64,000 nucleotides of DNA, from the IMG/VR virus record IMGVR_UViG_3300039190_000120, positions 1-64,000 of that record; one strand, given 5' to 3'. Made by a program: the position numbers and the translations under genes. Shown piece by piece: positions 1 to 64,000 of this stretch. Numbering within the stretch: position 1 is the stretch's first letter; each line of letters begins with the position of its first letter. Below the pieces are notes generated by a model that ran no database searches, was not told the origin of the DNA, and worked only from the letters and a program-made list of their open reading frames with translations. Origin of the DNA: a virus.

Positions 1-326
1 ACGACTTGATTGGTCCTATACGGGAAGCGCTGGAAGCCTCCTACGAGCTAGAGAGGCGCTCTGAGGTCCAAGATATACCCTACGATGGGTACGACGTTGG
101 TACCGATGCGGGGGTTATGTCTTATGGACCGGAGGATACCTTCCGAAGAGAGATGCGTAACCTGCTAAAGCGTGATGCTCTGGACGTAATCCTCACGGCC
201 CTCTTCCAGCTTGGCTATGAGCAGGGCCAGAGAGCTTTGCTCCAAGAGCAAGAGAACCTCTCCAGTGGCCGCGCTTTTCAGGACCTTCTAGAGCACTTTG
301 ACAAGACGAGGTTCCAGAATGACTGA
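1..326 (+). CDS. Hypothetical protein, 5' end outside window
   Basis: The frame is open to the left edge, so the true start is probably upstream; the first in-window candidate is a TTG at 6. The visible part is acidic and rich in helix formers, with no motif I recognise. Its stop overlaps the next gene by 8 bases, so the two are probably translated together. Function unknown. Confidence 0.6.
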   Translation, partial: DLIGPIREALEASYELERRSEVQDIPYDGYDVGTDAGVMSYGPEDTFRREMRNLLKRDALDVILTALFQLGYEQGQRALLQEQENLSSGRAFQDLLEHFDKTRFQND

Positions 327-528
327 CGAAACCCAAGAGCTGCTGGATCTGGTCAAGCACTACCGGAAGCGTGCTGAGCAGGCAGAGGAAGCCTGTGATC
401 GCCTTGAGTCTACCAACAAAGGGTTACGTCTGACCCTAGCGACGGTCTACGAGCAGGCAACTGAGGAAGGCGTACCTGCGGGCCAACGCCTGTTCAACAT
501 CGAAGAAGAAACCAAAGCCTACAAATAA
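319..528 (+). CDS. Small coiled-coil protein
   Basis: A 69-residue protein starting at the ATG at 319, inside the end of the upstream gene; an in-frame TTG at 298 is a weaker start. Residues 5-45 are charged with heptad-like leucines, suggesting a short coiled coil. The gene ends just before a sigma70-like promoter. No family recognised. Confidence 0.6.
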   Translation: MTDETQELLDLVKHYRKRAEQAEEACDRLESTNKGLRLTLATVYEQATEEGVPAGQRLFNIEEETKAYK

Positions 529-530
529 TT

Positions 531-559
531 TTTACGGGCCTCTCTGGTTAGGGTATTGG
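531..559 (+). promoter_or_regulatory. Sigma70-like promoter (GGG-TAT class)
   Basis: TTTACG, a 17-base spacer ending in GGG, then TATTGG. The same arrangement recurs eight more times in this window. Transcription would start near 566, ahead of the small gene at 607. The arms CCTCTCT (539-545) and AGAGAGG (567-573) form an inverted repeat around the -10, which could be an operator. Confidence 0.5.
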
Positions 560-606
560 TTAGTGTAGAGAGGGAACTAACCCATTGATCCTAGTAGGAG
601 AGCCCG

Positions 607-762
607 ATGAAGCCCAGCACGACGAAACTTGGTAAGATCCTCGCTGAGCTTGGTGTGGTTGACGAGCCTTTCACGACCTATGATCTCAAGACCGTGGGAA
701 GTCGAGAGACAGCTCTCGTAGCAATACGTATTCCTTTTGACGCGGCCCTTCTGTTGTGGTAA
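607..762 (+). CDS. 51-residue hypothetical protein
   Basis: Starts with ATG after GGAGA (597-601 region), about 40 bases downstream of a promoter-like site. It encodes 51 residues beginning MKPSTTKLGKILAELG and ending in a hydrophobic stretch. The last third overlaps another promoter (737-765), so the C-terminus may be constrained by that site. No family recognised; the gene call rests on the ribosome site and the promoter. Confidence 0.5.
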   Translation: MKPSTTKLGKILAELGVVDEPFTTYDLKTVGSRETALVAIRIPFDAALLLW

Positions 763-765
763 AAG
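737..765 (+). promoter_or_regulatory. Sigma70-like promoter (TGTGG class)
   Basis: TTGACG, 17 bases ending TTGTGG, then TAAAAG. It shares the TGTGG-TA context with the sites near 27450 and 48816. The predicted start near 772 gives a short leader for the kinase gene. Confidence 0.5.
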
Positions 766-798
766 ACGTATCAGACCGTTTTACGGCACAGGATAGTT

Positions 799-1344
799 AT
801 GGTGTGGAATGTACAGAAGGCTGATATGAATCTTCGAGAGTTGAAAAAATACACATCGGACCCTTGCGTTATTGTCATGGTTGGCTCTAGCGGCAGTGGG
901 AAGAGTACGTTGGCCCAAGAGCTGGCGAACGGACCGCACGAAATCGTATCGTCGGACCACTACCGGGGCGTGCTCAGTGGCGATCCCACGGAACAGAGAG
1001 TGACCGGAATCGTCTTCCAGATGATTTACGACATTATCAAGATCCGGTCGGAGTATCGCCAGCGTACGATTCTGGACGCTACCAATCTCAAGCGTCAGAA
1101 CCGAAAGGCCTACTATGGCCCCGTGGTCAAAGGCTTGCCGTCTTATGCCGTGTTGGTGGACGCCGATGAAGAGCTGTGCAAAGAGCGTAACTCCCTTCGT
1201 GACCGGAAGGTACCGGAGTGGGTGTTAGAGAAGCACGCCCAGCGATTCCAGCACGCCAAGAAGAACATTCTGGATGAAACCGAGAAGTGGACGGGAGTCT
1301 TTCACTACGATAGCGAGACGGGAGAGATTGAGGTCCTGCGGTGA
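799..1344 (+). CDS. Polynucleotide 5'-kinase, T4 Pnk-like
   Basis: A P-loop kinase of 181 residues. Walker A GSSGSGKST lies at residues 29-37. SSDHYR (51-56) places D53 and R56 like the catalytic Asp/Arg pair of T4 Pnk. The lid-like RNSLRDRKVPEWVL (130-143) also resembles T4 Pnk. The T4 C-terminal phosphatase domain is absent, but a separate phosphatase is encoded at 5225 and an RNA ligase at 6460, so the likely role is phosphorylating 5'-OH RNA ends before sealing. An alternative ATG at 826 is preceded by AGAAGG. The stop overlaps the next gene. Confidence 0.8.
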   Translation: MVWNVQKADMNLRELKKYTSDPCVIVMVGSSGSGKSTLAQELANGPHEIVSSDHYRGVLSGDPTEQRVTGIVFQMIYDIIKIRSEYRQRTILDATNLKRQNRKAYYGPVVKGLPSYAVLVDADEELCKERNSLRDRKVPEWVLEKHAQRFQHAKKNILDETEKWTGVFHYDSETGEIEVLR

Positions 1345-1637
1345 ATCCAGAGCCCTACAAAGAGGTCCGGCGCTACTGGCAAGTCACCTTTATTGCGGAA
1401 GCCGCCTTACTTCTCTTTGGTGCCGGACTCTTAGCCTATTCCCTCAGTAGCTTCTGGAATGCGGTCACAAAAGACGACTGGTTCTGGGCTGTGGTCTGGG
1501 CCATCACGGCAGGATTCTGGAATGCTAAGATCTTCCTTGAGACGCTTCCCGGCCAGTACGAGGTTCGCCGCAGAGCCCGGAAGCTCATGCGGGACCACAA
1601 AGATAACCAAGCACAAGAGGACGATACCAATGACTAA
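1341..1637 (+). CDS. Small membrane protein, two TM segments
   Basis: A 98-residue protein starting with GTG that overlaps the kinase stop by 4 bases. Two hydrophobic segments (about residues 15-37 and 47-63) are joined by a short loop, followed by a basic-then-acidic tail. This suggests a hairpin in the inner membrane with cytoplasmic ends. It is probably co-translated with the kinase; no family recognised. Confidence 0.65.
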   Translation: MNPEPYKEVRRYWQVTFIAEAALLLFGAGLLAYSLSSFWNAVTKDDWFWAVVWAITAGFWNAKIFLETLPGQYEVRRRARKLMRDHKDNQAQEDDTND

Positions 1638-2226
1638 TCCCATCAGCGTCATCAACGCCAACATCTTGACCGCCTTCGATACCGAAACCATTGGTTCCAA
1701 GGTGACAAAGATCGTCAGGTTCATGGACTCACTGGCTCACGGTATTGCTACCACTGACTTCGAGGACCAGCGGGTACCGGGGCAAGCTGTGATTCGCCTC
1801 GATACGCTGGACCACGACGTCCTCAAGGCAGTCAGTGCTGGGGTCGGGAAACATACTCAGGACCCCTCAGATTACGTCGCACGGCTCTACAGAGGTAAGG
1901 TACGCCTGTTCCTTCGCAGAGAGAACGCGGAGCCCACCACGTCTCTCTCAGTGGTCGTCTACACGAGAGATGCCTACCTCAGTGACCCCGATGTTCAAGG
2001 TGAGCCTGAGGAGGTGCAGAGAGTCGAGGAGTCAGACGCTACGCATATCTTAGTGGCTGTCTTGGCGTCGGCGGGGGAAGATAGTTCTCCGCTCTCTCCG
2101 GGCCGTCTCGTGCACAATCTGGCAGGAGGAAACAAAGAAGCTCAGGAGTGGGATGCCGATGAAATCCGGGCGAAGGCTCGTGAGGCGGTTGACTACTACA
2201 GCGAATGGACTACCGTAGCGGACTGA
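1630..2226 (+). CDS. Hypothetical protein
   Basis: 198 residues from the ATG at 1630, which overlaps the upstream gene by 8 bases; a longer reading from 1459 would run through the upstream gene and is unlikely. The middle region alternates beta-like and acidic segments. The C-terminus EWTTVAD is nearly repeated at the end of the next gene. Function unknown. Confidence 0.65.
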   Translation: MTNPISVINANILTAFDTETIGSKVTKIVRFMDSLAHGIATTDFEDQRVPGQAVIRLDTLDHDVLKAVSAGVGKHTQDPSDYVARLYRGKVRLFLRRENAEPTTSLSVVVYTRDAYLSDPDVQGEPEEVQRVEESDATHILVAVLASAGEDSSPLSPGRLVHNLAGGNKEAQEWDADEIRAKAREAVDYYSEWTTVAD

Positions 2227-2748
2227 GGGGAAACAAGATGGAAAGCCAAGAGCTGCCGCACCCACTTTTTGATGAAGTCCTCCAACTCCAACGTACTGTA
2301 GCGGAGAAACGTAGGGAAGTGGAAAGAAAGATCTCAGACCTGAAACAGGCTGAGTTCGAGAAGCTAGTGGATGGCGTAGAGCAACTCGTCACGGAAGTTC
2401 TCCCCTATGAACTCAGTAAGAAGCCCACTTCTTACGAGGATTACAAACAGGCCTTGTTTTTTCAGCTCACTGATAACATCAAGGTGCCTACCAAAGAGGG
2501 GTACTCTGAGCTGCAGGCAGGGCGTACTAAAGGTAACGCCCGTTTTGATGTGCGCACGGGCTTCTCTGAGAAACACAAGAGGGTCGTATATTCAATCAAC
2601 ATCTCCCTCTTGTACCTAAGTTTTGCCCGCCCCAACTGCCCCTCACGTCTTCGGTCCTACCGTCTTGAAGACGTTCTAAGGGAACTTCAAGGTATCCTCG
2701 AAGAATTCGAGTGGACTATCGTAGCGGACTAAGGAACTTGAGATGGAA
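2203..2748. repeat. Imperfect direct repeat at two gene junctions
   Basis: Bases 2203-2243 and 2709-2748 share most positions. Each encodes the C-terminus of a gene (EWT-T/I-VAD), its stop, a spacer with a ribosome site, and the start ATGGAA of the following gene. The two copies are about 500 bases apart and flank one gene, as expected from a cassette bounded by homologous ends. Confidence 0.7.
2238..2732 (+). CDS. Hypothetical protein with N-terminal coiled coil
   Basis: 164 residues from ATG at 2238, preceded by GAGGGG, which favours this start over the ATG at 2205. Residues 12-50 look like a charged coiled coil; the rest is mixed alpha/beta. The C-terminus EWTIVAD matches that of the upstream gene, although the bodies of the two proteins do not look alike. 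Function unknown. Confidence 0.65.
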   Translation: MESQELPHPLFDEVLQLQRTVAEKRREVERKISDLKQAEFEKLVDGVEQLVTEVLPYELSKKPTSYEDYKQALFFQLTDNIKVPTKEGYSELQAGRTKGNARFDVRTGFSEKHKRVVYSINISLLYLSFARPNCPSRLRSYRLEDVLRELQGILEEFEWTIVAD

Positions 2749-3054
2749 GAAAGCAACCACAAGATTGGTGATTGGGCGGGCCTAGTTGACGACTTCTGGC
2801 GATCCAGAGGGTACCCCTCGAAGGTTACTCTCTGGGGTCCCCGCATCAATGTCTACATCAACGCAGAAGCCTTGGAGTGCAGCCACAAAGAAGCTGTCAA
2901 TCTCCAAATCCTGTTTGAGGCTGAATGTCAGACGGGCGGGTGGCGCTTCTATAAGGGACCCAACCCGCACCGTCTACAGGATTATGACGATCCTCTGGAT
3001 GCGTGCCAGCAGGCCTATGAGGCTCTGGTCGCGAAGACACACCCGGTGAAGTAA
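2743..3054 (+). CDS. Hypothetical protein
   Basis: 103 residues, starting 10 bases after the previous stop in the repeated junction sequence. It is small, Trp-rich and mildly acidic. No motif recognised. The next gene follows almost directly, so the row from 799 to 3716 looks like one transcription unit. Confidence 0.65.
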   Translation: MEESNHKIGDWAGLVDDFWRSRGYPSKVTLWGPRINVYINAEALECSHKEAVNLQILFEAECQTGGWRFYKGPNPHRLQDYDDPLDACQQAYEALVAKTHPVK

Positions 3055-3055
3055 A

Positions 3056-3607
3056 ATGCAAGGTCAGTTAAGCGAAAAGCAGAGGGCTGCTCTCCAGCAG
3101 GTGGTGAGGAACCGATTGAGGGGCATGGTTCAGGGCCGTAAGGTCTACGACTTGGGCGCGGGTACGTGCCATCTGTCACGCATCTTATTGGATCTAGGAG
3201 CTTCTGAGGTGGTGGCTATTGACCGTCACCCCAAACCCGACGATCTACCTTATCACCAGAACCTGAGGTACCGTCAAGCGTACTTCCACGATCTGGACCC
3301 TATCACAGATGGGGTCGCTTTCCTGAGCTGGCCGCAACAGTACATCAAAGAAATCGTACCGGTGGTAGCTCCAGCAGACACGATTGTCTACTTGGGGTGC
3401 AACACAGATATGTCAGCTTGTGGACCGGACGAGTTCTGGGAGTACGTACAGGGGAGGGAGTTGGTAGCCCATATTCCCTCCAAAAGGAATACCCTTCTAG
3501 TCTATGGGGGGCCACAACCAGAAGGGCATCGGGAACTCGTCCTTGAAGAGCGGGCAGGGCTCGATAGATCCCGTATCTACTCCTACAGTGAGTCCTATGA
3601 AGTATGA
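3056..3607 (+). CDS. Class I SAM-dependent methyltransferase-like protein
   Basis: 183 residues. VYDLGAGTCHLS (residues about 30-41) is a typical SAM-binding motif I and VVAIDRHP (about 54-61) fits motif II of a Rossmann-fold methyltransferase. The C-terminal half (VVYLGCNTD and NTLLVYGG-type strands) fits the rest of the fold. The substrate is unknown. The gene overlaps the start of the small RiPP-like peptide gene by 11 bases, so a link between the two is possible but unproven. Confidence 0.65.
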   Translation: MQGQLSEKQRAALQQVVRNRLRGMVQGRKVYDLGAGTCHLSRILLDLGASEVVAIDRHPKPDDLPYHQNLRYRQAYFHDLDPITDGVAFLSWPQQYIKEIVPVVAPADTIVYLGCNTDMSACGPDEFWEYVQGRELVAHIPSKRNTLLVYGGPQPEGHRELVLEERAGLDRSRIYSYSESYEV

Positions 3608-3716
3608 ACCGCCGAAACTCAAGAAGCTAGGCAAGCTCAGTCAGCTTATCCGCATGGGATCAGGACCTTGCAATTGTCCCGGTCAAGGCTGTGGAAACGC
3701 CCCGTTCTGCCCGTGA
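3597..3716 (+). CDS. RiPP-like precursor with lasso-type leader
   Basis: 39 residues, translationally coupled to the upstream methyltransferase-like gene. The N-terminus MKYEPPKLKKLG has Y3, P6, L8 and G12, matching the Y-x-x-P-x-L-x-x-x-G recognition pattern of lasso-peptide leaders. The C-terminal GSGPCNCPGQGCGNAPFCP has four Cys (25, 27, 32, 38) but no Asp or Glu, so it could not form a lasso macrolactam. The usual leader Thr is also absent. No maturation enzymes lie in the window. The upstream ribosome site is weak. It could instead be a small metal-binding protein. Confidence 0.55.
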   Translation: MKYEPPKLKKLGKLSQLIRMGSGPCNCPGQGCGNAPFCP

Positions 3717-3718
3717 CC

Positions 3719-4723
3719 TTAGTCGTTATTGCGGGATTCAATGCGGGCACGCATCTGCTCCAGAATGCCTTCCTCAACACCGGCAGCCTCTAGAGAGGCA
3801 ACCATCTCAGGAGTCATCGGGCCGGTATAGACCTGACCACTCTCAAGGAAGTCATTGAAGGTGGGCTCGCTCGCCATGATCAGGTAGTGGTGAGCTACAA
3901 TCTTAGCGATCTTGACGGACTTGGCTACCTTGGAGGTAGCACTCTTCTTTTTGTCTAGCTTTTTGATCACGGTTCCATCTCCCATATAGGTATGTTCAAG
4001 TGCGGGTACGAGGTAATTACTTCGCAAGGTTGCGGCTTCGTGCCCAACCTCTTTAGCGACATTCTCCAGTGCCTTTTTGAATTCCTTTTCGAGGACCTTC
4101 TCCCGCTCTTTCTTATCCTCCGGGAGCTTCTTACCTCCCTTCCGCACCTTCTTTAGCTCTTCCTGCATCAGGCGGTTGGCGTGGTATCCACGTACGTCCT
4201 TCGCTGTAATATCGAACGAGGTGAGGTACTCATTGACGTCCTTCGCTCTCACGCACGTCTTGTCCTTCCCATCATCACAGTCAAAGATGAAGTCGTCTTT
4301 GTCCTTGCCTTCCATTTGCTCTTTGAGGGCCTTCGCAAGGGCGGCGTCCTCGATGGTCTTCTTGTGATCAACACCAGACTTCCCGGTGTAATCAAACGTG
4401 ACCTTGTTGCCGCTGACACTGATATGCTTCTTCTTCCAGACGGTGACGCCGTAGTGCTCATTCTCTTTTGCGCTCTTCTCATTGCCAACACGCTCGTAGG
4501 TCTTATCCATCAAGGCTACAGCGAGGGCTTGGAGGCGCTTCCGGTCATCATCGGATTTGAGATCCTCTTTGACCTTCTTGCGGAGCTTGTCGATGTTCTG
4601 GTTGAGCTTCTCGACCTTCTTGGCCTTTTCCCGGTTACGGTGCTGGACCTGTTTGTCCGAATACTCGTAGACCGTCTCCCCATCTTCGGTCTTTTTCTTC
4701 TTCTTGTATTTAGCGTCAGCCAT
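3719..4723 (-). CDS. DNA topoisomerase IB, poxvirus type
   Basis: 334 residues. It relaxes supercoils by a 3'-phosphotyrosine intermediate. The catalytic residues can be placed: R78 in YERVGN, K115 in the YTGKSG turn, R178 in the AKDVRGYHANR helix, H228 in EVGHE and the nucleophile Y237 in LRSNYL. The Lys-rich N-terminus (residues 1-60) is too short to hold the usual N-terminal beta clamp domain, so only the catalytic domain seems present. It converges on the plus-strand genes with 2 bases between stops. Confidence 0.8.
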   Translation of the reverse strand: MADAKYKKKKKTEDGETVYEYSDKQVQHRNREKAKKVEKLNQNIDKLRKKVKEDLKSDDDRKRLQALAVALMDKTYERVGNEKSAKENEHYGVTVWKKKHISVSGNKVTFDYTGKSGVDHKKTIEDAALAKALKEQMEGKDKDDFIFDCDDGKDKTCVRAKDVNEYLTSFDITAKDVRGYHANRLMQEELKKVRKGGKKLPEDKKEREKVLEKEFKKALENVAKEVGHEAATLRSNYLVPALEHTYMGDGTVIKKLDKKKSATSKVAKSVKIAKIVAHHYLIMASEPTFNDFLESGQVYTGPMTPEMVASLEAAGVEEGILEQMRARIESRNND

Positions 4724-4753
4724 GAGTCAGTTCCCGCTCAAAAGGTCGTCAGG

Positions 4754-5102
4754 TTACAGGCTTCTCTGTAGCTCTTCAAGCATACCGTGAAGGTCAGTAG
4801 CGGCGGCCTTGAGATCACCCGACTGACCCTTAGCCTGCTGAACACGACGGCTCAGGCGGCGAGGATCTTCGCCAGCTTCCATCCCCTCGATCAGCTTGTT
4901 CAGCTCACCTTCGAGGTTGGCCTTAGCGTACCCAGCCTTCTGGAAGGAGTAAGCCAGTTGACCGGCCACGTCGTCAAAGGCTGGGTACGCTGTATCCGGC
5001 AGCTTCTTTACCTGTGAGCTGATCTAGCACAGGACGGATATGGTCTTGTAGCTCCGGCTTCTCTGCACCGAGGCGGATCAGTTGCTCTTTCAGGTTATTC
5101 AT
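4754..5102 (-). CDS. Small alpha-helical protein split by +1 frame change
   Basis: An ATG at 5102 opens a 42-codon frame (starting MNNLKEQLIRLGAEKPEL) that ends at TGA 4976-4974. The +1 frame continues to 4754 with VAGQLAYSFQKAG and a helical tail. Two readings are possible: ribosomes shift at CTT TGA C, the known RF2 frameshift site, or one base is extra upstream (for example in the GG near 5005), which would restore LTVKKLPDTAYPAFDDV. The N-terminal motif is common in small proteins of large phages. Function unknown; it probably shares a message with the topoisomerase. Confidence 0.55.
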
Positions 5103-5131
5103 TTGACAGTCTCTATCTACTAGGGTATAGG
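5103..5131 (+). promoter_or_regulatory. Sigma70-like promoter (GGG-TAT class)
   Basis: TTGACA, 17 bases ending CTAGGG, then TATAGG. It starts next to the minus-strand start codon at 5102 and points to the phosphatase gene at 5225, giving a leader of about 85 bases. Confidence 0.5.
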
Positions 5132-5224
5132 TTGATAGTCATTGGTACGGAATAGATACGTACCGATGCTTTCTTACACCTGTTACAGGGTACAAATAGA
5201 ATAGCGGTCAAATAGAGAAGAGCC

Positions 5225-5932
5225 ATGAGCGATACACAGGATGCCAAAAATGTTACCCACTTCGACGCCGTTGGAGACGTCCACGGCTGTCACTACGAGC
5301 TATTAGAGCTTGTGGAGAAGCTGGGCTATGTCGAAGGTGACGACGGCCTCTACCGACACCCGGAAGGACGTAAGCTCGTCTTGGTGGGTGACATAACGGA
5401 CCGTGGATACTACAATAGTCTGGCCCTCCAGTTGGTCTACCGCCACTGGAAAGCTGGTGAGTGGTATTGGGTACAGGGCAACCACGACAACAAGATGTTC
5501 CGGTGGATGAAAGGCAACCCGGTGCGTCCGTCACACGGCCTCCAGAAAACCATCACCGAATTGGAACAGGGCTGGCCCTTCGATGAAGACCGTGAAGAGC
5601 TGGGACAGTACCTCCTCGACGAAGTACCCACCAAGATAGAGCTTGACGATGGGAACGTCGTGGCAGTCCACGCTTATAACGGGAAGAGCCGCCTGCGTAT
5701 GTACGGAAAGCGGGGAGGACCGGACAACGAGCGTATAGAGTGGTGGAAGGATTACGAGGGGCCTGAGTTCGTCGTATTCGGCCACTACTGGCTCAACGAC
5801 CCTACGGTGTATGAGCACTACTGCTGCGTAGACACGTCCTGCGTCTGTGGGGAGACTCTCACGGCTATGAGATGGCCGGAGAGGGAAGTTGTGCAAGTCG
5901 ACGCCAAGCAGGTGTATTATGAGTCACGATAA
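5225..5932 (+). CDS. Metallophosphatase, Pnkp phosphatase-domain type
   Basis: 235 residues with the PPP-family metal motifs GDVHG (17-21), GDITDRG (55-61) and GNHD (85-88), then VVAVHA and VFGHYW for the later histidines. The stretch GNHDNKMFRWMKGN followed by HGLQKT resembles the phosphatase domain of bacterial Pnkp more than general protein phosphatases. With the separate kinase (799) and ligase (6460) it probably removes 3' or 2',3' phosphates from cut RNA. A protein or Ap4A phosphatase role remains possible. AGAAGAG precedes the ATG. Confidence 0.75.
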   Translation: MSDTQDAKNVTHFDAVGDVHGCHYELLELVEKLGYVEGDDGLYRHPEGRKLVLVGDITDRGYYNSLALQLVYRHWKAGEWYWVQGNHDNKMFRWMKGNPVRPSHGLQKTITELEQGWPFDEDREELGQYLLDEVPTKIELDDGNVVAVHAYNGKSRLRMYGKRGGPDNERIEWWKDYEGPEFVVFGHYWLNDPTVYEHYCCVDTSCVCGETLTAMRWPEREVVQVDAKQVYYESR

Positions 5933-6218
5933 GCCTGTTCTCAAAATCTTGCACGGAATCAAGGGTGCCCTGTTTTACGTGTGGCAACCCTTGCTTCTCC
6001 CCCTAGCTCTCGTGGTCTGCGCTCTCTGGGCGGTACTTGTACTTCCTGTCACGATGGTGGTAGCAACGGCATACGGCTTTCTGGATAAGTATGTCCAAGC
6101 CGGATCGTATGAGTCTTTCGGGGCAGAGCAGGAAAGCCCAGAGTACATCTGGAAAGAGCGCATGTGGAACGTACTGAAGCTGTTGGCAAGACCTATTGAG
6201 AAGATACTAGACATATGA
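5919..6218 (+). CDS. Small membrane protein
   Basis: 99 residues from the ATG at 5919, overlapping the phosphatase by 14 bases. A long hydrophobic region (about residues 17-48) can form one long or two short membrane segments. A C-terminal amphipathic part ends LLARPIEKILDI. The layout is shared with the next gene, suggesting a duplicated pair. Function unknown. Confidence 0.65.
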   Translation: MSHDKPVLKILHGIKGALFYVWQPLLLPLALVVCALWAVLVLPVTMVVATAYGFLDKYVQAGSYESFGAEQESPEYIWKERMWNVLKLLARPIEKILDI

Positions 6219-6463
6219 GTGAGAAGAGTCGACAAGTATTGGGCGTTGCGGCAGTAACCCTGCTCCCTCTGGCCTACATCGTCGTGTTATTTTTCCTTCT
6301 AGTGCACTGTATAGCGGTCATACCCTTTGCGGTTCCCGCTGCCTTTCTCATGGGTCTGTTCTCCGTCACAGGAAACAAAGCCAAAGCCAATAAGTGCACT
6401 AAGTTTTTGGATTTCGTCTATACCCCGGTGAACCGGGTGATGGACATAGTTGAGCAATTATGA
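6215..6463 (+). CDS. Small membrane protein, relative of the previous gene
   Basis: 82 residues starting in an ATGA overlap. The hydrophobic region (about 9-50) is followed by a Lys-rich stretch and an end containing YTPVNRVMDI, similar in plan to ARPIEKILDI of the upstream protein. Both lie between the phosphatase and the ligase, so they may anchor or serve the same process; this is inference. Confidence 0.65.
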   Translation: MSEKSRQVLGVAAVTLLPLAYIVVLFFLLVHCIAVIPFAVPAAFLMGLFSVTGNKAKANKCTKFLDFVYTPVNRVMDIVEQL

Positions 6464-7722
6464 AAGCTGTAACGAACGTACATATCGACTATCTGTTGGA
6501 TCAGCTTCTGGAAGATCCCGAAGCCGTCCTCTCCCTCATTGACGAGGACGAGGACCTGAAGCGTCGGGAAAATACCGATGGTCTTGTGATTGCGAATGCG
6601 AGCAAGACTCTCTGGACACCGGAGTATGAGCACCAACTGTACGCCAAAGGCATTGTCTACAGGCGAGATCCGTACGAGCTGGTATCTCTCCCCTTGCTCA
6701 AGGTCTACAACTACGGTGAGAAGGAAGTCGTCAACGACCTCACGGACGAGATGGCTGAGCAGTCAGACCTTCGCTTGACGCTACCTGTCAAAGAGGATGG
6801 TTACATGGCTCAGTTGTTCGAGTGGGACGGCTCCGTGTATACCACGACCCGTTCTATCCTCGAAGGGGTCGAGATGGATACCAGCGGCTTCGACTTCGAC
6901 TACGTGGGCAATATCCGCAAGGTCGCAGAGGACAAGTATCCGGCTCTCCTAGATCCTGAGGTGATGCGTGATAAGACCGTCGTGTGCGAGGCGATCCACC
7001 CGGAGACCCGGATTGTCACTGACTATGGAGATCGGGAGGCCCTCGTGGTGCTCTCTGTTTTCGATAGGGAAACGCACACGTACTGGTCCAACAACCGAGT
7101 CCGGGCATGGTGCCTAGAGCATGACCTGAAAGGGGTGGACTACCTTGCTTCGGAGGTGACTCTGGAGGAGGCGTGCGCCATGATTTCCGAACTGGAGGCA
7201 GAGCATATCCCGGAAGGTGGTATGCTCTGCTTTGAGCGAGAGGGACGGATTACCCACAGGGTCAAGTTGAAGTCGGCTGAGTGGAGTCGCTATTTCTCTG
7301 CCAAGTACAACTGTACCCTCAAGAGTCTGGCTGAGTTGATCTTCATGGAGCCGGAGTATGAGGAGTGGGAAAACGTGGAGCAGCTCCTGATTGACGAGGA
7401 CATACCAGAAGAAGTTCTGGAGCATTACGAGGAGCACCACAAAACATATCTGGAGTGGCTCGACGCCTGCCGCCTCGAAGCCGCTGAAATGCAGGAAGAG
7501 CTGGATACGGTCCTCGAAAAGGTAGGACCGTTGGACGGGGACAACGGCGCGAAGGATCTAGTCCTCCACATCAAAGAGCATTACTCCAAACGAGAGTTCC
7601 ACCTCCTGATGGGAGCGTACCGCAAAGGGGACGGTGTGCTCTTCACGATTATGTGGCAGAACGAGCTGTTCAACGGTAGCAAATTGTTGGTCCAAGAGGC
7701 TCGACTGGCCGCATCTCAGTAA
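6460..7722 (+). CDS. RNA ligase, T4 Rnl1 type
   Basis: 420 residues; ATP-dependent sealing of 5'-phosphate and 3'-OH RNA ends. The nucleotidyltransferase motifs are visible: motif I PVKEDGYM with the AMP-accepting K111, motif IIIa VCEAIHPETRIV (E177), motif IV PEGGML (E252) and motif V HRVKLKS (K269/K271). The length and the helical C-terminal domain fit T4 Rnl1 and not the shorter Rnl2. It overlaps the upstream membrane gene by 4 bases, giving one coupled unit from 5225. Confidence 0.85.
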   Translation: MKAVTNVHIDYLLDQLLEDPEAVLSLIDEDEDLKRRENTDGLVIANASKTLWTPEYEHQLYAKGIVYRRDPYELVSLPLLKVYNYGEKEVVNDLTDEMAEQSDLRLTLPVKEDGYMAQLFEWDGSVYTTTRSILEGVEMDTSGFDFDYVGNIRKVAEDKYPALLDPEVMRDKTVVCEAIHPETRIVTDYGDREALVVLSVFDRETHTYWSNNRVRAWCLEHDLKGVDYLASEVTLEEACAMISELEAEHIPEGGMLCFEREGRITHRVKLKSAEWSRYFSAKYNCTLKSLAELIFMEPEYEEWENVEQLLIDEDIPEEVLEHYEEHHKTYLEWLDACRLEAAEMQEELDTVLEKVGPLDGDNGAKDLVLHIKEHYSKREFHLLMGAYRKGDGVLFTIMWQNELFNGSKLLVQEARLAASQ

Positions 7723-7730
7723 TGCTTTTC

Positions 7731-7764
7731 TATGAGGGGTCTGGTGAAAGCTAGACCCCTCATA
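7731..7764 (+). promoter_or_regulatory. Perfect 12-bp hairpin directly before a ribosome site
   Basis: TATGAGGGGTCT (7731-7742) pairs perfectly with AGACCCCTCATA (7753-7764) across a 10-base loop. There is no T run on either strand, so it is not a standard terminator. It abuts the GGAG of the gene at 7776. It may protect a processed 5' end or partly terminate the ligase message. Confidence 0.6.
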
Positions 7765-7775
7765 GGAGTTAAAGA

Positions 7776-8363
7776 ATGTCAGATAGTAATGCGATTTTCC
7801 TTCCCAATCCCCACCTTCAAACGCTGTTCGAGGAACTCCAAGAAGAGTTCGCTTCACGGCTCGACAGCATCCTCAACAAGCCGGACCCTCAGGGCGTCTG
7901 TGTCGAAGCTGGACGGGACGTATTCGAGCAGGGCTTCCATACCCATACCCACAGGTTCCAGCAGCTCTTCCTGCTTCTCAGGGACGTGGACCTGATTGAT
8001 AATGCCATGATGGATACCAACATCGTCACAGGCATCGTGACACCTGACTACCAGCCGGGCATGATGATTCCCACGATCAGGCAAAAAGAGGATTACATGT
8101 ACGTGGGCTTTGAGACGGCTCCGGTAGATCTCGACTGCGGGAGAGCCAATGAGCCGATCACTGTGGCGACAGTCCCGCTCATGCCTGCGGACAAAACTCC
8201 ATACAACGGGAAGTCGGTACTCGCCACCACGGTAGATGAAGAAACCGAAGTGGTGCTGATCACGCATAGCAGAGCGGATAGTAAGCTCTTGCTCGTCTGG
8301 AGCGACACGGTTCAGGAAGAGATCCGGCGTATTAGTCCGGTACCCAAGAAGGAACTCAACTGA
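7776..8363 (+). CDS. Hypothetical protein
   Basis: 195 residues, ATG after AGGAG that directly follows a strong hairpin. The protein is acidic and soluble-looking, with a helical first third and a beta-rich remainder. No family recognised. It ends back to back with the convergent tail gene, with no spacer; ATCACG-A-CGTGAT spans the junction. Confidence 0.65.
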   Translation: MSDSNAIFLPNPHLQTLFEELQEEFASRLDSILNKPDPQGVCVEAGRDVFEQGFHTHTHRFQQLFLLLRDVDLIDNAMMDTNIVTGIVTPDYQPGMMIPTIRQKEDYMYVGFETAPVDLDCGRANEPITVATVPLMPADKTPYNGKSVLATTVDEETEVVLITHSRADSKLLLVWSDTVQEEIRRISPVPKKELN

Positions 8364-9650
8364 TCACGACGTGATGGTCACGGTAGCCTTAGCCTTTGCC
8401 TGTCTACCACGTCCATCCGTTGCCTTAACCCACACGACAACCTCCCCCGGACTGGCGGGTGCGGTGTAGGAGACAGAGGCACCGGTAGCGTCGTCATATA
8501 CGTTGTCGCCGTCAAAGTCCCAGACGTAGGTGACGTCCTTTCCGTTGGAGCTAGCAGATAGGGTGCTGGTTGTCCCTTGCACCATTGTGTAAGGGCCTCC
8601 TGCGTCCACGGTAAGGCGCTCCGGGGAATTGAATTGAGCAGACGCATCCTCGTCTACGACTTGAATCTCCTGCTTGCGCCCAAGGCGGTCGATCTCCACC
8701 TGATAGGAGATGTTGGTACCCTTGTGCTTCATTCGAGGGAAGAGGCGTACACTGGTAGAAGAGGGGTGCCCGACTACCGTATAGCGACCGCTACTTGGCC
8801 CGGTGGGGATCACAAGGGTTGCACCTTCCTGCACTGAGTAGAGAGGCTTGGTGGGGTCGTCATCCGACAGGATAGAGAGGTTGCTGTCCACATATCCGGT
8901 CGTACTCTCGAAGCCCGCCATACCCTCACAATAGAACCTTGCGTCGGCATAGTGGTAGTCTCGAAGGTGCATGGACACCTGATCATCCACGCTGTTCACG
9001 AGGTCGGCATCTTCATCGAAGATGAACCGGAGTCGGTAGAGCGTGTGGGCCGGTCGAATGATCTCCAGCAGGAGCCTCAGGTTTTTGTCGATCTTGAATA
9101 CGTCTTTGGGGAATTGGGCCTGCAGCTCAAAGTCTGCGAAGAAGCTGAACTGGTCGCTAATGTCGTAGGCGCTATTGGGCTTCTCTGCCTCTTTGTAGAC
9201 CTCCCGGATCACGAACTCTTCATCCGTAAACAGCTCGATGCCTTTGTGGATAGCTTCCGGGGTGGAGCCTTGGAAGTAAATGTCGATCACGGCAAGCAGG
9301 AACTTACGGAAGCTCTCGTCATCAAAGTCGAGATCCGGCAGTTGCTGGTTGACGAATACGAGGTAGCCCACTGTATCCCACAGGTACTCAGAGCGCACCT
9401 GCTCGAAGGACATATCGGTACCCACCTGCTCCAGAATGATGGAGATGCGAGCAAGCTCCGTTGCCATCGCCTTCATGTAGACCGTGTAGTTCGGCCCCAC
9501 GATCTCCGACTCGTAGTTGGAGGGTAGGAGGTTAATCAGGGAGTTGAGGATCGCCTGACTGCGAGACACGAGGAGCTGCTGGTATCCCTTCCCCTCTTCT
9601 ATTTCGGGGTAGGGGAACTGCCTTCCATTTTTGAAGCCATTATCGGCCAT
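8364..9650 (-). CDS. gpI-like tail/baseplate protein with C-terminal PKD domain
   Basis: 428 residues. The first half, including the FQGSTPEAIHKGIELF region (about 129-144), resembles phage P2 gpI-type tail proteins that sit at the baseplate rim. The last 85 residues form a PKD/Ig-like domain with the hallmark YVWDFDGDN and SYTAPASPGE motifs. PKD domains often bind sugars or other proteins, so this may be a fibre-attachment or surface-binding module. It follows the gpJ-like wedge gene with 3 bases between them. Confidence 0.65.
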   Translation of the reverse strand: MADNGFKNGRQFPYPEIEEGKGYQQLLVSRSQAILNSLINLLPSNYESEIVGPNYTVYMKAMATELARISIILEQVGTDMSFEQVRSEYLWDTVGYLVFVNQQLPDLDFDDESFRKFLLAVIDIYFQGSTPEAIHKGIELFTDEEFVIREVYKEAEKPNSAYDISDQFSFFADFELQAQFPKDVFKIDKNLRLLLEIIRPAHTLYRLRFIFDEDADLVNSVDDQVSMHLRDYHYADARFYCEGMAGFESTTGYVDSNLSILSDDDPTKPLYSVQEGATLVIPTGPSSGRYTVVGHPSSTSVRLFPRMKHKGTNISYQVEIDRLGRKQEIQVVDEDASAQFNSPERLTVDAGGPYTMVQGTTSTLSASSNGKDVTYVWDFDGDNVYDDATGASVSYTAPASPGEVVVWVKATDGRGRQAKAKATVTITS

Positions 9651-9653
9651 AGC

Positions 9654-12600
9654 TTAGCTTCCTCTGGTCTGATAGGTGATCGTGAGGGAACCTAGCTCCA
9701 AATGAGCCACGTCCGTAACCATCAGGGACTTCGACCCTCGATCGCCCACTACCTCATAGGTAGCATCGTACTCGTGGAACTCCGGTGTGTCTGTCTCGTC
9801 CAGACTAACAAAGACACGGTTGGCCGTCAGTTCTAGTCGGCGCTCTTTCCGCTCTTCCGCTGTATCGTATCCCTGAGCAGTGAGAGTAGTATCGTCGGAG
9901 TAGCCAGAGATCACAAGCCCATTCCTACCGACTACCAATGCCCTATCAGACCCGGTAAGAAGGTCGTTATAGGAGGACACGATTTCGATAGGCTGCGTGT
10001 TTTTGAAGATCCCCTTATGAAGCGTAGGCCGGGAAGCTCCGTCATAGGTAGGGTAATTCAGGCCATCCTTGAATACGTAGACCTTGGTTCCACTCTGGGA
10101 TTCGAGGAAGGTGGCGTCATTGTTGATCTGCTCTCGCACAATGAGGGAGCCGTCCTGCAATGCCATCTTAGAGAAAGGCATCACGACGTAGACGACGCCC
10201 TTGGTGTTTTCAATCGCCTGCACAATGTCAGACTGGTATACGGGCTCGCCAATCTCTTTGCTGTTGAGCAACTGACTCAGGCGAGTCCTGATATTGGCGT
10301 CCACCTGTGCTTTGGAGGCTCCGGGTTTGAGTACGATCGTCATCTCTAGGTCCACCTCATTGGAGATGGCCTGCTTAACCAGTACATCTGCCGTGGCGTG
10401 GCTCTGCTTGTTGATCTCCTTCTGCACACGTCTCAGCAAATTGTTGATCGTGTATTCTACCTCGAAGTTCTCGTCATGCTGGTAGTCAACGCTGACCTCT
10501 TCACCATTGACGATAGAACCAGAAGGAACACGTACGATCCTGAGAGGGGTTACTTCATCCCCCTCCTCGATAAGGTAGTCCGGGTTGTTGCTATTGGGAC
10601 CGTTGTATTCAGTGTTTCGATCCAGCGAAAACACCCGTACACTAATTGGGTTGACCCCTAGATTAGAGAGAGCCTCCGGCGTCTCACCAACCAGCACATG
10701 CCTCTCGTCATTGATCACGAAAGTGTCCCCTGTCGGAACGCCCCCGGACTGACGAATCTCCAGATAATCCGTCGCCTTCGTCGAGTATCCCATGAGCAGG
10801 GGATCTTCTTTACGGTAGAGCTGGTAGTTATCCTCCGGCGTAAGGGTGGTCCCTGTATTCACAGAGCGGACAGATTCCACGTCGAAGACCGGCTGGCGAC
10901 TAAATACGTACTTGGACGTAGACTGAAAGCGATAGTCCCCGGCCACAATGTCATTGGTGTGGACCGCTGGTTGGTTGAGGGACGAGTCTAGCTTGATTCG
11001 GTTGTAGTCGAGAATGATATAGTTGGTGAGATCAAATTCATCACCGGTCGAAACATTTCGGAAGCCGAAGCCCTGCGCTTGTTGCTGAGAGGTTACGCCC
11101 AGCATCTCTGAGATAGGGTTGTCCGGGCTCAGTCGTGGGTCGTCAGCCACGAAGATTAGGTCGGAGCTGTTGGAGTCCAAGAAGAACTGAATGTCACGGG
11201 CTACCCGGAACCGGAGAGCAAATGTATCGGACACTTGCTGCTCTTCCGTACCCTGTACCCAGACGTCTACCTTACCTCCGATGTGTTTGTCTCTGAGGTC
11301 GTCATAGTCTCGCATCATGAACTCGTCATCGGCCTTCACGACACGAGCACGGAAGACGCCCTCCTGTCTGAGAGTCGTGGCGAGATAACCTGCGGGGGTG
11401 CCTGCGTCCACTGCGGAAAAGGCAAGCATAGCCCTCTCTGCAAGACGGGCATTACTCTCCCGCTCCCGACCAAAGCGTGTGGCCTCTAGGTTGATCACCT
11501 GCATGGAGGTCGTACCACCAATGACACGTTTGATTTCATTGGCATCCACGTTAGCATCCGATCCCGGATCAGTGGCCCGGATATTAGCTTCGATCTCCCA
11601 GCGCTTCTCCTGTACGTTGTAGTAAGATTCGCTGGAAGCAAGCGGGAGTACAACACGTGAGGTGGTCGTGAAAGTGACGGAGCCGCCAGAGTCCGCTTCT
11701 GTGGAGACAAGGGTTCCTTCCTCCACCACGAGATCTGTGGTAGGCTCATTGGTGGTGTAGAATACCACTTGTCCCACGGCATACTCAGCTCCACCCCTTG
11801 TCTTGTTGTTGTTCTGGGCAAGCTGATCAAAGCTGTTGTCGATCAGAGCTTGTACGTCAGAGTCTGCTTCAAAGCCTAGTGCCGACTTGAGTGCCTGCTT
11901 GTAGGGGTTCGAGGATACCGGATCGGATTCACCATCCCCATCCATATCGTCAATCTGGAGCAACTGAGCAAAGCTCTGGGAGCGCCTAATGAAGCCCATC
12001 AAGAAATTGAGTCGCTCTACCTCTGAGGCAAAGGGCTCGACGAAAATGTCACGCACTGCGGAGCCGGGGATGCCGGAGATGCGGTTGTTGCTTCGGATCG
12101 TGGACGATAGGTAGTCACGGACCACATCATCCTGTGTCTTGGAAGGCATCTCTGCCAACTGTGTGGTGATCGTCAAGGGGAGGCCTACCAACTCTGACGA
12201 ATAAACACTCTCAATCTGCTGGTTCGTGTTGGGATCGTAGGCCACCGCTGTGATCACATAGTGCATAGGCTCGTCATCAGGGACGTCAGCGAACATCTCA
12301 CTGTTGATAATCCCGTCAGACTCTGTTCCCCTGCGGTCGTGAACAAAGGAGTGGTATTCAGTCGTACGAATATCCTCCAAGGTCGTAGATACCTTCATCT
12401 CGCCGGTAGCCACGAAGGCCGTTTCGAGCACAGAGTCTGAGACGGTCTGGATCGGGTTGTCATTGAAGTCCTCCTCCACGAGAAGCACCCGGAGCTGTCC
12501 ACCCGCCGTCGTATAAAAGGCCGTATCCGTAACGACTTCTTCGGCGGCTTCTTCCTGAAAGGATACGGTCGAAATCAAGTCTTTGTTGACCCGGACGTAC

Positions 12601-13082
12601 CCTTGCTTACCACCACCCGTGTCAATAGCAGCGTACACGTGATAGCCTGCAATGCTCGATTCGTCATTGGCGGCCCATACCAGCTCTACAGCATCTCTCC
12701 TGCGGCGCACCCTTAGACCCGTTGGGGCCGACACTAGAAGGTCGAGGTCGTCCTCCCGCACTACTTCAAGGGTAGCTGTGGCTGTAGGACTGACGCCTCC
12801 AGTTACGTCGATCACACGGATTTCTATAGTGTTCTCCCCGTAATCCAGACGCAAACCCTCAGGGTACACGTTGGGGTTGGGCACCGTAAAGCCCTGCTGG
12901 TCAAAGAGGACAAGGTTAGGGTCTGAGCGGAAAGGCTCGTCATTGACCTTAACCTGTACGTCCACCACATTCGAGGAGAGGTCCCCTGTCAAGGTTTGCT
13001 CCCTTACCGACGTTACCAACTGGAGATTGGTGGTGGTACCGGTCCCGTCAGGGGTGTTAAATTTTGGGGGTGTGATAGCCAT
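9654..13082 (-). CDS. Baseplate wedge protein, gpJ/T4 gp6-like, with FN3 domain
   Basis: 1142 residues. An N-terminal Ig-like region is followed by a fibronectin type III-like domain (about 115-215; APTGLRVRRRRDAVELVWAA). From about residue 312 the sequence fits the baseplate J family (GIPGSAVRDIFVEPFASE and the later repeated beta region with DANEIKRVIGG). gpJ/gp6 proteins form the ring that joins the baseplate wedges. The long C-terminal beta region is not assigned. Confidence 0.7.
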   Translation of the reverse strand: MAITPPKFNTPDGTGTTTNLQLVTSVREQTLTGDLSSNVVDVQVKVNDEPFRSDPNLVLFDQQGFTVPNPNVYPEGLRLDYGENTIEIRVIDVTGGVSPTATATLEVVREDDLDLLVSAPTGLRVRRRRDAVELVWAANDESSIAGYHVYAAIDTGGGKQGYVRVNKDLISTVSFQEEAAEEVVTDTAFYTTAGGQLRVLLVEEDFNDNPIQTVSDSVLETAFVATGEMKVSTTLEDIRTTEYHSFVHDRRGTESDGIINSEMFADVPDDEPMHYVITAVAYDPNTNQQIESVYSSELVGLPLTITTQLAEMPSKTQDDVVRDYLSSTIRSNNRISGIPGSAVRDIFVEPFASEVERLNFLMGFIRRSQSFAQLLQIDDMDGDGESDPVSSNPYKQALKSALGFEADSDVQALIDNSFDQLAQNNNKTRGGAEYAVGQVVFYTTNEPTTDLVVEEGTLVSTEADSGGSVTFTTTSRVVLPLASSESYYNVQEKRWEIEANIRATDPGSDANVDANEIKRVIGGTTSMQVINLEATRFGRERESNARLAERAMLAFSAVDAGTPAGYLATTLRQEGVFRARVVKADDEFMMRDYDDLRDKHIGGKVDVWVQGTEEQQVSDTFALRFRVARDIQFFLDSNSSDLIFVADDPRLSPDNPISEMLGVTSQQQAQGFGFRNVSTGDEFDLTNYIILDYNRIKLDSSLNQPAVHTNDIVAGDYRFQSTSKYVFSRQPVFDVESVRSVNTGTTLTPEDNYQLYRKEDPLLMGYSTKATDYLEIRQSGGVPTGDTFVINDERHVLVGETPEALSNLGVNPISVRVFSLDRNTEYNGPNSNNPDYLIEEGDEVTPLRIVRVPSGSIVNGEEVSVDYQHDENFEVEYTINNLLRRVQKEINKQSHATADVLVKQAISNEVDLEMTIVLKPGASKAQVDANIRTRLSQLLNSKEIGEPVYQSDIVQAIENTKGVVYVVMPFSKMALQDGSLIVREQINNDATFLESQSGTKVYVFKDGLNYPTYDGASRPTLHKGIFKNTQPIEIVSSYNDLLTGSDRALVVGRNGLVISGYSDDTTLTAQGYDTAEERKERRLELTANRVFVSLDETDTPEFHEYDATYEVVGDRGSKSLMVTDVAHLELGSLTITYQTRGS

Positions 13083-13092
13083 TTCGACTCAC

Positions 13093-14172
13093 TCAACGAA
13101 GTTGGAAATCTTGACTGTAATCTGCATTGGTCACTAGCAGTGTGTCCTCAAGTGACTCGACCTTTCCGGCCCGGCTCTGGAGGTCAATCTGGACGTAAAA
13201 GACAGTGGGGTCATTAGCATCCTGAGATACGTCAAGGGACACAACCCTCTGGAGCATCTCACTGTCTACCACTGGCTGATACATCGACTGCTCTTCCTTG
13301 ATCTGCTGGTACTTGCTCAGGGCGTTGGAGATTTCAGACACCAACTGTACCTCAACCTGCTGGCCGCCACCTACGATCTTGGAGCCGATCATATCCATGA
13401 TGTTCGTACCGTACCACCGGTGGAACACATGCGACCCTTGGATAGTGAAAATGATCTTATCCACTTCCTGCAAGAGCAGCGTCTGCCCTTCGGCCCAGAT
13501 AGGCTCACCCTTTCGGTCGTGCCTCAGGTCATTCTCTATACCCAGACCCAAGCAGCGGCGACACTCAGACCGCCTCGTATAGTAGCTCACCTCGAAAATA
13601 TCGTCATTGGCCCGGAGCGCCTCGTCAAAGACGATCTTCCGGGCATGGGGGTCTACGTCTTTCGGGTCCCGGACAAGGTTCCAAGCAGGGACAATGGTGC
13701 GTCCACGATAGGATCTAAGCGGAGAGAGTCCCAGCGTACCGTGAGCACTCCCATCCTCCATCTTGAGTGTCGTCTCAGGCCCGGCGTTGTGGAGTTGCAG
13801 AGTGATCCTACCCCGACTCACTTGAGCTTCCAGTCCATTTGCGGACTCATTTATCGCTTCTACGAGGGTTCCGGCCTTGACTTGTCTTCCTTCAGGTAGT
13901 ACAATGGTCTGTACCGACCCCCCACTCACAGAAAAAGACAGTTCATCATTGTCGCCCGACTCAATCTCATAGGGCTCTGCTACCAATGAGGTGATCTCTA
14001 CCTTGGAGTACAGACCTTGGGGAGGAACCACCCTCCGATTCCAGAGTATCTTGATCTCTTTGCTGGAGGGGTTCCGAAGGGGGAGAAGAGTACGGCGATC
14101 GTTTTCTAGGGATAGCCATTCCTCCACCACGTGGTGCGGACACCTGTGTTTTAAGAGCAGATCCTTTGACAT
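13093..14172 (-). CDS. Baseplate-associated structural protein
   Basis: 359 residues between the gpJ-like gene and another structural gene, 10 bases from the former. It has two cysteine clusters, KHRCPHH near the N-terminus and SECRRCLGLG near residue 205, that could bind metal. The segment following the second cluster is typical of a conserved family in large myoviruses whose exact baseplate position I cannot name. Probably a wedge component. Confidence 0.55.
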   Translation of the reverse strand: MSKDLLLKHRCPHHVVEEWLSLENDRRTLLPLRNPSSKEIKILWNRRVVPPQGLYSKVEITSLVAEPYEIESGDNDELSFSVSGGSVQTIVLPEGRQVKAGTLVEAINESANGLEAQVSRGRITLQLHNAGPETTLKMEDGSAHGTLGLSPLRSYRGRTIVPAWNLVRDPKDVDPHARKIVFDEALRANDDIFEVSYYTRRSECRRCLGLGIENDLRHDRKGEPIWAEGQTLLLQEVDKIIFTIQGSHVFHRWYGTNIMDMIGSKIVGGGQQVEVQLVSEISNALSKYQQIKEEQSMYQPVVDSEMLQRVVSLDVSQDANDPTVFYVQIDLQSRAGKVESLEDTLLVTNADYSQDFQLR

Positions 14173-14173
14173 A

Positions 14174-14791
14174 TCACTCGTCCGTCACGGAAGGAAAATC
14201 CTCACTACTGACGTAGAAGGCTACCTCTTGCTTCAGATCATCGAGCGTCTCCGCTCCTGACTTCCTCTTGACAAGAAGCACGATCTCTTCTATATGCTGG
14301 TCTGTGAGGTCCACAGTCCGTTTGATGCGGAACTCAAGGTCCTCAACACGCCTCTTAATATTGGGGATCATCCAGTCCTTAACCTTGGACACGGTATTGC
14401 TAGGAGCCGTGTCGTCAAAGCTCTGATTTCCCTTCTGGTACTCTCCTTCTGATGGTACGCCGCCCGCAAAGGGCTCTGACTGTTTTAGGGAGAACTTCCC
14501 TTTCGTCATATAGATCCAATCGCCACGGCTGCGAATCTGCAAGTCCGTGAGGTTCCCCCCGTAATACTCGAAGGCACGTGCATACTTAGCCAACACGCTG
14601 TTTCGTGGCCTCACTACATAAGAGACTCGGTGGCCTTCTTCATCGAACTCGTATTCGATCCATCCAAGGCGATCAATCTCTGACTTGAGGTAGGATATGC
14701 GGGGGTCCACGTACTGCAACTGAGCTTCTGCGTACGTAATGAGGCGGTCGAATTCCGACCTCTTGAATGTGCCCAGAAAATCAAATGCCAT
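14174..14791 (-). CDS. Virion structural protein (baseplate region)
   Basis: 205 residues, one base from the next structural gene. It starts MAFDFLGTFKRSEFDRL with a long helical N-terminus; the middle is Gly/Ser rich, and the C-terminal half has a coiled-coil-like segment (about 150-180). Position inside the baseplate block suggests a structural role; no family function is known to me. Confidence 0.5.
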   Translation of the reverse strand: MAFDFLGTFKRSEFDRLITYAEAQLQYVDPRISYLKSEIDRLGWIEYEFDEEGHRVSYVVRPRNSVLAKYARAFEYYGGNLTDLQIRSRGDWIYMTKGKFSLKQSEPFAGGVPSEGEYQKGNQSFDDTAPSNTVSKVKDWMIPNIKRRVEDLEFRIKRTVDLTDQHIEEIVLLVKRKSGAETLDDLKQEVAFYVSSEDFPSVTDE

Positions 14792-14841
14792 CTGCTTGAA
14801 CCTACACTTTCGCTACCTAATGAAACTCTACTCATAAGGCA

Positions 14842-14856
14842 CTACAAGTAGATTAG
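14842..14856 (-). promoter_or_regulatory. Late promoter-like motif (variant)
   Basis: On the minus strand CTAATCTACTTGTAG lies about 55-65 bases before the ATG at 14791. It resembles the ATAATCC-TTTGATA motif found before other structural genes, with two or three changes. Confidence 0.3.
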
Positions 14857-15206
14857 AGCACCCGATCCAAAACGACGCGGGCTCTGCGGCTAGGCTCTTT
14901 GGTTAGAAATCCGGCCCTCCGTCCCTGCTCGTAAGGGGGCTCGATCCCACGGCTTTCATATTGGATAGCAGTGGGGTCGAGTATCTGACCCCCATCGGAT
15001 TCCAACCACCAATGGACGACACCTTCTGCGTCTCTCGCTCTTGCCGGTGTGTATTCTGAGTCCCCACCACCGATCACATGGTACAGGGCCTCAGATGCCA
15101 CATAGCAGTGTCCATAGAGAGGTATGTCAGAGCCTCGATACTCGGGTTTGAGTAGGTCGGGGCTCAGTGCCGTCTGGATCTTCTCGATAAGGGTAGGTAC
15201 ATTCAT
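14853..15206 (-). CDS. Possible papain/transglutaminase-fold protein
   Basis: 117 residues. GHCYVASEA places C34 at the start of a helix, VVHWWL gives H65 on a strand and QILDPTA gives D77, an order and spacing like a Cys-His-Asp triad. It is small for a full protease and may be a deamidase or an inactive fold. It sits between two virion genes, so a maturation or wall-active role is conceivable. A late-like motif overlaps its 3' end. Confidence 0.5.
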   Translation of the reverse strand: MNVPTLIEKIQTALSPDLLKPEYRGSDIPLYGHCYVASEALYHVIGGGDSEYTPARARDAEGVVHWWLESDGGQILDPTAIQYESRGIEPPYEQGRRAGFLTKEPSRRARVVLDRVL

Positions 15207-15210
15207 GTGA

Positions 15211-17388
15211 TCATAGCCCGAAGATGAACTTCACAGCGTTTAGGGGTCCCTTGTAGTCATCCTCTCCCGGCCCCCCGAAGGCGAGCACAATACCTGCCGT
15301 GAAGTCATCGGGGTTCGTGTCCGGGGTATTCTGGGCGGCCATGAACTCATTCGTGAGGTAAGGAACGCCTCCGACAGCGGGAGGGATGAATAGGGTTGAA
15401 ATCGAGAAGTCCAGTACGCTCAGGCTCTCAAAGAACGCAACGATCCCATCCAGCACATCAATAATGTCATTCAGGAGGTCCAGTCTGCCCCGGAGAGCTT
15501 CAAGGGTGGAGTCGATTGAGGCATTGAAATCGGCAAAGGTCTGCTCGAACGCACTCATCATCTTGAAGAGCCTGTCAAGTACGCTGCTGGCCTCTGGGAT
15601 CAGATCTTCAAGCGGTCGAATCGCCTGCCAGTTAGGAGGAATGCCCTGAGTCTCGTGGCGGTCGACCATCTGGATAACTTGGTGTACCTTGGTGCGCAGA
15701 TCAATATCGGTCATGAAGACCCCTGAAAAGTCACCCTCTTCCAGTAGAGGTAGAATCACGGGCTCTGCGGTCGTGTAGAAGGACTTGACCATCTCGAAGA
15801 GCGAGTCATTCTGCATGATGATGGGCAAAATCTTTTTGATCTTCTTGATAGCCATCTTATCCACCCAGATGCGGAACTGCTCCCGTGTGGATAGTCCGAA
15901 CTTCTGAGCAAACAGCTCACGAGCACCACTAAAGGGGTCGTTTTCTAGGTCGTCTGAGGCAGTGATTGATCCAACAGAAGCAACCCACCACTTAGACATT
16001 TCATAGCTTTCAACTTCTTCCTCGAAGAGGGGGCCAGCAAAGAACCTCACTGAATCTTCGTCACCATCTAAAGGGTCGAAGCCCGGCACCATCGCACTAG
16101 CTATCTGTTGTAGCGTCATACTGGAGGTACCCTCCGGGATCTGTGTCTCCTGCTCCAAAAGGTATTGAGGGACGCCTTCCTCCAGAGAAGAGGAGCCAAT
16201 CATGAGGGTTCCCTGATCGTCATAGGTGTCCGCATCGAAGCGGAGCATGTAGGCGGCCCGGTACACGTTCAGAAGAGCCGTGGGCATATCAAAGGTCGTG
16301 TCCACGTCTGGGAGGCTGCCGAATACCGGAACACTCGGGTCGGACTCTGTATACTCCTGTCCATTCAAGATCAGAGTATGGACCGTCTCGCCACCTAGTG
16401 TTCTCTCTTCGAGAGTCACTTCCTCCGGCACGGAGCGAATACGGTAGTAGTATCCATTCTCCACACCCTTCTCGACGTCCTTCACAACATAGGAGTAGGA
16501 GCCTGCGATCCAGTTGGCCGTAACGTCGTCATTTCCATCCCCCAGAGAGACAAAGGGGTTGTCCTCGTCAAGGGGCTCCCACACTGATACGGGCTCTCCC
16601 TTACGGTTAAGGAGAGGTTCCTCGACACCTTGGGCATCACCCTCTTTCTCAGTCCGCTTTCGGAGAGGGTCCTTCTGCGTGACCTTGGTTTTCTGGCGAG
16701 TCAGTAGCTTGCCCTCACGGGACTTGGACCGCTCGATGTAGAACTTGTTGTCTGCAAAAATGTCATAGAAGAGGCTCTGCGTGAACTTGGGCTCTTCCCA
16801 CGAGAGGAGTATGGTCGTCAGTTCGTCATCCTCTGAGAACAGGTTGATCATGGATTCGACAGGATCTCCATCGGAGTCCGCAGGCACCGCTTCCACATTG
16901 ATGGGCGGTGGGTACCGGATCTCCATATCTATCTGTGTCAGGTACTGGAGAGAAATGATCTGACGAATGAAGTCGGCCACATTATCTTTCGTGACCAGCA
17001 GGAAAAGGGCACCAAGGTATCCATCCGATCCTATCTGTGGCCGGTTAGGGTCCTCCATATCATAGAGGCTCTGCATAAAGAGGGTGCGGAATTTTGGGTA
17101 GCCCCCTTGGTACTGGTGCAGCTCCTCAAGGGAGGTGGGAATCAGAAAGAGCCCGTTGGCCTCAGAGGATTCCAGATTTTCTAGTACCGTCTCTATCTCA
17201 CTGAGAAGTAGCTGGACCGCAGGCTCGATCGGGTTGGGCACAGAGATCATGAACACCTTGAGAAGCTCCAAAACCGACGTAGCGACGTTACCCACTGAAA
17301 TGAGTAGGTCTGCTACGTCTTGGACCTTATCTAGGTACTCCGTCCCCTGTAGGACGTCTCCAAGGTCAAATGTCTGCCAGTCAGCCAT
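15211..17388 (-). CDS. Large virion structural protein
   Basis: 725 residues, starting MADWQTFDLGDVLQG. The N-terminal 80 residues are hydrophobic helices, the middle has beta-rich, FN3-like patches, and the C-terminal 150 residues return to helices (EQTFADFNASIDSTLEALRG region). It lies between the 2308-residue protein and the baseplate genes. Probably baseplate or tail fibre attachment; no specific family assigned. Confidence 0.5.
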   Translation of the reverse strand: MADWQTFDLGDVLQGTEYLDKVQDVADLLISVGNVATSVLELLKVFMISVPNPIEPAVQLLLSEIETVLENLESSEANGLFLIPTSLEELHQYQGGYPKFRTLFMQSLYDMEDPNRPQIGSDGYLGALFLLVTKDNVADFIRQIISLQYLTQIDMEIRYPPPINVEAVPADSDGDPVESMINLFSEDDELTTILLSWEEPKFTQSLFYDIFADNKFYIERSKSREGKLLTRQKTKVTQKDPLRKRTEKEGDAQGVEEPLLNRKGEPVSVWEPLDEDNPFVSLGDGNDDVTANWIAGSYSYVVKDVEKGVENGYYYRIRSVPEEVTLEERTLGGETVHTLILNGQEYTESDPSVPVFGSLPDVDTTFDMPTALLNVYRAAYMLRFDADTYDDQGTLMIGSSSLEEGVPQYLLEQETQIPEGTSSMTLQQIASAMVPGFDPLDGDEDSVRFFAGPLFEEEVESYEMSKWWVASVGSITASDDLENDPFSGARELFAQKFGLSTREQFRIWVDKMAIKKIKKILPIIMQNDSLFEMVKSFYTTAEPVILPLLEEGDFSGVFMTDIDLRTKVHQVIQMVDRHETQGIPPNWQAIRPLEDLIPEASSVLDRLFKMMSAFEQTFADFNASIDSTLEALRGRLDLLNDIIDVLDGIVAFFESLSVLDFSISTLFIPPAVGGVPYLTNEFMAAQNTPDTNPDDFTAGIVLAFGGPGEDDYKGPLNAVKFIFGL

Positions 17389-17390
17389 AC

Positions 17391-17549
17391 CTATTCGTCC
17401 TCAGTCTCTTTCTGCTCGATGTGGTCCTCTAGTCTATCCCGTACATCTACGAGACGATCCCGGACTTTTTTGAGCTGTTCTGTAAGGCCTCTATAGGGCT
17501 TGAGTTTGACCTCTTCCCACTGCGGCTCTTCTGTCTCTTCGTCACTCAT
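17391..17549 (-). CDS. 52-residue charged helical protein
   Basis: A small gene filling the gap between two large structural genes. It encodes 52 residues starting MSDEETEEPQWEEVKLKPY, then a heptad-rich, highly charged helix (KKVRDRLVDVRDRLEDH). The stop is 2 bases from the next ATG. It may be a small linker or chaperone for its large neighbours. Confidence 0.6.
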   Translation of the reverse strand: MSDEETEEPQWEEVKLKPYRGLTEQLKKVRDRLVDVRDRLEDHIEQKETEDE

Positions 17550-17550
17550 A

Positions 17551-20500
17551 CTATGAACTCGATAGGAGTTTGATCAGTTCCTTTCGTCGCTTCCTTTGAC
17601 GCCGGGCTAGATTCTCTCGGTACCTATCACGCCGGGCCAGTGTACCATCTTCTAGGTTCGTGCGGAAGTCGATCCACGTGTACCTTATGTCATACAACGC
17701 TTCGGTACCCTTGAGAATGCCCTCGATCTCTTGTCGGAGGTTCGGGCTCTGGTCACGAATCCAGTCATTGCGTGTGTCGACCGCCTGAATGTGACGGTCC
17801 AAGGTAGCATCGTCAGGGTCTCCCGGCCTTTCCAAATAGGAGAGCGGTGTGCCCTCTAGGTCATCAGGATCGTGAATCGTCATTCGTATGCCATCATCCA
17901 ACCTATCAATCAGGTCTAATACATTGATGTATTCAAAGAGTATGAGCTGATAGGTCTTGGGCTGGAAGATGCTTCCCCGATACACCTCAAAAGAAGTGCT
18001 GGCTTCGTCCGTCAGCGAATAGGTCGTATACTCATTCGAGCCAGATACGAGTAGCTTCTGGGGTGACGAGCCTGAGTCAATGGAGTCCACGGTGTAGAAG
18101 CCCCGGTTATCCCCCTGTGCGACGACCACAAAGTCACCTTTCTCGACTCCGGCATTCACAAAGTCTGTGCCCTCAAAGCTCCCGCCACTTACAGATCCCG
18201 ACACCGAAACGACAGGGACCCCAAAGACTCGATCCATCAGTACGAGGAGTCTCTCTTTATAAGGTGTCGACGGGTTGGAAGAGGTCGCCCCCAAGTAAGG
18301 CTGAATATCTGCATCACTATCGCTATTGAGAGCATAGGTCACTCTCTGCCCAGCCAGCTCTGTTTGGAGGGCCTCGACCTGCGGAGAGAATCGTCGTGGC
18401 TGTGAGACTCTCCAGTTCACGGGATAGAGAGGCGTAAGGGCCGTGTGATCTCCATCGTCCGTATAGAGAGGCTCTTCCACCACGATTGCCGATGGGGTAG
18501 CAGTGGCATCCACCGACTCGACGGTGTAGCGCCCAGCATTCAGGTTCGTGCCCGTGATTACGAGGGTCTGCCCGGCCTCGACGTCACCCACCGGGTCAGG
18601 AGTCAGAAGGGTACGTGTTGATGCCACGGCTTCTGCGGTTCCCGTTGCAATATCCGGGGCATTGGAGATACCCACCACTACTGGCGTGGTATCCGCCAAT
18701 GGAATCACTTCGGGATAGAGATACCCACTACCACCACCCCGTGCTACATAGGTTCCATTGTTAGGCCCGGAAGACGAGACGGTAAGCGCGCCTTGGGCTG
18801 CTGAGAAGTCGATAGTACCATCGTCGATTCTATGTAGTCCAGCCGGGATGCTTCCTGTACCACTGGCTTCTAGGAAATAGTTAGCGGGGCCAGACTCAGC
18901 AATCGGGCTCGTCACCTCCAGATAACCATTCTGGAGGTCGTTCACAGAGTACGAGCTGTGCCCACCCGCACCATCATCCACATGCAGCGTAAGGGAGGAG
19001 GCACCTGAGAAGGCCGTGAAGTCAACAGCATCTTCCCATCTCTCATTAATGCTACTGTGCCTAGATCCCGTACCCTCGTAGAGGTTCTCCACCGTGTAGA
19101 CAACGGACGCATCCTCGACTACAAAGGCGGCCAACACCAACTCTGTTGTTGAAAGGGCTCCCACGGAGAACGGGATGCTCTGGCCTCCATTAGTAACGCC
19201 CTCTATCAGTACGAGATCATGCCTGCGTGGAGGCGCTGTGAGCCCCGTGAGGTTAGGCACAGAGAGAGTCGTGGCATTCAGGACCGTGGCGTCCACCACT
19301 TGTCCTTCATGAGTGTCATTTTGCACCACCTCGTTTGCTACCACCTCTCGAATAAGACGCTGCATCTCGCTGTCTTGAAAAGGCTGGACATACGGAGGTT
19401 TCTGGTCCCCGTCGTCATCGGTAGTACCTCCATCAAGAGCTGGGAAGCGGTGGGGCTCCAAGCTCTGGTTACGGAAGTTCACCGTCATATCTAGGAAGGT
19501 CTTGGGCTCGATCTGAGCTTGTCCCAAAAGATCCGCCATGAAGCTGGGAAGCGTTGTATTCAGAAGCTCACCCTCAGATGCGTTCACAAAGAGATCGAGA
19601 GGTGTGCGATAGTAAGGAGGATCTCCATCTGATAGGGAGAAGGCTCCCGTATCCACCATAACAGCGGGGATCGTGTATACTGTATCACCCCTCTCAGGGT
19701 TCAGGCTTGTAGCATTCGTTGCCGTGAGGTTTGGGTGGTCGCCCCCGTGTGGGTTTGTTTTGACCTCGATATAGTCAGCGCCCACCGATGTGACGATCAG
19801 GTTCTCCCCGTATACAGAAGTGGTGCGGTCCACACCCTGAGCGCCCCCGCTGTACGTAACACGCCCGATATTCACGTGGTCCCCAACCTCGAAGGGAGGA
19901 AGATACTTCGTAGGTACCGGGTTCGTGGGGTCAAAGGGGCTGTTCGTAAACTCCCCGGTCATGGGATCGAAGCCCACTGCCACCTTGAGCCGCACTTCTC
20001 CACCATTGCCATCCTGAGATCCCTCCACCCCCTCCGTAGTGACCCTTGCCTTAGCCGCACGTACACGAATGTTCTCGATAGAGAGAATGCTGTCCTGCTT
20101 GGGATCTGCCAAGATATGCAGGAAGTCCTCCGGGAACTCATAAGACCCACCACCGTCTGCTGGAGCAGTGATCGTAAAGGTCTGCTTCTGCTCAGGATAC
20201 AGGCGGCTTAGTCTCGACGGCTTCCACATAGGTCGGAACGTACCCTTGTACTCAAAGGATAGAGGGAGAGTAGAGCCAATATCAAAGGGCTTCTTACTCA
20301 CCATCACCAAGTCGTCAATGAAGTTACGCACGTACCCGGTCTGGCTATCTAGATCCTTGACCTGCTCAATATCTGAGGCGCTTGGCTTCTGGCCGGGGTT
20401 CTGTGGGTTGGCGTAATAAGGGAGCAGCTCTCCTGTGATGGGATCTACACCTCCGGGCTGATAATCCCCTTGGAGTTCAAAGAGAAACTTGCCATCTCTG

Positions 20501-23500
20501 TCCCCAATCACACGTCCATCTATGACTTCTAGCAGAGCCTCGAAGCCGTCAACCACCCTATTGTAGTAGGCCAGTAGGACACGTCCAGCTCGATCTTGAT
20601 CTCGGAGGTCGCCGCCCTCATAGATAAGACCCTCATTGCCTTTCTGGTAGATCTCTTGGGAGCCGGAGGTGGAAATTACAGGACCCGAAGATGCAGCCTG
20701 TGCCTTGGCATTCCGATCAATCTGAGAGGCTACTTCCAGTGCGTACTCTTCCATCTCGATGGCCCGGAAGAAGAACGTATCAGGGCTCAGGAAGTCGTAA
20801 CTGGCCTTGAGTGTGGCATTTTGGAGTCCGTTGTCCTCGGAAGCGTTGACCCGTCTTGTGTAAGAGGCTCTAAACTTTGGGAGGAAGGTCTGGCCGCCAA
20901 TTTTCTTCGGCCCCACGGAACGCAGGGCTGTATAGGCTAGGTGCCATACCTCTCCATCCTTAGGGGCATCGGTGACGGTAGGCTCGATGATGATACGGCC
21001 ACCGCTTTCATACGTGTAGGCAAAGTCCTGCTCCAGAACAGAACCTTCACCATTGGGACCAAAGCGAATGAGGGTGATTGGCTCGGTATCTACGCCGATG
21101 CGACTGAATTTCAGGAACTGAGCATCCGGGACATAGACCGGATACTTTGAGATCACCAGAGCGGGCTGCGTATACTCACGCATCAGGTTAGAGGCAAAAA
21201 CCACACGGGTAAGGGCTGCCTCTTCGTCATAGGACACCCCTTGAATATAGTAAGGATCGCCATCAAGGTAGAGTAGAAAGCCTTCTTCGAGGGTGCTCGT
21301 CTGGTCTCCACGAACCTGTAGCTCGGCGGTTCCAGCGCTGTTGGGCTCCGAAGAGAAAGCTAGGGACTCCAGTGCCTCAATCGGGGTTGTAGTGACAAGC
21401 ACCGTGGGCTGCCGGAGCGTCTCACGAGGCGGCACACTAAGCTCTATCTCAGTGATGTTGGTACCAGCGTCATAGCTTGCCTGCAGGACCTCAAAGCTCT
21501 GGTCATCGGCCTGCATAAAGATGCCGGGCTCCAATACATCGGTGTGATCTCCTCGGAACTGTTGGCTGGTGGCGGCTGCGAATATCACAGGAGGGGTAAA
21601 AGGCTCCTGTAGGAGGGAAGCGGTTTGTTCACCACCCGCAGCGTCGAGAGCATAATAGGAGACGTGTACCTTTCGCCCACTGCGAACCGACTGTACATTA
21701 ACAGTCTTTGTGGAAGCACTGGCATTTAGATCGGAGGGTACGCCGTTAACCAAGACCTGCATAGCCCTTTCAGGGTCGAGGGTACGACCTGACCCGAAGC
21801 TCAAGGTAGCGGAGCTTCCAGCACGACCAGCATCCTCTTTGACACGGAAGCCTACGTTATCCTCGACGGTTCCATTGGCTGTCTGGTACCTCACGAAGAG
21901 GCTCTGGCCTGTCCTAAAGGGCTTCTCGAAAAAGAGCAGTTGTCCTCGTTGGGTATATCCATCCTCAGGGACAAGCGACCGGACTACCAGAGGCTCAGGT
22001 TGGAGGTCTGCGGGAAGACCGATCTCTCCTGTGGACGCAAGTACCTCCACCGGGCCGGTACTGCGACCCACACTTAGAGAGGGGTCCAACACAACGGAAG
22101 CACCCTCGTCTGCGACATTGAAGAGCAGGGTCTTCCCATCCCCATCAATGGCGTATTCACCGGGGCCGGGGTTCGAGGACACCTCGGTAAGCTCCACCTC
22201 TTCTCGCCAGAGCTTATACTGTGCTGTGGCATCCCTGTAATGCACGGGTAACTCGGGGCTCTGAGAGATAGGCCCAAGCACCTCAGACTCTAGTACCACA
22301 TGAGCTACCACTGTCCCGTCCAAGACAAACTCGTGGTCCTCACCATCTGGCACATAGGTGTCCACGTCAGTGACCACATAAGGGAAGACCGTACGCTCTC
22401 GGAGGTCAGCTTGCTCAAAGGCATAGCGGTAGATGATCTCCGGGGCCTCTAAGATCTTGAACTCAGTGGTATCATTACCGTCCAGATCCAGTGGCCTATC
22501 TACCGTCACTGAGGTCGAAGTTGAAGACAGGACACGATAGGCATCGGAGCCCACCAAAAGAATGGGGCTCTTTGTAGGTTCGGGAGGCACAGAGAGGCCA
22601 CTGAGGTCGACAGAGGTGGCTTCTAGTGTGTCAGCACCTGTGAGCGTTCCCACATCCTCGTAGAGCTGCTCTCCGACCTTCTCAATGAATGTGAGCGTGC
22701 CCGAATCGAAGTTGGCAAGAACCTCGTTGGAGCCCACGAGATTCTGATACCCACCTCCCTCATTCAGCTCGAACTCATATCCCTCGTCATGCAGCACTTG
22801 GTGCGGCAACTGGAGCGAGTACGTGGGCGAAGCTAGTACCTCATTGTGACTCTCTTGCTGTGCCCACTGGAGCTGTTGGTTGTCGAAGTCATAGATCACG
22901 TCCACATCGGGCTCTAGAAGACGACGCTTAGGTCCCTTCTGTACCCGGAAGAACACATCGTCTCCGTAGCCTGCCACATCTTGGAGGGGGAGCTGGTTGA
23001 GGCGCAAAGAAGGGCCTGCCGGGATGGAGTCGGAAAGCACCGTATCCACCACTCTCTCCACACCCTTACCATCAGGAAGGCCTCTGTTGTTTGAGGGGTC
23101 CACCGGGCTCTGGGCAAGTCTAAAGGAAATGCCGTTCTCGATAGGGAAGTCAGAGGTTCCGGCCACCAATGTAGATCCAGCTTCCTCTCGCCTCAGTGCG
23201 TAAGATAGCTGGACCTGTCCGTTGCTTCGTGCCACCTGTGCTCGTGTAGCGGGGAGGTTCAGGGAGTCCTCAAGGTCTGCGGGTTCCGCTACGAAGTCCA
23301 CCTCTGAGATAGAGACGCCCGTCTCTTTGATGTAGAGCAGGAGGCTATCTTCGTCGTACTGTGAGAAGTCCACGTTCCCCATCGTGGTACTCATAGCATC
23401 CCCATCCTCAATCGTCCCCAAGTCGGTATGGACGTAGGACTCGACGGGCTCTGTATTGGAGAAGACGCCATCGTAATAGACAGAGGCACCCTCAAACTCG

Positions 23501-24477
23501 GCTTCGAGCGAGGTGTCAAGATGGATCTCCCCGGTGTCCGGGTTCCATACGTAATCATACCCCGTAGAAGGTGCCGTCAGGGACGTAGATGATTCACCTC
23601 GAAGGTGAGAGCGATACTCGATTCGGATTCGAGGGGACTCCGAAGAGGTCGGAATCGGGTTCATGTAAAGGTCGGAACCTACCACGCCGATCTCACCAGT
23701 GCTCTGGTCATACCCAAAGAAGTTGGTGCGGAAGCAGTAGACCGCCTGATTGAGGTAGGAGGTCGTCAGGTCATCAGCAAAGAGGAGATCCCCACTCTCC
23801 ACATTCAGAACAGCTTCCCCTGTCGGGACCGTATTGATCCCATTCTGGTAGTTCTGGTATTGTGCAGCAGTGACACGGTTAGCTTCGGGTACAGGTACCA
23901 CCACACCGTCATTCAGGTCTTGGCTACCAACAATCAAGAGAGGCTCGTTGCCTTCCACCACAGGGAGAGATAGTTCCTCCCCGATAGCACCAAGAGCTTC
24001 TGGGCTGGAGCCGGGTAGTGTGTTCCACCTCTGCTTACGGTCGTCAAAACCAAACCGGGTACGCTCGTCATTCGAGGTCCAGTTGATCTTGAGCCTTGAA
24101 GGTTCCCACGTCACCTCGACGTCCTGTGTGGGGTCGGTAGTGTACTTTACCAGACCGGCCAGTTCGTCAGTAGAGTCCGGGGTCGGCGTCACGGAGACAA
24201 CGGATTCGAGAGACCGTCCTCCTCCGTTAAACTGGTAGAGACCGTCCTCTACCTTGGTGGCTACCTCAGTGATCTCCGAAGGGACCACTAAGTCTGCCGT
24301 CTCGTATACCTGCACAAGGTATGCAGTAGAGATAGCTTCGGGGTCGTTCAAGACGGCGGCTTCGTAGGCAGACCGGTCCTGTTGGCGTACCAGTACGTCA
24401 CCCTCTCCAGTGAAAGGGGAGTTACTGCTTGCGGTGCGTGGCTTACGGAGGACAAAACCGTCGAAAGGAACTTGCAT
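17551..24477 (-). CDS. Giant beta-rich virion protein, 2308 aa
   Basis: A single open frame of nearly 7 kb. It is almost wholly beta-predicted, with many repeated short Ig-like units and recurring phrases of the ILLVGSDAYRVLSSTSTSVT kind. It lacks the long hydrophobic helices of a tape measure protein; the TMP is at 37672. The C-terminus becomes helical and basic (ending RRRKELIKLLSSS). Most likely a large baseplate or fibre protein. A late-like motif lies about 60 bases upstream and TATACA is near 24490. Confidence 0.55.
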   Translation of the reverse strand: MQVPFDGFVLRKPRTASSNSPFTGEGDVLVRQQDRSAYEAAVLNDPEAISTAYLVQVYETADLVVPSEITEVATKVEDGLYQFNGGGRSLESVVSVTPTPDSTDELAGLVKYTTDPTQDVEVTWEPSRLKINWTSNDERTRFGFDDRKQRWNTLPGSSPEALGAIGEELSLPVVEGNEPLLIVGSQDLNDGVVVPVPEANRVTAAQYQNYQNGINTVPTGEAVLNVESGDLLFADDLTTSYLNQAVYCFRTNFFGYDQSTGEIGVVGSDLYMNPIPTSSESPRIRIEYRSHLRGESSTSLTAPSTGYDYVWNPDTGEIHLDTSLEAEFEGASVYYDGVFSNTEPVESYVHTDLGTIEDGDAMSTTMGNVDFSQYDEDSLLLYIKETGVSISEVDFVAEPADLEDSLNLPATRAQVARSNGQVQLSYALRREEAGSTLVAGTSDFPIENGISFRLAQSPVDPSNNRGLPDGKGVERVVDTVLSDSIPAGPSLRLNQLPLQDVAGYGDDVFFRVQKGPKRRLLEPDVDVIYDFDNQQLQWAQQESHNEVLASPTYSLQLPHQVLHDEGYEFELNEGGGYQNLVGSNEVLANFDSGTLTFIEKVGEQLYEDVGTLTGADTLEATSVDLSGLSVPPEPTKSPILLVGSDAYRVLSSTSTSVTVDRPLDLDGNDTTEFKILEAPEIIYRYAFEQADLRERTVFPYVVTDVDTYVPDGEDHEFVLDGTVVAHVVLESEVLGPISQSPELPVHYRDATAQYKLWREEVELTEVSSNPGPGEYAIDGDGKTLLFNVADEGASVVLDPSLSVGRSTGPVEVLASTGEIGLPADLQPEPLVVRSLVPEDGYTQRGQLLFFEKPFRTGQSLFVRYQTANGTVEDNVGFRVKEDAGRAGSSATLSFGSGRTLDPERAMQVLVNGVPSDLNASASTKTVNVQSVRSGRKVHVSYYALDAAGGEQTASLLQEPFTPPVIFAAATSQQFRGDHTDVLEPGIFMQADDQSFEVLQASYDAGTNITEIELSVPPRETLRQPTVLVTTTPIEALESLAFSSEPNSAGTAELQVRGDQTSTLEEGFLLYLDGDPYYIQGVSYDEEAALTRVVFASNLMREYTQPALVISKYPVYVPDAQFLKFSRIGVDTEPITLIRFGPNGEGSVLEQDFAYTYESGGRIIIEPTVTDAPKDGEVWHLAYTALRSVGPKKIGGQTFLPKFRASYTRRVNASEDNGLQNATLKASYDFLSPDTFFFRAIEMEEYALEVASQIDRNAKAQAASSGPVISTSGSQEIYQKGNEGLIYEGGDLRDQDRAGRVLLAYYNRVVDGFEALLEVIDGRVIGDRDGKFLFELQGDYQPGGVDPITGELLPYYANPQNPGQKPSASDIEQVKDLDSQTGYVRNFIDDLVMVSKKPFDIGSTLPLSFEYKGTFRPMWKPSRLSRLYPEQKQTFTITAPADGGGSYEFPEDFLHILADPKQDSILSIENIRVRAAKARVTTEGVEGSQDGNGGEVRLKVAVGFDPMTGEFTNSPFDPTNPVPTKYLPPFEVGDHVNIGRVTYSGGAQGVDRTTSVYGENLIVTSVGADYIEVKTNPHGGDHPNLTATNATSLNPERGDTVYTIPAVMVDTGAFSLSDGDPPYYRTPLDLFVNASEGELLNTTLPSFMADLLGQAQIEPKTFLDMTVNFRNQSLEPHRFPALDGGTTDDDGDQKPPYVQPFQDSEMQRLIREVVANEVVQNDTHEGQVVDATVLNATTLSVPNLTGLTAPPRRHDLVLIEGVTNGGQSIPFSVGALSTTELVLAAFVVEDASVVYTVENLYEGTGSRHSSINERWEDAVDFTAFSGASSLTLHVDDGAGGHSSYSVNDLQNGYLEVTSPIAESGPANYFLEASGTGSIPAGLHRIDDGTIDFSAAQGALTVSSSGPNNGTYVARGGGSGYLYPEVIPLADTTPVVVGISNAPDIATGTAEAVASTRTLLTPDPVGDVEAGQTLVITGTNLNAGRYTVESVDATATPSAIVVEEPLYTDDGDHTALTPLYPVNWRVSQPRRFSPQVEALQTELAGQRVTYALNSDSDADIQPYLGATSSNPSTPYKERLLVLMDRVFGVPVVSVSGSVSGGSFEGTDFVNAGVEKGDFVVVAQGDNRGFYTVDSIDSGSSPQKLLVSGSNEYTTYSLTDEASTSFEVYRGSIFQPKTYQLILFEYINVLDLIDRLDDGIRMTIHDPDDLEGTPLSYLERPGDPDDATLDRHIQAVDTRNDWIRDQSPNLRQEIEGILKGTEALYDIRYTWIDFRTNLEDGTLARRDRYRENLARRQRKRRKELIKLLSSS

Positions 24478-24531
24478 GATCTACCTGTATACCGAACTAA
24501 AATTCCCTGTAACCTTCTAAGAGGTACAGGG

Positions 24532-24546
24532 CACAAGGGGATTATC
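24532..24546 (-). promoter_or_regulatory. Late promoter-like motif
   Basis: Minus strand GATAATCCCCTTGTG, 55-70 bases before the ATG of the giant structural gene. Shares TAATCC and TTG with the sites at 25103, 33330, 48094 and 57451. Confidence 0.4.
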
Positions 24547-24563
24547 AGCCTCTCTATTTAGGG

Positions 24564-24728
24564 CTACTCCCCGTCTTCCATTCTAGCAAGAGATACATGA
24601 CGGTGGACGGGACACCGTGTGCAGCGTTGGATGCCCACACCTATAGGCTCGTAGTCTACGCCATCATAGGTCGTAGCGACTCGACTCCAGCGGTGCCCTA
24701 GCACCTTACAGATTAGCTGTCTCAACAT
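24564..24728 (-). CDS. 54-residue zinc-finger-like protein
   Basis: ATG at 24728 after GGAG. LICKVLGHRW near the start and RCTRCPVH near residue 36 give a C-x5-H then C-x2-C arrangement, like the short DUF1660-type phage proteins with a treble-clef or ribbon fold. Probably binds one zinc. Encoded just downstream of thioredoxin; role unknown. Confidence 0.6.
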   Translation of the reverse strand: MLRQLICKVLGHRWSRVATTYDGVDYEPIGVGIQRCTRCPVHRHVSLARMEDGE

Positions 24729-24745
24729 GGCGGTCTCCAGTCTGA

Positions 24746-25054
24746 TTATGCGAGGTCGTCGAGCGCTGCTTTGATGGCTTCCATATCAGCGGCGGTGATG
24801 GTCGTAACCTCACCACCCTCATTGAAGACCATGAAGGTCGGAATACCCCGGATGCCGTACTTCTTTGCCAGCTCAGGGTTCTCGTCCACATTGATTTTTA
24901 CAAAGGTGGCGTCCTCACGCCCCTCTGAGAGAGCCTCTACCTTCGGCATAGCGACCTTGCAGGGTCCACACCAAGGTGCCCAGAAATCCACTACCACGGG
25001 ACCATCGGCTTCCAAAACGTCTTGCTCAAATGAATCGGTTGTCACTGCTTTCAT
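24746..25054 (-). CDS. trxA: Thioredoxin
   Basis: 102 residues from the ATG at 25054, chosen because GGAG precedes it; an upstream in-frame ATG at 25090 would add a poorly conserved tail. The WCGPC active site is at residues 20-24 of the short form (DFWAPWCGPCKV), with the cis-Pro region GIRGIPTFMVF. It is a disulfide reductase, or possibly a polymerase processivity factor as in T7. The TTGACA-N18-TACGGG and late-like sites nearby may both drive it. Confidence 0.9.
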   Translation of the reverse strand: MKAVTTDSFEQDVLEADGPVVVDFWAPWCGPCKVAMPKVEALSEGREDATFVKINVDENPELAKKYGIRGIPTFMVFNEGGEVTTITAADMEAIKAALDDLA

Positions 25055-25092
25055 GTGTTCACTCCTATCAGGATCTGTATGAATTTTCAATA

Positions 25093-25122
25093 CCCGTACC
25101 AGATCAAAGGATTAGCTGTCAA
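25093..25122 (-). promoter_or_regulatory. Overlapping late-like motif and weak sigma70-like site
   Basis: Bases 25103-25114 on the minus strand read TAATCCTTTGAT, the late-like motif, about 50 bases before the thioredoxin ATG. The same stretch lies between TTGACA (25117-25122) and TACGGG (25093-25098), an 18-base spacing. One or both could be used. Confidence 0.35.
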
Positions 25123-25345
25123 GACTTGATGCCATGTTGACCCGACACTTGATACCGATGGTGCGACCCCGTGGAGTCTGAAACACGACTTCATCAGAGC
25201 GCCTCATGATCTCCATATTGAATCCCGCATGGAAGTCTGCTATCTCCCGAAGTTCTTCGGCATCCAACACTTCCATCTCCTCGTTCCAGTTGAGGGAGAC
25301 AAAATCCTCCACCTCGAAAATGGTCCGGTTGTTGTGGTATTGCAT
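25112..25345 (-). CDS. Hypothetical protein
   Basis: 77 residues, ATG after AGGAG. Acidic, mixed alpha/beta, with FQTPRGRTIGIKCRV near the end that may form a beta hairpin. No family recognised. Its 3' end contains the promoter-like elements for thioredoxin. Confidence 0.6.
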   Translation of the reverse strand: MQYHNNRTIFEVEDFVSLNWNEEMEVLDAEELREIADFHAGFNMEIMRRSDEVVFQTPRGRTIGIKCRVNMASSLDS

Positions 25346-25358
25346 TCAGGGCTCCTGA

Positions 25359-25736
25359 TCAATCGTAAATGGTGACGACGGTGTAGTCTTTGAGAACGGC
25401 CTTGCCGCCTTCGGAGAGAGGGAGCTTGGAGTTGCCCCCGACTTGGTTGGCGACCTCTTGAATGTCCTTACCGATCGTTTCCCGGATAGCATCCACGTCC
25501 ACTTCGAGGTGACGTTCGATGTACCGGATAACGGCATGGTCGGTAACATGAATCTTTTGTGGCTGGAGAGCCTTACGCTCTTTGTCCAGCGCCTGCTTCT
25601 TCTTGCGAAGCTCAGAGAGGCGGTCATTGGCCTCTGTCACTTCTTCCTTCGTGGCCTTGATCGTTCCATCAAGGTAGGTGATCTGCCTGTTCAGTTGGCG
25701 AATCCTTTCTGACTTTTCCTCGGGGGTAGGCATCAT
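25359..25736 (-). CDS. Coiled-coil protein with conserved HAVIRYIERH motif
   Basis: 125 residues. Residues 5-58 form a long charged coiled coil. Then VTDHAVIRYIERHLEVDVDA starts a compact C-terminal domain ending in KDYTVVTIYD. A His-x-x-x-Arg-Tyr-x-x-Arg helix of this kind occurs in several small phage proteins with possible nuclease or RelE-like folds; this is a weak analogy. Function unknown. Confidence 0.6.
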   Translation of the reverse strand: MMPTPEEKSERIRQLNRQITYLDGTIKATKEEVTEANDRLSELRKKKQALDKERKALQPQKIHVTDHAVIRYIERHLEVDVDAIRETIGKDIQEVANQVGGNSKLPLSEGGKAVLKDYTVVTIYD

Positions 25737-25769
25737 CGTACTCCTGTTGGTGGGTGTAGTTGTCAGGCC

Positions 25770-26213
25770 TCAACCACGAAGGTCCTCTTCGGTGTAGAGA
25801 TAGGCACGGCGACCGATACGGGCCTGTGCTTTCTTATACGTATCCATTGTACCATCTGAGCCCTGATAACAAAAGGCCGCTAGGACGTGGCTATCTCTGG
25901 CAATCAGAGTGTTGCGGTCGAAGTAGTTGTTCACTCCGTAGGGCTCGTAGCGCTCGTCATCTTCGGGATACCAGTGGGCGGGAATATGCTCGATATACCC
26001 CAGATCGTTCATGAGGGCGTAACTTTTAGCCCAGCCATCCACACCCTTGGGCTGACCCCCAGAGACGATCGTGTTAATCATGGGGTACTCCTCCCTGAGG
26101 GCGTCGACCCGATCAAAAACGAATTGACGATTCGGCCATTCTCGTGACCCTACGACGCCCAGATGGGTAATATCACCAACGCCAAAGAGCTGATTCAATG
26201 TGATCTCTGTCAT
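25770..26213 (-). CDS. SLOG/YspA-like nucleotide-binding protein
   Basis: 147 residues. GVVGSREWPN (about 19-28) and VSGGQPKGVDGWA (about 50-62) match the two glycine motifs of the SLOG superfamily (DUF2493/YspA, DprA relatives), followed by NTLIARDSHVLAAFC in the expected place. Such proteins bind nucleotides or nucleotide-derived signals and may act as sensors. It overlaps the upstream structural gene's stop by ATGA. Confidence 0.7.
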   Translation of the reverse strand: MTEITLNQLFGVGDITHLGVVGSREWPNRQFVFDRVDALREEYPMINTIVSGGQPKGVDGWAKSYALMNDLGYIEHIPAHWYPEDDERYEPYGVNNYFDRNTLIARDSHVLAAFCYQGSDGTMDTYKKAQARIGRRAYLYTEEDLRG

Positions 26214-26797
26214 ACTATTTTGCCTGTTCCGGTTCCGATGGTCGGATTGAAGGGGAACACTGGCGAGCCTGCTACAGCGGTATTCACGACACCCGTAGCA
26301 AACCAGAGGGCGATCCCCTGTCCCAGACCTGCCGCCAAGTTGTCGGCCTTAGAGCCTACGATAGCATTCGAGGTAAGCCCTGACTGAATAGCAGAGACGG
26401 CTACAGAGGGGTCGGCATTAGCAACTGCCCCAATACCCGTACCTACTGCGACACCGGCCACTGCTGTCTGGACCACGGCCTCTGTATTGATCACGGTAGC
26501 AATCCCCGTAGCTACCGCTTGCGCCAGCTTGGGTTTATTATAACCCGGAATGGCTGCGGCTGCAAGGTTCGTGTCGATCAGGGAGGCACCGGATGAAGGC
26601 TCCAAGGTCCATTTACCTGTTCCCGATCCTGCTCCCAACGTACCGGCCACCTGTGTTTGCACGGCCAGCGACTGGACAAAGTTCTGCACCCCCACCCCTA
26701 AAGCTGCGGATAGGTTAGATGCAAAAGGCCCTACAATTCCGACGCCGTTGAGCTGGCTCAGAATCGCAGGGGTAAGGTTCAGGGCGGTTACAGGCAT
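26210..26797 (-). CDS. Ala/Gly-rich probable virion protein
   Basis: 195 residues of low complexity, rich in Ala, Gly, Val and Thr. It holds repeated phrases such as AVATGIATVINTEAV and AVAGVAVGTGIGAVA and has no charged clusters. The composition resembles structural proteins in the tail block of large myoviruses, and the position near the spike supports that. The first half contains a Gly/Ser linker (GAGSGTGKW). Confidence 0.45.
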   Translation of the reverse strand: MPVTALNLTPAILSQLNGVGIVGPFASNLSAALGVGVQNFVQSLAVQTQVAGTLGAGSGTGKWTLEPSSGASLIDTNLAAAAIPGYNKPKLAQAVATGIATVINTEAVVQTAVAGVAVGTGIGAVANADPSVAVSAIQSGLTSNAIVGSKADNLAAGLGQGIALWFATGVVNTAVAGSPVFPFNPTIGTGTGKIV

Positions 26798-27004
26798 TCA
26801 GGCAGCCCCTAACTTCCGGGCGAGCTTCCAGTGATTGAGGATACGCTCCGCTGTCTCGGCATCGGCCTCAAAGTCAAGGTGCAGCGTGGCATCACCGGAC
26901 TCGACCATCCGTAGCTCACGAGCGAAACTGCGTGAGCCGGTGGAAGCCAGCAAAAAGTCACCATCATGTGTGGTGATAATCCAGCGTCTCTTCTTATTCG
27001 CCAT
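26798..27004 (-). CDS. Hypothetical small protein
   Basis: 68 residues from the ATG at 27004 (MANKKRRWIITTHDGDFLLA), the likely start although the frame is open further upstream. It overlaps the upstream gene by 11 bases. Basic N-terminus and an acidic C-terminal helix. No family recognised. Confidence 0.6.
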   Translation of the reverse strand: MANKKRRWIITTHDGDFLLASTGSRSFARELRMVESGDATLHLDFEADAETAERILNHWKLARKLGAA

Positions 27005-27411
27005 CTCCAAACTCCGTATCTCGTACAAGGGGGATTGTTTGACGTCGGACCCTCTCCTGCTTGATGGTCTTGAGGGCCACCTTCCAGTCATCTTTGTGCA
27101 TGACTCGGAAGGAATGAAACATAGGGTAGCCGTTGATGCTCCGGGGGAAAGCCTTCGACATATACTCAAAAAGGCAGCCTATATCGTCCGCGATAGGCTT
27201 GAGCATATCTCCACCACCCAGGACAAGAGGCATGAAGATTAGGTTCAGGCTCTCGTTCTCGGGCACCTGAGCGGACGTGAAGATGTTCCCGGAAAGGAAG
27301 TCATCTACGAATTCCCGAAGCTCGTTGTCGTCCATACGAGGAAGTTTGGAGAAGGTTTCTCCCTCTTCTACGGTCTCGACGTCCGTCCTCTTTTGTTTCT
27401 TCGTCTACCAC
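26994..27411 (-). CDS. Hypothetical protein, N-terminus in a different frame
   Basis: The intact frame runs 27335 to 26994 (113 residues from MDDNELREF), but that ATG lacks a ribosome site. A promoter at 27450-27478, a GGAG at 27421-27424 and a GTG at 27411 point to an earlier start. That frame (VVDEETKEDG) meets the main one after a +1 shift near 27385; removing one G would read DDVETVEEGETFSKLPR into the main frame. It may be an insertion in the sequence or a real mutation. Function unknown. Confidence 0.55.
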
Positions 27412-27449
27412 GGTATCAACGCTCCTATAAGGGTAGGTCTGATACGTAA

Positions 27450-27478
27450 TTGATACCACAGGATATGAGGTACGTCAA
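27450..27478 (-). promoter_or_regulatory. Sigma70-like promoter (TGTGG class)
   Basis: Minus strand TTGACG, 17 bases ending CTGTGG, then TATCAA. It overlaps the last bases of the spike gene. The start would be near 27443, ahead of the GGAG and GTG of the next gene. Confidence 0.55.
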
Positions 27479-29619
27479 ACAGTTCTTACCAGAGGATTTC
27501 CTGTCAAGGGAAGGCCGGTAAAGGGGTCGATGTAGGGAGACGGTCCCGGTGCCCCACCGATAACAGGTAGCGTTGCGGCAGCGCCATTTCCAAGTCCCAC
27601 GTTCCCGGTGAGGCCTATTGTCGGGGCCTTCATACCAATAGACGTGGCCGCTGTCATCTGGACCGTAGCACCCGTCATCGAAATCGAGCCAGCACCCATC
27701 GTTACAGAGTAGGTGCCGGTCGATGCCTGAAAGGTGAAGTTACCAGAGGTAGGGCTTTGCCACGTACAGGTGAGAGGACCTGCTGACTCTACCGTCTTGG
27801 TTCCGCTGGTACCAAACGAGATCGTATCAGAGGCCGGAGCACCAAACGTCGTTTGTCTGTTCCCCGATAGGATCTTGAGTTCTTCGGCATTGGAGCCCGT
27901 GGACGTAGCTTTCGTGATCGTTGTGGAGCGCCCTGTCCCGATACTGTCAGTGACGGTACCCTTGACTGTCGTACTCTTGTCACTGAGTACGTTGGTGTTC
28001 AAAGAGCCCATGCCAACGCTGACTTCCATTCCCTCTGCGCTCATGGACTTAGAGCCGCCTACTTCCTCGATCGAATCATCGGATACAGCGGTACCCATCG
28101 AACCTTCGATAGCCATCCCCACATCGCCCTGAATCTCTGACTGCATCCCGTAGCCGTTCCCATCGGGGCCACGTACTTTCAGCTTGATGCCACCACTGGT
28201 TGTGAGATCTAAAGAGCGGCCACTCCTGTCAATCGAACCTAGCGACCACTTGAAGCCTCCCTTTGCTTTGAGGTCGAGGGAGGTGCGGTCGTTTTTGTTG
28301 GCCCCCATCACGAGCTTGGTAGAGCCCTTGACGTCTGCCTCTACGGAACGACCGGCCCCAAGGTTTGATTTCTTGGAGGTAGATGCGGGGATCGAGAGGA
28401 AGACGTGCCCCTCTTTGTCGTGGGCTAAGAACAGCTCCCCAAGGCCATCAGGTCTGCGCATCCGGTACATTTGCGCTGCGGCCAGTGACTTCTCGGTTTC
28501 CTCTGCATCGTTTTTGAGGGCCTCCATCCGTGGGCGGCCAGAGGTGGAGTTGGGGTCAGAGAAGATCACCGGCTTCAAGAGTTTGCCGTAGTTGGAACGC
28601 CCTTCTGCCGTATACGGATTGTTCCCAACTACCGTACCACTGACTCTCTCGATAAAGGGGTTCCACTGCGTCTCGGGTCCAATGAGGTCGGCATCGAAAC
28701 CGTAGTGGTCAGGGAAAGGCATACGCTGGTCGCTAAACTCTTGAATCTCTACCCGATCCTCGGTAAAGGCCCGTACGTCCGGGTCATTCGGGTCCTCCAG
28801 ATTCTCAGTGACGACGGCTAATCTCTCCCCCGACTCCAGTGTGATGTAGGGGAGGCGGTTAATATCCGGGGCCAAGTCTCCGTCCTCAAAGAGGATTCCT
28901 GCATCCACGAGGTGTTCAAAGATCTCCGTACCTTCCTCGAAGGCGAGATCGTCGGGCATCGTGAGAGCGCTGCGTGTCACACGACCAGAGCGACGTCGGG
29001 TAGCTGCTGTCGTGTGATAAGCGTCGAGGGTCGTAGTGATCAGAGACTGGTCCTCAGAGCGCAGCCAGATTTCACCACCACCTGTGTGAAGAAGGCGTAC
29101 GTCCCGATCCAAAATAAGCTCTGCGCCCTTGTCAGAGGCCCCATAAATGTCTCCGGGGTACAGCTTCCGCATACGGTGTCGGGTCGGCCCGTAGATCCCG
29201 TCTAGCTCCCTCTGAACCGTTTCCATCGGGGTCGTCAACTCTTCCGCATCTCTCTCCGCAGCACCAAACGGATCAAACCCCAGAGCCGTCTTGTATCCGT
29301 TTGGGAGGAAGGAAAGGATATAAGGACGCACCCCTTGGTCTTTGTGGATTGCAGAGAAGCCACAGACAGCGATAGCGCCTACCTCCGGCATCGCCCCAAG
29401 GAAGCCACGCTTCGACCAGTATGCGCTGCTGATCGGCACCTCTCTTGCGGGAGGGAGCCTGCCTTGCAGCCACATAATGTCGCAGACCATGTTCTCGTAG
29501 TCTACCCGCTGCACTTCCCCAATGCGCAGAGCAAACCGTAGAGGGCCTTTCTGGCCCATCATGGTGGCTTTAACCGGGCGCTGACCGATCGGGCTAGGTG
29601 GTCCGTATCTCTTAGTCAT
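27475..29619 (-). CDS. Baseplate spike/needle protein, gp5/VgrG-like
   Basis: 714 residues. An N-terminal OB-fold-like region (about 30-115) resembles T4 gp5 and VgrG. From about 420 to 640 many short Gly- and Ser-rich strands (KGSTKLVMGANKNDRTSL, GRSTTITKATSTGSN) fit a triple-stranded beta-helix needle. The last part (IGGAPGPSPYIDPFTGLPLTG) may interact with a tip protein. No lysozyme domain is present here; the wall-cutting domain is fused to the hub at 29799. Confidence 0.7.
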   Translation of the reverse strand: MTKRYGPPSPIGQRPVKATMMGQKGPLRFALRIGEVQRVDYENMVCDIMWLQGRLPPAREVPISSAYWSKRGFLGAMPEVGAIAVCGFSAIHKDQGVRPYILSFLPNGYKTALGFDPFGAAERDAEELTTPMETVQRELDGIYGPTRHRMRKLYPGDIYGASDKGAELILDRDVRLLHTGGGEIWLRSEDQSLITTTLDAYHTTAATRRRSGRVTRSALTMPDDLAFEEGTEIFEHLVDAGILFEDGDLAPDINRLPYITLESGERLAVVTENLEDPNDPDVRAFTEDRVEIQEFSDQRMPFPDHYGFDADLIGPETQWNPFIERVSGTVVGNNPYTAEGRSNYGKLLKPVIFSDPNSTSGRPRMEALKNDAEETEKSLAAAQMYRMRRPDGLGELFLAHDKEGHVFLSIPASTSKKSNLGAGRSVEADVKGSTKLVMGANKNDRTSLDLKAKGGFKWSLGSIDRSGRSLDLTTSGGIKLKVRGPDGNGYGMQSEIQGDVGMAIEGSMGTAVSDDSIEEVGGSKSMSAEGMEVSVGMGSLNTNVLSDKSTTVKGTVTDSIGTGRSTTITKATSTGSNAEELKILSGNRQTTFGAPASDTISFGTSGTKTVESAGPLTCTWQSPTSGNFTFQASTGTYSVTMGAGSISMTGATVQMTAATSIGMKAPTIGLTGNVGLGNGAAATLPVIGGAPGPSPYIDPFTGLPLTGNPLVRTV

Positions 29620-29806
29620 TTGTTACCCTTCTGCACGTGTGGGGCCACCGCTTCTTCTTCTTCCGGTAAGGCTTGCATTTAGCTTCAATCGAGCGTTCTA
29701 GCTCTGAGCGCTCTTCGTCCGTCATGGTGTCCCCAGCTTCTCTGAGGTTGCGTCTAAACTCGTCCAAGTCCACGCCATCTGCCCAATGCTTCTTTTCGTC
29801 AGTCAT
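29612..29806 (-). CDS. Small charged protein
   Basis: 64 residues from the ATG at 29806, preceded by GGGAG; the frame upstream of it belongs to the hub gene. Starts MTDEKKHWADGVDLDEF, then an acidic helix and a strongly basic tail (KPYRKKKKRW). It overlaps both neighbours by 8 bases. Possibly a chaperone or minor virion protein. Confidence 0.6.
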   Translation of the reverse strand: MTDEKKHWADGVDLDEFRRNLREAGDTMTDEERSELERSIEAKCKPYRKKKKRWPHTCRRVTND

Positions 29807-32800
29807 TATCGTCTCCCGTAAGATCATCGGCTTCATCCTCTACTGAGGCAAAGCTGGAGGACACATCGGCTTTGCTGCTGTCATACGCATCCCTGAGGTC
29901 AGATAAGGCCCCGTCCGTCCCTAGTACGTCCTGCAAGGTCTTCCCATCATCGAGGGCTTCACGAACCTCTTTACGGCCCAGAGGGTTATCCAGACCATCT
30001 TGGCCCGACGTGTTCGTAGGAACGGAAGCGAAGTCGGACGGCCTCGGTACCTGCCGTGTCTCCCCTCGAAGCTCACGCTCACGCTGCTTACCTGACGTGA
30101 AGGCCTTTTCATACAGGTCACGAAGCCAGTCGGTAATGATCGGCACCACAGAGGAGTCACGAGGAGGCTTTACATTGGCGGGGAGGGCATGAATACCACC
30201 CTCCCGGTTGGCCTCAAGTCTCTCTCGGAACAGCTCCACCTGTGCCTCAGTCTCAACCTGAGTGTTGGGGATACCCGTGGTATTCACCATCTGGGACGCC
30301 ACGGGATCATCGGCTTCATCCACAACCTTGACGGACTCCTTTACCCCGCCATCTTCGGGCACCTCACCGTCTGGGGGGGCCTCGACAATGGAGTTAGACC
30401 ACATCTCTTGAGCAGCCTCGTGGTGATACACATAATTGTCCACGCCCCAAGGGGATTTCCCTTTGGGATAAGTGGAGAGCCAGTTTTCCAGCTCCTGAGG
30501 CGTGTACCCGTTTCGCTCAAGGCGGTTATATCTCTTGAGCGTGCCGATACCGCCTTTCCAGAGGATCGCCTGCTTCTTAGGATCGCCCCCGTGATGCTTG
30601 CTGTACTTGTCCTGCACCTGCAAGAAGTGCTTGATAGATAGCCGTGCGTCTCCCATGAAGTCGACATTTTCGTGATCGGTTTCAGCGGCATTTGCCTCAC
30701 CAATCTGCATTAGACCTACGAACTGTGAAAGGTTTCCGTCGCTATTTGTACGCCGTGCTCTCGCATCACCTGAGGACTCTGTATGGATAAAAGCCATGAC
30801 CGCCTCGTCCGGGTATGTTTCTTCTGAAAGGTCCAGCTCTTCTCGCACATCTCGAATCGTCTGCCGCCATCTTGCGACGTTGCTATTGTAGGCGAAGGTA
30901 CGACCACCCTTACTCCGAACACTCGGGGCAGTAGCTCTTGTACCACTCCCTCCCGAACTTGGAGGTGGGGTAGAAGCAGAGGTGGACGAAGACACGGTAG
31001 CAGGCCTATTGCCACGGAACTCTTCTGCAAGTCGGGGTGCCGACAAGGTAGCTAGTCTCGCAAGGTCATGACTCATGATCTCGGGAGGACTCACCTGAGT
31101 GAGCATACGTCCGTAATTATTGGGGTCGATCAGGAAGTTGGAGTCCTTTGAGGGGTCGGCATTATGAGCCGTGGGAGCCTGTTGAGCCTTCTGAGCTGAG
31201 ATATTGGGGGTCGTTGTACCTCCCTGCTTATCGTCAGGCTGCATGTGGACAAGACCTTCCGCACGCACGTCTGCTTCGTCCTTATCGTATTTGAATCCTC
31301 GTGCCTGCACCATCACTCGGCGGCCATACTCGTAAGTACCCACCACCTCATAGCCTCGCTCGTCAGAGACGGGGAAGGTGGCAGCATTCACTTCGATCTT
31401 ACGTCCCTCGGAGTCTACATCAATCTGGGGGTCAGCTTCAATGTGCTTGATAGGTCCCCGGACACGATCGCCATCGTCCGTCACGGAGGAAGTCTCGTCA
31501 CGGTTGGGATCAACCATATACATGTACTTGTTGGGACCACCCACCCCGAAGTTAGAGCGGAGATTCATCAGGTTACGAGACACCACCTTGGCATCATCAT
31601 CTTTGTTCTCTGAATTTGCCTCGATCTTGCCATACTTGTCGAGGTCCTCTTCCGGGAAGTAGCTCAAGATCACATTCCGGTCTCCCACAGGAGTGCCAGA
31701 GGTATCGTCCACCCTTCTCTTATACATGTTGCTGGGTATCCGGCCCGGATCAGCAAGGTCGCCGGGTCGAGGCTCTGAGTTCTCAGCTTCCCACCTATCA
31801 AAGTCTCCGTAAAATTTCCCACGCTTTGCCATCAAGGTCAGTTGTGTCTGGCACCTCGAACCGTAGCTGAACGTGTGGGTAATACCTTCGACGTAGTAAT
31901 AGGCGTCTTTGCTCTCGACATACACGGGGTAGCCTAGACGTAGCTCTGGACGGAGGGGGATCGTCACGTTACCTGTGTGGACACGAGAGTTCTGTCTGTC
32001 CATCTGGTCTACGAGGTGGTAGAATAGGGCCATATGACCACCCTGCCCATCAGATCCCACATACTCGCTGCTAAAGGAGCCCGGCTTCCACCCGTACTTT
32101 TGAACCAAGCGATAGTCTACATAGGTAGCACGTGGTTGGACGTCATCAGAGATGCTCATTTGCTTGTTGGACTTCATAAGGCCGGAACCTTCGAGGAAGG
32201 TCACTTCCGGGGGGTTCTCAGCAAAGCCAGAGCTGATTTCATCAATGAGACGAATCCACGATACGGGATAGTTAGGTCGCACGTCCATGTTGTAGAACGG
32301 CGGCTTGAAGATGATCTCCCCGGTAACGTCCATGTAGAACTCGTACCCGATGATCTCAGATACCTGATTGGCGACGTTGAGCTTCGTCTCAAACTCGGAT
32401 GCTAAGACCTCAGCACCCATGTTGCCATAATTCAGCGAGAAGGGAGATACCTTGGAGAGGTCGAGGTCCCCCTGCTTGAACGGCTTGTGGAACTTAGGGT
32501 CGTAGCTTGCCGCCTTACCTTTCTTACCTTTCTGGAACTTCGAGCGGTCAACCACATGATCTAGAAGGTCGCCCTGCAATACGTCTCCTTTAGGGCCGAA
32601 CATACGTAGAGAGTTGGAGATGCGGCCCCATCTAGCAGTCCAGTAGGCCATCAATCGAAGCCGCTCCGTCTGAGTAGGCTCCGACCGGTGGTTACGGTTG
32701 CCGAAGTTCATGTTACGCACGTTCATCGAGTTACCGTGCACCTGCTGGCTCAGGTTGTAGATGATCGAGAAGGGGTTCTTGCCTGTGAAGAAGTTGCCCT

Positions 32801-33296
32801 CCAGATTGAAACGTGCCTGTTGATCCGCCCTTGCCGCCAGTACAGACGGGTTGAGGTTGACCTGCTGAATGTTCCACCAGTATAGAATGTCGGAGCAGGC
32901 AAGAGAGACCGTTTGTTCACCGGCGCTATAGTTCTCGTCTACCGATGTGACGATACCCCAGAAGACCGGATAGAACATCGGGGTACCACCCACGGTGAAC
33001 TGCCCCTTCATGTAGATCTGGACCTCCATCATCGTGGTAAGGGTCAGGTGCCCTCCCACGTAAATGTCGTCAAGATAGTGCTGCGGCACATGGAGGTCGA
33101 GAGATGCGGAGCCCGGAGCGCCAGATACAGAGAGGTTGACGCTGACGCTGTTGATTAGGGGCTGCAAGGGGATCTTGCGGTAGGGATTATCCCCACTCGG
33201 CAGGCTCTGCTCTCCGTTGATAAAGACCAGACAGTCGGGGGCCGAAGTGATCACGCTTCGGCGGTTAGCTTTGAAGGTACCCTGATACATTCGCAC
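29799..33296 (-). CDS. Baseplate hub protein with C-terminal lytic transglycosylase domain
   Basis: 1165 residues. The N-terminal half fits gp27/gpD-like hub proteins that form the tube-like platform under the tail (YPVFWGIVTSVDENYSAGEQ, then a domain ending in a THTFSYGSRCQTQLTLMAKR strand). A long Pro/Ser/Thr-rich linker leads to an SLT/goose-lysozyme domain at about 805-965: the catalytic Glu is E840 in IHTESSGD, followed by GLMQIG and WKGGIGTLKRYN. Joining hub and wall-cutting enzyme in one chain replaces the separate lysozyme of T4 gp5. A late-like motif lies upstream. Confidence 0.8.
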   Translation of the reverse strand: MRMYQGTFKANRRSVITSAPDCLVFINGEQSLPSGDNPYRKIPLQPLINSVSVNLSVSGAPGSASLDLHVPQHYLDDIYVGGHLTLTTMMEVQIYMKGQFTVGGTPMFYPVFWGIVTSVDENYSAGEQTVSLACSDILYWWNIQQVNLNPSVLAARADQQARFNLEGNFFTGKNPFSIIYNLSQQVHGNSMNVRNMNFGNRNHRSEPTQTERLRLMAYWTARWGRISNSLRMFGPKGDVLQGDLLDHVVDRSKFQKGKKGKAASYDPKFHKPFKQGDLDLSKVSPFSLNYGNMGAEVLASEFETKLNVANQVSEIIGYEFYMDVTGEIIFKPPFYNMDVRPNYPVSWIRLIDEISSGFAENPPEVTFLEGSGLMKSNKQMSISDDVQPRATYVDYRLVQKYGWKPGSFSSEYVGSDGQGGHMALFYHLVDQMDRQNSRVHTGNVTIPLRPELRLGYPVYVESKDAYYYVEGITHTFSYGSRCQTQLTLMAKRGKFYGDFDRWEAENSEPRPGDLADPGRIPSNMYKRRVDDTSGTPVGDRNVILSYFPEEDLDKYGKIEANSENKDDDAKVVSRNLMNLRSNFGVGGPNKYMYMVDPNRDETSSVTDDGDRVRGPIKHIEADPQIDVDSEGRKIEVNAATFPVSDERGYEVVGTYEYGRRVMVQARGFKYDKDEADVRAEGLVHMQPDDKQGGTTTPNISAQKAQQAPTAHNADPSKDSNFLIDPNNYGRMLTQVSPPEIMSHDLARLATLSAPRLAEEFRGNRPATVSSSTSASTPPPSSGGSGTRATAPSVRSKGGRTFAYNSNVARWRQTIRDVREELDLSEETYPDEAVMAFIHTESSGDARARRTNSDGNLSQFVGLMQIGEANAAETDHENVDFMGDARLSIKHFLQVQDKYSKHHGGDPKKQAILWKGGIGTLKRYNRLERNGYTPQELENWLSTYPKGKSPWGVDNYVYHHEAAQEMWSNSIVEAPPDGEVPEDGGVKESVKVVDEADDPVASQMVNTTGIPNTQVETEAQVELFRERLEANREGGIHALPANVKPPRDSSVVPIITDWLRDLYEKAFTSGKQRERELRGETRQVPRPSDFASVPTNTSGQDGLDNPLGRKEVREALDDGKTLQDVLGTDGALSDLRDAYDSSKADVSSSFASVEDEADDLTGDDND

Positions 33297-33329
33297 TCCA
33301 GTGGTCCAATGAACTCACTAGAGTGGTTT

Positions 33330-33345
33330 TATCGAAGGATTATGA
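33330..33345 (-). promoter_or_regulatory. Late promoter-like motif
   Basis: Minus strand CATAATCCTTCGATAA, 35-50 bases before the hub ATG at 33296. It overlaps the stop codon of the cREC gene. Confidence 0.45.
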
Positions 33346-33675
33346 GAGGTCCAAGTGACCCATCTCTAGCATACGGTTCCACGACGTGAACCAGCTCTGG
33401 ATATTCTCACGGCCACCACCGCTATTCGCCGTGTGGATATTGATGCCCACCTCACGAAGGTCCCAGCCTTCTGAGATAGCCAGCTCGACGAACCACTTGG
33501 CTGCATCTTTACCCTCCGGGACGTCTTCCCCCAGATCGTGGTCAAAGGACACATAGGAGGGACAACCACGCTCTTCCACGGTCTGGACGAACTCGTCATA
33601 GCTGCGGACCACCACCCAATCCCGGTCCGTCTTCGGGTCCCGCTCGTCATCTAAGTACAGGGAATAGGTCATCAT
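33340..33675 (-). CDS. cREC-type receiver-like domain protein
   Basis: 111 residues. LYLDDERDPK near the N-terminus and YVSFDHDLGED (about 41-51) match the phage-enriched receiver-like domain called cREC, predicted to process cyclic phosphates at RNA ends. It lacks an output domain. Given the kinase, phosphatase, ligase and Tpt1-like genes elsewhere in the window, a link with RNA repair is a reasonable inference. ATGA overlaps the last paralogue of the tandem array. Confidence 0.65.
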   Translation of the reverse strand: MMTYSLYLDDERDPKTDRDWVVVRSYDEFVQTVEERGCPSYVSFDHDLGEDVPEGKDAAKWFVELAISEGWDLREVGINIHTANSGGGRENIQSWFTSWNRMLEMGHLDLS

Positions 33676-34133
33676 ATTCTCAGAAAGTCACTGGTAAGTA
33701 TTTCCGCAGCCTCGTCTCTCCGCGCTCTAAAACCCTCCATGCACCGCTCGTAGATCGTGGAGTGGTACCTCTTTGCTACGCGCTTCAAGAACTTCTTTGT
33801 AGCATAGAGGTCGTCTACCTCCAAGGGTCCAGACACGCGCCCTAGAATATCCCCGTAAGAGGCTCCACATTTTCTATTGTGGTATCGGAACTCTCTTCGT
33901 ATCTTATAACCGCCACCAGAGTAGGGTGTAATACGTAGCTTGGCGTTAGCCCCCACAAGTAGTCCCTTAGCCTCAGAGCCTAGATAGCTTATGACTGCCG
34001 CCATCAAGTCCGTCTGGATAATCCAGTCATCATATCGGAAGTGTCCTCGTTCCTCGTTCGGCTTTGAAGAGGGCTTCGCACACACTATGAGATCACCCGG
34101 ATGGTATTTAGAGGGTCGGTGTAGTAGGGGCAT
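33672..34133 (-). CDS. Tandem paralogue 5 of unknown MPLLH family
   Basis: 153 residues from MPLLHRPSKYHPGDLIV at 34133; the frame further upstream is part of the neighbour. It shares with the four genes upstream an N-terminal MPLLH-x7-GDLIV, a central ITPY-GGGY and a C-terminal KKFLKRVAKRYHSTIYERC. The tail after that is unique. Start and upstream stop overlap by one base. Function unknown. Confidence 0.7.
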   Translation of the reverse strand: MPLLHRPSKYHPGDLIVCAKPSSKPNEERGHFRYDDWIIQTDLMAAVISYLGSEAKGLLVGANAKLRITPYSGGGYKIRREFRYHNRKCGASYGDILGRVSGPLEVDDLYATKKFLKRVAKRYHSTIYERCMEGFRARRDEAAEILTSDFLRI

Positions 34134-34576
34134 TAGCGTACGTGGCTCCAAGTATATTGGCTTTTCTTGAACATGCTAAAGCACTGCTCGTAAATGGCGG
34201 TATGGTACTTCTTGACCACGCGCTTTAAGAACTTTAGGGCAACATACGGGTCCTCCCAATCCAAGTGACCCCGGACTACACCTAGCGGGTGCCCATTAAT
34301 AAGGTAGGCCGTCTCCTCTAGTGAATGGTAAGTATTAACCAACCGGAAGCCTCCACCCATATAAGGGGTGATAGTGATCCCAGCATGGCCTTTAGAAACC
34401 AACCCATACTTCCCCTGCTTCCGATGGACCTTGGACAGGGATATTTTCGTCTGAATATCCCACTCCTCGTAGATAATATCACGCACAGAACCATCTCCGG
34501 GACGGGAGCAGGGGTCGGAGCAAACAAGTAGATCCCCGGCTCGAAGAGTTCTATCTGGCATATGGAGTAGTGGCAT
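34133..34576 (-). CDS. Tandem paralogue 4 of unknown MPLLH family
   Basis: 147 residues starting MPLLHMPDRTLRAGDLLV. The middle ITPYMGGGFR and C-terminal LKFLKRVVKKYHTAIYEQC match its neighbours; the region between them (about 25-70) differs fully. It is joined to the genes on both sides by one-base start/stop overlaps. Confidence 0.7.
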   Translation of the reverse strand: MPLLHMPDRTLRAGDLLVCSDPCSRPGDGSVRDIIYEEWDIQTKISLSKVHRKQGKYGLVSKGHAGITITPYMGGGFRLVNTYHSLEETAYLINGHPLGVVRGHLDWEDPYVALKFLKRVVKKYHTAIYEQCFSMFKKSQYTWSHVR

Positions 34577-34989
34577 TACAGGTCCTTTCGCACACGGAGC
34601 CATTCGTCCACTGCCAGCTCATGGAGGTAGCTGGAGTATCGTTTTGCAACCCGCTTCAGGTACTTGTATACAACGTAGGAGTCCCGGCAGTCAAGAGAAC
34701 CGGACACACGGCCTAGCAGTAAGTCAGAGGTCCTGATCACCTGACTTTGCACGTCCCATCGACCCCTCTCTGTCAGCCGGTATCCACCCTTACCATAAGG
34801 GATCACGGTGATAGAGCCTAGAAGGTCCATTTGAAAATGATTATCAACCCCCGCATGACGGTAGGTACCTAGAGCCAGACGAACTTCCGGCTCAGCTTGG
34901 TGTGCGAATAGATACCGATCAGCTTCGGCTTCAGCGAACAGCACGAGATCTCCCGGCTGGTACCTCTTAGTCTTGTGGAGTAGTGGCAT
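34576..34989 (-). CDS. Tandem paralogue 3 of unknown MPLLH family
   Basis: 137 residues from MPLLHKTKRYQPGDLVLF at 34989, preceded by GAGGGATAAC. It has IPYGKGGYR, LLGRVSGSLDCRDSY and KYLKRVAKRY. It is closest to paralogue 2 in the LGRVSG segment. A longer reading from 35127 would cross paralogue 2 and is rejected. Confidence 0.7.
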   Translation of the reverse strand: MPLLHKTKRYQPGDLVLFAEAEADRYLFAHQAEPEVRLALGTYRHAGVDNHFQMDLLGSITVIPYGKGGYRLTERGRWDVQSQVIRTSDLLLGRVSGSLDCRDSYVVYKYLKRVAKRYSSYLHELAVDEWLRVRKDL

Positions 34990-34990
34990 G

Positions 34991-35407
34991 TTATCCCTCG
35001 ATCTGCGTTGCAGCATACCACACTTGGAAACAGGAGTCGTAGATAGCTGCGTGGTATCTCTTAGCCACCCTACGGAGGTACTTTTCCATCGCATACGTGT
35101 CGGAGCAGTCAATCGTTCCTGACACACGGCCTAACAAGTCGGAGAACTCACCCCAGATTAGTGCCCTACCACCGCATGGATGCCGGTTAAGGAAACGGTA
35201 GCCTCCTGAGAGATAGGGAGTGATTGCGATACACGCCTGCCGGTAATGGAAAATACCCCCCATAGCAATCTCTTTGTGACGAGCCAAAACTAGAGTGGTC
35301 TCCGGCTCAGGCTCCATACCTACCTCAACATATACATGGGCCTGAGGCTCTGCTAAGACTATGAGATCACCCTTGTGGAGCTTCTCCGCTTTGTGAAGCA
35401 ATGGCAT
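34991..35407 (-). CDS. Tandem paralogue 2 of unknown MPLLH family
   Basis: 138 residues starting MPLLHKAEKLHKGDLIVLAE. Conserved parts: ITPYLSGGYR, DLLGRVSGTIDCSDTYA and KYLRRVAKRYHAAIYDSC. This copy is close to the family consensus. One base separates its stop from the start of paralogue 3. Confidence 0.7.
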   Translation of the reverse strand: MPLLHKAEKLHKGDLIVLAEPQAHVYVEVGMEPEPETTLVLARHKEIAMGGIFHYRQACIAITPYLSGGYRFLNRHPCGGRALIWGEFSDLLGRVSGTIDCSDTYAMEKYLRRVAKRYHAAIYDSCFQVWYAATQIEG

Positions 35408-35913
35408 TAGTAGCCCGGCTCTTCAAAAGGGGTGTAGTGGTAGACGTAATGAAGCTCTTCTTTGAAGAAGTCACGGTACCGCTTCGCCACGTTGCGGAGA
35501 TAGGCACGACAAGCATACGGATCTTGTGTGTCCAGCTTGCCCGCTACCGCTCCCATGACGGCATCAGATACTACCACGTCACCGAACATTTGTCGAGCCC
35601 TTCCCGAATAGTGATCAAAATACCGGCACACATAAGAGGAGGGGGTGATCTCCACATCTGCGATAATATTGACCGTGATAAGTTCCTGCTCCATCCACTG
35701 AATATCACGCATACCCTCTGGAGGTTGTAGCACGCGGGTAGACTGGTATTCAGCGACGGTGAGGGTGCCTACAGGAGTGACCTCGCTCCGTAAAAGAGAG
35801 GCCCACTCTCCAAAGACATTGGGCTCGTATGCTTCATCTTCCTCGAAGTCGGTGTAGTAGTAGACAATGAGGTCGCCCTCATAGTACCGATCACTCGGGT
35901 GAATCAAGGGCAT
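35407..35913 (-). CDS. Tandem paralogue 1 of unknown MPLLH family
   Basis: 168 residues starting MPLIHPSDRYYEGDLIVYYY, the longest and most divergent copy. The C-terminal DTQDPYACRAYLRNVAKRYRDFF keeps the family pattern; the middle carries an insertion of about 30 residues. It overlaps the upstream tail gene's stop by one base, so the array is translated together with structural genes. Confidence 0.7.
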   Translation of the reverse strand: MPLIHPSDRYYEGDLIVYYYTDFEEDEAYEPNVFGEWASLLRSEVTPVGTLTVAEYQSTRVLQPPEGMRDIQWMEQELITVNIIADVEITPSSYVCRYFDHYSGRARQMFGDVVVSDAVMGAVAGKLDTQDPYACRAYLRNVAKRYRDFFKEELHYVYHYTPFEEPGY

Positions 35914-37100
35914 TAAGACCTCTCAAGTCGCTGCTCATATCGAACAGTGAAGGACCAGTTATAGTCAAAGGTGAAGGGACTACTCTCAGAATGCGTGAGG
36001 GAGAAGGAATCGAAGGAGCCCGTGTAGATCGTGCCATCATAGAAGATGGACACAGCGCCCACAAGGGAGATCCGGTGATCCGTGTTGTAGATGTAGCCGT
36101 TACTCCGGTAGACCTGATACAGAGAGAGGAACTGCTGGTAAGCATAGGAGCCTTTCCTAGAGCCCACAGCAAGGCCGCCAGCCGGATTCCCCAAGCTATC
36201 CTTTCTGTTGATATAGAAGACGCCCACCTTACCACTAGCGTTGATCTTAGGCTGTTGCTCGCCCCAGAACTCAACGGTGAAGCCATCCCTCGTGTGGTTG
36301 GCATCGCTCACGATAAACTCGTAGCTCTTCGAGAACGTCTCCGGGTTCACGTACATGAAGAGCGGGGGGAGCTGTGACATATAGAGCGCCTGCTCACGCA
36401 AGAAGTCCAAATCATCCTGTACCCGTGAGCGTCGAGCCCTCTGAATGTCATTATTCTCGCTGAAAGGGTCTTCCAGCGCTCTTCGAGCTTTGCCCGTAAT
36501 CGGGGTATTCATCTCGGAGAGACGAGAGCCTGCTTCTCTAGAAGAGTTCTGGAACTGCTCATAGCGGTTACGCATCTCCGTCAGGTAGTAATTACGGGCA
36601 TCCTCTTGGCGCTGGTGCTTAATCAAAGCCTCTCCACCATCCAAGAACCGGGGGTCGTCTGCATCCAGACCGTCGTCATTGTAAGCCGGGACCTCTACCT
36701 CCATCGTCGTAGAGGGAGACGTGGCAACTACTTGATCTACAGTAGTCGTAGAAGCCCCCTTGGCATCCTCGGTGGAGAACCTCTCAGACATACCAGAGAG
36801 ACGGACATTGGCGGTCTGAGGAGAGGGTATCCTCTTGGTGGTCGTGTTGCCGGTGGGGAAGTTTCGGGGAGGCACGATAGAGATCATCATAGGAATCAGA
36901 GGACGCTTAGCGTGCCCCACTGACTGTACCGGACTAGGGAAGGCGTTGAAGTCGTAACCATGCCCCGTCACCAGACCGGAGTAGTATTCCACGACGGAAT
37001 TCGCCTTCTCGAAGCCTCGCTGAAGCTGTGGCTCTTGGTCCGGGTTGTACGTGTTACCGGTAAGGGCCTCTAGGATTTCTTCGGTGGTAGCCACAATCAA
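35913..37100 (-). CDS. Tail/baseplate structural protein
   Basis: 395 residues. A Ser/Thr- and Arg-rich middle (about 100-235) precedes a C-terminal domain from LFMYVNPETFSKSYEF to the end. That domain is related in order to the whole next gene: an N-terminal Y-N-P-x-S strand, a GYIYNT/GLIYDT helix end and a DG-IYTGSF/GGIYDGSF strand. Lying just downstream of the tape measure gene in transcription order, it may cap the tail tube or start the baseplate. Confidence 0.55.
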   Translation of the reverse strand: MIVATTEEILEALTGNTYNPDQEPQLQRGFEKANSVVEYYSGLVTGHGYDFNAFPSPVQSVGHAKRPLIPMMISIVPPRNFPTGNTTTKRIPSPQTANVRLSGMSERFSTEDAKGASTTTVDQVVATSPSTTMEVEVPAYNDDGLDADDPRFLDGGEALIKHQRQEDARNYYLTEMRNRYEQFQNSSREAGSRLSEMNTPITGKARRALEDPFSENNDIQRARRSRVQDDLDFLREQALYMSQLPPLFMYVNPETFSKSYEFIVSDANHTRDGFTVEFWGEQQPKINASGKVGVFYINRKDSLGNPAGGLAVGSRKGSYAYQQFLSLYQVYRSNGYIYNTDHRISLVGAVSIFYDGTIYTGSFDSFSLTHSESSPFTFDYNWSFTVRYEQRLERS

Positions 37101-37108
37101 GGCTCCTA

Positions 37109-37660
37109 TTAAGTGATCAGGTTGACAACCTCTTCCTCTGCCCGGAAAGCGAAGTCCCCGGAGAGCATGAAGGGTTGGGAGGACGACTCACTGACATTGA
37201 AGCTGCGGAATGAGCCGTCGTAAATGCCGCCCTCGAAGATCATTCGGATGCGGCCACGGTACTGCACATTGCCTTGGGTGTCGTAAATGAGACCGTTGTT
37301 ATGGAAGAGATCGAGGAGGTGGTGGAACTTCTCGTAGGCGATCGTCTCTCGGCGGTTCTGTACCGCGAGCCCCGTGTCCACGTTGATGAAGGCACCGGAC
37401 ACGATTTCGGCACTTACGTCCACGAGCTGATCCCCGAAGTGTTGTTCATGCCAACCGCCCCTCGTCTGGATACGCTCAACCACCTTTGAGTAGTTGAGGC
37501 TCAGGGAGGTGGGGTTGATATGAAGGTACAGCGCCTCTGGAAGCAGAAGGCTCTCGTAGTCAATAGAGAGCACCTGAAACAGGAGGGGGATCTTATCTCC
37601 TCCGTCAGTGGGGCCTCCGAAAGCACTCGGGATCGAGGCGTTAGAATATCCTGTTGGCAT
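37109..37660 (-). CDS. Tail/baseplate protein, relative of the previous gene
   Basis: 183 residues. It consists only of the domain found at the C-terminus of the neighbouring protein: LYLHINPTSLSLNYSK, FHNNGLIYDT and FEGGIYDGSFRSFNVSESS. This points to an old duplication in the tube/hub junction. It begins 12 bases after the tape measure stop. Confidence 0.55.
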   Translation of the reverse strand: MPTGYSNASIPSAFGGPTDGGDKIPLLFQVLSIDYESLLLPEALYLHINPTSLSLNYSKVVERIQTRGGWHEQHFGDQLVDVSAEIVSGAFINVDTGLAVQNRRETIAYEKFHHLLDLFHNNGLIYDTQGNVQYRGRIRMIFEGGIYDGSFRSFNVSESSSQPFMLSGDFAFRAEEEVVNLIT

Positions 37661-37671
37661 GACTTACCTCC

Positions 37672-40600
37672 TTATGACATACTGCGGGCTCGTTCCCATT
37701 CCTCAAGTACCTTGAGGATGGTCCGGCGGATCTCACTCTGGTTCCCGCCGTTGATGAAGAAGTTGGCGTGCATCGTGTTTCCACCACCCCCACCACCGCC
37801 ACTCGAACCACCGGATGCTCCAGCCTTTTTGAGAAGCTCGGGTACGAACTGACCCTTAGAACCGGCCACCGTATTAGCGAGGGATTCTTGATCAACCACA
37901 ATGTCGCCCGGCTGTAGGCTCAGGAAGGGGATACCCTTCGTCATAATACGAGCATCACCGGCTTCTTTGGGCTTAGCAGGCCTGATCCCGTAAGAGTCCA
38001 CAATATCCTTCGCAAGAGGATTGTTCTCGAACATCTTGATGGCATCTTTATTGCCTGCCTGATATTCGTTAACCAAGTGCGCTGCCTCATCCCTAGAGAC
38101 CTCGAAATCTGCTGCCAAGTCTGATACAGCTTGTTTGTAGGTCTGGGCTTTAATCTGCCGGTCAACCAGCTTCTTAATCGCCTTGTCAGAAAGCATGATA
38201 CCTTTTTCTTCCAGCACTGCCTTCGTTTCCTTTTGTATCGTCTCAGAGTCCTCTGCAAAAACATTGCCCTCGTCCAGCTTCTTTTTCATCACCTCGTCCA
38301 GCTCGTCACGAGCCTGAGACAGCATGATGGCCTCGTCTAGAAGTTTTTTGAGGTCCTCCCCCTCGTAGGTCTTACCGTCTCTGATAACCTTCGTTAGCTT
38401 TCCATAGTTTTTATCTTTTCGTCCACGGAAGTTGTCTACCCATTCATCCCCATACTTGAACCTCTTAGTTCCGTCAGCGAGGCTTTGGTCAAGCAATGCC
38501 TTCCCGGATGCAGCGTGTTTGTCATACTCTTCCCGTGATTTGATTCCAGTACGGGCAGAGCGTCCAGCATCCTCAATCCCCATCCCGGAATCTAGCAGGC
38601 GGCGCTCTGCTGCGTTCTGACGGAGAGAGCCCTCCAGCTCTGCTATCCGCTCACGAGCAGCGGTGGCACTATCTTCATCGCCATCCTCCTGAGCCAGTTT
38701 TAGAGTCTCTCTCGCAGAACGGAGGCCTCGTCGAGTTTCGGCATCCTCCTTCATCAGGTTGACCCGGCGCTCCTTCTCGGGACCTTGCCCCCCAAAGAAG
38801 TCGACGATAGCGCTGTAAATGTCCAACACTACCTCGTAGATCCCGGATACTAGATCCATCATCTTGTACTTGAGGGTGTCCAGCATGGACCTCTGCATAT
38901 CAGCCTGCTTTTCAGCCAGAGTCTTCTGGTTCTTCTGCTCTTCCAGCATCTCCTCCTGTTTATCCTTCGTCATGTACTCCATCAAGTCGGACCAGTTCAT
39001 GTTCTGTAGTTCAGCGGCCTCTACAGAATAGCCCATCTTCTCAGCCATCTCTTGGAAGGACTCAGGATCTTCTGCGGCGGCCTGACGGAGAAGCTCAAGA
39101 TCACCGGACATAGAGGACTTGAGGCTCTTGAGCATACGAAGCTGGTCCTCACTGTATCCCTGTGACTCGGCAAGAACAGAGTTGATGTTCTCCAGCGGCA
39201 TCCCCAGCTTCCCTGTGAGGTCTCCAATCTGGAGTGCAATCTGATCTCCCAGAGCGAAGTCTCCCATGATACCCTGAAGCTCCAGCTCATTGTTCTTGTC
39301 GGCCTCTAAGATACGGCGGTACTTGTCAAACTTCTCGCCGGTCTTGTTGTCGAGGCGGTTGAGTGTGGCGTCAAGCATGTTCTTTTGCTTGGCCGTCATC
39401 TTTTCCATCGCACCCTCAAAGCCGAACTTATCAAAGAGCTTCTCAGCACCTCCACCCATCTTCTCAAAGGCTTTCTGAATCACCTGAGGATCGAGGGACT
39501 TCTCCACCGACTTCTGGGCCTTTTCAGCCATCTTAGCTACTTTGCTAATGCCGTTAACCGCGATCATCGAGACACGCTCGACGGCAGACATATTTTTGAT
39601 TGCTGTGGATAGCGTCTGGACAAAATCTTCGGCACTCTTGGCGTCCATGATATTGGTGAGCTTGCTGAAGAGGGCCGCCGTCTCTTGGATCTTGTAGTTG
39701 TAGAGGCCCATCTCACCTACCACATTCTGGACGGTGGAGTAGAACTTCTTGGTACTCACACCGGCCTCTTGTGCAAATGAGATCACCTGAGTCATGGTAT
39801 CCATCGCCTCGTCAAACGACTGCTGTGTTACATCACCCAAGGTACCAATCAGCTCGGCAGCCTCGGTGGCATCCACACCAAGTGCTAGCGCTCGGGTCTG
39901 AACCTCCATCAGCATTTCCTTTGAGCTGACACCTTCATCACGAATATCCCCCATAAGCATACCAGCTTCATGGAGGCCAGTCGTAATACCCGCCATCTCT
40001 TCGGGATCTAGACCCATCATCCGAAGGTCCATATCCGTCATGACGGTATTACGGAACTCACGCATAGCCTCTTCTGAGTCTGCCAGCTTGTCCTCAAAGT
40101 TCGTGTAGTTGGTAGAGGCCATCTCCACGAGCGAGACGTTCTTGAGCATGGACTTGTTGATGTCCTTGACCTTGGCGTCTAGATCTAGGAACAGCTTGAC
40201 AATGGTGCCAATAGCTCCTGCAGCGATAGCCAGAGGACCGGCGATCTTGGCAAACTTACCTAGCGCTCCTGCCAGCTTACCTGCGGTGCCCCCAGCACCC
40301 CCCTTCATCTGGGCATCAAAGGCTCGCTTCTGGCCCTGCTCCCCGATGTTTTTAGCCCCGGACCCCAAGGTCTGTGCAAACCCCTTCACATCGCCCGACC
40401 GGAGAGCTTGGATAGCGTTCATACCGCCGCCCAGAGCATCCCCGCTCAGGTCTGCTAGGGACTTTTTCTCGGTATTGACGAGCTTATCAAACTCCTTCTG
40501 GTGCTTCTCAAAGACCTTTCCCGTCTGGGCCATCTCGAAGGCATAGGCCTTCTTGATCTCTGCGAACCTCTCTTTGGCGGCCTTCTTGGAGTCCTCGTCA

Positions 40601-40932
40601 CCGGCCTGCATCACCTTGGCAAGACCGTCCATCTCCCCTTTCATATCCCGTAGACGCTTCTCTTGGCGGCGCATCTTGCCGGAGCTGAACATACCTCCCC
40701 ATTCTTTGGATGCACTGGAGATAGACCCCTCTAGCTCCGTGATGGAGCTGCGCATCCCCATAAACTGATTTTCCAGAGAGGCATTAGACTTCTTACCCTC
40801 CGAAGAGAATTCTTGGAAAGTAGAGAGCGCCCCTTTCAGTGACCTCTCGACATTACCAAACTGCTTCTCGACGGAGGCAGCACCCTGCTGCTCCACCTCG
40901 AAAATCAACTTTGTCAGTTCTTGATCAGCCAT
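37672..40932 (-). CDS. Tail tape measure protein
   Basis: 1086 residues, setting tail length and lying inside the tube until DNA ejection. Long coiled coils flank a hydrophobic central segment (about 214-250; KLAGALGKFAKIAGPLAIAAG). There are repeated Met-rich helices (for example LDPEEMAGITTGLHEAGML) and a Gly-rich C-terminus (SGGSSGGGGGGGN). It lies directly downstream of two chaperone-like genes, the usual arrangement. Confidence 0.8.
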   Translation of the reverse strand: MADQELTKLIFEVEQQGAASVEKQFGNVERSLKGALSTFQEFSSEGKKSNASLENQFMGMRSSITELEGSISSASKEWGGMFSSGKMRRQEKRLRDMKGEMDGLAKVMQAGDEDSKKAAKERFAEIKKAYAFEMAQTGKVFEKHQKEFDKLVNTEKKSLADLSGDALGGGMNAIQALRSGDVKGFAQTLGSGAKNIGEQGQKRAFDAQMKGGAGGTAGKLAGALGKFAKIAGPLAIAAGAIGTIVKLFLDLDAKVKDINKSMLKNVSLVEMASTNYTNFEDKLADSEEAMREFRNTVMTDMDLRMMGLDPEEMAGITTGLHEAGMLMGDIRDEGVSSKEMLMEVQTRALALGVDATEAAELIGTLGDVTQQSFDEAMDTMTQVISFAQEAGVSTKKFYSTVQNVVGEMGLYNYKIQETAALFSKLTNIMDAKSAEDFVQTLSTAIKNMSAVERVSMIAVNGISKVAKMAEKAQKSVEKSLDPQVIQKAFEKMGGGAEKLFDKFGFEGAMEKMTAKQKNMLDATLNRLDNKTGEKFDKYRRILEADKNNELELQGIMGDFALGDQIALQIGDLTGKLGMPLENINSVLAESQGYSEDQLRMLKSLKSSMSGDLELLRQAAAEDPESFQEMAEKMGYSVEAAELQNMNWSDLMEYMTKDKQEEMLEEQKNQKTLAEKQADMQRSMLDTLKYKMMDLVSGIYEVVLDIYSAIVDFFGGQGPEKERRVNLMKEDAETRRGLRSARETLKLAQEDGDEDSATAARERIAELEGSLRQNAAERRLLDSGMGIEDAGRSARTGIKSREEYDKHAASGKALLDQSLADGTKRFKYGDEWVDNFRGRKDKNYGKLTKVIRDGKTYEGEDLKKLLDEAIMLSQARDELDEVMKKKLDEGNVFAEDSETIQKETKAVLEEKGIMLSDKAIKKLVDRQIKAQTYKQAVSDLAADFEVSRDEAAHLVNEYQAGNKDAIKMFENNPLAKDIVDSYGIRPAKPKEAGDARIMTKGIPFLSLQPGDIVVDQESLANTVAGSKGQFVPELLKKAGASGGSSGGGGGGGNTMHANFFINGGNQSEIRRTILKVLEEWERARSMS

Positions 40933-40946
40933 ATAGGTACGTTAGG

Positions 40947-42131
40947 TTAGGACTCGTCATCCCACTCAGAGCGTGGGTAGGACGGGCGCATTTGGTTAAG
41001 GTCATCGGAGACCCGCTCATAATGCTCACGTATGAGTGGATTCTCGGTAGACGGCTCTTCTTCTGGCTGCGTAGGTCGCCTATCAGCGGGGACGTCCTCT
41101 TCATCAATGAATCCCCACCGCAATAGAGCCGCCTCACGCTCCTCTACAGACGGCTGTTCCTCAGAGTCCCTGAGACGCTTCCTACGCTCGTAGTCCGTCA
41201 TATCTAGGTAGTCCGCAATCTCGTCTTCTGAGTATCCCTCACGTACAACACGGGGCTCCTCATGGCCTTTAGAGTCACGGCGCTCGACCGCTTTACGACG
41301 GCGCTCCTCCTGCTCATGCTTCTGTTTGAGGTAGGCATCCCGGACCTTCTTCTGGTGCTGCTCAATGATCCAATCGTGGAAGTCCTTCTCTTCCCGGTTA
41401 GCCCTTTCCATCTGGTCAAGAAGCTCTTCGGCTGTTTCGTTGGTAATGCGGATCTGATTGTTGGTGGTAACGAGGCCCGGATCTCTCCCCTCGTAGAGCG
41501 CTTCCCTACGCTTCTCCCGCTGCTTCATCTGCTTGCGGTCCGACTGGTCCATCTCTTTGATCTGCTTAGGAGCGTGCGGACTGACGCTGAACTTGGCAAG
41601 CTGGTACCTCTGGAGGTACTCTTCCTCTGCGTCCTCCATCGTATTGAAGTAGACCCACAGGCGTTGGTGCATGTTGACACCCATATGCTCCGTACCCTCA
41701 AAGCCGGTGCATCTGGGGTCACAGGGAGAATTACCCTTGAGCATGTACCACGACTGGCGGCTCTGGGGACCATAGGAATACCCCTCTACCATCCTTAGGC
41801 ACGACGCAGCTCTCCTGTTGATATTGTCAGCACAGGTGAGGAGAGCGATCAACACCCGGTCGGGCAGAGACATATAGATCTCTGCTAAGGTGGGTACATG
41901 CTTCCTTCTCTCGGGGAGGATGCTTTCGTGGTTGAAAAAGAGGGTGGAGTACGCCAAGAAAAAAGAGGCCTGACGCTTCCAACCCTCCTCTTCGGAATAG
42001 GATTGGAGGTCGATCAGCTCGTATTCAGATTGATTCACGGTCTTGAGGACGATAGGCACTCCAGCCACATCGACCTCAGTTGTCAAGAATCCTCGGTACA
42101 GGAGTTTCTCAAGGCGGTTATAATCGGGCAT
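40947..42131 (-). CDS. Probable tail assembly chaperone, second gene
   Basis: 394 residues between another chaperone-like gene and the tape measure gene. The N-terminal 180 residues are a compact, Cys-containing domain (including NSPCDPRCTGF); the rest is long charged helix rich in Glu and Arg. In many tailed phages two chaperone products lie here and are joined by a frameshift; here they are separate with a 20-base gap. The assignment is by position. Confidence 0.5.
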   Translation of the reverse strand: MPDYNRLEKLLYRGFLTTEVDVAGVPIVLKTVNQSEYELIDLQSYSEEEGWKRQASFFLAYSTLFFNHESILPERRKHVPTLAEIYMSLPDRVLIALLTCADNINRRAASCLRMVEGYSYGPQSRQSWYMLKGNSPCDPRCTGFEGTEHMGVNMHQRLWVYFNTMEDAEEEYLQRYQLAKFSVSPHAPKQIKEMDQSDRKQMKQREKRREALYEGRDPGLVTTNNQIRITNETAEELLDQMERANREEKDFHDWIIEQHQKKVRDAYLKQKHEQEERRRKAVERRDSKGHEEPRVVREGYSEDEIADYLDMTDYERRKRLRDSEEQPSVEEREAALLRWGFIDEEDVPADRRPTQPEEEPSTENPLIREHYERVSDDLNQMRPSYPRSEWDDES

Positions 42132-42151
42132 ATCATTGATCCCCTACCCCC

Positions 42152-43363
42152 TTAGTGTTCCTTGAAGTGGGGATTCTCGTTACCTTTAGGTGGCTGATTG
42201 AAGGAGTCCTCTCCCTCTTCCTTACCCTGCTGAGTGCGGCGGTTGAGGCGCTGGGGGTTGGCCTTCTCAAACCCCTCTGCTATCGGCAGATCACTCGTGT
42301 CAATCTGAGACTTGCGGACAACCGGTGCTTGCTGTGCCTGCTGCTGGGAAGGTAAGTTCCCTTCTTCCACACGAGGGGTCACACGGTTCAGAGGCTGCCG
42401 ACGTCTCTTGTTGAGGTTCGCCTGTGCATCTTGTTGGCGTCTACTATTCACGGGCTCCTGTGGGCGCTCTTCCTGCGGGGCTCCACCGTTACGCTCCTGC
42501 AAGATCTTCTCTTGCTCTTCAAAGTAGGCCTGCTCCTCTTCCGTGTAGGGAGTTTCGGGATCGTCAAGACGGATAAACCTTCCTCCGTCCTCTTGGGGTT
42601 CCTGAGGTGGTGCTGGCTCGTCAGGTACCTGTGAGCTTTCGTGCTCTACACTGATCGAGCCTCCTTCCATTTCCCTTTCCGCTAAGGCCTGTCGAGCTTC
42701 CTCTTCTGTGAGTGACCCAAACAGGGACCCCCTCAGATCATTTTCACTAAGATCCTCGCTTGGTTCTTTGGCAACACCAAGCTCCTCTTCCTCAGGCTCA
42801 GCCTCTGCGGGATACAGCTCGTCCTCACGGCCCAGCTCTTTGTAAAGCTCTTCACGGCGCTTCTCAACACGACGTAGCTCTTCTTCCGGGTCACGGAACT
42901 TGATCTTCTCTGCGGCCTTTTCCTCCGACTCAGACAGCATATCTGCATACTTGTTATGGAGGGCGTCGATCACGGAGGGGTCCATATCGTAGAGGAGATG
43001 GCGCACAAAAACGTGCTTCTCCATCTTGAGGGGAACACCTTCTTCATTGACCTCTCCGGTTTCGATATACTCGATGCCTCGAAAGTCAATATCACCGATA
43101 CGCATAATGGCGTGAGTAAGAGGCTCTGCCTTACGGACTGCGAAGAAGTCCATCGTAGCGTCGATGGCAATCGACTCTGCCTCTTCCTCGTACTGATCCA
43201 TGTAGGATGCGACGTACTGGTTGACCAGCTTGTGTTCACCCTGTTTGAGGGTTCGCAGGTCGATCTCCATGCCGTGGATCTCGACGGTATCTTCTAGGAT
43301 ACCTAGATTTTGGAACTTGCTTAGGCCGTTTTTGATACGGTCAAAGGTAAGGACGTTACTCAT
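42152..43363 (-). CDS. Probable tail assembly chaperone, first gene
   Basis: 403 residues. A folded N-terminal part (about 1-150; VEIHGMEIDLRTLKQGEHKLVNQY) is followed by a low-complexity, Glu/Pro/Gln-rich tail that looks disordered. Similar in plan to the following gene. Expected to wrap the tape measure protein before tube assembly. The assignment is by position and composition. Confidence 0.5.
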   Translation of the reverse strand: MSNVLTFDRIKNGLSKFQNLGILEDTVEIHGMEIDLRTLKQGEHKLVNQYVASYMDQYEEEAESIAIDATMDFFAVRKAEPLTHAIMRIGDIDFRGIEYIETGEVNEEGVPLKMEKHVFVRHLLYDMDPSVIDALHNKYADMLSESEEKAAEKIKFRDPEEELRRVEKRREELYKELGREDELYPAEAEPEEEELGVAKEPSEDLSENDLRGSLFGSLTEEEARQALAEREMEGGSISVEHESSQVPDEPAPPQEPQEDGGRFIRLDDPETPYTEEEQAYFEEQEKILQERNGGAPQEERPQEPVNSRRQQDAQANLNKRRRQPLNRVTPRVEEGNLPSQQQAQQAPVVRKSQIDTSDLPIAEGFEKANPQRLNRRTQQGKEEGEDSFNQPPKGNENPHFKEH

Positions 43364-43393
43364 TGGATTCCTCTACTCAAAGGGAGAATACTC

Positions 43394-44062
43394 TCACAGA
43401 TAATCTTCGACGCCTTCAAACTGGCGGTCATACTCTTCGACGAGCTGCTTGAAAATGCCTAGCTCTTTCATGTTGGCGATCTTTTCGCCTTCATCGGAGT
43501 TAGGCCACTTGTACTCAGCACCATGCAATAAAAGCTCATAACCGGCACCACCGGGGTCGAGGATATAAGGTCCCCACACCTCACTATAGCGGCGGGAGTG
43601 ATAAGTGAGCCCTACCACCTTGTCAGTACGCCCAAGCGGGTCAATGGGACGGTTCTTGAAGACGCTTACTGTGATGCCCTCGTACACACCGAAAGCCGGA
43701 ACATCGAGGTGATCTTGCCACGTCTGAATCACTGCATTGACGAGCTTACGCATCAAGTAGGGAGGGACGTAGTAATCATCACCATGAAAAGAAAACTTGA
43801 CGCCCGACACTGAATACTCGAACTTGGCACGTTGATAGTACCACGTGATGGCCCTCACAAAGATACCAGCACCCACTACAGTGACGCCTGCTGTTGACCA
43901 GACGAGGCCCGGATCGTTGAAATCTAGGGCAGCCCAGATGGTGCACAGGATACCAATGATGGTAAAGGCTCCTGCCGTCCAGCTCATATTACGAGCGAAC
44001 CGGAGGCGCTTGGCATCCTCATTGGGTACCGGATACTTGTCTGCGGTAAGTAGCTTCGACAT
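43394..44062 (-). CDS. Membrane-anchored hypothetical protein
   Basis: 222 residues. Two membrane segments (about 27-47 and 54-76) are followed by a soluble domain with aromatic-rich strands (FSFHGDDYYVPPYLMRKLVNA, an H-W-x-x-H-like WQDHLDVPAFGVYEG). It starts one base into the stop of the intein-bearing gene. A membrane protein inside the tail block is unusual; it might act at the baseplate or during ejection. Confidence 0.55.
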   Translation of the reverse strand: MSKLLTADKYPVPNEDAKRLRFARNMSWTAGAFTIIGILCTIWAALDFNDPGLVWSTAGVTVVGAGIFVRAITWYYQRAKFEYSVSGVKFSFHGDDYYVPPYLMRKLVNAVIQTWQDHLDVPAFGVYEGITVSVFKNRPIDPLGRTDKVVGLTYHSRRYSEVWGPYILDPGGAGYELLLHGAEYKWPNSDEGEKIANMKELGIFKQLVEEYDRQFEGVEDYL

Positions 44063-46698
44063 TAGAGATCCTCGTCATTCAGATAGGTGGTGGCGACCTT
44101 GGAGGCAAGCGTTTTGAATCCCGTAGAGTCTGTGATTTCCGCCATATAGGCTTCGTGTTCCTTCACCATGCGCTCTAGGTGGGGATAGAACCACTCACGT
44201 AGCTGCGTGCTATTGATTCCATCACCCGCTTCAAATGCGTGAGGTAGGATCTCTAGCATATCACTTCTATGCAACACATCACGTGAGGTATTGAGTAGGA
44301 ACTCCAGACGCTCGACAGCCTTTTCCTTAGAGTAGTCAGAGTCTGGCAGCTTCGAGTCGTAGTTGCTGTGGCTGAACATGTGGGAGCCGTCATTAAACCT
44401 GACGGTAACACCGCCATGCGTGCTCAGCTCAACACCAACGACTTCGGCACCCCTCTGCGGAATACTCTCCAAAGAGGTGGTGATAGCGGCCTGCTTGTTG
44501 ATCGAGCTATCACGGCCCTCGAAGTAGTTGTCCTTCTTGCAGCGAGGGGAGCCGGGTTTCTTGTATTTGCAGTTATGGGCAATCATTCCATTTGCCACAA
44601 AAGATACATCTTCGGGAACACTAACGTCATACACATCAGTCTCCCCTTGAGCCTCTACCTGTGTGACTCTATCAAAGTAATACCCATGATTCATAAGCTC
44701 ACGAATATTATCAACAACACCTTCGGTGCCTCTACAGGATTCTAAGGCGTCCCACTTGCGGAGTAGACGTGAGAGGCTCACCCTTTTGGTGCCGGGAAAT
44801 GCTGACCTAACCTTGCTACCTAATTTAAGAAGGGACTCAGCCGGGATCATCTCAAACTCGGACCCCCTCTGACGCTGGCGATCTCCAGATACGGCCACCT
44901 TCTTAAATGCCGTTCCTATCTGATCTCGGTATTTCACCACCATAGGCTTACTGTGTACCCGGACATTAAAATAGCCACGAGCGTTACATTCGAGACTGGC
45001 AGGTATACCAAAGTTCAGTAGAAGCAGGTGTAGCTGACGGGCTAGAGGCTCAGAGGAGGTAGACAAGTCAACACGGTTCAGGTGGTCGGAGTCTCCAGTG
45101 TACCCATCACCCTCGACGAAACCTACCAAGAATTCCCTCACCATCTCACGAGGCGCTTCCATAATAATGGAAGGTACCTGCTTGTCGTGAGCTGTTCCCG
45201 GAGGTAGACCTAAAGCCTCAAAAAACTCTCTATACCAGCGTGTTCTGAGACGAACCTTCCCGCAATCTTTCCACCCTTCCTCGGACCTATCTCGCCACTC
45301 TACGATAGGCTCCTGTCCAAATACCTCTTTTGAGCAGCGAACAAAATCCCTAATGAGTCGGGGATCGGTGTTGGAGAACTCCACACCTTCTTCCGTTACA
45401 GATCCTTCAGCAACTAAGTAGCCCAGCAATCTCGCTAGAGCAGGAGATAGTTCTCGTGGCTGCCTAAATGGAATGACATTGTTCCATGTGTTGGTTTCAT
45501 ACCCGATCTCAGGTAGTGTGGTACGTGCTCCCCATACACCATGCGTAGGTAGCACTGCATAGCGTCCTAGAGCTTCCTGAGCCTCTACCCATTCCGTACT
45601 GTAATCATTCTCGTTAAGTACGAGGATCTGGTGGTCCGGGGTACAGGTGAGGGAATAACCATGTTTAGTGTTTACGGACACCGTGGACTTGGTACCTGTA
45701 TAAATGATATGGCTAGAAGCGGCCTCTCCATATCGGGAGGCCAGTCTTACACGGGTTGGTTTAGCTTCTACCCCATCGGAGTGCATTACCTTTTGACCCG
45801 CAGCTTCGTTGTATAACTCCTCCACACTTTTAAGTCCGTTCTGTGTAGGCACTAAGGTGTTGCCTGCCACACAGTAGCGGGACCAAGCGATAGCCCACGC
45901 CTTGTCCTCGTCCATCCCCTTGTCTTTGTGCTCTTTGACGTACCGCTCGACAGTCTTAGGAATGTCCTTTGCTCTCCGTGCCATACTAGCGGCACGGGAA
46001 TCCTGAGAGAGGTAGGACGCCAGTAGACCGTTCATCTGGTCAGATCGGACTGCAATGTCCAACTGGAGATGATCGAGCAGAGCATCTAGGATCTGGAGTG
46101 CCTCATACTCTTTGACCACCAAAGCACGTTCCAACAAGCGGACCGCTTTGTCCTGAGCTTTGAGAGCACCACGTGAGGGGTCACGCTGGATACCCCCTAC
46201 CATATCAGACAGGAGAGCAGTCAGGCGGCCTTCAGCTACCCCTCCAGTATCCACACCGTCAAGTACCTCGGAGGCTGCGGACTCCACAGAGCCGGTAGGC
46301 AGGCCGATCTTGAGGTACCCGATTAGGGAGCGAATGAACTCGTGGGCGTCACGGTTGGAGAGGGAGGCATCATCATCCAGCTCTTCCCGCACCATCTGAG
46401 CCAGCTTCGTCTCGGCACGCTGCGGATCTTTGCTGGGAAAAGGGGAGAGTGCCTGCAGGATATAGCTCTTGATACCCTCGATCAGCTTCTTCTGGAAGCC
46501 ATCGGACAGGTTAGGGAGGTAGGTAGCCCGGAGGTATCTAGAGGAGACCTTGGAGGCCAGAGCGCCTTCACGGCTTCCTGTCACGACGGAGGTGCCGTTC
46601 TCTTCCATGTAGTCGAGAAGACTACGGATCGGAACCTTGAGGCCGGGCTCACGGGCTCCCATAGCAAGCAGGAGGCGTTTCAGATCGTCGGGATTCAT
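44062..46698 (-). CDS. Intein-containing structural-region protein
   Basis: 878 residues before splicing, about 444 after removal of the intein at 276-709. The N-extein has helical domains; the C-extein restarts with CKYKKPGSPRCKKDNYF. The spliced junction would read DEDKAWAIAWSRY-CKYKKPG, a conserved-looking Cys-containing motif. The gene lies between the tail tube and chaperone genes, after a strong terminator. The extein may be a structural or assembly protein. Finding an intein here, and not in a replication enzyme, is uncommon. Confidence 0.65.
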   Translation of the reverse strand: MNPDDLKRLLLAMGAREPGLKVPIRSLLDYMEENGTSVVTGSREGALASKVSSRYLRATYLPNLSDGFQKKLIEGIKSYILQALSPFPSKDPQRAETKLAQMVREELDDDASLSNRDAHEFIRSLIGYLKIGLPTGSVESAASEVLDGVDTGGVAEGRLTALLSDMVGGIQRDPSRGALKAQDKAVRLLERALVVKEYEALQILDALLDHLQLDIAVRSDQMNGLLASYLSQDSRAASMARRAKDIPKTVERYVKEHKDKGMDEDKAWAIAWSRYCVAGNTLVPTQNGLKSVEELYNEAAGQKVMHSDGVEAKPTRVRLASRYGEAASSHIIYTGTKSTVSVNTKHGYSLTCTPDHQILVLNENDYSTEWVEAQEALGRYAVLPTHGVWGARTTLPEIGYETNTWNNVIPFRQPRELSPALARLLGYLVAEGSVTEEGVEFSNTDPRLIRDFVRCSKEVFGQEPIVEWRDRSEEGWKDCGKVRLRTRWYREFFEALGLPPGTAHDKQVPSIIMEAPREMVREFLVGFVEGDGYTGDSDHLNRVDLSTSSEPLARQLHLLLLNFGIPASLECNARGYFNVRVHSKPMVVKYRDQIGTAFKKVAVSGDRQRQRGSEFEMIPAESLLKLGSKVRSAFPGTKRVSLSRLLRKWDALESCRGTEGVVDNIRELMNHGYYFDRVTQVEAQGETDVYDVSVPEDVSFVANGMIAHNCKYKKPGSPRCKKDNYFEGRDSSINKQAAITTSLESIPQRGAEVVGVELSTHGGVTVRFNDGSHMFSHSNYDSKLPDSDYSKEKAVERLEFLLNTSRDVLHRSDMLEILPHAFEAGDGINSTQLREWFYPHLERMVKEHEAYMAEITDSTGFKTLASKVATTYLNDEDL
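44572..45873 (-). other. Intein with LAGLIDADG homing endonuclease
   Basis: 434 residues. It begins with C276 (CVAGNTLVPTQNG, splicing block A) and has block B with TCTPDHQILV (T and H at about 351-356). The two LAGLIDADG helices are LLGYLVAEG (424-432) and FLVGFVEGDG (523-532). Splicing block G is VANGMIAHN followed by the extein Cys710. All splicing residues (Cys, TxxH, penultimate His, Asn, +1 Cys) are present, so it should be active. The endonuclease would spread the intein to empty alleles. Confidence 0.9.
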
Positions 46699-46718
46699 AC
46701 TCTAGACCTAGTGGTTAA

Positions 46719-46753
46719 GAAAAGGGGGAGAGGCCCTTAGAGAGCCCCTCCCC
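46719..46753 (-). terminator. Rho-independent terminator after the tail tube gene
   Basis: Minus strand stem GGGGAGGGGC (46753-46744) pairs with GCCTCTCCCC with one mismatch, loop of about 9, then CTTTTCTTAA. It lies 16 bases after the tail tube stop and before the intein gene, so it should lower expression of downstream genes relative to the tube. Confidence 0.65.
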
Positions 46754-46769
46754 GCTCATTGATCTCGGA

Positions 46770-47432
46770 TTAAGCGAGGCCAGTCGGTGCGCCCTGTCCG
46801 TTGGAATAACGGATCGAGCTGCTGGAATCCTCAAACGGGTTGTTACCCGTGCTGATGATCTCGCCGTAGGAGCTGGTACCGTCAATAATGTCAGTGACCT
46901 TGATACCTACGTTCTCTTGGACCAGTGCAGAGTCCGAAGAGTAGTCAGCACCCCAGCTTTCCATCCAGCACGCCTCGTAGAAGGTGAGGATGGCTTCATT
47001 CACGCCGTCAGACGACGGAGTAACGAGCTTGGGGCTTACCGATTCGTTGGTAGCAATCCGGCTGAATACCAGCTCTTGCTTAATGTCGAAGGGCCAGCGG
47101 TGGTGCTTGAGCGAGCGCACAAGACCGTCCGTACCGGCTTTGTATCCGAATACCTGCCAGATGTTGCTCAGGTACAGGAGGGTACGAGTGACGGAGATCG
47201 ACATTGAAGGCGTGGTGCCGGGCACCAGCTCTGCAATTTGATCACCATAGCCCATACCACGAACCTCTTCGATGGTACGGCTCTCACTCAGGCCAAAGGA
47301 ACTGAGCACGCCAACCTGACTGAAAGCAGACTTGCCGGTCGGAACAGAAAAGACCTTGTTCTTCTGGCTTACCGCAATCCGGGTGTTGGGCGTGGTTCCA
47401 CGGCGGTAGATGTAACTATCATTGTCTCGCAT
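46770..47432 (-). CDS. Tail tube protein
   Basis: 220 residues from the ATG at 47432 (GAGAGG six bases upstream), preferred to an in-frame TTG two codons earlier. Mixed beta strands (TIEEVRGMGYGDQIAELVPG; SMSISVTRTLLYL) with a disordered Ser/Gly-rich C-terminus fit myovirus tube proteins. Its position ahead of the chaperone and tape measure genes, and the terminator just after it, fit a highly expressed tube gene. A sheath gene is not in the window. Confidence 0.65.
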   Translation of the reverse strand: MRDNDSYIYRRGTTPNTRIAVSQKNKVFSVPTGKSAFSQVGVLSSFGLSESRTIEEVRGMGYGDQIAELVPGTTPSMSISVTRTLLYLSNIWQVFGYKAGTDGLVRSLKHHRWPFDIKQELVFSRIATNESVSPKLVTPSSDGVNEAILTFYEACWMESWGADYSSDSALVQENVGIKVTDIIDGTSSYGEIISTGNNPFEDSSSSIRYSNGQGAPTGLA

Positions 47433-47470
47433 GGACAACCTCTCTAGGTTAAGTTAAGATCGGATCTTGA

Positions 47471-48040
47471 TTAAATGTCGAGGTCCATCAGGTCAGGGGC
47501 ATCAACCCACTCACCATCATCCTCAAACGCCTCTTCAACGGTTTCTTCAACTTCCGCGTAATCCGACCAATTGGACTTCTTCTTGTTGCCACCACCCAGC
47601 ATCATCTCTTGAACCACGTCGTGGTCCTTGTTGCGGAGGCGGGCTTCCCACTCACTACCGCTCGTGTTGTATTCCTCAGGCTCGTAGGTCGTCAGGTCCT
47701 TCATCTGCTGAAGCTCTTCTTCCCCGGCAGACTTCCGGCCAAAGTAGTAGGTCCCATTAGCGCTCTGGTCGCCGTAAATAGCGTCAACTTCGCGCTCGAC
47801 AATCTCCAGAGACTGCATACTGGAACTCTCAGCCTCGACTAGCTTGGCAAGACGGTCGAGACGGCGGCACGTAGCTACCTTCTCCTCAGTGAGGTCGTTG
47901 CCTTCACCAAGCGTGTCAAGCACTAGACGGCTGATCTTCTTGGCAATTCTAGCTTCTGTATCGGCCTTGAGTTGCTTCATATCTCGGAGATTTGTCTCAA
48001 TCTCCTCGATCCATCGGCTGATTTTATTGAATTCACTCAT
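47471..48040 (-). CDS. Coiled-coil structural-region protein
   Basis: 189 residues from the ATG at 48040, preceded by GGAG; the frame upstream is non-coding. The first 90 residues are a charged coiled coil; the rest is acidic with aromatic patches and ends in VDAPDLMDLDI. It is the first gene of the tail operon after a late-like motif. Function unknown; it could be a head-tail connector or chaperone. Confidence 0.6.
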   Translation of the reverse strand: MSEFNKISRWIEEIETNLRDMKQLKADTEARIAKKISRLVLDTLGEGNDLTEEKVATCRRLDRLAKLVEAESSSMQSLEIVEREVDAIYGDQSANGTYYFGRKSAGEEELQQMKDLTTYEPEEYNTSGSEWEARLRNKDHDVVQEMMLGGGNKKKSNWSDYAEVEETVEEAFEDDGEWVDAPDLMDLDI

Positions 48041-48093
48041 TTGATCTCCAACTGTCTGGGGTCCTCTGGTCAATGCGGCCACCCAACAGTGAC

Positions 48094-48107
48094 TATCAAA
48101 GGATTAT
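48094..48107 (-). promoter_or_regulatory. Late promoter-like motif
   Basis: Minus strand ATAATCCTTTGATA, 55-67 bases before the ATG at 48040. This copy is closest to the consensus of the set and precedes the tail tube genes. Confidence 0.45.
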
Positions 48108-48124
48108 TTGTGGGGAGGAGATCA

Positions 48125-48157
48125 CAAAAAAAGCCCCCCTGAGAAAACAGGAGGGCT
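48125..48157 (-). terminator. Rho-independent terminator after the HTH gene
   Basis: On the minus strand AGCCCTCCTG (48157-48148), loop TTTTCT, CAGGGGGGCT (48141-48132), then seven T. It ends transcription of the triple-HTH gene 27 bases past its stop and just before the late-like site for the tail operon. Confidence 0.8.
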
Positions 48158-48183
48158 AGGGTACATCTAAATGTGGAGGTGGG

Positions 48184-48741
48184 TTAGGAAGCGAGGCCCA
48201 TCTGGTTCATGGCTTCCTTTCGCCACTCGGTACGAATGTCCCCGGACGCTGCACCTTGAGGACGCATAGGCACACCCAGCTCTTTGAGTGTCTTAGAGAG
48301 GGTCATCTCAGACACATCGGGATACACCTCTTGGAGTTCCGCCAGTGATAGGTCCTCTACCACATACAGACGAATAAGTCGCTCAGAGTCGACTTTCTCC
48401 ATGAAAGGTACAGGCTCTTCGTAATAGCCCAACTCTTCCATGATAGACTTGGCAACGTCCCAAGAACATTCAAGATGCTCAGAGAGGTCTTTGATGGTCA
48501 TATCGGGTTCCTCTGCCAAGAGGCCCGCTGCCTTCTCCCGTCTCTGGGCATGTAGCTGCTGATGGACGGGAGGTTCTTGCCTCTCCAGTCCCATCTTTCG
48601 GACGTGATACCAGACTGTTTGTTTGGAGACGCCTTCCCCGATACGCTCCCCAATCTCACTCAGGCTCAGGTACTCTTCCCCCTTCCGATCGAAGAGTACC
48701 TTAATCTTCTGCTTGTCTTCGGTGCTCACTCGTTGTCCCAT
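48184..48741 (-). CDS. DNA-binding protein with three HTH units
   Basis: 185 residues with three helix-turn-helix-like segments: SLSEIGERIGEGVSKQTVWY (about 26-45), TIKDLSEHLECSWDVAKSIM (about 81-100) and SLAELQEVYPDVSEMTLSKT (about 131-150). It has its own promoter and terminator, the only gene here with both so clearly, and AAGGAG before the ATG. It may be a transcription regulator of the late operon that starts 140 bases downstream. A small terminase role is an alternative. Confidence 0.7.
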   Translation of the reverse strand: MGQRVSTEDKQKIKVLFDRKGEEYLSLSEIGERIGEGVSKQTVWYHVRKMGLERQEPPVHQQLHAQRREKAAGLLAEEPDMTIKDLSEHLECSWDVAKSIMEELGYYEEPVPFMEKVDSERLIRLYVVEDLSLAELQEVYPDVSEMTLSKTLKELGVPMRPQGAASGDIRTEWRKEAMNQMGLAS

Positions 48742-48815
48742 TGGTGCTCCTTATAGTGCTCACGTTACGACCTCCATGCCTTTGTCTACAATCGTGAGAA
48801 ACTTGTCTATCTCCA

Positions 48816-48844
48816 TAGATACCACAAGAGAGGAAGTCCGTCAA
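48816..48844 (-). promoter_or_regulatory. Sigma70-like promoter (TGTGG class)
   Basis: Minus strand TTGACG, 17 bases ending TTGTGG, then TATCTA. The start would be near 48809, giving a leader of about 68 bases for the HTH gene. An 18-codon frame (MEIDKFLTIVDKG) lies in this leader and might be chance. Confidence 0.6.
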
Positions 48845-49407
48845 AAGGGAAATTTATCTGCCAAGACGTGGCTTGGCGTCCTGTCACGCCAGTATCTGAC
48901 CTTGATTTTATTCAGGCCGGAACGGAAGTCAAAGTTGAGCGCCTCTGCACACCCCTTAGAGAGGTCCATCACGCCCCTCCACCGGCCCGGACTCTCGTCC
49001 ACATACCGCTTAGGACCCCACCCACCACCTTCTCTCTGCCGTACCAAGTATTGTCCCCCAGAGATGGGTACTTTGATGCCCCAGCCCCCTTCATGGAGGT
49101 TAGCTCCGTAGGGGCCACGGTCATTAACCCGACAAAAAGCTCGGTTTCCGGTCTTCACAACTTCCACGAGGACCATTGTGTTGAGCGGGATACTTCGGGA
49201 CGCACATGTACGCAGAGAGGGGTCAAATAGCTCCCCGGTTGCTGTACGACGTCCGTGCATTCCATTGTCCCCGGAACCTCCACCATACCACGAGGCCACC
49301 CCCGCCTGCTGGACAGGAGGGACTTGGACGGAGGGGAGGTCAACAGGCTCACCGGCTTGGTAATGCGCAAACATTGCCGTGAGAACCATTAGTTTTACAA
49401 CACTCAT
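48841..49407 (-). CDS. RlpA-like double-psi beta-barrel protein
   Basis: 188 residues. A hydrophobic N-terminus (MSVVKLMVLTAMFAHYQAG) may be a signal peptide or anchor. GVASWYGGG, TATGELFDP and CRVNDRGPYG match RlpA-type cell wall enzymes that cut naked glycan strands. The Asp of NDRGPY is kept, but the His usual in AAHRTLP is replaced (CASRSIPL), and two Cys could pair. GGTGAT before 49407 favours that start over 49419. It could help host entry or lysis. Confidence 0.7.
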   Translation of the reverse strand: MSVVKLMVLTAMFAHYQAGEPVDLPSVQVPPVQQAGVASWYGGGSGDNGMHGRRTATGELFDPSLRTCASRSIPLNTMVLVEVVKTGNRAFCRVNDRGPYGANLHEGGWGIKVPISGGQYLVRQREGGGWGPKRYVDESPGRWRGVMDLSKGCAEALNFDFRSGLNKIKVRYWRDRTPSHVLADKFPF

Positions 49408-49444
49408 ACGTATCACCATGTATCAAAGGTCATCTAACTAGGGT

Positions 49445-49473
49445 CACATACCCTAAGATCACGCCCGTGTCAA
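49445..49473 (-). promoter_or_regulatory. Sigma70-like promoter (GGG-TAT class) with inverted repeat
   Basis: Minus strand TTGACA, 17 bases ending CTTAGGG, then TATGTG. The -10 lies inside TAGGGT-ATGTG-ACCCTA, an inverted repeat that could be an operator. It points to the RlpA-like gene, starting about 30 bases upstream of its ATG. Confidence 0.5.
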
Positions 49474-49522
49474 ATATCCTTTTGTAACGCTTAGAAGTAC
49501 CTAACTTACACGAGGCACCCGA

Positions 49523-49726
49523 ATGTCCAAAAAAGCTCCCCTATGTCAGATCATCAAGCCTGCCCCTTGGCAGAGCAAACCTTCGGATACCTCAGAGGGG
49601 CTTTACTGGCGTCAAGACGAATTCCAGACCCCCATCTCAGAAGTCAGCGAGACAATAGCTAAAGAGGAGGCCCCCACCAAGGAAATAGACACGAGGCTGC
49701 CGATGCCACAGATAGAGGAGGACTAG
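49523..49726 (+). CDS. Hypothetical small protein
   Basis: 67 residues; GAGG lies 8 bases before the ATG. Pro- and Glu-rich and probably disordered, with no cysteine pattern beyond C8. It is isolated on the plus strand, divergent from the RlpA-like gene. Function unknown. Confidence 0.5.
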   Translation: MSKKAPLCQIIKPAPWQSKPSDTSEGLYWRQDEFQTPISEVSETIAKEEAPTKEIDTRLPMPQIEED

Positions 49727-49735
49727 GGGAGTCCC

Positions 49736-49750
49736 GTATTCTGTTTATAT
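49736..49750 (+). promoter_or_regulatory. Late promoter-like motif (weak variant)
   Basis: GTATTCTGTTTATAT, 62-76 bases before the ATG at 49812. It shares TTCTGTTTAT with the site at 58736. A small inverted repeat, CCTACAGCATGTAGG, follows it. Confidence 0.25.
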
Positions 49751-49811
49751 ATACCAACCTACAGCATGTAGGTATCTCTCACTATTTTGACGATCTTCGG
49801 CAGGTTTTGGC

Positions 49812-50247
49812 ATGGCATTCCCCCCAAACTCCCTGTTTATCAGGGTGCGGCATTTGAAAAATAATGCAGGGTCGCTGTACCTAAACGATCTGGACACCCA
49901 AGATAACAGGAACCAGCACCTCAAGATTCCTGTCTACGTGCCCTATGGTGCTACGGTCGACATTCCCCTGAATGATGCCGTGCTCATTTCGTACAAGCGC
50001 GGGTTGGATTGAGGTTAATAGTGTTGAGGTATCGGGAACTAGAATCCGTCACACTGCTGGAGACGCCACGGCCCAAATTAATCCGTGGTATGGATCAGTC
50101 ACATGGAATCGGGTGATATTAGATGTAGGTAGTAGCGATATTATCCGCATTGTGGTTGATATTGTGGATCACGGTGCTATTGAGACGGCCATTGAAACTG
50201 TGTCAGTGACCATCACAAACCTAGAGACCACCAACACGACGCCCTAA
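49812..50247 (+). CDS. Beta-rich hypothetical protein broken by +1 frame change
   Basis: The first frame (from 49812) encodes 66 residues ending VLISYKRGLD. The +1 frame continues without a gap of sense as GWIEVNSVEVSGTRIRHTAG to 50247. Removing one G of GGG near 50002 would join them as YKRGWIEVNS, giving 144 residues of beta-rich, Thr/Ile/Val-rich protein that looks like a small virion or fibre protein. It may be a sequence error, a pseudogene or a recoding site. It overlaps the convergent gene by 4 bases. Confidence 0.55.
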
Positions 50248-51065
50248 AGCACCCCTTTGAGTGTCTCAATAATTTCCGCACTCCCCAATGCAGTATCGGA
50301 GCCCACCACGGCCCCGGAGGAGATAGACCAGTCTCCTTCGGGGTCTACTTCATTGAGACGCCCTAGTACCCTCTCGGGGTCAAGATATGGGACGAGCCCG
50401 CTCTTCCTTCCTACCCTCACCTCTTCCTCTCGGAACCAGATCCCACACGTGTATCCCTCCTGATAAAGGAGATCCCACACGTAGTCTTCGGACTCGAATG
50501 CCACGAAAGGCCCCAGCTCGTCTAGAACAGTATACTCAGGATCGGGCATCTCTACAGGCGGTAGAATGCCGTCCTCTACATACCCAATGATCATCTGAGC
50601 ACACTGCGAGATCGTCTTCAGGATTTTTTCCACAGGGACTTGACTCCCTACGTACTGATCTGTAAGGTTCTTTAGCGTATACGTCAGCTCCATGTGTTCC
50701 AGTGGGATATGCCCAAAGGCCGGAGGCCCTAAGCGACTCACCAGATCAATGGAGCTGACTAGAGTCGTACAGCTAGGTTTGAGTACGATCCGTGGCTGGA
50801 TGAAAATCGCAGCCGCCATCAAAGCATCGTACCTGCTCCAGTTGGTAAGTACCAGTACAGAAGGCATGTCTTGGCCCAACAACACACGCTCATGAAACAA
50901 CCTCAAGGCACCGGGATCGAAGGGGGTAAACCCTTCACCATGATGCTCAAAGGCATAGAGACTCAGATCACGAGTCTCTTCGGGAGAGCACTGCGTTTCA
51001 AAGCAGATCACGCCCTCTTGGTAGCCGGTGAAACTTGGAAGAATACGAATCTGACGGTCAGACAT
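50244..51065 (-). CDS. Hypothetical protein with HHG motif
   Basis: 273 residues from the ATG at 51065, preceded by GGGAG; a longer frame to 51110 lacks support. Conserved-looking motifs are YAFEHHGEGFTPFDPGAL (about 37-54), VLTNWSRYDALMAAAIFI and SSIDLVSRLG, a pattern seen in large-phage proteins that loosely resembles DHH-type phosphoesterases without the full motif set. Function unknown. Confidence 0.6.
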   Translation of the reverse strand: MSDRQIRILPSFTGYQEGVICFETQCSPEETRDLSLYAFEHHGEGFTPFDPGALRLFHERVLLGQDMPSVLVLTNWSRYDALMAAAIFIQPRIVLKPSCTTLVSSIDLVSRLGPPAFGHIPLEHMELTYTLKNLTDQYVGSQVPVEKILKTISQCAQMIIGYVEDGILPPVEMPDPEYTVLDELGPFVAFESEDYVWDLLYQEGYTCGIWFREEEVRVGRKSGLVPYLDPERVLGRLNEVDPEGDWSISSGAVVGSDTALGSAEIIETLKGVL

Positions 51066-51198
51066 ATGGTTTGCTCCCTGACGTTTTCGACGGATGGGGG
51101 CGTAATTCATTTATATCCGCGACGTATAGATGCTGTACCGATAACTAGATCGACGTGCAGACATAAACTGAGCGGAATCCGTCAATTAGGAGGTTGTC

Positions 51199-52146
51199 TT
51201 GAGTAAGAAGTGGACACAAGATCGAATCAAAGAAGCCCTCACCATTCTTAGCAAACACCATGAGTATAGTCAAGCTCTAGAAGAGATTGACGAGTCCTCT
51301 AACTCGCTTGGATCTGCCTTCCAGAGAGGTGGTCTCGAAGCGCCCACCACCTACCTCGCAGAGGATGAAAAGGAAGCGCTCTTCCGCCGCAACAGTCATT
51401 TGCCGGAAGGCCTGCGTAGCATCGTGGTGTTCAATGACGTGCACGTTCCCTTCCACAACAAAAACGGCGTGGAGGCTGTGCTCGACTTCTGCCGGGATAA
51501 CCAACCGGACGTGATCGTGATCAACGGGGACTTCCTCGATTGCTACTCGATCAGTGACTTCCACAAGGCTCCGGGAATGCCCGTTCTACAGGACGAGCTG
51601 GACGAGGGGCTGGAGATCTTGGAGAAGCTGCGGCGCTACTGCCCACTCTCAGAGATCTGGTACACAGAGGGCAACCACGAAGAACGCCTTCGCCGTCTGA
51701 TCAAGCAGCAGCACGGGCTTTACGGGCTCAAGGCCTTTACCCTCGAATCTCTGCTTGAATTCGACCGCCTCGGTATCAACTACAAGCAGTATGGTGACGT
51801 CGTTTGGTTTGGCGATCTCGCCATCTACCACGGCACGCACATCAGTGGTCACGCTGCTTACTCGGCTCGACGTGAGCTGGAGCGTGGTGGCTTTAAGTAT
51901 TGCATCACCGGCCACGTCCACCGTCTCGGGTTTCACCACCGCAAAGGCTACACGGGGAACCGGATGGCCCTTGAGAACGGCGGGCTCTTCGACATTGAGC
52001 AGTGTGACTACATGCTGAATCCGAACTGGATGAATGGCTTCTCCATCGTCTACCAAGACGTAGAAAAGGATTTCATTCAGATCAACCCGATCCCGATGGA
52101 GTATGACGGGACGTTCATCTGGAACAACAAATGGTACGGCTGCTAA
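51199..52146 (+). CDS. Calcineurin-like metallophosphoesterase
   Basis: 315 residues with a TTG start, decided by AGGAGG at 51188-51193, a near-perfect ribosome site. The metal motifs are FNDVHVP (about 78-84), INGDFLDC (about 108-115), GNHEER (about 159-164) and the late GHVH (about 239-242). The N-terminal 65 residues are helical and could bind nucleic acid. Substrate unknown; it may act on nucleic acid or nucleotides. Confidence 0.75.
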   Translation: MSKKWTQDRIKEALTILSKHHEYSQALEEIDESSNSLGSAFQRGGLEAPTTYLAEDEKEALFRRNSHLPEGLRSIVVFNDVHVPFHNKNGVEAVLDFCRDNQPDVIVINGDFLDCYSISDFHKAPGMPVLQDELDEGLEILEKLRRYCPLSEIWYTEGNHEERLRRLIKQQHGLYGLKAFTLESLLEFDRLGINYKQYGDVVWFGDLAIYHGTHISGHAAYSARRELERGGFKYCITGHVHRLGFHHRKGYTGNRMALENGGLFDIEQCDYMLNPNWMNGFSIVYQDVEKDFIQINPIPMEYDGTFIWNNKWYGC

Positions 52147-52177
52147 GGCCACCACCCACTACCAAGGATAAAGCACG

Positions 52178-52894
52178 ATGCTACTACTAATAGACGGTAT
52201 TGACGGTGCGGGGAAGAGCACTCTCCTAGAGGCACTGCTCGACCTCATTCTCGAAGTCGACCACGACTACCACGACGGATTCAAACACGTCGTCAATACC
52301 TTCCAGTTCCCCTCTCGTATGCCGCAAGGCCCGGAGAAGGCAGATGCGTTCAGTCGGACCATGTTCCACCTGAATGACTTCTTCGAGACGATGCGAGATC
52401 ACAAAGGGTTTGACGACATTCGCATCTGCGACCGGTCGTTTATCACCACAATGGCCTACCAAGGTTTCAATGAGAAGGCGGGGGAGGCTCTCTTGAGTCA
52501 CCGCTTCGAGTCGATCATGACTCTTGGAGCAGAGGCCATGCTCACCACACGGAATCCCTCGGATATGGAGAGCACCAAAGACGTATTCTTCCTGCACGTC
52601 AAGTGTGACCCGGAAGAAGCCGCCAAGCGTATCCTAAGCCGTTCTACGGATAGGGTAGGTGAGATCGAGCAGGAGTCCAACCCCGAAGCCCTGAGAGAAC
52701 GTCTGGCGACGTTACAGGACCGTCTGAACCTGTGTTATGCAGAGACTCGGATGCGGATTGACCCTCTACTCCCCCAGCACAACTACTTCTTTCTCGAAGT
52801 GGATAGCACGGAGACGGGAACCAAAGAGATGGCTGAACAGGTTATGGACTTGATCAAGCCTATCAAGTGGCCCCAACAGACCTCAATTTTCTAA
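52178..52894 (+). CDS. tmk: Thymidylate kinase-like protein
   Basis: 238 residues. It makes dTDP from dTMP for phage DNA synthesis. P-loop GIDGAGKST is at 7-15, the DRS motif of the thymidylate kinase family at 85-87 (CDRSFITTMAYQG), and a lid region rich in Arg (KRILSRSTDR) near 150-160. It lies 32 bases after the phosphoesterase and converges with the next gene, overlapping by 4 bases. It works in the same pathway as the thymidine kinase at 56401. Confidence 0.75.
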   Translation: MLLLIDGIDGAGKSTLLEALLDLILEVDHDYHDGFKHVVNTFQFPSRMPQGPEKADAFSRTMFHLNDFFETMRDHKGFDDIRICDRSFITTMAYQGFNEKAGEALLSHRFESIMTLGAEAMLTTRNPSDMESTKDVFFLHVKCDPEEAAKRILSRSTDRVGEIEQESNPEALRERLATLQDRLNLCYAETRMRIDPLLPQHNYFFLEVDSTETGTKEMAEQVMDLIKPIKWPQQTSIF

Positions 52895-53199
52895 TCTAGC
52901 CACAGGTCAAGTATCTCTTTGACCACGGCAGTGCCGAAATGTTCGGTCCCAGCATACAGATGGATAGAGGTACCCACCTCAATAGCCCGGTGTTTCTCGG
53001 GTCCGGTTACTAGGAATGACAGCCGGGCTTCCTGAGTATCACCGGGCTCCAGTACCCCACCCTCCCCGAAGTCAACCCTAACCGTCCACATATTAGAGGC
53101 ACCCTCGTAATCAGAAGGTACGATGATACCGGTCTTGATAGGTCGGGTGTGTATGCCACCCTCGTGGTACGTGAAGTCTACTAGCAGATCATACTTCAT
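52891..53199 (-). CDS. EF-Tu C-terminal-domain-like protein
   Basis: 102 residues forming one beta-barrel. GGIHTRPIKTGIIVPSDY, then VDFGEGGVLEPGDTQEARLSFL and GTSIHLYAGTEHFGTAVVKEIL, match the domain III barrel pattern of EF-Tu. Stand-alone proteins of this kind are found in bacteria without known function. In a phage it might touch translation or tRNA; this is inference. GAGG lies before the ATG. Confidence 0.65.
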   Translation of the reverse strand: MKYDLLVDFTYHEGGIHTRPIKTGIIVPSDYEGASNMWTVRVDFGEGGVLEPGDTQEARLSFLVTGPEKHRAIEVGTSIHLYAGTEHFGTAVVKEILDLWLD

Positions 53200-53210
53200 A
53201 GGGGTCCTCT

Positions 53211-53243
53211 AAAAGCAAAGCCGGACCTCCTAGAAGGCCCGGC
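53211..53243 (-). terminator. Rho-independent terminator
   Basis: Minus strand stem GCCGGGCCTTC pairs with GGAGGTCCGGC (one G-U), then TTTGCTTTT. It follows the 59-residue gene and precedes the EF-Tu-like gene, whose ribosome site begins right after it, so read-through may set that gene's level. Confidence 0.6.
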
Positions 53244-53269
53244 GAAGGTACAAGTGGGTTAGGCGGTGC

Positions 53270-53449
53270 CTAGAACTGCAGGATAGTGACACCACGGTTG
53301 GACTTCTCCTCGTCCTCTTCCTTATGCTCTTCCCAATTCTCACCGGAAGCTGGGGGAAGGGGGAGGTCTATCTGAGGACGCTCACGTTCTCTCTCACGTT
53401 CACGGTCCTTTTTGATTTTGTCGTATACAATGTAGTCAGGCAATCGCAT
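53270..53449 (-). CDS. 59-residue highly charged protein
   Basis: ATG at 53449 with AGGAG six bases upstream and a promoter 44 bases upstream. It starts MRLPDYIVYDKIKK, continues with an Arg-Glu repeat (REREREREREP region), then DLPLPPASGE and an acidic part ending RGVTILQF. This layout recurs as tiny genes in other phages; function unknown. Confidence 0.65.
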   Translation of the reverse strand: MRLPDYIVYDKIKKDRERERERERPQIDLPLPPASGENWEEHKEEDEEKSNRGVTILQF

Positions 53450-53492
53450 CGTTTACTCCTCAATGAGAGGACAACTAAACTCTCTCTAGTGT

Positions 53493-53521
53493 CTAATACC
53501 CTAGAGAGACTACTGCGTAAA
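53493..53521 (-). promoter_or_regulatory. Sigma70-like promoter with 8-bp inverted repeat
   Basis: Minus strand TTTACG, 17 bases ending CTAGGG, then TATTAG. CTCTCTAG and CTAGAGAG (53482-53489 and 53501-53508) form an inverted repeat across the -10. A similar repeat is found at the 531 promoter, so a shared repressor is possible. Confidence 0.55.
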
Positions 53522-53523
53522 AT

Positions 53524-53742
53524 TTATCCAGTAACTACGGACGACACCAAGAGGTCAGGGTCCACGTCCTTTTGGAGGTACGCTTCCAGCTCTCTAATCA
53601 CTTTCACATCGAGGCCCTCAAGGCGCTCTACAAATACGGTCTGAAGACTAGCGTCATAGTCCTCATAGACGACCAGTTCTTGGTCGGTGGTAGGCAGGCG
53701 TTCCTGCCAGTTGAGAAAAGCGGTTTCTATCTGATCCCTCAT
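53524..53742 (-). CDS. Hypothetical small protein
   Basis: 72 residues, ATG after GGAG seven bases upstream. Acidic, mostly helical, ending DPDLLVSSVVTG. It starts 4 bases after the GIY-YIG gene stop. No family recognised. Confidence 0.6.
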   Translation of the reverse strand: MRDQIETAFLNWQERLPTTDQELVVYEDYDASLQTVFVERLEGLDVKVIRELEAYLQKDVDPDLLVSSVVTG

Positions 53743-53746
53743 TGGG

Positions 53747-54598
53747 TCACTCCGTATATAGCTTATCCTGAGCTTTCCGGTAAACGTGCTTCCACGTCTT
53801 GCCTCTCAGGATATTGTGCATTGATGATGAATTAATTCCGAACATCTGAGCCAGATCCTTCTGCTGAAAGTCACCGGTAGAGTATCTACGGTGGGCCTCC
53901 CAAACCTGATCTTCGGTGAGTTTGGAGACTTTCTCACAAAGGTTCCTTTTCTCCGCAGAGGATTTCGTGTGCCCTTTTGCGGGGCTTTCATGGTGCTCGT
54001 AATATTGTTGGAGTGACTGGCTAATCTTTTCTCGTACTTCGGGTTTGCGTTCCTTCCCATAGTAGTGATGATTTTCACCTGAGTAATTGGGCCGCTTCTT
54101 ACCTTTCCAAAAGCCCGCTGCAAACTCGGGGTTAGCTTTGCGGATAGCCTCCTTATGCGCCTCTGACAGATGCCTTCCGGACTTCGCCGCAGATAGCTTT
54201 TGCTTTGTACTTTCAGGGAGGCTCTTACCCCAGAGATAGTGATTCTCTCCTGCTATATCAGGCCGCTTTTTACCTTCCCAATACTTGGACGGTGTTTCTG
54301 CATCCTGAGCAATGTTGTATAGCTGATCCCACCTATCCGATTCCAGATAGACATTGAAGTACATTTGTTCCCGCACAGATAGAGCAACTACCGGACACTC
54401 CTCAACCAGACGGAACTCAAAGGCATCCTCACCATATTTGTTCCAAGCATTTTGAAGATGTTGGTTCACATGCCTCCCGGTAATTAGGCGGTACTTATGT
54501 GTGACGTACCGCTTCGATACGTTTTCTGACTGCCCTATGTACCTCTTGCCTGTCCGCACATTTACTATCTGGTAGATGCCGCTGGTCATGCTAATCAC
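53747..54598 (-). CDS. GIY-YIG homing endonuclease with NUMOD3 repeats
   Basis: 283 residues. The N-terminal nuclease domain has GIYQIVNVRTGKRYIGQSE and the Arg in SKRYVTHK. The middle holds two NUMOD3-like DNA-binding repeats (GENHYLWGK and GENHHYYGK, each with a following KRP/K-L-S-A helix). The C-terminus has a helix-turn-helix (KDLAQMFGINSSSMHNIL). A free-standing selfish gene that cuts a neighbouring locus to spread. It starts with GTG in a GTGA overlap with the zinc-ribbon gene; an ATG follows three codons later. Confidence 0.85.
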   Translation of the reverse strand: MISMTSGIYQIVNVRTGKRYIGQSENVSKRYVTHKYRLITGRHVNQHLQNAWNKYGEDAFEFRLVEECPVVALSVREQMYFNVYLESDRWDQLYNIAQDAETPSKYWEGKKRPDIAGENHYLWGKSLPESTKQKLSAAKSGRHLSEAHKEAIRKANPEFAAGFWKGKKRPNYSGENHHYYGKERKPEVREKISQSLQQYYEHHESPAKGHTKSSAEKRNLCEKVSKLTEDQVWEAHRRYSTGDFQQKDLAQMFGINSSSMHNILRGKTWKHVYRKAQDKLYTE

Positions 54599-54777
54599 TC
54601 AGGGTAATCATTCACATGGAAGCCCGGACCTTCTAGCTTAAATGAGGGTGCGGAGATTAACTTCTTGGTTTCGCCCTCGCATTCGGGGCACTCAGGGTCG
54701 GGATCGTCGTGCTTGGATAGTTCTTTGAACTCGTGCTCACATTCGGCGTTGGTACACTGATAACGGTATATAGGCAT
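54595..54777 (-). CDS. FmdB-type zinc ribbon protein
   Basis: 60 residues from the ATG at 54777, whose start MPIYRYQC is the hallmark of the FmdB family. Cysteines C8, C13, C32 and C35 (CTNAEC and CPEC) would bind one zinc. Such proteins are thought to act as small regulators. The longer frame to 54861 overlaps the next gene and is rejected. Its stop overlaps the endonuclease start. Confidence 0.8.
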   Translation of the reverse strand: MPIYRYQCTNAECEHEFKELSKHDDPDPECPECEGETKKLISAPSFKLEGPGFHVNDYPE

Positions 54778-54778
54778 A

Positions 54779-55321
54779 TCATTGACTCTCGACTTGGATA
54801 CTAAAGGGACTGGCGTCCTCGCAGTACCACGTATCACAGAAGAAATGGAAGGTAGTAGCATCAGGGCTGATACGTAGGACTACTGGCTTCTTAACACGGC
54901 GGCGGCCTTTCGTGTCAAGTGCATCGGCCACCGACGTCTCTAGCATGAGGTATCTCTTCTTGCGTAGGATACCAAGTCCCTCTTCCTGTACGGCTTTCAG
55001 GTCACGCCCGTTAATCAGGTAGAAGAGGTCTTGCTCAGGGGCGGCTATGGGGTAGTCAAACTGTTCAGTCGTATGCCCTGTGAGCGCCCGGTATTGGTTT
55101 CCATCTCTTACATCGAAGTACGTACCTTCTCCATCTTCGAGGGCCTCTTTAATGAGGGCCTCTGGAAGCTCCATCGGCTGGGACAGTTGGAGCCCGTAGA
55201 CGATGCTCTCTGTGTCGACGAATCCCTCTTCGTCAAGGTACAGGTCGTACCTCTCAGGGTCGTGTCGGAGAGCATCGAGAAGCATCTTGCGTACTTGTGA
55301 CTTCGTTACGTCAGTCATCAC
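54779..55321 (-). CDS. RNA 2'-phosphotransferase-like protein (KptA/Tpt1), divergent
   Basis: 180 residues. LDALRHDPERYDLYLDEEGFV (cut here to its core LRH at 18-20 and LDEEGFV) matches the winged-helix start of KptA/Tpt1. YRALTGHT (77-84) matches the RA-x-x-GHS motif. Tpt1 moves the 2'-phosphate left by ligation to NAD+. The NAD-binding HGT and HVHLS motifs are changed (LING, YLMLETS), so activity is uncertain. It fits the RNA-repair genes at the left of the window. Confidence 0.65.
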   Translation of the reverse strand: MMTDVTKSQVRKMLLDALRHDPERYDLYLDEEGFVDTESIVYGLQLSQPMELPEALIKEALEDGEGTYFDVRDGNQYRALTGHTTEQFDYPIAAPEQDLFYLINGRDLKAVQEEGLGILRKKRYLMLETSVADALDTKGRRRVKKPVVLRISPDATTFHFFCDTWYCEDASPFSIQVESQ

Positions 55322-56115
55322 GACCCCCTCTGGGTAAGCGTCGTCAGGTATCCGTTCAGAGCGTCTAGGGTAGTAGCTTGGTAGAAGAACCGGGAGGCTC
55401 CACCTTCGTCCCCTGAATCAGGCTCATTAGCATAGTTGCCTCCCGTAACAAACCAACTGGAGGGGTTACTCTTACTTGAAGTAAGGTTTCCTCTACCTCT
55501 AGCCCTAAGCATACCACTCTGTTGATCCAGTAGGTGGACGGGGCAGTCAGGTTGGCATCTCCAGTCGTCTACTTCCTCTGTACCATCATCATTGACCAGC
55601 CACTTAGAGCGAGCATCCTCAAACTCTTGACCAGAGCCCTGCATGAACATGGAGTTGGTTGTAAGCCCGCTCTTAGCGCCGATCTTGCCGGAGCCATTGG
55701 AAGGCTTTACGTTCTTCGTACCTACGCACTCACATTCGGGACCATGTACTAGGAGGAAATTAGAGGGGAAGCGACCGTGATCTTTAATCTCAGTCTCAGT
55801 TCCAGTCACAAACCCATCGACGAAGCCGGTGCGGTCTGCTTTTGGCTTTGAGGCATTGGTCCGCGTAGTGTTCCCAATACGACCAGAAGCAATGTCGAGA
55901 TAGCCAGTCCCCTTACGCACCGCTTGGCTCACTATGGTATCAGCTAGAGGTGCCCGGAGAAGAAGGCCCATTGTAGGTCCGTTAGGGGCTTGGATAGAGA
56001 AGCAGTCTCGCACTTCTAGCCCCGCACGCCTCGCTTGGAAACCGGCACGATCGACGGTGATAGGGTCCGTTAGAAGGACTAGGTACTCGCCTGCTTGTAG
56101 GCTCAAGTCAGTCAT
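55318..56115 (-). CDS. DNA methylase-like protein without catalytic motif, copy 1
   Basis: 265 residues from the ATG at 56115; the frame upstream to 56328 is a shadow. GEYLVLLTDPITVDRAGF, EVRDCFSI, GRFPSNFLLVHGPECECVGT, CQPDCPVHLLDQQSG and GASRFFYQ match the later half of phage N4/N6 DNA methylases. The DPPY catalytic motif and the SAM-binding start are missing, so it may bind DNA without methylating. A relative lies at 60097 and a fragment at 57487. Confidence 0.6.
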   Translation of the reverse strand: MTDLSLQAGEYLVLLTDPITVDRAGFQARRAGLEVRDCFSIQAPNGPTMGLLLRAPLADTIVSQAVRKGTGYLDIASGRIGNTTRTNASKPKADRTGFVDGFVTGTETEIKDHGRFPSNFLLVHGPECECVGTKNVKPSNGSGKIGAKSGLTTNSMFMQGSGQEFEDARSKWLVNDDGTEEVDDWRCQPDCPVHLLDQQSGMLRARGRGNLTSSKSNPSSWFVTGGNYANEPDSGDEGGASRFFYQATTLDALNGYLTTLTQRGS

Positions 56116-56389
56116 CTTCGGGTACAACCACTTTGATGGTGCCGTGTTCTTCGAGGTCGAGGATATGACCGCCGCCTCCAGTGACGCCCTCTTCTTGGTC
56201 AGGCCATCCCTCAGGCAGCTCGTCTGCGAACTTGTAGCGAATCCACCGTGGACCTCTGGAATGTTCCTCGAACTCCATCTCCGGGAAGCAGGCCTGCACT
56301 GCCAACTCAGGCTCGGGGGCCGCCACATAGTCGGCCTTCTTGAGAGGCAGGGAGATGCGGTACTTATTTAGGTCGGTGGATTCGCACAT
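56108..56389 (-). CDS. Hypothetical protein
   Basis: 93 residues from the ATG at 56389 with GAGG upstream. It starts MCESTDLNKYRISLPLKK, has an EFEEHSRGPRWIRYKF region and a Gly-rich GVTGGGGHI loop. It overlaps the methylase-like gene by 8 bases. No family recognised. Confidence 0.6.
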   Translation of the reverse strand: MCESTDLNKYRISLPLKKADYVAAPEPELAVQACFPEMEFEEHSRGPRWIRYKFADELPEGWPDQEEGVTGGGGHILDLEEHGTIKVVVPEDD

Positions 56390-56400
56390 AGGAGGTACCT

Positions 56401-56967
56401 CTACTCGTTGATTATCTCGTAACACTGTCTACACAGGGCTTCGTACAGATCCCCAGAGCCCTCTACAATGCGTGAGGAAGACTCTACTTTCAGGTGATTG
56501 CGTAAGGCCGGGTTTCCACAACGGGTGCAGATAGCCAGCATCTTACTGACGTACTCTGCTTCGGCCATCAGGCCTAGTGTGGTTTCAAAGGGCTCTTTAC
56601 GGAAGTCTTGGTCGAGCCCCGCACAGATGATGCGCTTACCGGCCAGAGCCCACGAGCGGCATACTTCCACGAGGTCGGTATCAAAGAACTGCACCTCGTC
56701 AATGCCCACTACCTCTACGGTCCGGTTCTCTGACAGGAGGCGGTCAACGTCTTCGGCGCTCTCTACGTAGTGACCCGTAAGGGATTGCTCCGTATGCGTA
56801 GTGATAGCGCCCTTCTCGTACCGGGCATCCTTACTGAATGCTACCACATCTTGGTTAGCTATCAAAGCCCTTTCCAGCCGCCTCAGGAGTTCGGTAGACT
56901 TGCCACCAAACATGGTGCCCGTTACTACTTCAATCCAGCCTCTATTTTGTCCGGGTCTAATGTCCAT
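56401..56967 (-). CDS. tdk: Thymidine kinase
   Basis: 188 residues, type II (TK1-like). P-loop GTMFGGKST is at 17-25, the DEVQFF motif at 90-95, and four Cys (147, 150, 179, 182) for the structural zinc; RIVEGSGDLYEALCRQC fits the lasso region. It salvages thymidine to dTMP, which the kinase at 52178 then converts to dTDP. A complete gene of usual length. Confidence 0.92.
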   Translation of the reverse strand: MDIRPGQNRGWIEVVTGTMFGGKSTELLRRLERALIANQDVVAFSKDARYEKGAITTHTEQSLTGHYVESAEDVDRLLSENRTVEVVGIDEVQFFDTDLVEVCRSWALAGKRIICAGLDQDFRKEPFETTLGLMAEAEYVSKMLAICTRCGNPALRNHLKVESSSRIVEGSGDLYEALCRQCYEIINE

Positions 56968-56976
56968 AGTCGTCTC

Positions 56977-57420
56977 TCAGAGAATCACAGTCTGTTCGGA
57001 GTCGGGGTTGGTCGTGCCAATGATACAGGTGGTGTCATCCCCTTTGGTACCGCCTACAATGATCGTATTGCGGCGAATGCGGGGGTGAGCATAGAAACGG
57101 TGTCCCAAGAAGGTACCGGAGTAGCCTTTATCAGGATCGTGATGTTCGATAGAGATGGCGTCTGAGCAGTGGAGCCGCAGCAGGTAGTAGATCTTGCTGT
57201 GCATGAAGATCCCCAGCTTGTCGAGCCCGGTAGTACCCTCTGCGAGGTCGAGCAGATTCAAAAAGGTTGCCAGCAAGACAGACCGGTTCTGGAACGCCTC
57301 AGGCTTGATACGACGATACTGTTTACGCTGTGATCCTGCGTGTAGCAGCGCCGTGAGGGACGTGCTGGCTTCGGGGAAGGTTTTGACTTCCATCTGGAAA
57401 GTAGGGCTAACCAGATCCAT
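56977..57420 (-). CDS. Hypothetical protein
   Basis: 147 residues from the ATG at 57420; AGGAG precedes it and a TTG two codons earlier is the alternative. Mixed alpha/beta; RNTIIVGGTKGDDTTCIIGT near the C-terminus looks like two strands with a turn. Starts 45 bases after a late-like motif. Function unknown. Confidence 0.6.
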   Translation of the reverse strand: MDLVSPTFQMEVKTFPEASTSLTALLHAGSQRKQYRRIKPEAFQNRSVLLATFLNLLDLAEGTTGLDKLGIFMHSKIYYLLRLHCSDAISIEHHDPDKGYSGTFLGHRFYAHPRIRRNTIIVGGTKGDDTTCIIGTTNPDSEQTVIL

Positions 57421-57450
57421 ACTCAACTCCTAGTAGATACTATTCATAGT

Positions 57451-57468
57451 GATAACAAATGGATTATC
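57451..57468 (-). promoter_or_regulatory. Late promoter-like motif
   Basis: Minus strand GATAATCCATTTGTTATC, about 30-48 bases before the ATG at 57420. Confidence 0.4.
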
Positions 57469-57486
57469 TGCGATATTCTCGGGTGA

Positions 57487-57654
57487 TCACCCAAAAAGAT
57501 CGCCAAAGCCCACTTCTTCGGGCTCTTCGGCGTCAGTATCGGCATCCTCAAAGCCTGATCGTCGAGCCGTGAAGCCAACTCTATCTACAGAAGTGGGGGC
57601 ACAAAAGACAACCAGATGTTCACCGTCACCGTCATATGTGTCCGGTGTGATCAT
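57487..57654 (-). CDS. Truncated paralogue of the methylase-like family
   Basis: 55 residues. GEHLVVFCAPTSVDRVGFTA then RRSGFE match the N-terminus of the two methylase-like proteins (GEHLVLLVDPTSVDKAGFSA in copy 2). After that the frame turns into an acidic tail, DADTDAEEPEEVGFGDLFG. ATGA overlaps the next gene, and the ribosome region AAGGA is upstream, so it may be expressed as a short protein. Either a decayed copy or a new small protein. Confidence 0.6.
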   Translation of the reverse strand: MITPDTYDGDGEHLVVFCAPTSVDRVGFTARRSGFEDADTDAEEPEEVGFGDLFG

Positions 57655-57899
57655 CTGTCCTTCACCAAGTGATCTGGCATTCGGAAAGAGTATGAAGTGC
57701 CCTTCTCGTCAGACTCGACTACGACGTCCCAGCCAGCCTCTTCATAGCGATCTAGTAAGGGGCTTATAGACTCAGGGTTCATTGTGAGCGGCACGTAGCA
57801 CACCGGATCTATTGCCCACTCATGACTTCTGAGGTAGGCGTCAATGGTCTGTTCCCAGAGCAGATAATTTCGGTGTGCTACTTGGTGTGGGTGAATCAT
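57651..57899 (-). CDS. Hypothetical small protein
   Basis: 82 residues in a four-base overlap on both sides. Starts MIHPHQVAHRNYLLWEQTID, with a helical first half and a beta pair (DVVVESDEKGTSYSFRMPD). No family recognised; the overlaps suggest co-translation with the genes around it. Confidence 0.6.
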   Translation of the reverse strand: MIHPHQVAHRNYLLWEQTIDAYLRSHEWAIDPVCYVPLTMNPESISPLLDRYEEAGWDVVVESDEKGTSYSFRMPDHLVKDR

Positions 57900-58493
57900 T
57901 CAGAGTCCTCAGGGTAGCATGAATTCATGAACATATCATCTTGCGGAAGATCCCCCAGCTTCCACTTCTGGACGAGACGTACTGGATAGTAGATTTCCCC
58001 ACTGTAGCTCTCATAGGGGTCATCCGTGAAGAACCTCGCTTCGGGGTCCACGGGGTCGTTATTGAAGCCCTTGTAGACCTCGAAAGTCTCTTCGTCTAGG
58101 TCTACGACGTAGGCCCACTCGCAAAAGAGACTGTCCCTAGCGAAGTCGAGGGAGTCGGTAACAGGCACCTCTCCCTCACTCTCCTGAATGTAGGGGAGAA
58201 TGTCGGTACCCATATCACGGTGGAGAGAGGGCCAACGCTCTTTGAAGGTGTCGGACTGCTCCATCGTAGCCCTTCCGTCTTTAGCGCCCACCTGAGCCCA
58301 TCGCTTCTGTAAGTCTCCATGAATCGTCTTCACGTTCTGGAGACCGGCCTCGAACTGGTCACGATCGAACTCGTCTCGTAGGAAATGCAGCGCCTGAATA
58401 CCTTGACCACCGGGATAACCGTCCCACTGGCAGTATTTGGCGACCACATACTCCCCCGTCCTTCACAACGCACGTCAGATTTCTCGTACCCAT
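57896..58493 (-). CDS. Conserved phage protein broken by one extra G near its start
   Basis: The main frame opens at a GTG (58447; VVAKYCQWDGYPGGQG) with no good ribosome site. Upstream, a promoter (58539-58567), GGAG and an ATG at 58493 start MGTRNLTCVVKDGG in another frame. Dropping one G from the GGGGG at 58455-58459 joins them as KDGEYVVAKYCQWDGYPG, which looks like the intact family start. Length would be about 198 residues. Function unknown. Confidence 0.65.
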
Positions 58494-58538
58494 ACTGATT
58501 CTCCTACCACGTAGTAAGTATCCTAAAACCTACCACAT

Positions 58539-58567
58539 TACGTACCAAAACTTTGGAGGCTCGTCAA
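58539..58567 (-). promoter_or_regulatory. Sigma70-like promoter (TTTTGG class)
   Basis: Minus strand TTGACG, 17 bases ending TTTTGG, then TACGTA. The start would be near 58532, about 40 bases before the ATG at 58493. Confidence 0.5.
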
Positions 58568-58569
58568 GG

Positions 58570-58713
58570 CTACTCTGCGGGAGGGGGAGTCATAATGAGG
58601 GCAATCTCGTCCTCGTCAAAACCGTAGCTGTCGAGGATAGTAGGTATGTCCGGCACGTCTTTGAGTACGTCCTGACAGGCACCAATACTCAGGTCTATTT
58701 TGATAGTCTTCAT
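58570..58713 (-). CDS. 47-residue hypothetical protein
   Basis: MKTIKIDLSIGACQDVLKDV at the N-terminus, then an acidic helix and MTPPPAE at the end. The ribosome site is weak (AGGCTCG). It fills the gap between a promoter and the divergent gene at 58806. No family recognised. Confidence 0.45.
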   Translation of the reverse strand: MKTIKIDLSIGACQDVLKDVPDIPTILDSYGFDEDEIALIMTPPPAE

Positions 58714-58735
58714 ATGTCGAGCCTAAGATCCGCTA

Positions 58736-58750
58736 ATAATCTGTTTATGA
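58736..58750 (+). promoter_or_regulatory. Late promoter-like motif
   Basis: ATAATCTGTTTATGA, 56-70 bases before the ATG at 58806; the plus-strand copy closest to the minus-strand set. Confidence 0.35.
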
Positions 58751-58805
58751 GGACCGGAAGTAGTAGGTAGATAGTCCCTTGGAACGCCAAAAGGTAAGAC
58801 ACGTC

Positions 58806-59438
58806 ATGGACCAACTCAAGATCTCAGTATCATCTCTTCCGGGCCACGAGCGATCTCTGTACGATCATAGCATCAAGATGGCGTACTCGCAAGAGTCCCT
58901 TCGCCCCTATCTTCTCCCGATCATCAAAGAGGCTGCAAGGTCCATCGGCCTCAACAAGCTCAAACAGCTTCACGAGAAGAGGGGCACATTTGCTATCCTC
59001 TCGGCGTACCGTCCTCTCTCCAAGAGCGAGAACCAAGACCGGCATGGCGAGTTGATCCGGGACCTACAAATCATGGGGTACCGTAAGTGGTATGACGCCA
59101 AGGGCTACTGGACACATACAGAGAAGAGCCTCTTGGTTCCAAAAATGAACTTCGGGGACGCCATGCAGATGGGACACAAGTACGACCAAGATGCTGTTGT
59201 GTTTAAGTCTATGGACGGTATTATCGGGATCTACTACATGGCTGATCGTACGGTTCAGTTGGTAGGCCCTGATATTGAGATGGAAGCGGAAGACGATGAT
59301 GCTATCACCAACTTCCGTAACACCGGACTCACGTACGACCTGTATGACGAGCGCATTCCCTTCCGTGGCCCCGTCACGAAGAAGTACCTTGAGCAGAAAG
59401 GGTATGCAGACGACTATCCCGGCCTGATGGCTATGTAA
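58806..59438 (+). CDS. Conserved large-phage hypothetical protein
   Basis: 210 residues from the ATG at 58806; a TTG at 58779 would add nine residues. The stretch FAILSAYRPLSKSENQDRH, then GYWTHTEKSLLVP and YDQDAVVFKSMDGIIGIYY, gives a mixed alpha/beta domain typical of large-phage proteins related loosely to DUF3293. It converges on the next gene with an 8-base overlap. Function unknown. Confidence 0.6.
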   Translation: MDQLKISVSSLPGHERSLYDHSIKMAYSQESLRPYLLPIIKEAARSIGLNKLKQLHEKRGTFAILSAYRPLSKSENQDRHGELIRDLQIMGYRKWYDAKGYWTHTEKSLLVPKMNFGDAMQMGHKYDQDAVVFKSMDGIIGIYYMADRTVQLVGPDIEMEAEDDDAITNFRNTGLTYDLYDERIPFRGPVTKKYLEQKGYADDYPGLMAM

Positions 59439-60048
59439 CAGTCGCTGTGAAGACGTCCGGGCCTTCCAGAACCTGACCACGCACAAACGAAGATCCACCC
59501 TCAAATAGGAGAAGCTCTTGCTCATTGAATACGAGCAGGACTTCTCCTATTGGGTTTGACCTCACCTCGGTTAGCGTGGCCCCCAGCAAGGGTGTGAGCG
59601 TATGTGCCACCTGAGGACTGTCTTCTTCGGAGGTAGCCCAGACACGCACGTCATCGTCCTTTAGCAGCTCAGAGCGGCTACGGTCCAGATAGACGAGATG
59701 CTTTCGGCTCTCATATACATTGAACCGGATAGGCGTATCCATCTGGTCCTGAGGCTCGAAGTACAGGAGAAGTGCCTCGTCATAGGTCTCGAAACCGTAG
59801 AGCCGGTGGCCCAACGTGGTCACAACCGTCTGGACGTACCTGTACTTATCGCCAGTGGCCCCGAAGGGAAGCCACTTGACCTCTCGAAAGGTGGTAGCAG
59901 GGTTGGAGCCGGGCCATGATAAGGTCCGACCCGTATGTCCCTTACTCTCCATCGCCTCACGTACGAGATCTTCTACCTCGTCATCATCGAGGCCGTGGTA
60001 GCTAAGAGGCTCCCCGTTCCGCAATCGTTTTTTATTTAGCTCGTCCAC
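59431..60048 (-). CDS. Hypothetical protein
   Basis: 205 residues, GTG start with GAGG upstream, about 40 bases after a good promoter. The first 35 residues are charged helices; the rest is beta-rich with strands such as HRLYGFETYDEALLLYF and GEVLLVFNEQELLLF. No family recognised. Confidence 0.6.
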   Translation of the reverse strand: MDELNKKRLRNGEPLSYHGLDDDEVEDLVREAMESKGHTGRTLSWPGSNPATTFREVKWLPFGATGDKYRYVQTVVTTLGHRLYGFETYDEALLLYFEPQDQMDTPIRFNVYESRKHLVYLDRSRSELLKDDDVRVWATSEEDSPQVAHTLTPLLGATLTEVRSNPIGEVLLVFNEQELLLFEGGSSFVRGQVLEGPDVFTATVT

Positions 60049-60088
60049 AGCGTACTGCCTCAGTCTTCTAGGTATACAGTCCCAATGG

Positions 60089-60117
60089 AATATACCCTAG
60101 TAACGGGTGGGCGTCAA
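60089..60117 (-). promoter_or_regulatory. Sigma70-like promoter (GGG-TAT class)
   Basis: Minus strand TTGACG, 17 bases ending CTAGGG, then TATATT, the best -10 of the set. It overlaps the 3' end of the methylase-like gene and drives the GTG gene at 60048. Confidence 0.6.
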
Positions 60118-60963
60118 ACAAGTTAGACCCGTGAGGTACTGTTGAAGGTCGTCTAGTGTGGTTGCCTGCTTGAAGAACCGGGAGGCACCTCCCTCGTCTC
60201 CGTACCGTGACATATTCCGGTCAGGCCCCATCTCATAGGCATTCGCATCGTAGGAGTCGGCTACCACGGCTGTAGAGCCATCTCTAGCATGACCGGCTGC
60301 GTGCATCCCACCTGCCAAGCTCTGGACGTCTAGGTGCCTCACGGGACACGAGGATTGGCATCTCCAGTCGGCTACCTCCTCTTTTCCGTAGTCTGAGGGG
60401 TCGGTGTAAAACGGAATTGAACCTTCAAACTTCTGATCCGACGATCCAAACCCCACGCCCCGTTCAGTGGTACCTTCATCCTCACCACCACGACCGGGTT
60501 GGTTGGAGGCTTTCACCTTCTTCGTACCAACGCACTCACAGTTGGGACCGTGAAGCAAGAGCACATTCGAGGGGAACCTACCCAGAGACTCCGCTCTCTT
60601 GACCTTCTCGACGGCCTCCACCTTTCGTGCCTCCAGCACCTCTTCATCGTGCATCCAAGGGCGATCACCATACAGCTCGCTGCGTTTCCCGTTCGCAGTG
60701 TCCCCGCCGTCTAGTGAATCAGTGGTGCTAATACGGCCAGCATCAATGTCAAGGTAGCCGGTGCCACCACGAACCACTTGACCCACGATGGTGTCCTCAA
60801 GAGGTCTTCGGAGTAGGAGCCCCATCATTGGTCCTAATGGACCAAGAATAGAGAAGCAATCCCGTACCTCTAGTCCAGCACGTCTGGCAGAGAAGCCTGC
60901 CTTATCGACAGAGGTGGGGTCTACTAAAAGCACCAGATGTTCACCGGGTACTAAGTCATTCAT
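60097..60963 (-). CDS. DNA methylase-like protein without catalytic motif, copy 2
   Basis: 288 residues from the ATG at 60963. Colinear with copy 1 at 55318: GEHLVLLVDPTSVDKAGF, EVRDCFSI, GRFPSNVLLLHGPNCECVGT, CQSSCPVRHLDVQS and GASRFFKQATTLDD. The DPPY motif is absent here too, and the middle has an insertion of charged residues (about 120-150). Two kept copies argue for a function other than methylation, such as DNA binding or partnering another subunit. Confidence 0.6.
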   Translation of the reverse strand: MNDLVPGEHLVLLVDPTSVDKAGFSARRAGLEVRDCFSILGPLGPMMGLLLRRPLEDTIVGQVVRGGTGYLDIDAGRISTTDSLDGGDTANGKRSELYGDRPWMHDEEVLEARKVEAVEKVKRAESLGRFPSNVLLLHGPNCECVGTKKVKASNQPGRGGEDEGTTERGVGFGSSDQKFEGSIPFYTDPSDYGKEEVADWRCQSSCPVRHLDVQSLAGGMHAAGHARDGSTAVVADSYDANAYEMGPDRNMSRYGDEGGASRFFKQATTLDDLQQYLTGLTCLTPTRY

Positions 60964-61546
60964 CCCCGAACCTCTCAACAAATACAGGTGTCCTCTCCCC
61001 ATAATAGGCCCCGATCACGTTGTATTCAAAGAACTCAGTAGCCTCGGAGCGAGACATTGTATCCCGTTCCATGAGGATCTCGATACAGGCGTCGTAATCG
61101 TAAGCGACCAGAGGGTCCGAACCGGCTCGACGTGAGACACCTAAGATAGCCTCGTCAAAGCCGTCCGCAAACCACAGATCATCATACTCCTGTGCTAATC
61201 GCTCTCGCCGGGTGGGAGGTGGCTCCTCTACCTGAAACAGCTCGTGTATCGTATCCTCTGTGATCCTATTTGCCAACTCGTGACGACCTCCAGCCGTCTT
61301 GAGAAGCTCATAGATCTGGGGGGTTGCCCCGCTTTCCTTTAGCTGTGTAAGACTCACTTCCCACCTATACTCCGCACTAGAGTCACAAAACCCGATGGTC
61401 CGGGCAGCCGGGTTATCACTACAATATATCCGGGACCCCGTAGTCCTAGCATGGTCGTAAGCCATCTGTACTAACCGATCCCCCGCCTTGCTTGACTCAC
61501 GGAACACACTGTAGGCCTCGTCCACGTCAAAGTAGTTGCGAATCAT
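60956..61546 (-). CDS. Conserved phage hypothetical protein
   Basis: 196 residues. The C-terminal 65 residues (EAILGVSRRAGSDPLVAYDY, then CIEILMERDTMSRSEATEFF and NVIGAYYGERTPVF) form a domain common in phage proteins of unknown role. The N-terminus is a separate helical region with two Cys (RIYCSDNPAARTIGFCDS). Overlaps both neighbours slightly. Confidence 0.65.
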   Translation of the reverse strand: MIRNYFDVDEAYSVFRESSKAGDRLVQMAYDHARTTGSRIYCSDNPAARTIGFCDSSAEYRWEVSLTQLKESGATPQIYELLKTAGGRHELANRITEDTIHELFQVEEPPPTRRERLAQEYDDLWFADGFDEAILGVSRRAGSDPLVAYDYDACIEILMERDTMSRSEATEFFEYNVIGAYYGERTPVFVERFGDE

Positions 61547-62028
61547 TCGTCCTCCAAGGATACACCCAGCTCCGCAGCCATTTTCTCGTAAGCATCTGAG
61601 AGGTAGGAAGCACGAGTCACGTAGGTGTCAGCACCAACCGTAGCAGTAAGCTGGAAGCCTACAGTCCTCGTGTTGTAAGGCTGGCCGTCTTTGAGCCTCT
61701 TTTCCAGGATCTGGGCGATACTGCTCACACGTCGTTTCAGTTCGTCAAGATCCATCGTTTTCTCCTCTTCAAACTTCTCTTTGATTGCCAAATACAGAGC
61801 GTCGTCTAGGGGGAGGGAGTCGGGGAACACAACGTCTATGATGCGGCTTAATTCAGCCTGTAAGCTCTTGATGTGCTGGTCGGCATACCCGACACCACCC
61901 TCTAAGGCACGGATACGTTTAAGTGCCCGCTGGAGAAGGGGATCTGAGGCTCGACCCTCCAACGCCTCTTCTATGGCAGCGCCGCACTCGACGTCATGTA
62001 ATCCTTCAAGGTCTAGTTGATCATCCAT
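61543..62028 (-). CDS. Hypothetical coiled-coil protein
   Basis: 161 residues from the ATG at 62028, with GAGG seven bases upstream. Mostly helical, with a coiled coil around SLQAELSRIIDVVF and KRRVSSIAQILEKRL, then a short beta part (GFQLTATVGADTYVT). Four-base overlap with the next gene. Function unknown. Confidence 0.6.
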   Translation of the reverse strand: MDDQLDLEGLHDVECGAAIEEALEGRASDPLLQRALKRIRALEGGVGYADQHIKSLQAELSRIIDVVFPDSLPLDDALYLAIKEKFEEEKTMDLDELKRRVSSIAQILEKRLKDGQPYNTRTVGFQLTATVGADTYVTRASYLSDAYEKMAAELGVSLEDE

Positions 62029-62416
62029 TTGAAGCCTCAGGTACAACTACAGGGAAGTCCCGTCTAGGTTCAGGCACGCCGTCGTCTGAGATATATAGGT
62101 ATCCCAGCTCATGCCACCACGCCTTGGTAATGGTTCCACCGAAACAGGTGTTCACGTAGCGAATATCGAGAGGCCCTTCGTGACCCCGGAGGGCCTCGAT
62201 TACCTCCCGTGTTGAGTAGGCGGGAGGATCGCCCCTGTCAAAGGCACGATCATACATGTAGTTCCTCGAATCTTTGTACTCGACCCACAGGACGTCCTCC
62301 CTCCATTCGAGAGACAGTACGACACCCGATATTTCTCTATCCATGCTGATGAAGACAAAGCGGTGATCCGGCTTATCAGATTGCTCCAATACTTCAATGA
62401 ATTCCGATACGTCCAT
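62021..62416 (-). CDS. Hypothetical protein
   Basis: 131 residues. FVFISMDREISGVVLSLEWRED and VLWVEYKDSR give a small beta sheet, followed by a helix and a Gly-containing loop (TCFGGTITKAWW). Starts 4 bases after the topoisomerase stop, so it is likely in the same message. No family recognised. Confidence 0.6.
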   Translation of the reverse strand: MDVSEFIEVLEQSDKPDHRFVFISMDREISGVVLSLEWREDVLWVEYKDSRNYMYDRAFDRGDPPAYSTREVIEALRGHEGPLDIRYVNTCFGGTITKAWWHELGYLYISDDGVPEPRRDFPVVVPEASNG

Positions 62417-62420
62417 GACT

Positions 62421-64000
62421 TTACTCCCCTTGGCGAATCTCTACCGGCTGGCGGTTCCAGCGAATGAGGTGGCCTCTCTTGATGATCTGGTAGCCCTTGT
62501 TACCGCGCTTCGTCGGCTTGTACGTCTGGTGAGTAACCATGCGCTCCGCACCACGATTTGTCTCGACGTGTAGATTGGCCCCCTGATTCTCCCCACAAAG
62601 GGTGTAGGCCAGTACCTCGTCCTTATCTGCAAGGCTGATCGCCTTCACGCCTTTGCCAGCTCCCTTGTAGAGCTTGACCTCTTCTGCATCGAAGGTTGTA
62701 CCCCTACCACCGTGGGTAGCAAGCACCACATAGTCCTCAGGCCTAACGAGGCAGCAGTTTATCACGGCATCATCGTCATCGAGCCGCTGGTACGTTCGTC
62801 CAACCGTGGTCGACGGATCTGTGAAGCCTTCTAGGTCAAAGCGGACAGCACTGCCACTCTTGGTGACGGCCAACATAATCGCATCCACCGGGTCGGTAGA
62901 GGCGGGTAATACGAGGTCGTCAATAGTCACCACGTTGACGACACGCTCACCGTCCTCAAAAGAGAACATGGCTTGGATGGGATCTCCATAGCCCGTGGTC
63001 AAGGGGAGGTCCGCAACACGAGCTGTGTAGCACTTACCTGCCGACGTGAAGAAGAGGGCGGTATCCTTAGTGTTGCCGGGGAGTACCCAACCAATCTCGT
63101 CATTGTCTCGGCAGCGAAGACTGGTGAGGTCGCCGTACGACTTCTGGGTACGCACCCAACCGTCACGTGATACGATTACATTCACGTCCTCCGACTCAAT
63201 GTAGTCCTCTTCGTTGAAGTCGAAGTCATTGACCTCCACTTCGACGGACGTGCGCCTCTTGTCCCCATACGCTCGTGAGAGTTCTCTCAGCTCGGAGCGG
63301 ATAAGGGACCAGACAGCTTCATCATCGTCGAGGACCTTCCGTACCTGCTTGGCCTCACTCCTCTTGGCAGCCAGCTCGTCCAATACGCTCTGCTTCTCAG
63401 TGTTCGCCAGACGGTAGATAGGAAGAGAGATGATCGCCTCTGCCTGATCTTCGTCGAAGTCAAAGGCTTCCTTCACCGCTGTGCGGGCTTCCCCCTTGGA
63501 GGACGCCGACTGGACGATCTTCAAGAGCTTCTGGGTGTTACTGAAGGCCACCTCGTAGGCTTCGAGCACGTGGATACGCCGCTCTAGTCCGTCAAGTTGG
63601 TGCTGGAGTCTGCGGGTCGTCACCTCGAAGCGGAAGTCGAGGAATGCCTGCAAGATCTCTTTGAGGTCTGCCCTCTTGGGCTCAGGAACCGGCAACTCGT
63701 CCGTGGGGAACAGGCAAGTGAGGTTCATGTGGAAGCGATCTTCCAGTGGAGTCTTCTTGAAGAGGTAGGCCAGTGCCGCCTCGTGGTCAGCTCCCCTCTT
63801 GAGTTCGAGGACAATACGCACCTCGTCTGTGCTCTCGTCCCTCACGTCTGTCACCTGAGGGAGGTCGGAAGTAGCCACGTGAGAAGCAATCTTCTCGATC
63901 ATGCTACTCTTGTTGGCTGCGTACGGGATTTCAGTGATGATAATGGCCTTCTTGCCCCGGCCCATATCTTCGATTTCCCGCTTAGCCCGGATGGTGAACG
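62421..64000 (-). CDS. Type IIA topoisomerase subunit A (GyrA/ParC), C-terminal part
   Basis: The frame is open to the right edge, giving 526 visible residues. The visible start includes KREIEDMGRGKKAIIITEIPYAANKS (shortened here to GRGKKAIIITEIPY), the end of the breakage-reunion tower region, then the long coiled coil (about 110-230) and the C-terminal beta-propeller blades (DGWVRTQKSYGDLT; RTYQRLDDDD; TTFDAEEVKLYKGAGKG). The catalytic Tyr is outside the window. Together with topo IB at 3719 the phage would control both relaxation and decatenation. ParC-like or GyrA-like cannot be settled here. Confidence 0.85.
   Translation of the reverse strand, partial: FTIRAKREIEDMGRGKKAIIITEIPYAANKSSMIEKIASHVATSDLPQVTDVRDESTDEVRIVLELKRGADHEAALAYLFKKTPLEDRFHMNLTCLFPTDELPVPEPKRADLKEILQAFLDFRFEVTTRRLQHQLDGLERRIHVLEAYEVAFSNTQKLLKIVQSASSKGEARTAVKEAFDFDEDQAEAIISLPIYRLANTEKQSVLDELAAKRSEAKQVRKVLDDDEAVWSLIRSELRELSRAYGDKRRTSVEVEVNDFDFNEEDYIESEDVNVIVSRDGWVRTQKSYGDLTSLRCRDNDEIGWVLPGNTKDTALFFTSAGKCYTARVADLPLTTGYGDPIQAMFSFEDGERVVNVVTIDDLVLPASTDPVDAIMLAVTKSGSAVRFDLEGFTDPSTTVGRTYQRLDDDDAVINCCLVRPEDYVVLATHGGRGTTFDAEEVKLYKGAGKGVKAISLADKDEVLAYTLCGENQGANLHVETNRGAERMVTHQTYKPTKRGNKGYQIIKRGHLIRWNRQPVEIRQGE

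Follow-up and report, generated by a model that had tools for sequence, protein, structure and literature searches.

A conserved cysteine-rich peptide of large tailed phages whose N-terminus resembles a lasso leader

The stretch of viral DNA analyzed here (the window, 64,000 nucleotides) encodes a small cysteine-rich peptide that codon comparison with a relative shows to be the product of a real coding gene, under purifying selection over its whole length. By the same comparison, two phage lineages keep both the gene and its flank. Our best explanation, to which we assign a probability of about 0.48, is that it is a genuine phage microprotein that works unmodified, with its Cys cluster acting as a metal-binding module and its N-terminus as a docking segment. 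The window comprises bases 1-64000 of a 96,323-bp IMG/VR record (G000), whose source is a large uncultured tailed phage, as seen from genes for a Baseplate_J protein, an intein-bearing protein and a DNA gyrase A-like protein. Thymidine kinase, thymidylate synthase, and DHFR genes are also encoded by this record.

The peptide gene occupies positions 3597-3716 (+, stop included) and its translation is MKYEPPKLKKLGKLSQLIRMGSGPCNCPGQGCGNAPFCP, in agreement with the 39-residue Cys-rich product described in the sequence-only reading. It closes a rightward operon: its start overlaps by 11 nt the 3' end of the gene (3056-3607, +) for a SAM-type Rossmann protein of 183 aa, and its stop falls 2 nt short of a convergent topoisomerase IB gene (3719-4723, -; PF01028 E 1.1e-34; 63% identity in the relative's locus, L064). 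A P-loop (AAA_33) kinase-like gene (799-1344, +; PF13671 E 7.7e-23; 86% identity in the relative) lies near the left end of this gene run. Codons 1-19 (3597-3653, +) form a putative leader resembling those bound by RiPP recognition elements (RREs), with the pattern Y(-17)xxP(-14)xL(-12)xxxG(-8)xxxxxI(-2), and codons 20-39 (3654-3713, +) form the putative core MGSGPCNCPGQGCGNAPFCP. As had been claimed, this Cys-rich part holds four Cys and no Asp or Glu. The residues concerned are Y3, P6, L8, G12, and I18 in the leader and Cys25, Cys27, Cys32, and Cys38 in the core, the latter spaced as CxCx4Cx5C.

A homologue of 40 aa, MKYTPPKLKRLGKLSQLIQAGSGPCSCPGPGCGNPPFCRG (L064, 3289-3411, -), was found in G001 (IMGVR_UViG_3300028377_000005, 115,647 bp), a diverged phage contig colinear with G000. 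It shares 79% amino acid identity with the window peptide and stands at the matching place, just ahead of the convergent topoisomerase IB gene. Its ATG joins the end of an 86-aa ORF by a TAATG overlap and has an SD-like AAAAGGA upstream, which gives good support to the start at MKY. Across the 39 codons, the two genes differ by 18 purely synonymous and 8 amino-acid-changing codons (pS 0.85, with synonymous sites near saturation; pN 0.16; pN/pS 0.18), and pN is 0.17 in leader codons 1-20 and 0.15 in codons 21-39 (pS 0.83). The corresponding pN/pS values of the neighbors are 0.39 for the methyltransferase, 0.32 for the topoisomerase, 0.13 for the kinase, and 0.19 for the phosphatase; the peptide is about as constrained as the best conserved of these and more so than the methyltransferase or topoisomerase. 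Y3, P5, P6, L8, L11, G12, I18, and all four Cys (C25, C27, C32, and C38) are unchanged in both homologues. Only four leader positions changed, and the invariance of the five lasso positions taken alone is not significant (estimate ~0.26). The sequence-only reading had proposed looking for homologues with the same leader spacing and Cys pattern, and the one in G001 has both; neither of the adverse outcomes that it named, a lost leader spacing or a Cys part conserved beside a leader that is not, occurred.

Setting Tyr3 to position -17 places P6 at -14, L8 at -12, G12 at -8, and I18 at -2, a fit that is exact in both homologues and leaves a putative core of 20-21 residues beginning M/A-G-S3. In lasso leaders examined by experiment, YxxPxL runs from -17 to -12 and Thr occupies position -2 (PMC10368454; see also PMC6856326); the rarer Ile/Val(-2) leaders are found in Bradymonadales, Acidobacteriaceae, and Sphingomonadales (PMC10368454). 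The proposed lasso-leader spacing of Tyr, Pro, Leu, and Gly is thus present (Y3/P6/L8/G12 = YxxPxLxxxG), with Ile18 at the Thr/Ile(-2) site. YxxPxLxxxG arose in 0.34% of leader shuffles and, combined with T/I/V(-2), in about 4e-5, a figure to be read with the fact that the T/I/V(-2) set was picked after the fact and that many other motifs could have been flagged. Among ~11,200 start codons that open ORFs of 20 aa or more in the two records, YxxPxLxxxG occurs near the N-terminus in this gene only. On the other hand, the NCBIfam model NF033521 (lasso_leader_L3) scored the window peptide at 13.7 bits (E 0.051), below its 19-bit cut-off, and did not report the G001 homologue. The claim of a lasso-type leader therefore holds for the spacing, exact and kept in the homologue, but gains no backing from the family model.

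Compared with lasso precursors (NF033521; the Ile(-2) subtype BsfA, PMC10368454), the peptide is alike in its leader residues and their exact spacing, its small size, and its core of ~20 residues, the third a Ser like that of phosphorylated lasso peptides. It is unlike them in its Cys-rich core starting with Met/Ala, in the absence from either homologue of an Asp/Glu at core positions 7-9 for a macrolactam, in its score under the model cut-off, and in that no B1, B2, or C genes were found. Lasso-like leader motifs occur in non-lasso RiPPs too, namely PQQ, LPPs, and StsC-type sactipeptides (PMC13381572, PMC12710340), and a core of another kind than lasso is therefore no objection by itself. Likewise, LPPs (PMC13381572) and PqqA have a lasso-like YxxPx[L/V] in the leader without being lasso RiPPs, so that a lasso core need not follow from a leader of this kind. 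LPP precursors differ from the phage peptide in having highly variable C-termini and kinase, RRE, and SpI-like peptidase genes alongside, none of which were found here, and PqqA differs in needing a radical SAM enzyme, also not found here. A literature search by keyword returned no description of a phage-borne precursor of this type.

The RRE, protease, and radical SAM genes that the sequence-only reading suggested seeking in the phage genome were not detected in ~146 kb of map, the extent jointly covered by the overlapping G000 and G001 records, neither of which is closed (G001 reaches an estimated ~47 kb past the left end of G000, and G000 ~30 kb past the corresponding end of G001). Searches of both records, including the whole neighborhood of the peptide gene, yielded no PqqD/RRE (PF05402), B2 peptidase (Transglut_core3, PF13471), or cyclase (Asn_synthase, PF00733) of the lasso set, and no radical SAM (PF04055), YcaO (PF02624), MNIO (PF05114), or LanC-like (PF05147) enzymes. 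A single PqqD match of 10 bits inside a 1,086-aa ORF was dismissed as noise.

The upstream operon neighbor (3056-3607) is a class I SAM-type (Rossmann) methyltransferase-like protein with weak Pfam, NCBIfam, and PDB matches and the motif I D-x-G-x-G present as DLGAG at residues 32-36. Its AlphaFold2 model (pLDDT 73) retrieved assorted methyltransferases with Foldseek (E about 1e-4, TM about 0.4), and this predicted fold supports its assignment as a class I methyltransferase. A match to MADS mad2 (4e-6) probably reflects the shared methyltransferase domain. Homologues are found in G001 (56-60%) and in a 536-kb phage, G004 (E 1.4e-28). Gene order around them varies. In G001 an 86-aa ORF (L064, 3411-3671, -), missing from the window, lies between the methyltransferase and peptide genes, and the two ORFs that precede the methyltransferase in the window, one of 175 aa and one of 103 aa (the latter at 2743-3054, +, directly upstream and with no Pfam match), are both missing from the matching place in G001. 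The 536-kb phage has the methyltransferase homologue and no peptide was found in it; a weak NF033521 match beside that homologue lies on the strand opposite to the phage gene run and contains no peptide-like ORF, and was rejected as chance. No small peptide is annotated in the methyltransferase neighborhood of phage Goslar. The supposed coupling of the peptide to the SAM gene is thus seen as an 11-nt overlap in the window but is not immediate in G001 and is absent from G004, and gene order indicates that the methyltransferase is not a fixed partner of the peptide. The distant methyltransferase homologue of G004 (L169, 227959-228483, -) adjoins a PP2C-like phosphatase gene. The window phage, which encodes this SAM-type methyltransferase, also carries an S-adenosylmethionine lyase-like gene (58779-59438, +; PF23780 E 2.3e-8, DUF3293 E 1.2e-8).

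The peptide is narrowly distributed. Pattern scans of IMG/VR, which demand exact motifs and could let divergent relatives escape, recovered a fragment that apparently belongs to the same virus (L001/L107, IMGVR_UViG_3300035034_000619) and one true homologue, that of G001. With the core pattern CxCPGxGCG, the same homologue (L064) was the sole real new one among the matches listed, and the longer pattern GPCxCPGxGC gave no further homologue. L007, a match to a leader pattern with spacing one codon off, is antisense to a tape-measure-like gene and was considered chance. A single scan of GTDB genomes with the leader plus CxCP pattern gave four chance matches and no bacterial relative. No peptide homologue was found in INPHARED or PLSDB (BLAST with the low-complexity filter on), nor, by profile searches, in 13 more phage records whose topoisomerase IB or methyltransferase genes are related, in LR745208, or in Tunturi_5. 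Distant similarity links some structural proteins to those of the last two, an uncultured phage and a Tunturiibacter phage, respectively. The Acidobacteriaceae, in which Ile(-2) lasso leaders occur, may serve only as a lead to the host.

Other differences and likenesses between the two phages were observed. A 115-aa protein is intact in G001, whereas its window homologue (4754-5102, -) is broken into two frames (71 and 42 aa) and, from its sequence, looks frameshifted. Other proteins of both phages repeat its N-terminus, LKxxLIxLG...LRxHIRPVL, which may be a targeting or propeptide sequence that they share. A LAGLIDADG-bearing intein (PF14890 E 2e-14, PF14528 E 3e-17) is present in the window (44062-46698, -, about residues 277-711) and in G001 (21327-23534). 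The intein is nearly identical between the phages (95.5% over an aligned stretch that includes it) while the surrounding protein is only ~40% alike. In both phages it occupies the short motif WAIAWSRY/CKYKxPGSPRCK, whose place in the domain order differs between the two host proteins, and on these alignments the pattern is one of recent intein spread and domain rearrangement. Finally, a KptA/Tpt1-type RNA 2'-phosphotransferase (54779-55321, -) and two calcineurin-like phosphoesterases (5225-5932, + and 51199-52146, +) possibly form an RNA-repair set together with the AAA_33 kinase.

Several explanations other than an unmodified microprotein were weighed. That the ORF is no gene of its own, being a chance ORF or a frameshifted Cys-rich tail of the methyltransferase, is very improbable: it does overlap the methyltransferase in the +1 frame, which is open from about 3501, but in G001 an unrelated 86-aa gene precedes the peptide, which begins at an ATG of its own; this rules out a tail, and the excess of synonymous over changing codon differences indicates a coding, selected gene, its pN/pS ruling out a chance ORF. 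The adjoining methyltransferase might instead have the peptide as its substrate or as a small partner subunit (a RiPP carried by the phage, or an activator pair of the Trm112 type). The shared operon with its overlap, and the retention of both genes in G001, would fit such a role, which nevertheless seems improbable given the intervening gene in G001, the 536-kb phage that has the methyltransferase without such a peptide, and the faster divergence of the methyltransferase than of the peptide.

The remaining alternatives take the leader at face value. The peptide may be a RiPP-type precursor that relies on host machinery, its leader docking onto a host RRE of the lasso/PqqD type and being cut after residue 19, with the Cys-rich core of 20-21 residues modified or released, for instance as a toxin or exclusion factor. 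The exact spacing of Y(-17), P(-14), L(-12), G(-8), and I(-2) speaks for this, as do the real existence of Ile/Val(-2) leaders in the three bacterial groups above, the service of lasso-like leaders in PQQ, LPP, and StsC-type sactipeptide pathways, the conservation of the core, and the infection of the acidobacterium Tunturiibacter by an isolated phage with distant baseplate similarity. Set against it are the lack of RiPP enzymes in the phage records, the leader score below the model cut-off, and the lack of a bacterial relative in the single GTDB pattern scan or of any in plasmids, and we regard it as possible but unlikely. Slightly more doubtful still is the specific claim of a lasso-type RRE-binding leader carried without biosynthetic genes, whose Cys-rich core the infected host's RiPP machinery binds and processes or modifies. 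A leader that merely titrates a host RRE, as a decoy blocking host production of a lasso RiPP or PQQ, would agree with the conserved spacing and with the promiscuity of some lasso RREs (FusB1 binds non-cognate leaders; PMC13381572). However, the core of a pure decoy should drift, and here constraint on the Cys part matches that on the leader, with all Cys invariant; because of this equal constraint a pure decoy is disfavored, and we hold it to be quite improbable. The three possibilities raised by the sequence-only reading thus fall into an order, with the Cys mini-protein the likeliest, the host-processed RiPP next in play, and the decoy last.

According to the preferred reading of an unmodified microprotein, a cytoplasmic peptide of 39-40 residues would be made and left as it is. 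Its invariant CxCx4Cx5C would bind a metal, most likely zinc, or form a compact Cys/Gly/Pro module, and its conserved basic N-terminus (K-Y-x-P-P-K-L-K-x-L-G-K-L-S-Q-L-I) would serve to dock it to a single partner, from host or phage. The lasso spacing would then be a resemblance, or shared peptide-docking logic, and not a sign of RiPP biosynthesis. In favor of this are the equal constraint on leader and Cys part, as in one functional unit, the full conservation of the Cys ligand set in both homologues, the sub-threshold NF033521 score, and the lack of any RiPP maturation enzyme in G000 and G001. Against it, the exact lasso spacing including Ile at -2 would have to be a coincidence. The peptide resembles small Cys-rich zinc-binding microproteins of phages and bacteria in being short and basic, in its four invariant Cys under strong purifying selection, and in its operon-borne gene free of maturation genes. 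Unlike known zinc microproteins, its CxCx4Cx5C spacing matched no zinc family in Pfam, PHROG, or NCBIfam, and metal binding is putative. Also weighing against the preferred reading, AlphaFold2 gave no confident fold for the peptide (pLDDT 60), and the helical moment of the N-terminus was ordinary, with no significant sign of an amphipathic helix.

If the peptide is only a Cys-rich microprotein, it adds one small, clearly selected gene to the unexplained proteins of phages. If a host RRE binds it, the phage would be unusual in supplying a host RiPP pathway with a precursor, or in obstructing that pathway, and phage-host conflict would be linked to peptide natural products; were the host-processed reading true, the virus would be hijacking a natural-product pathway of its host.
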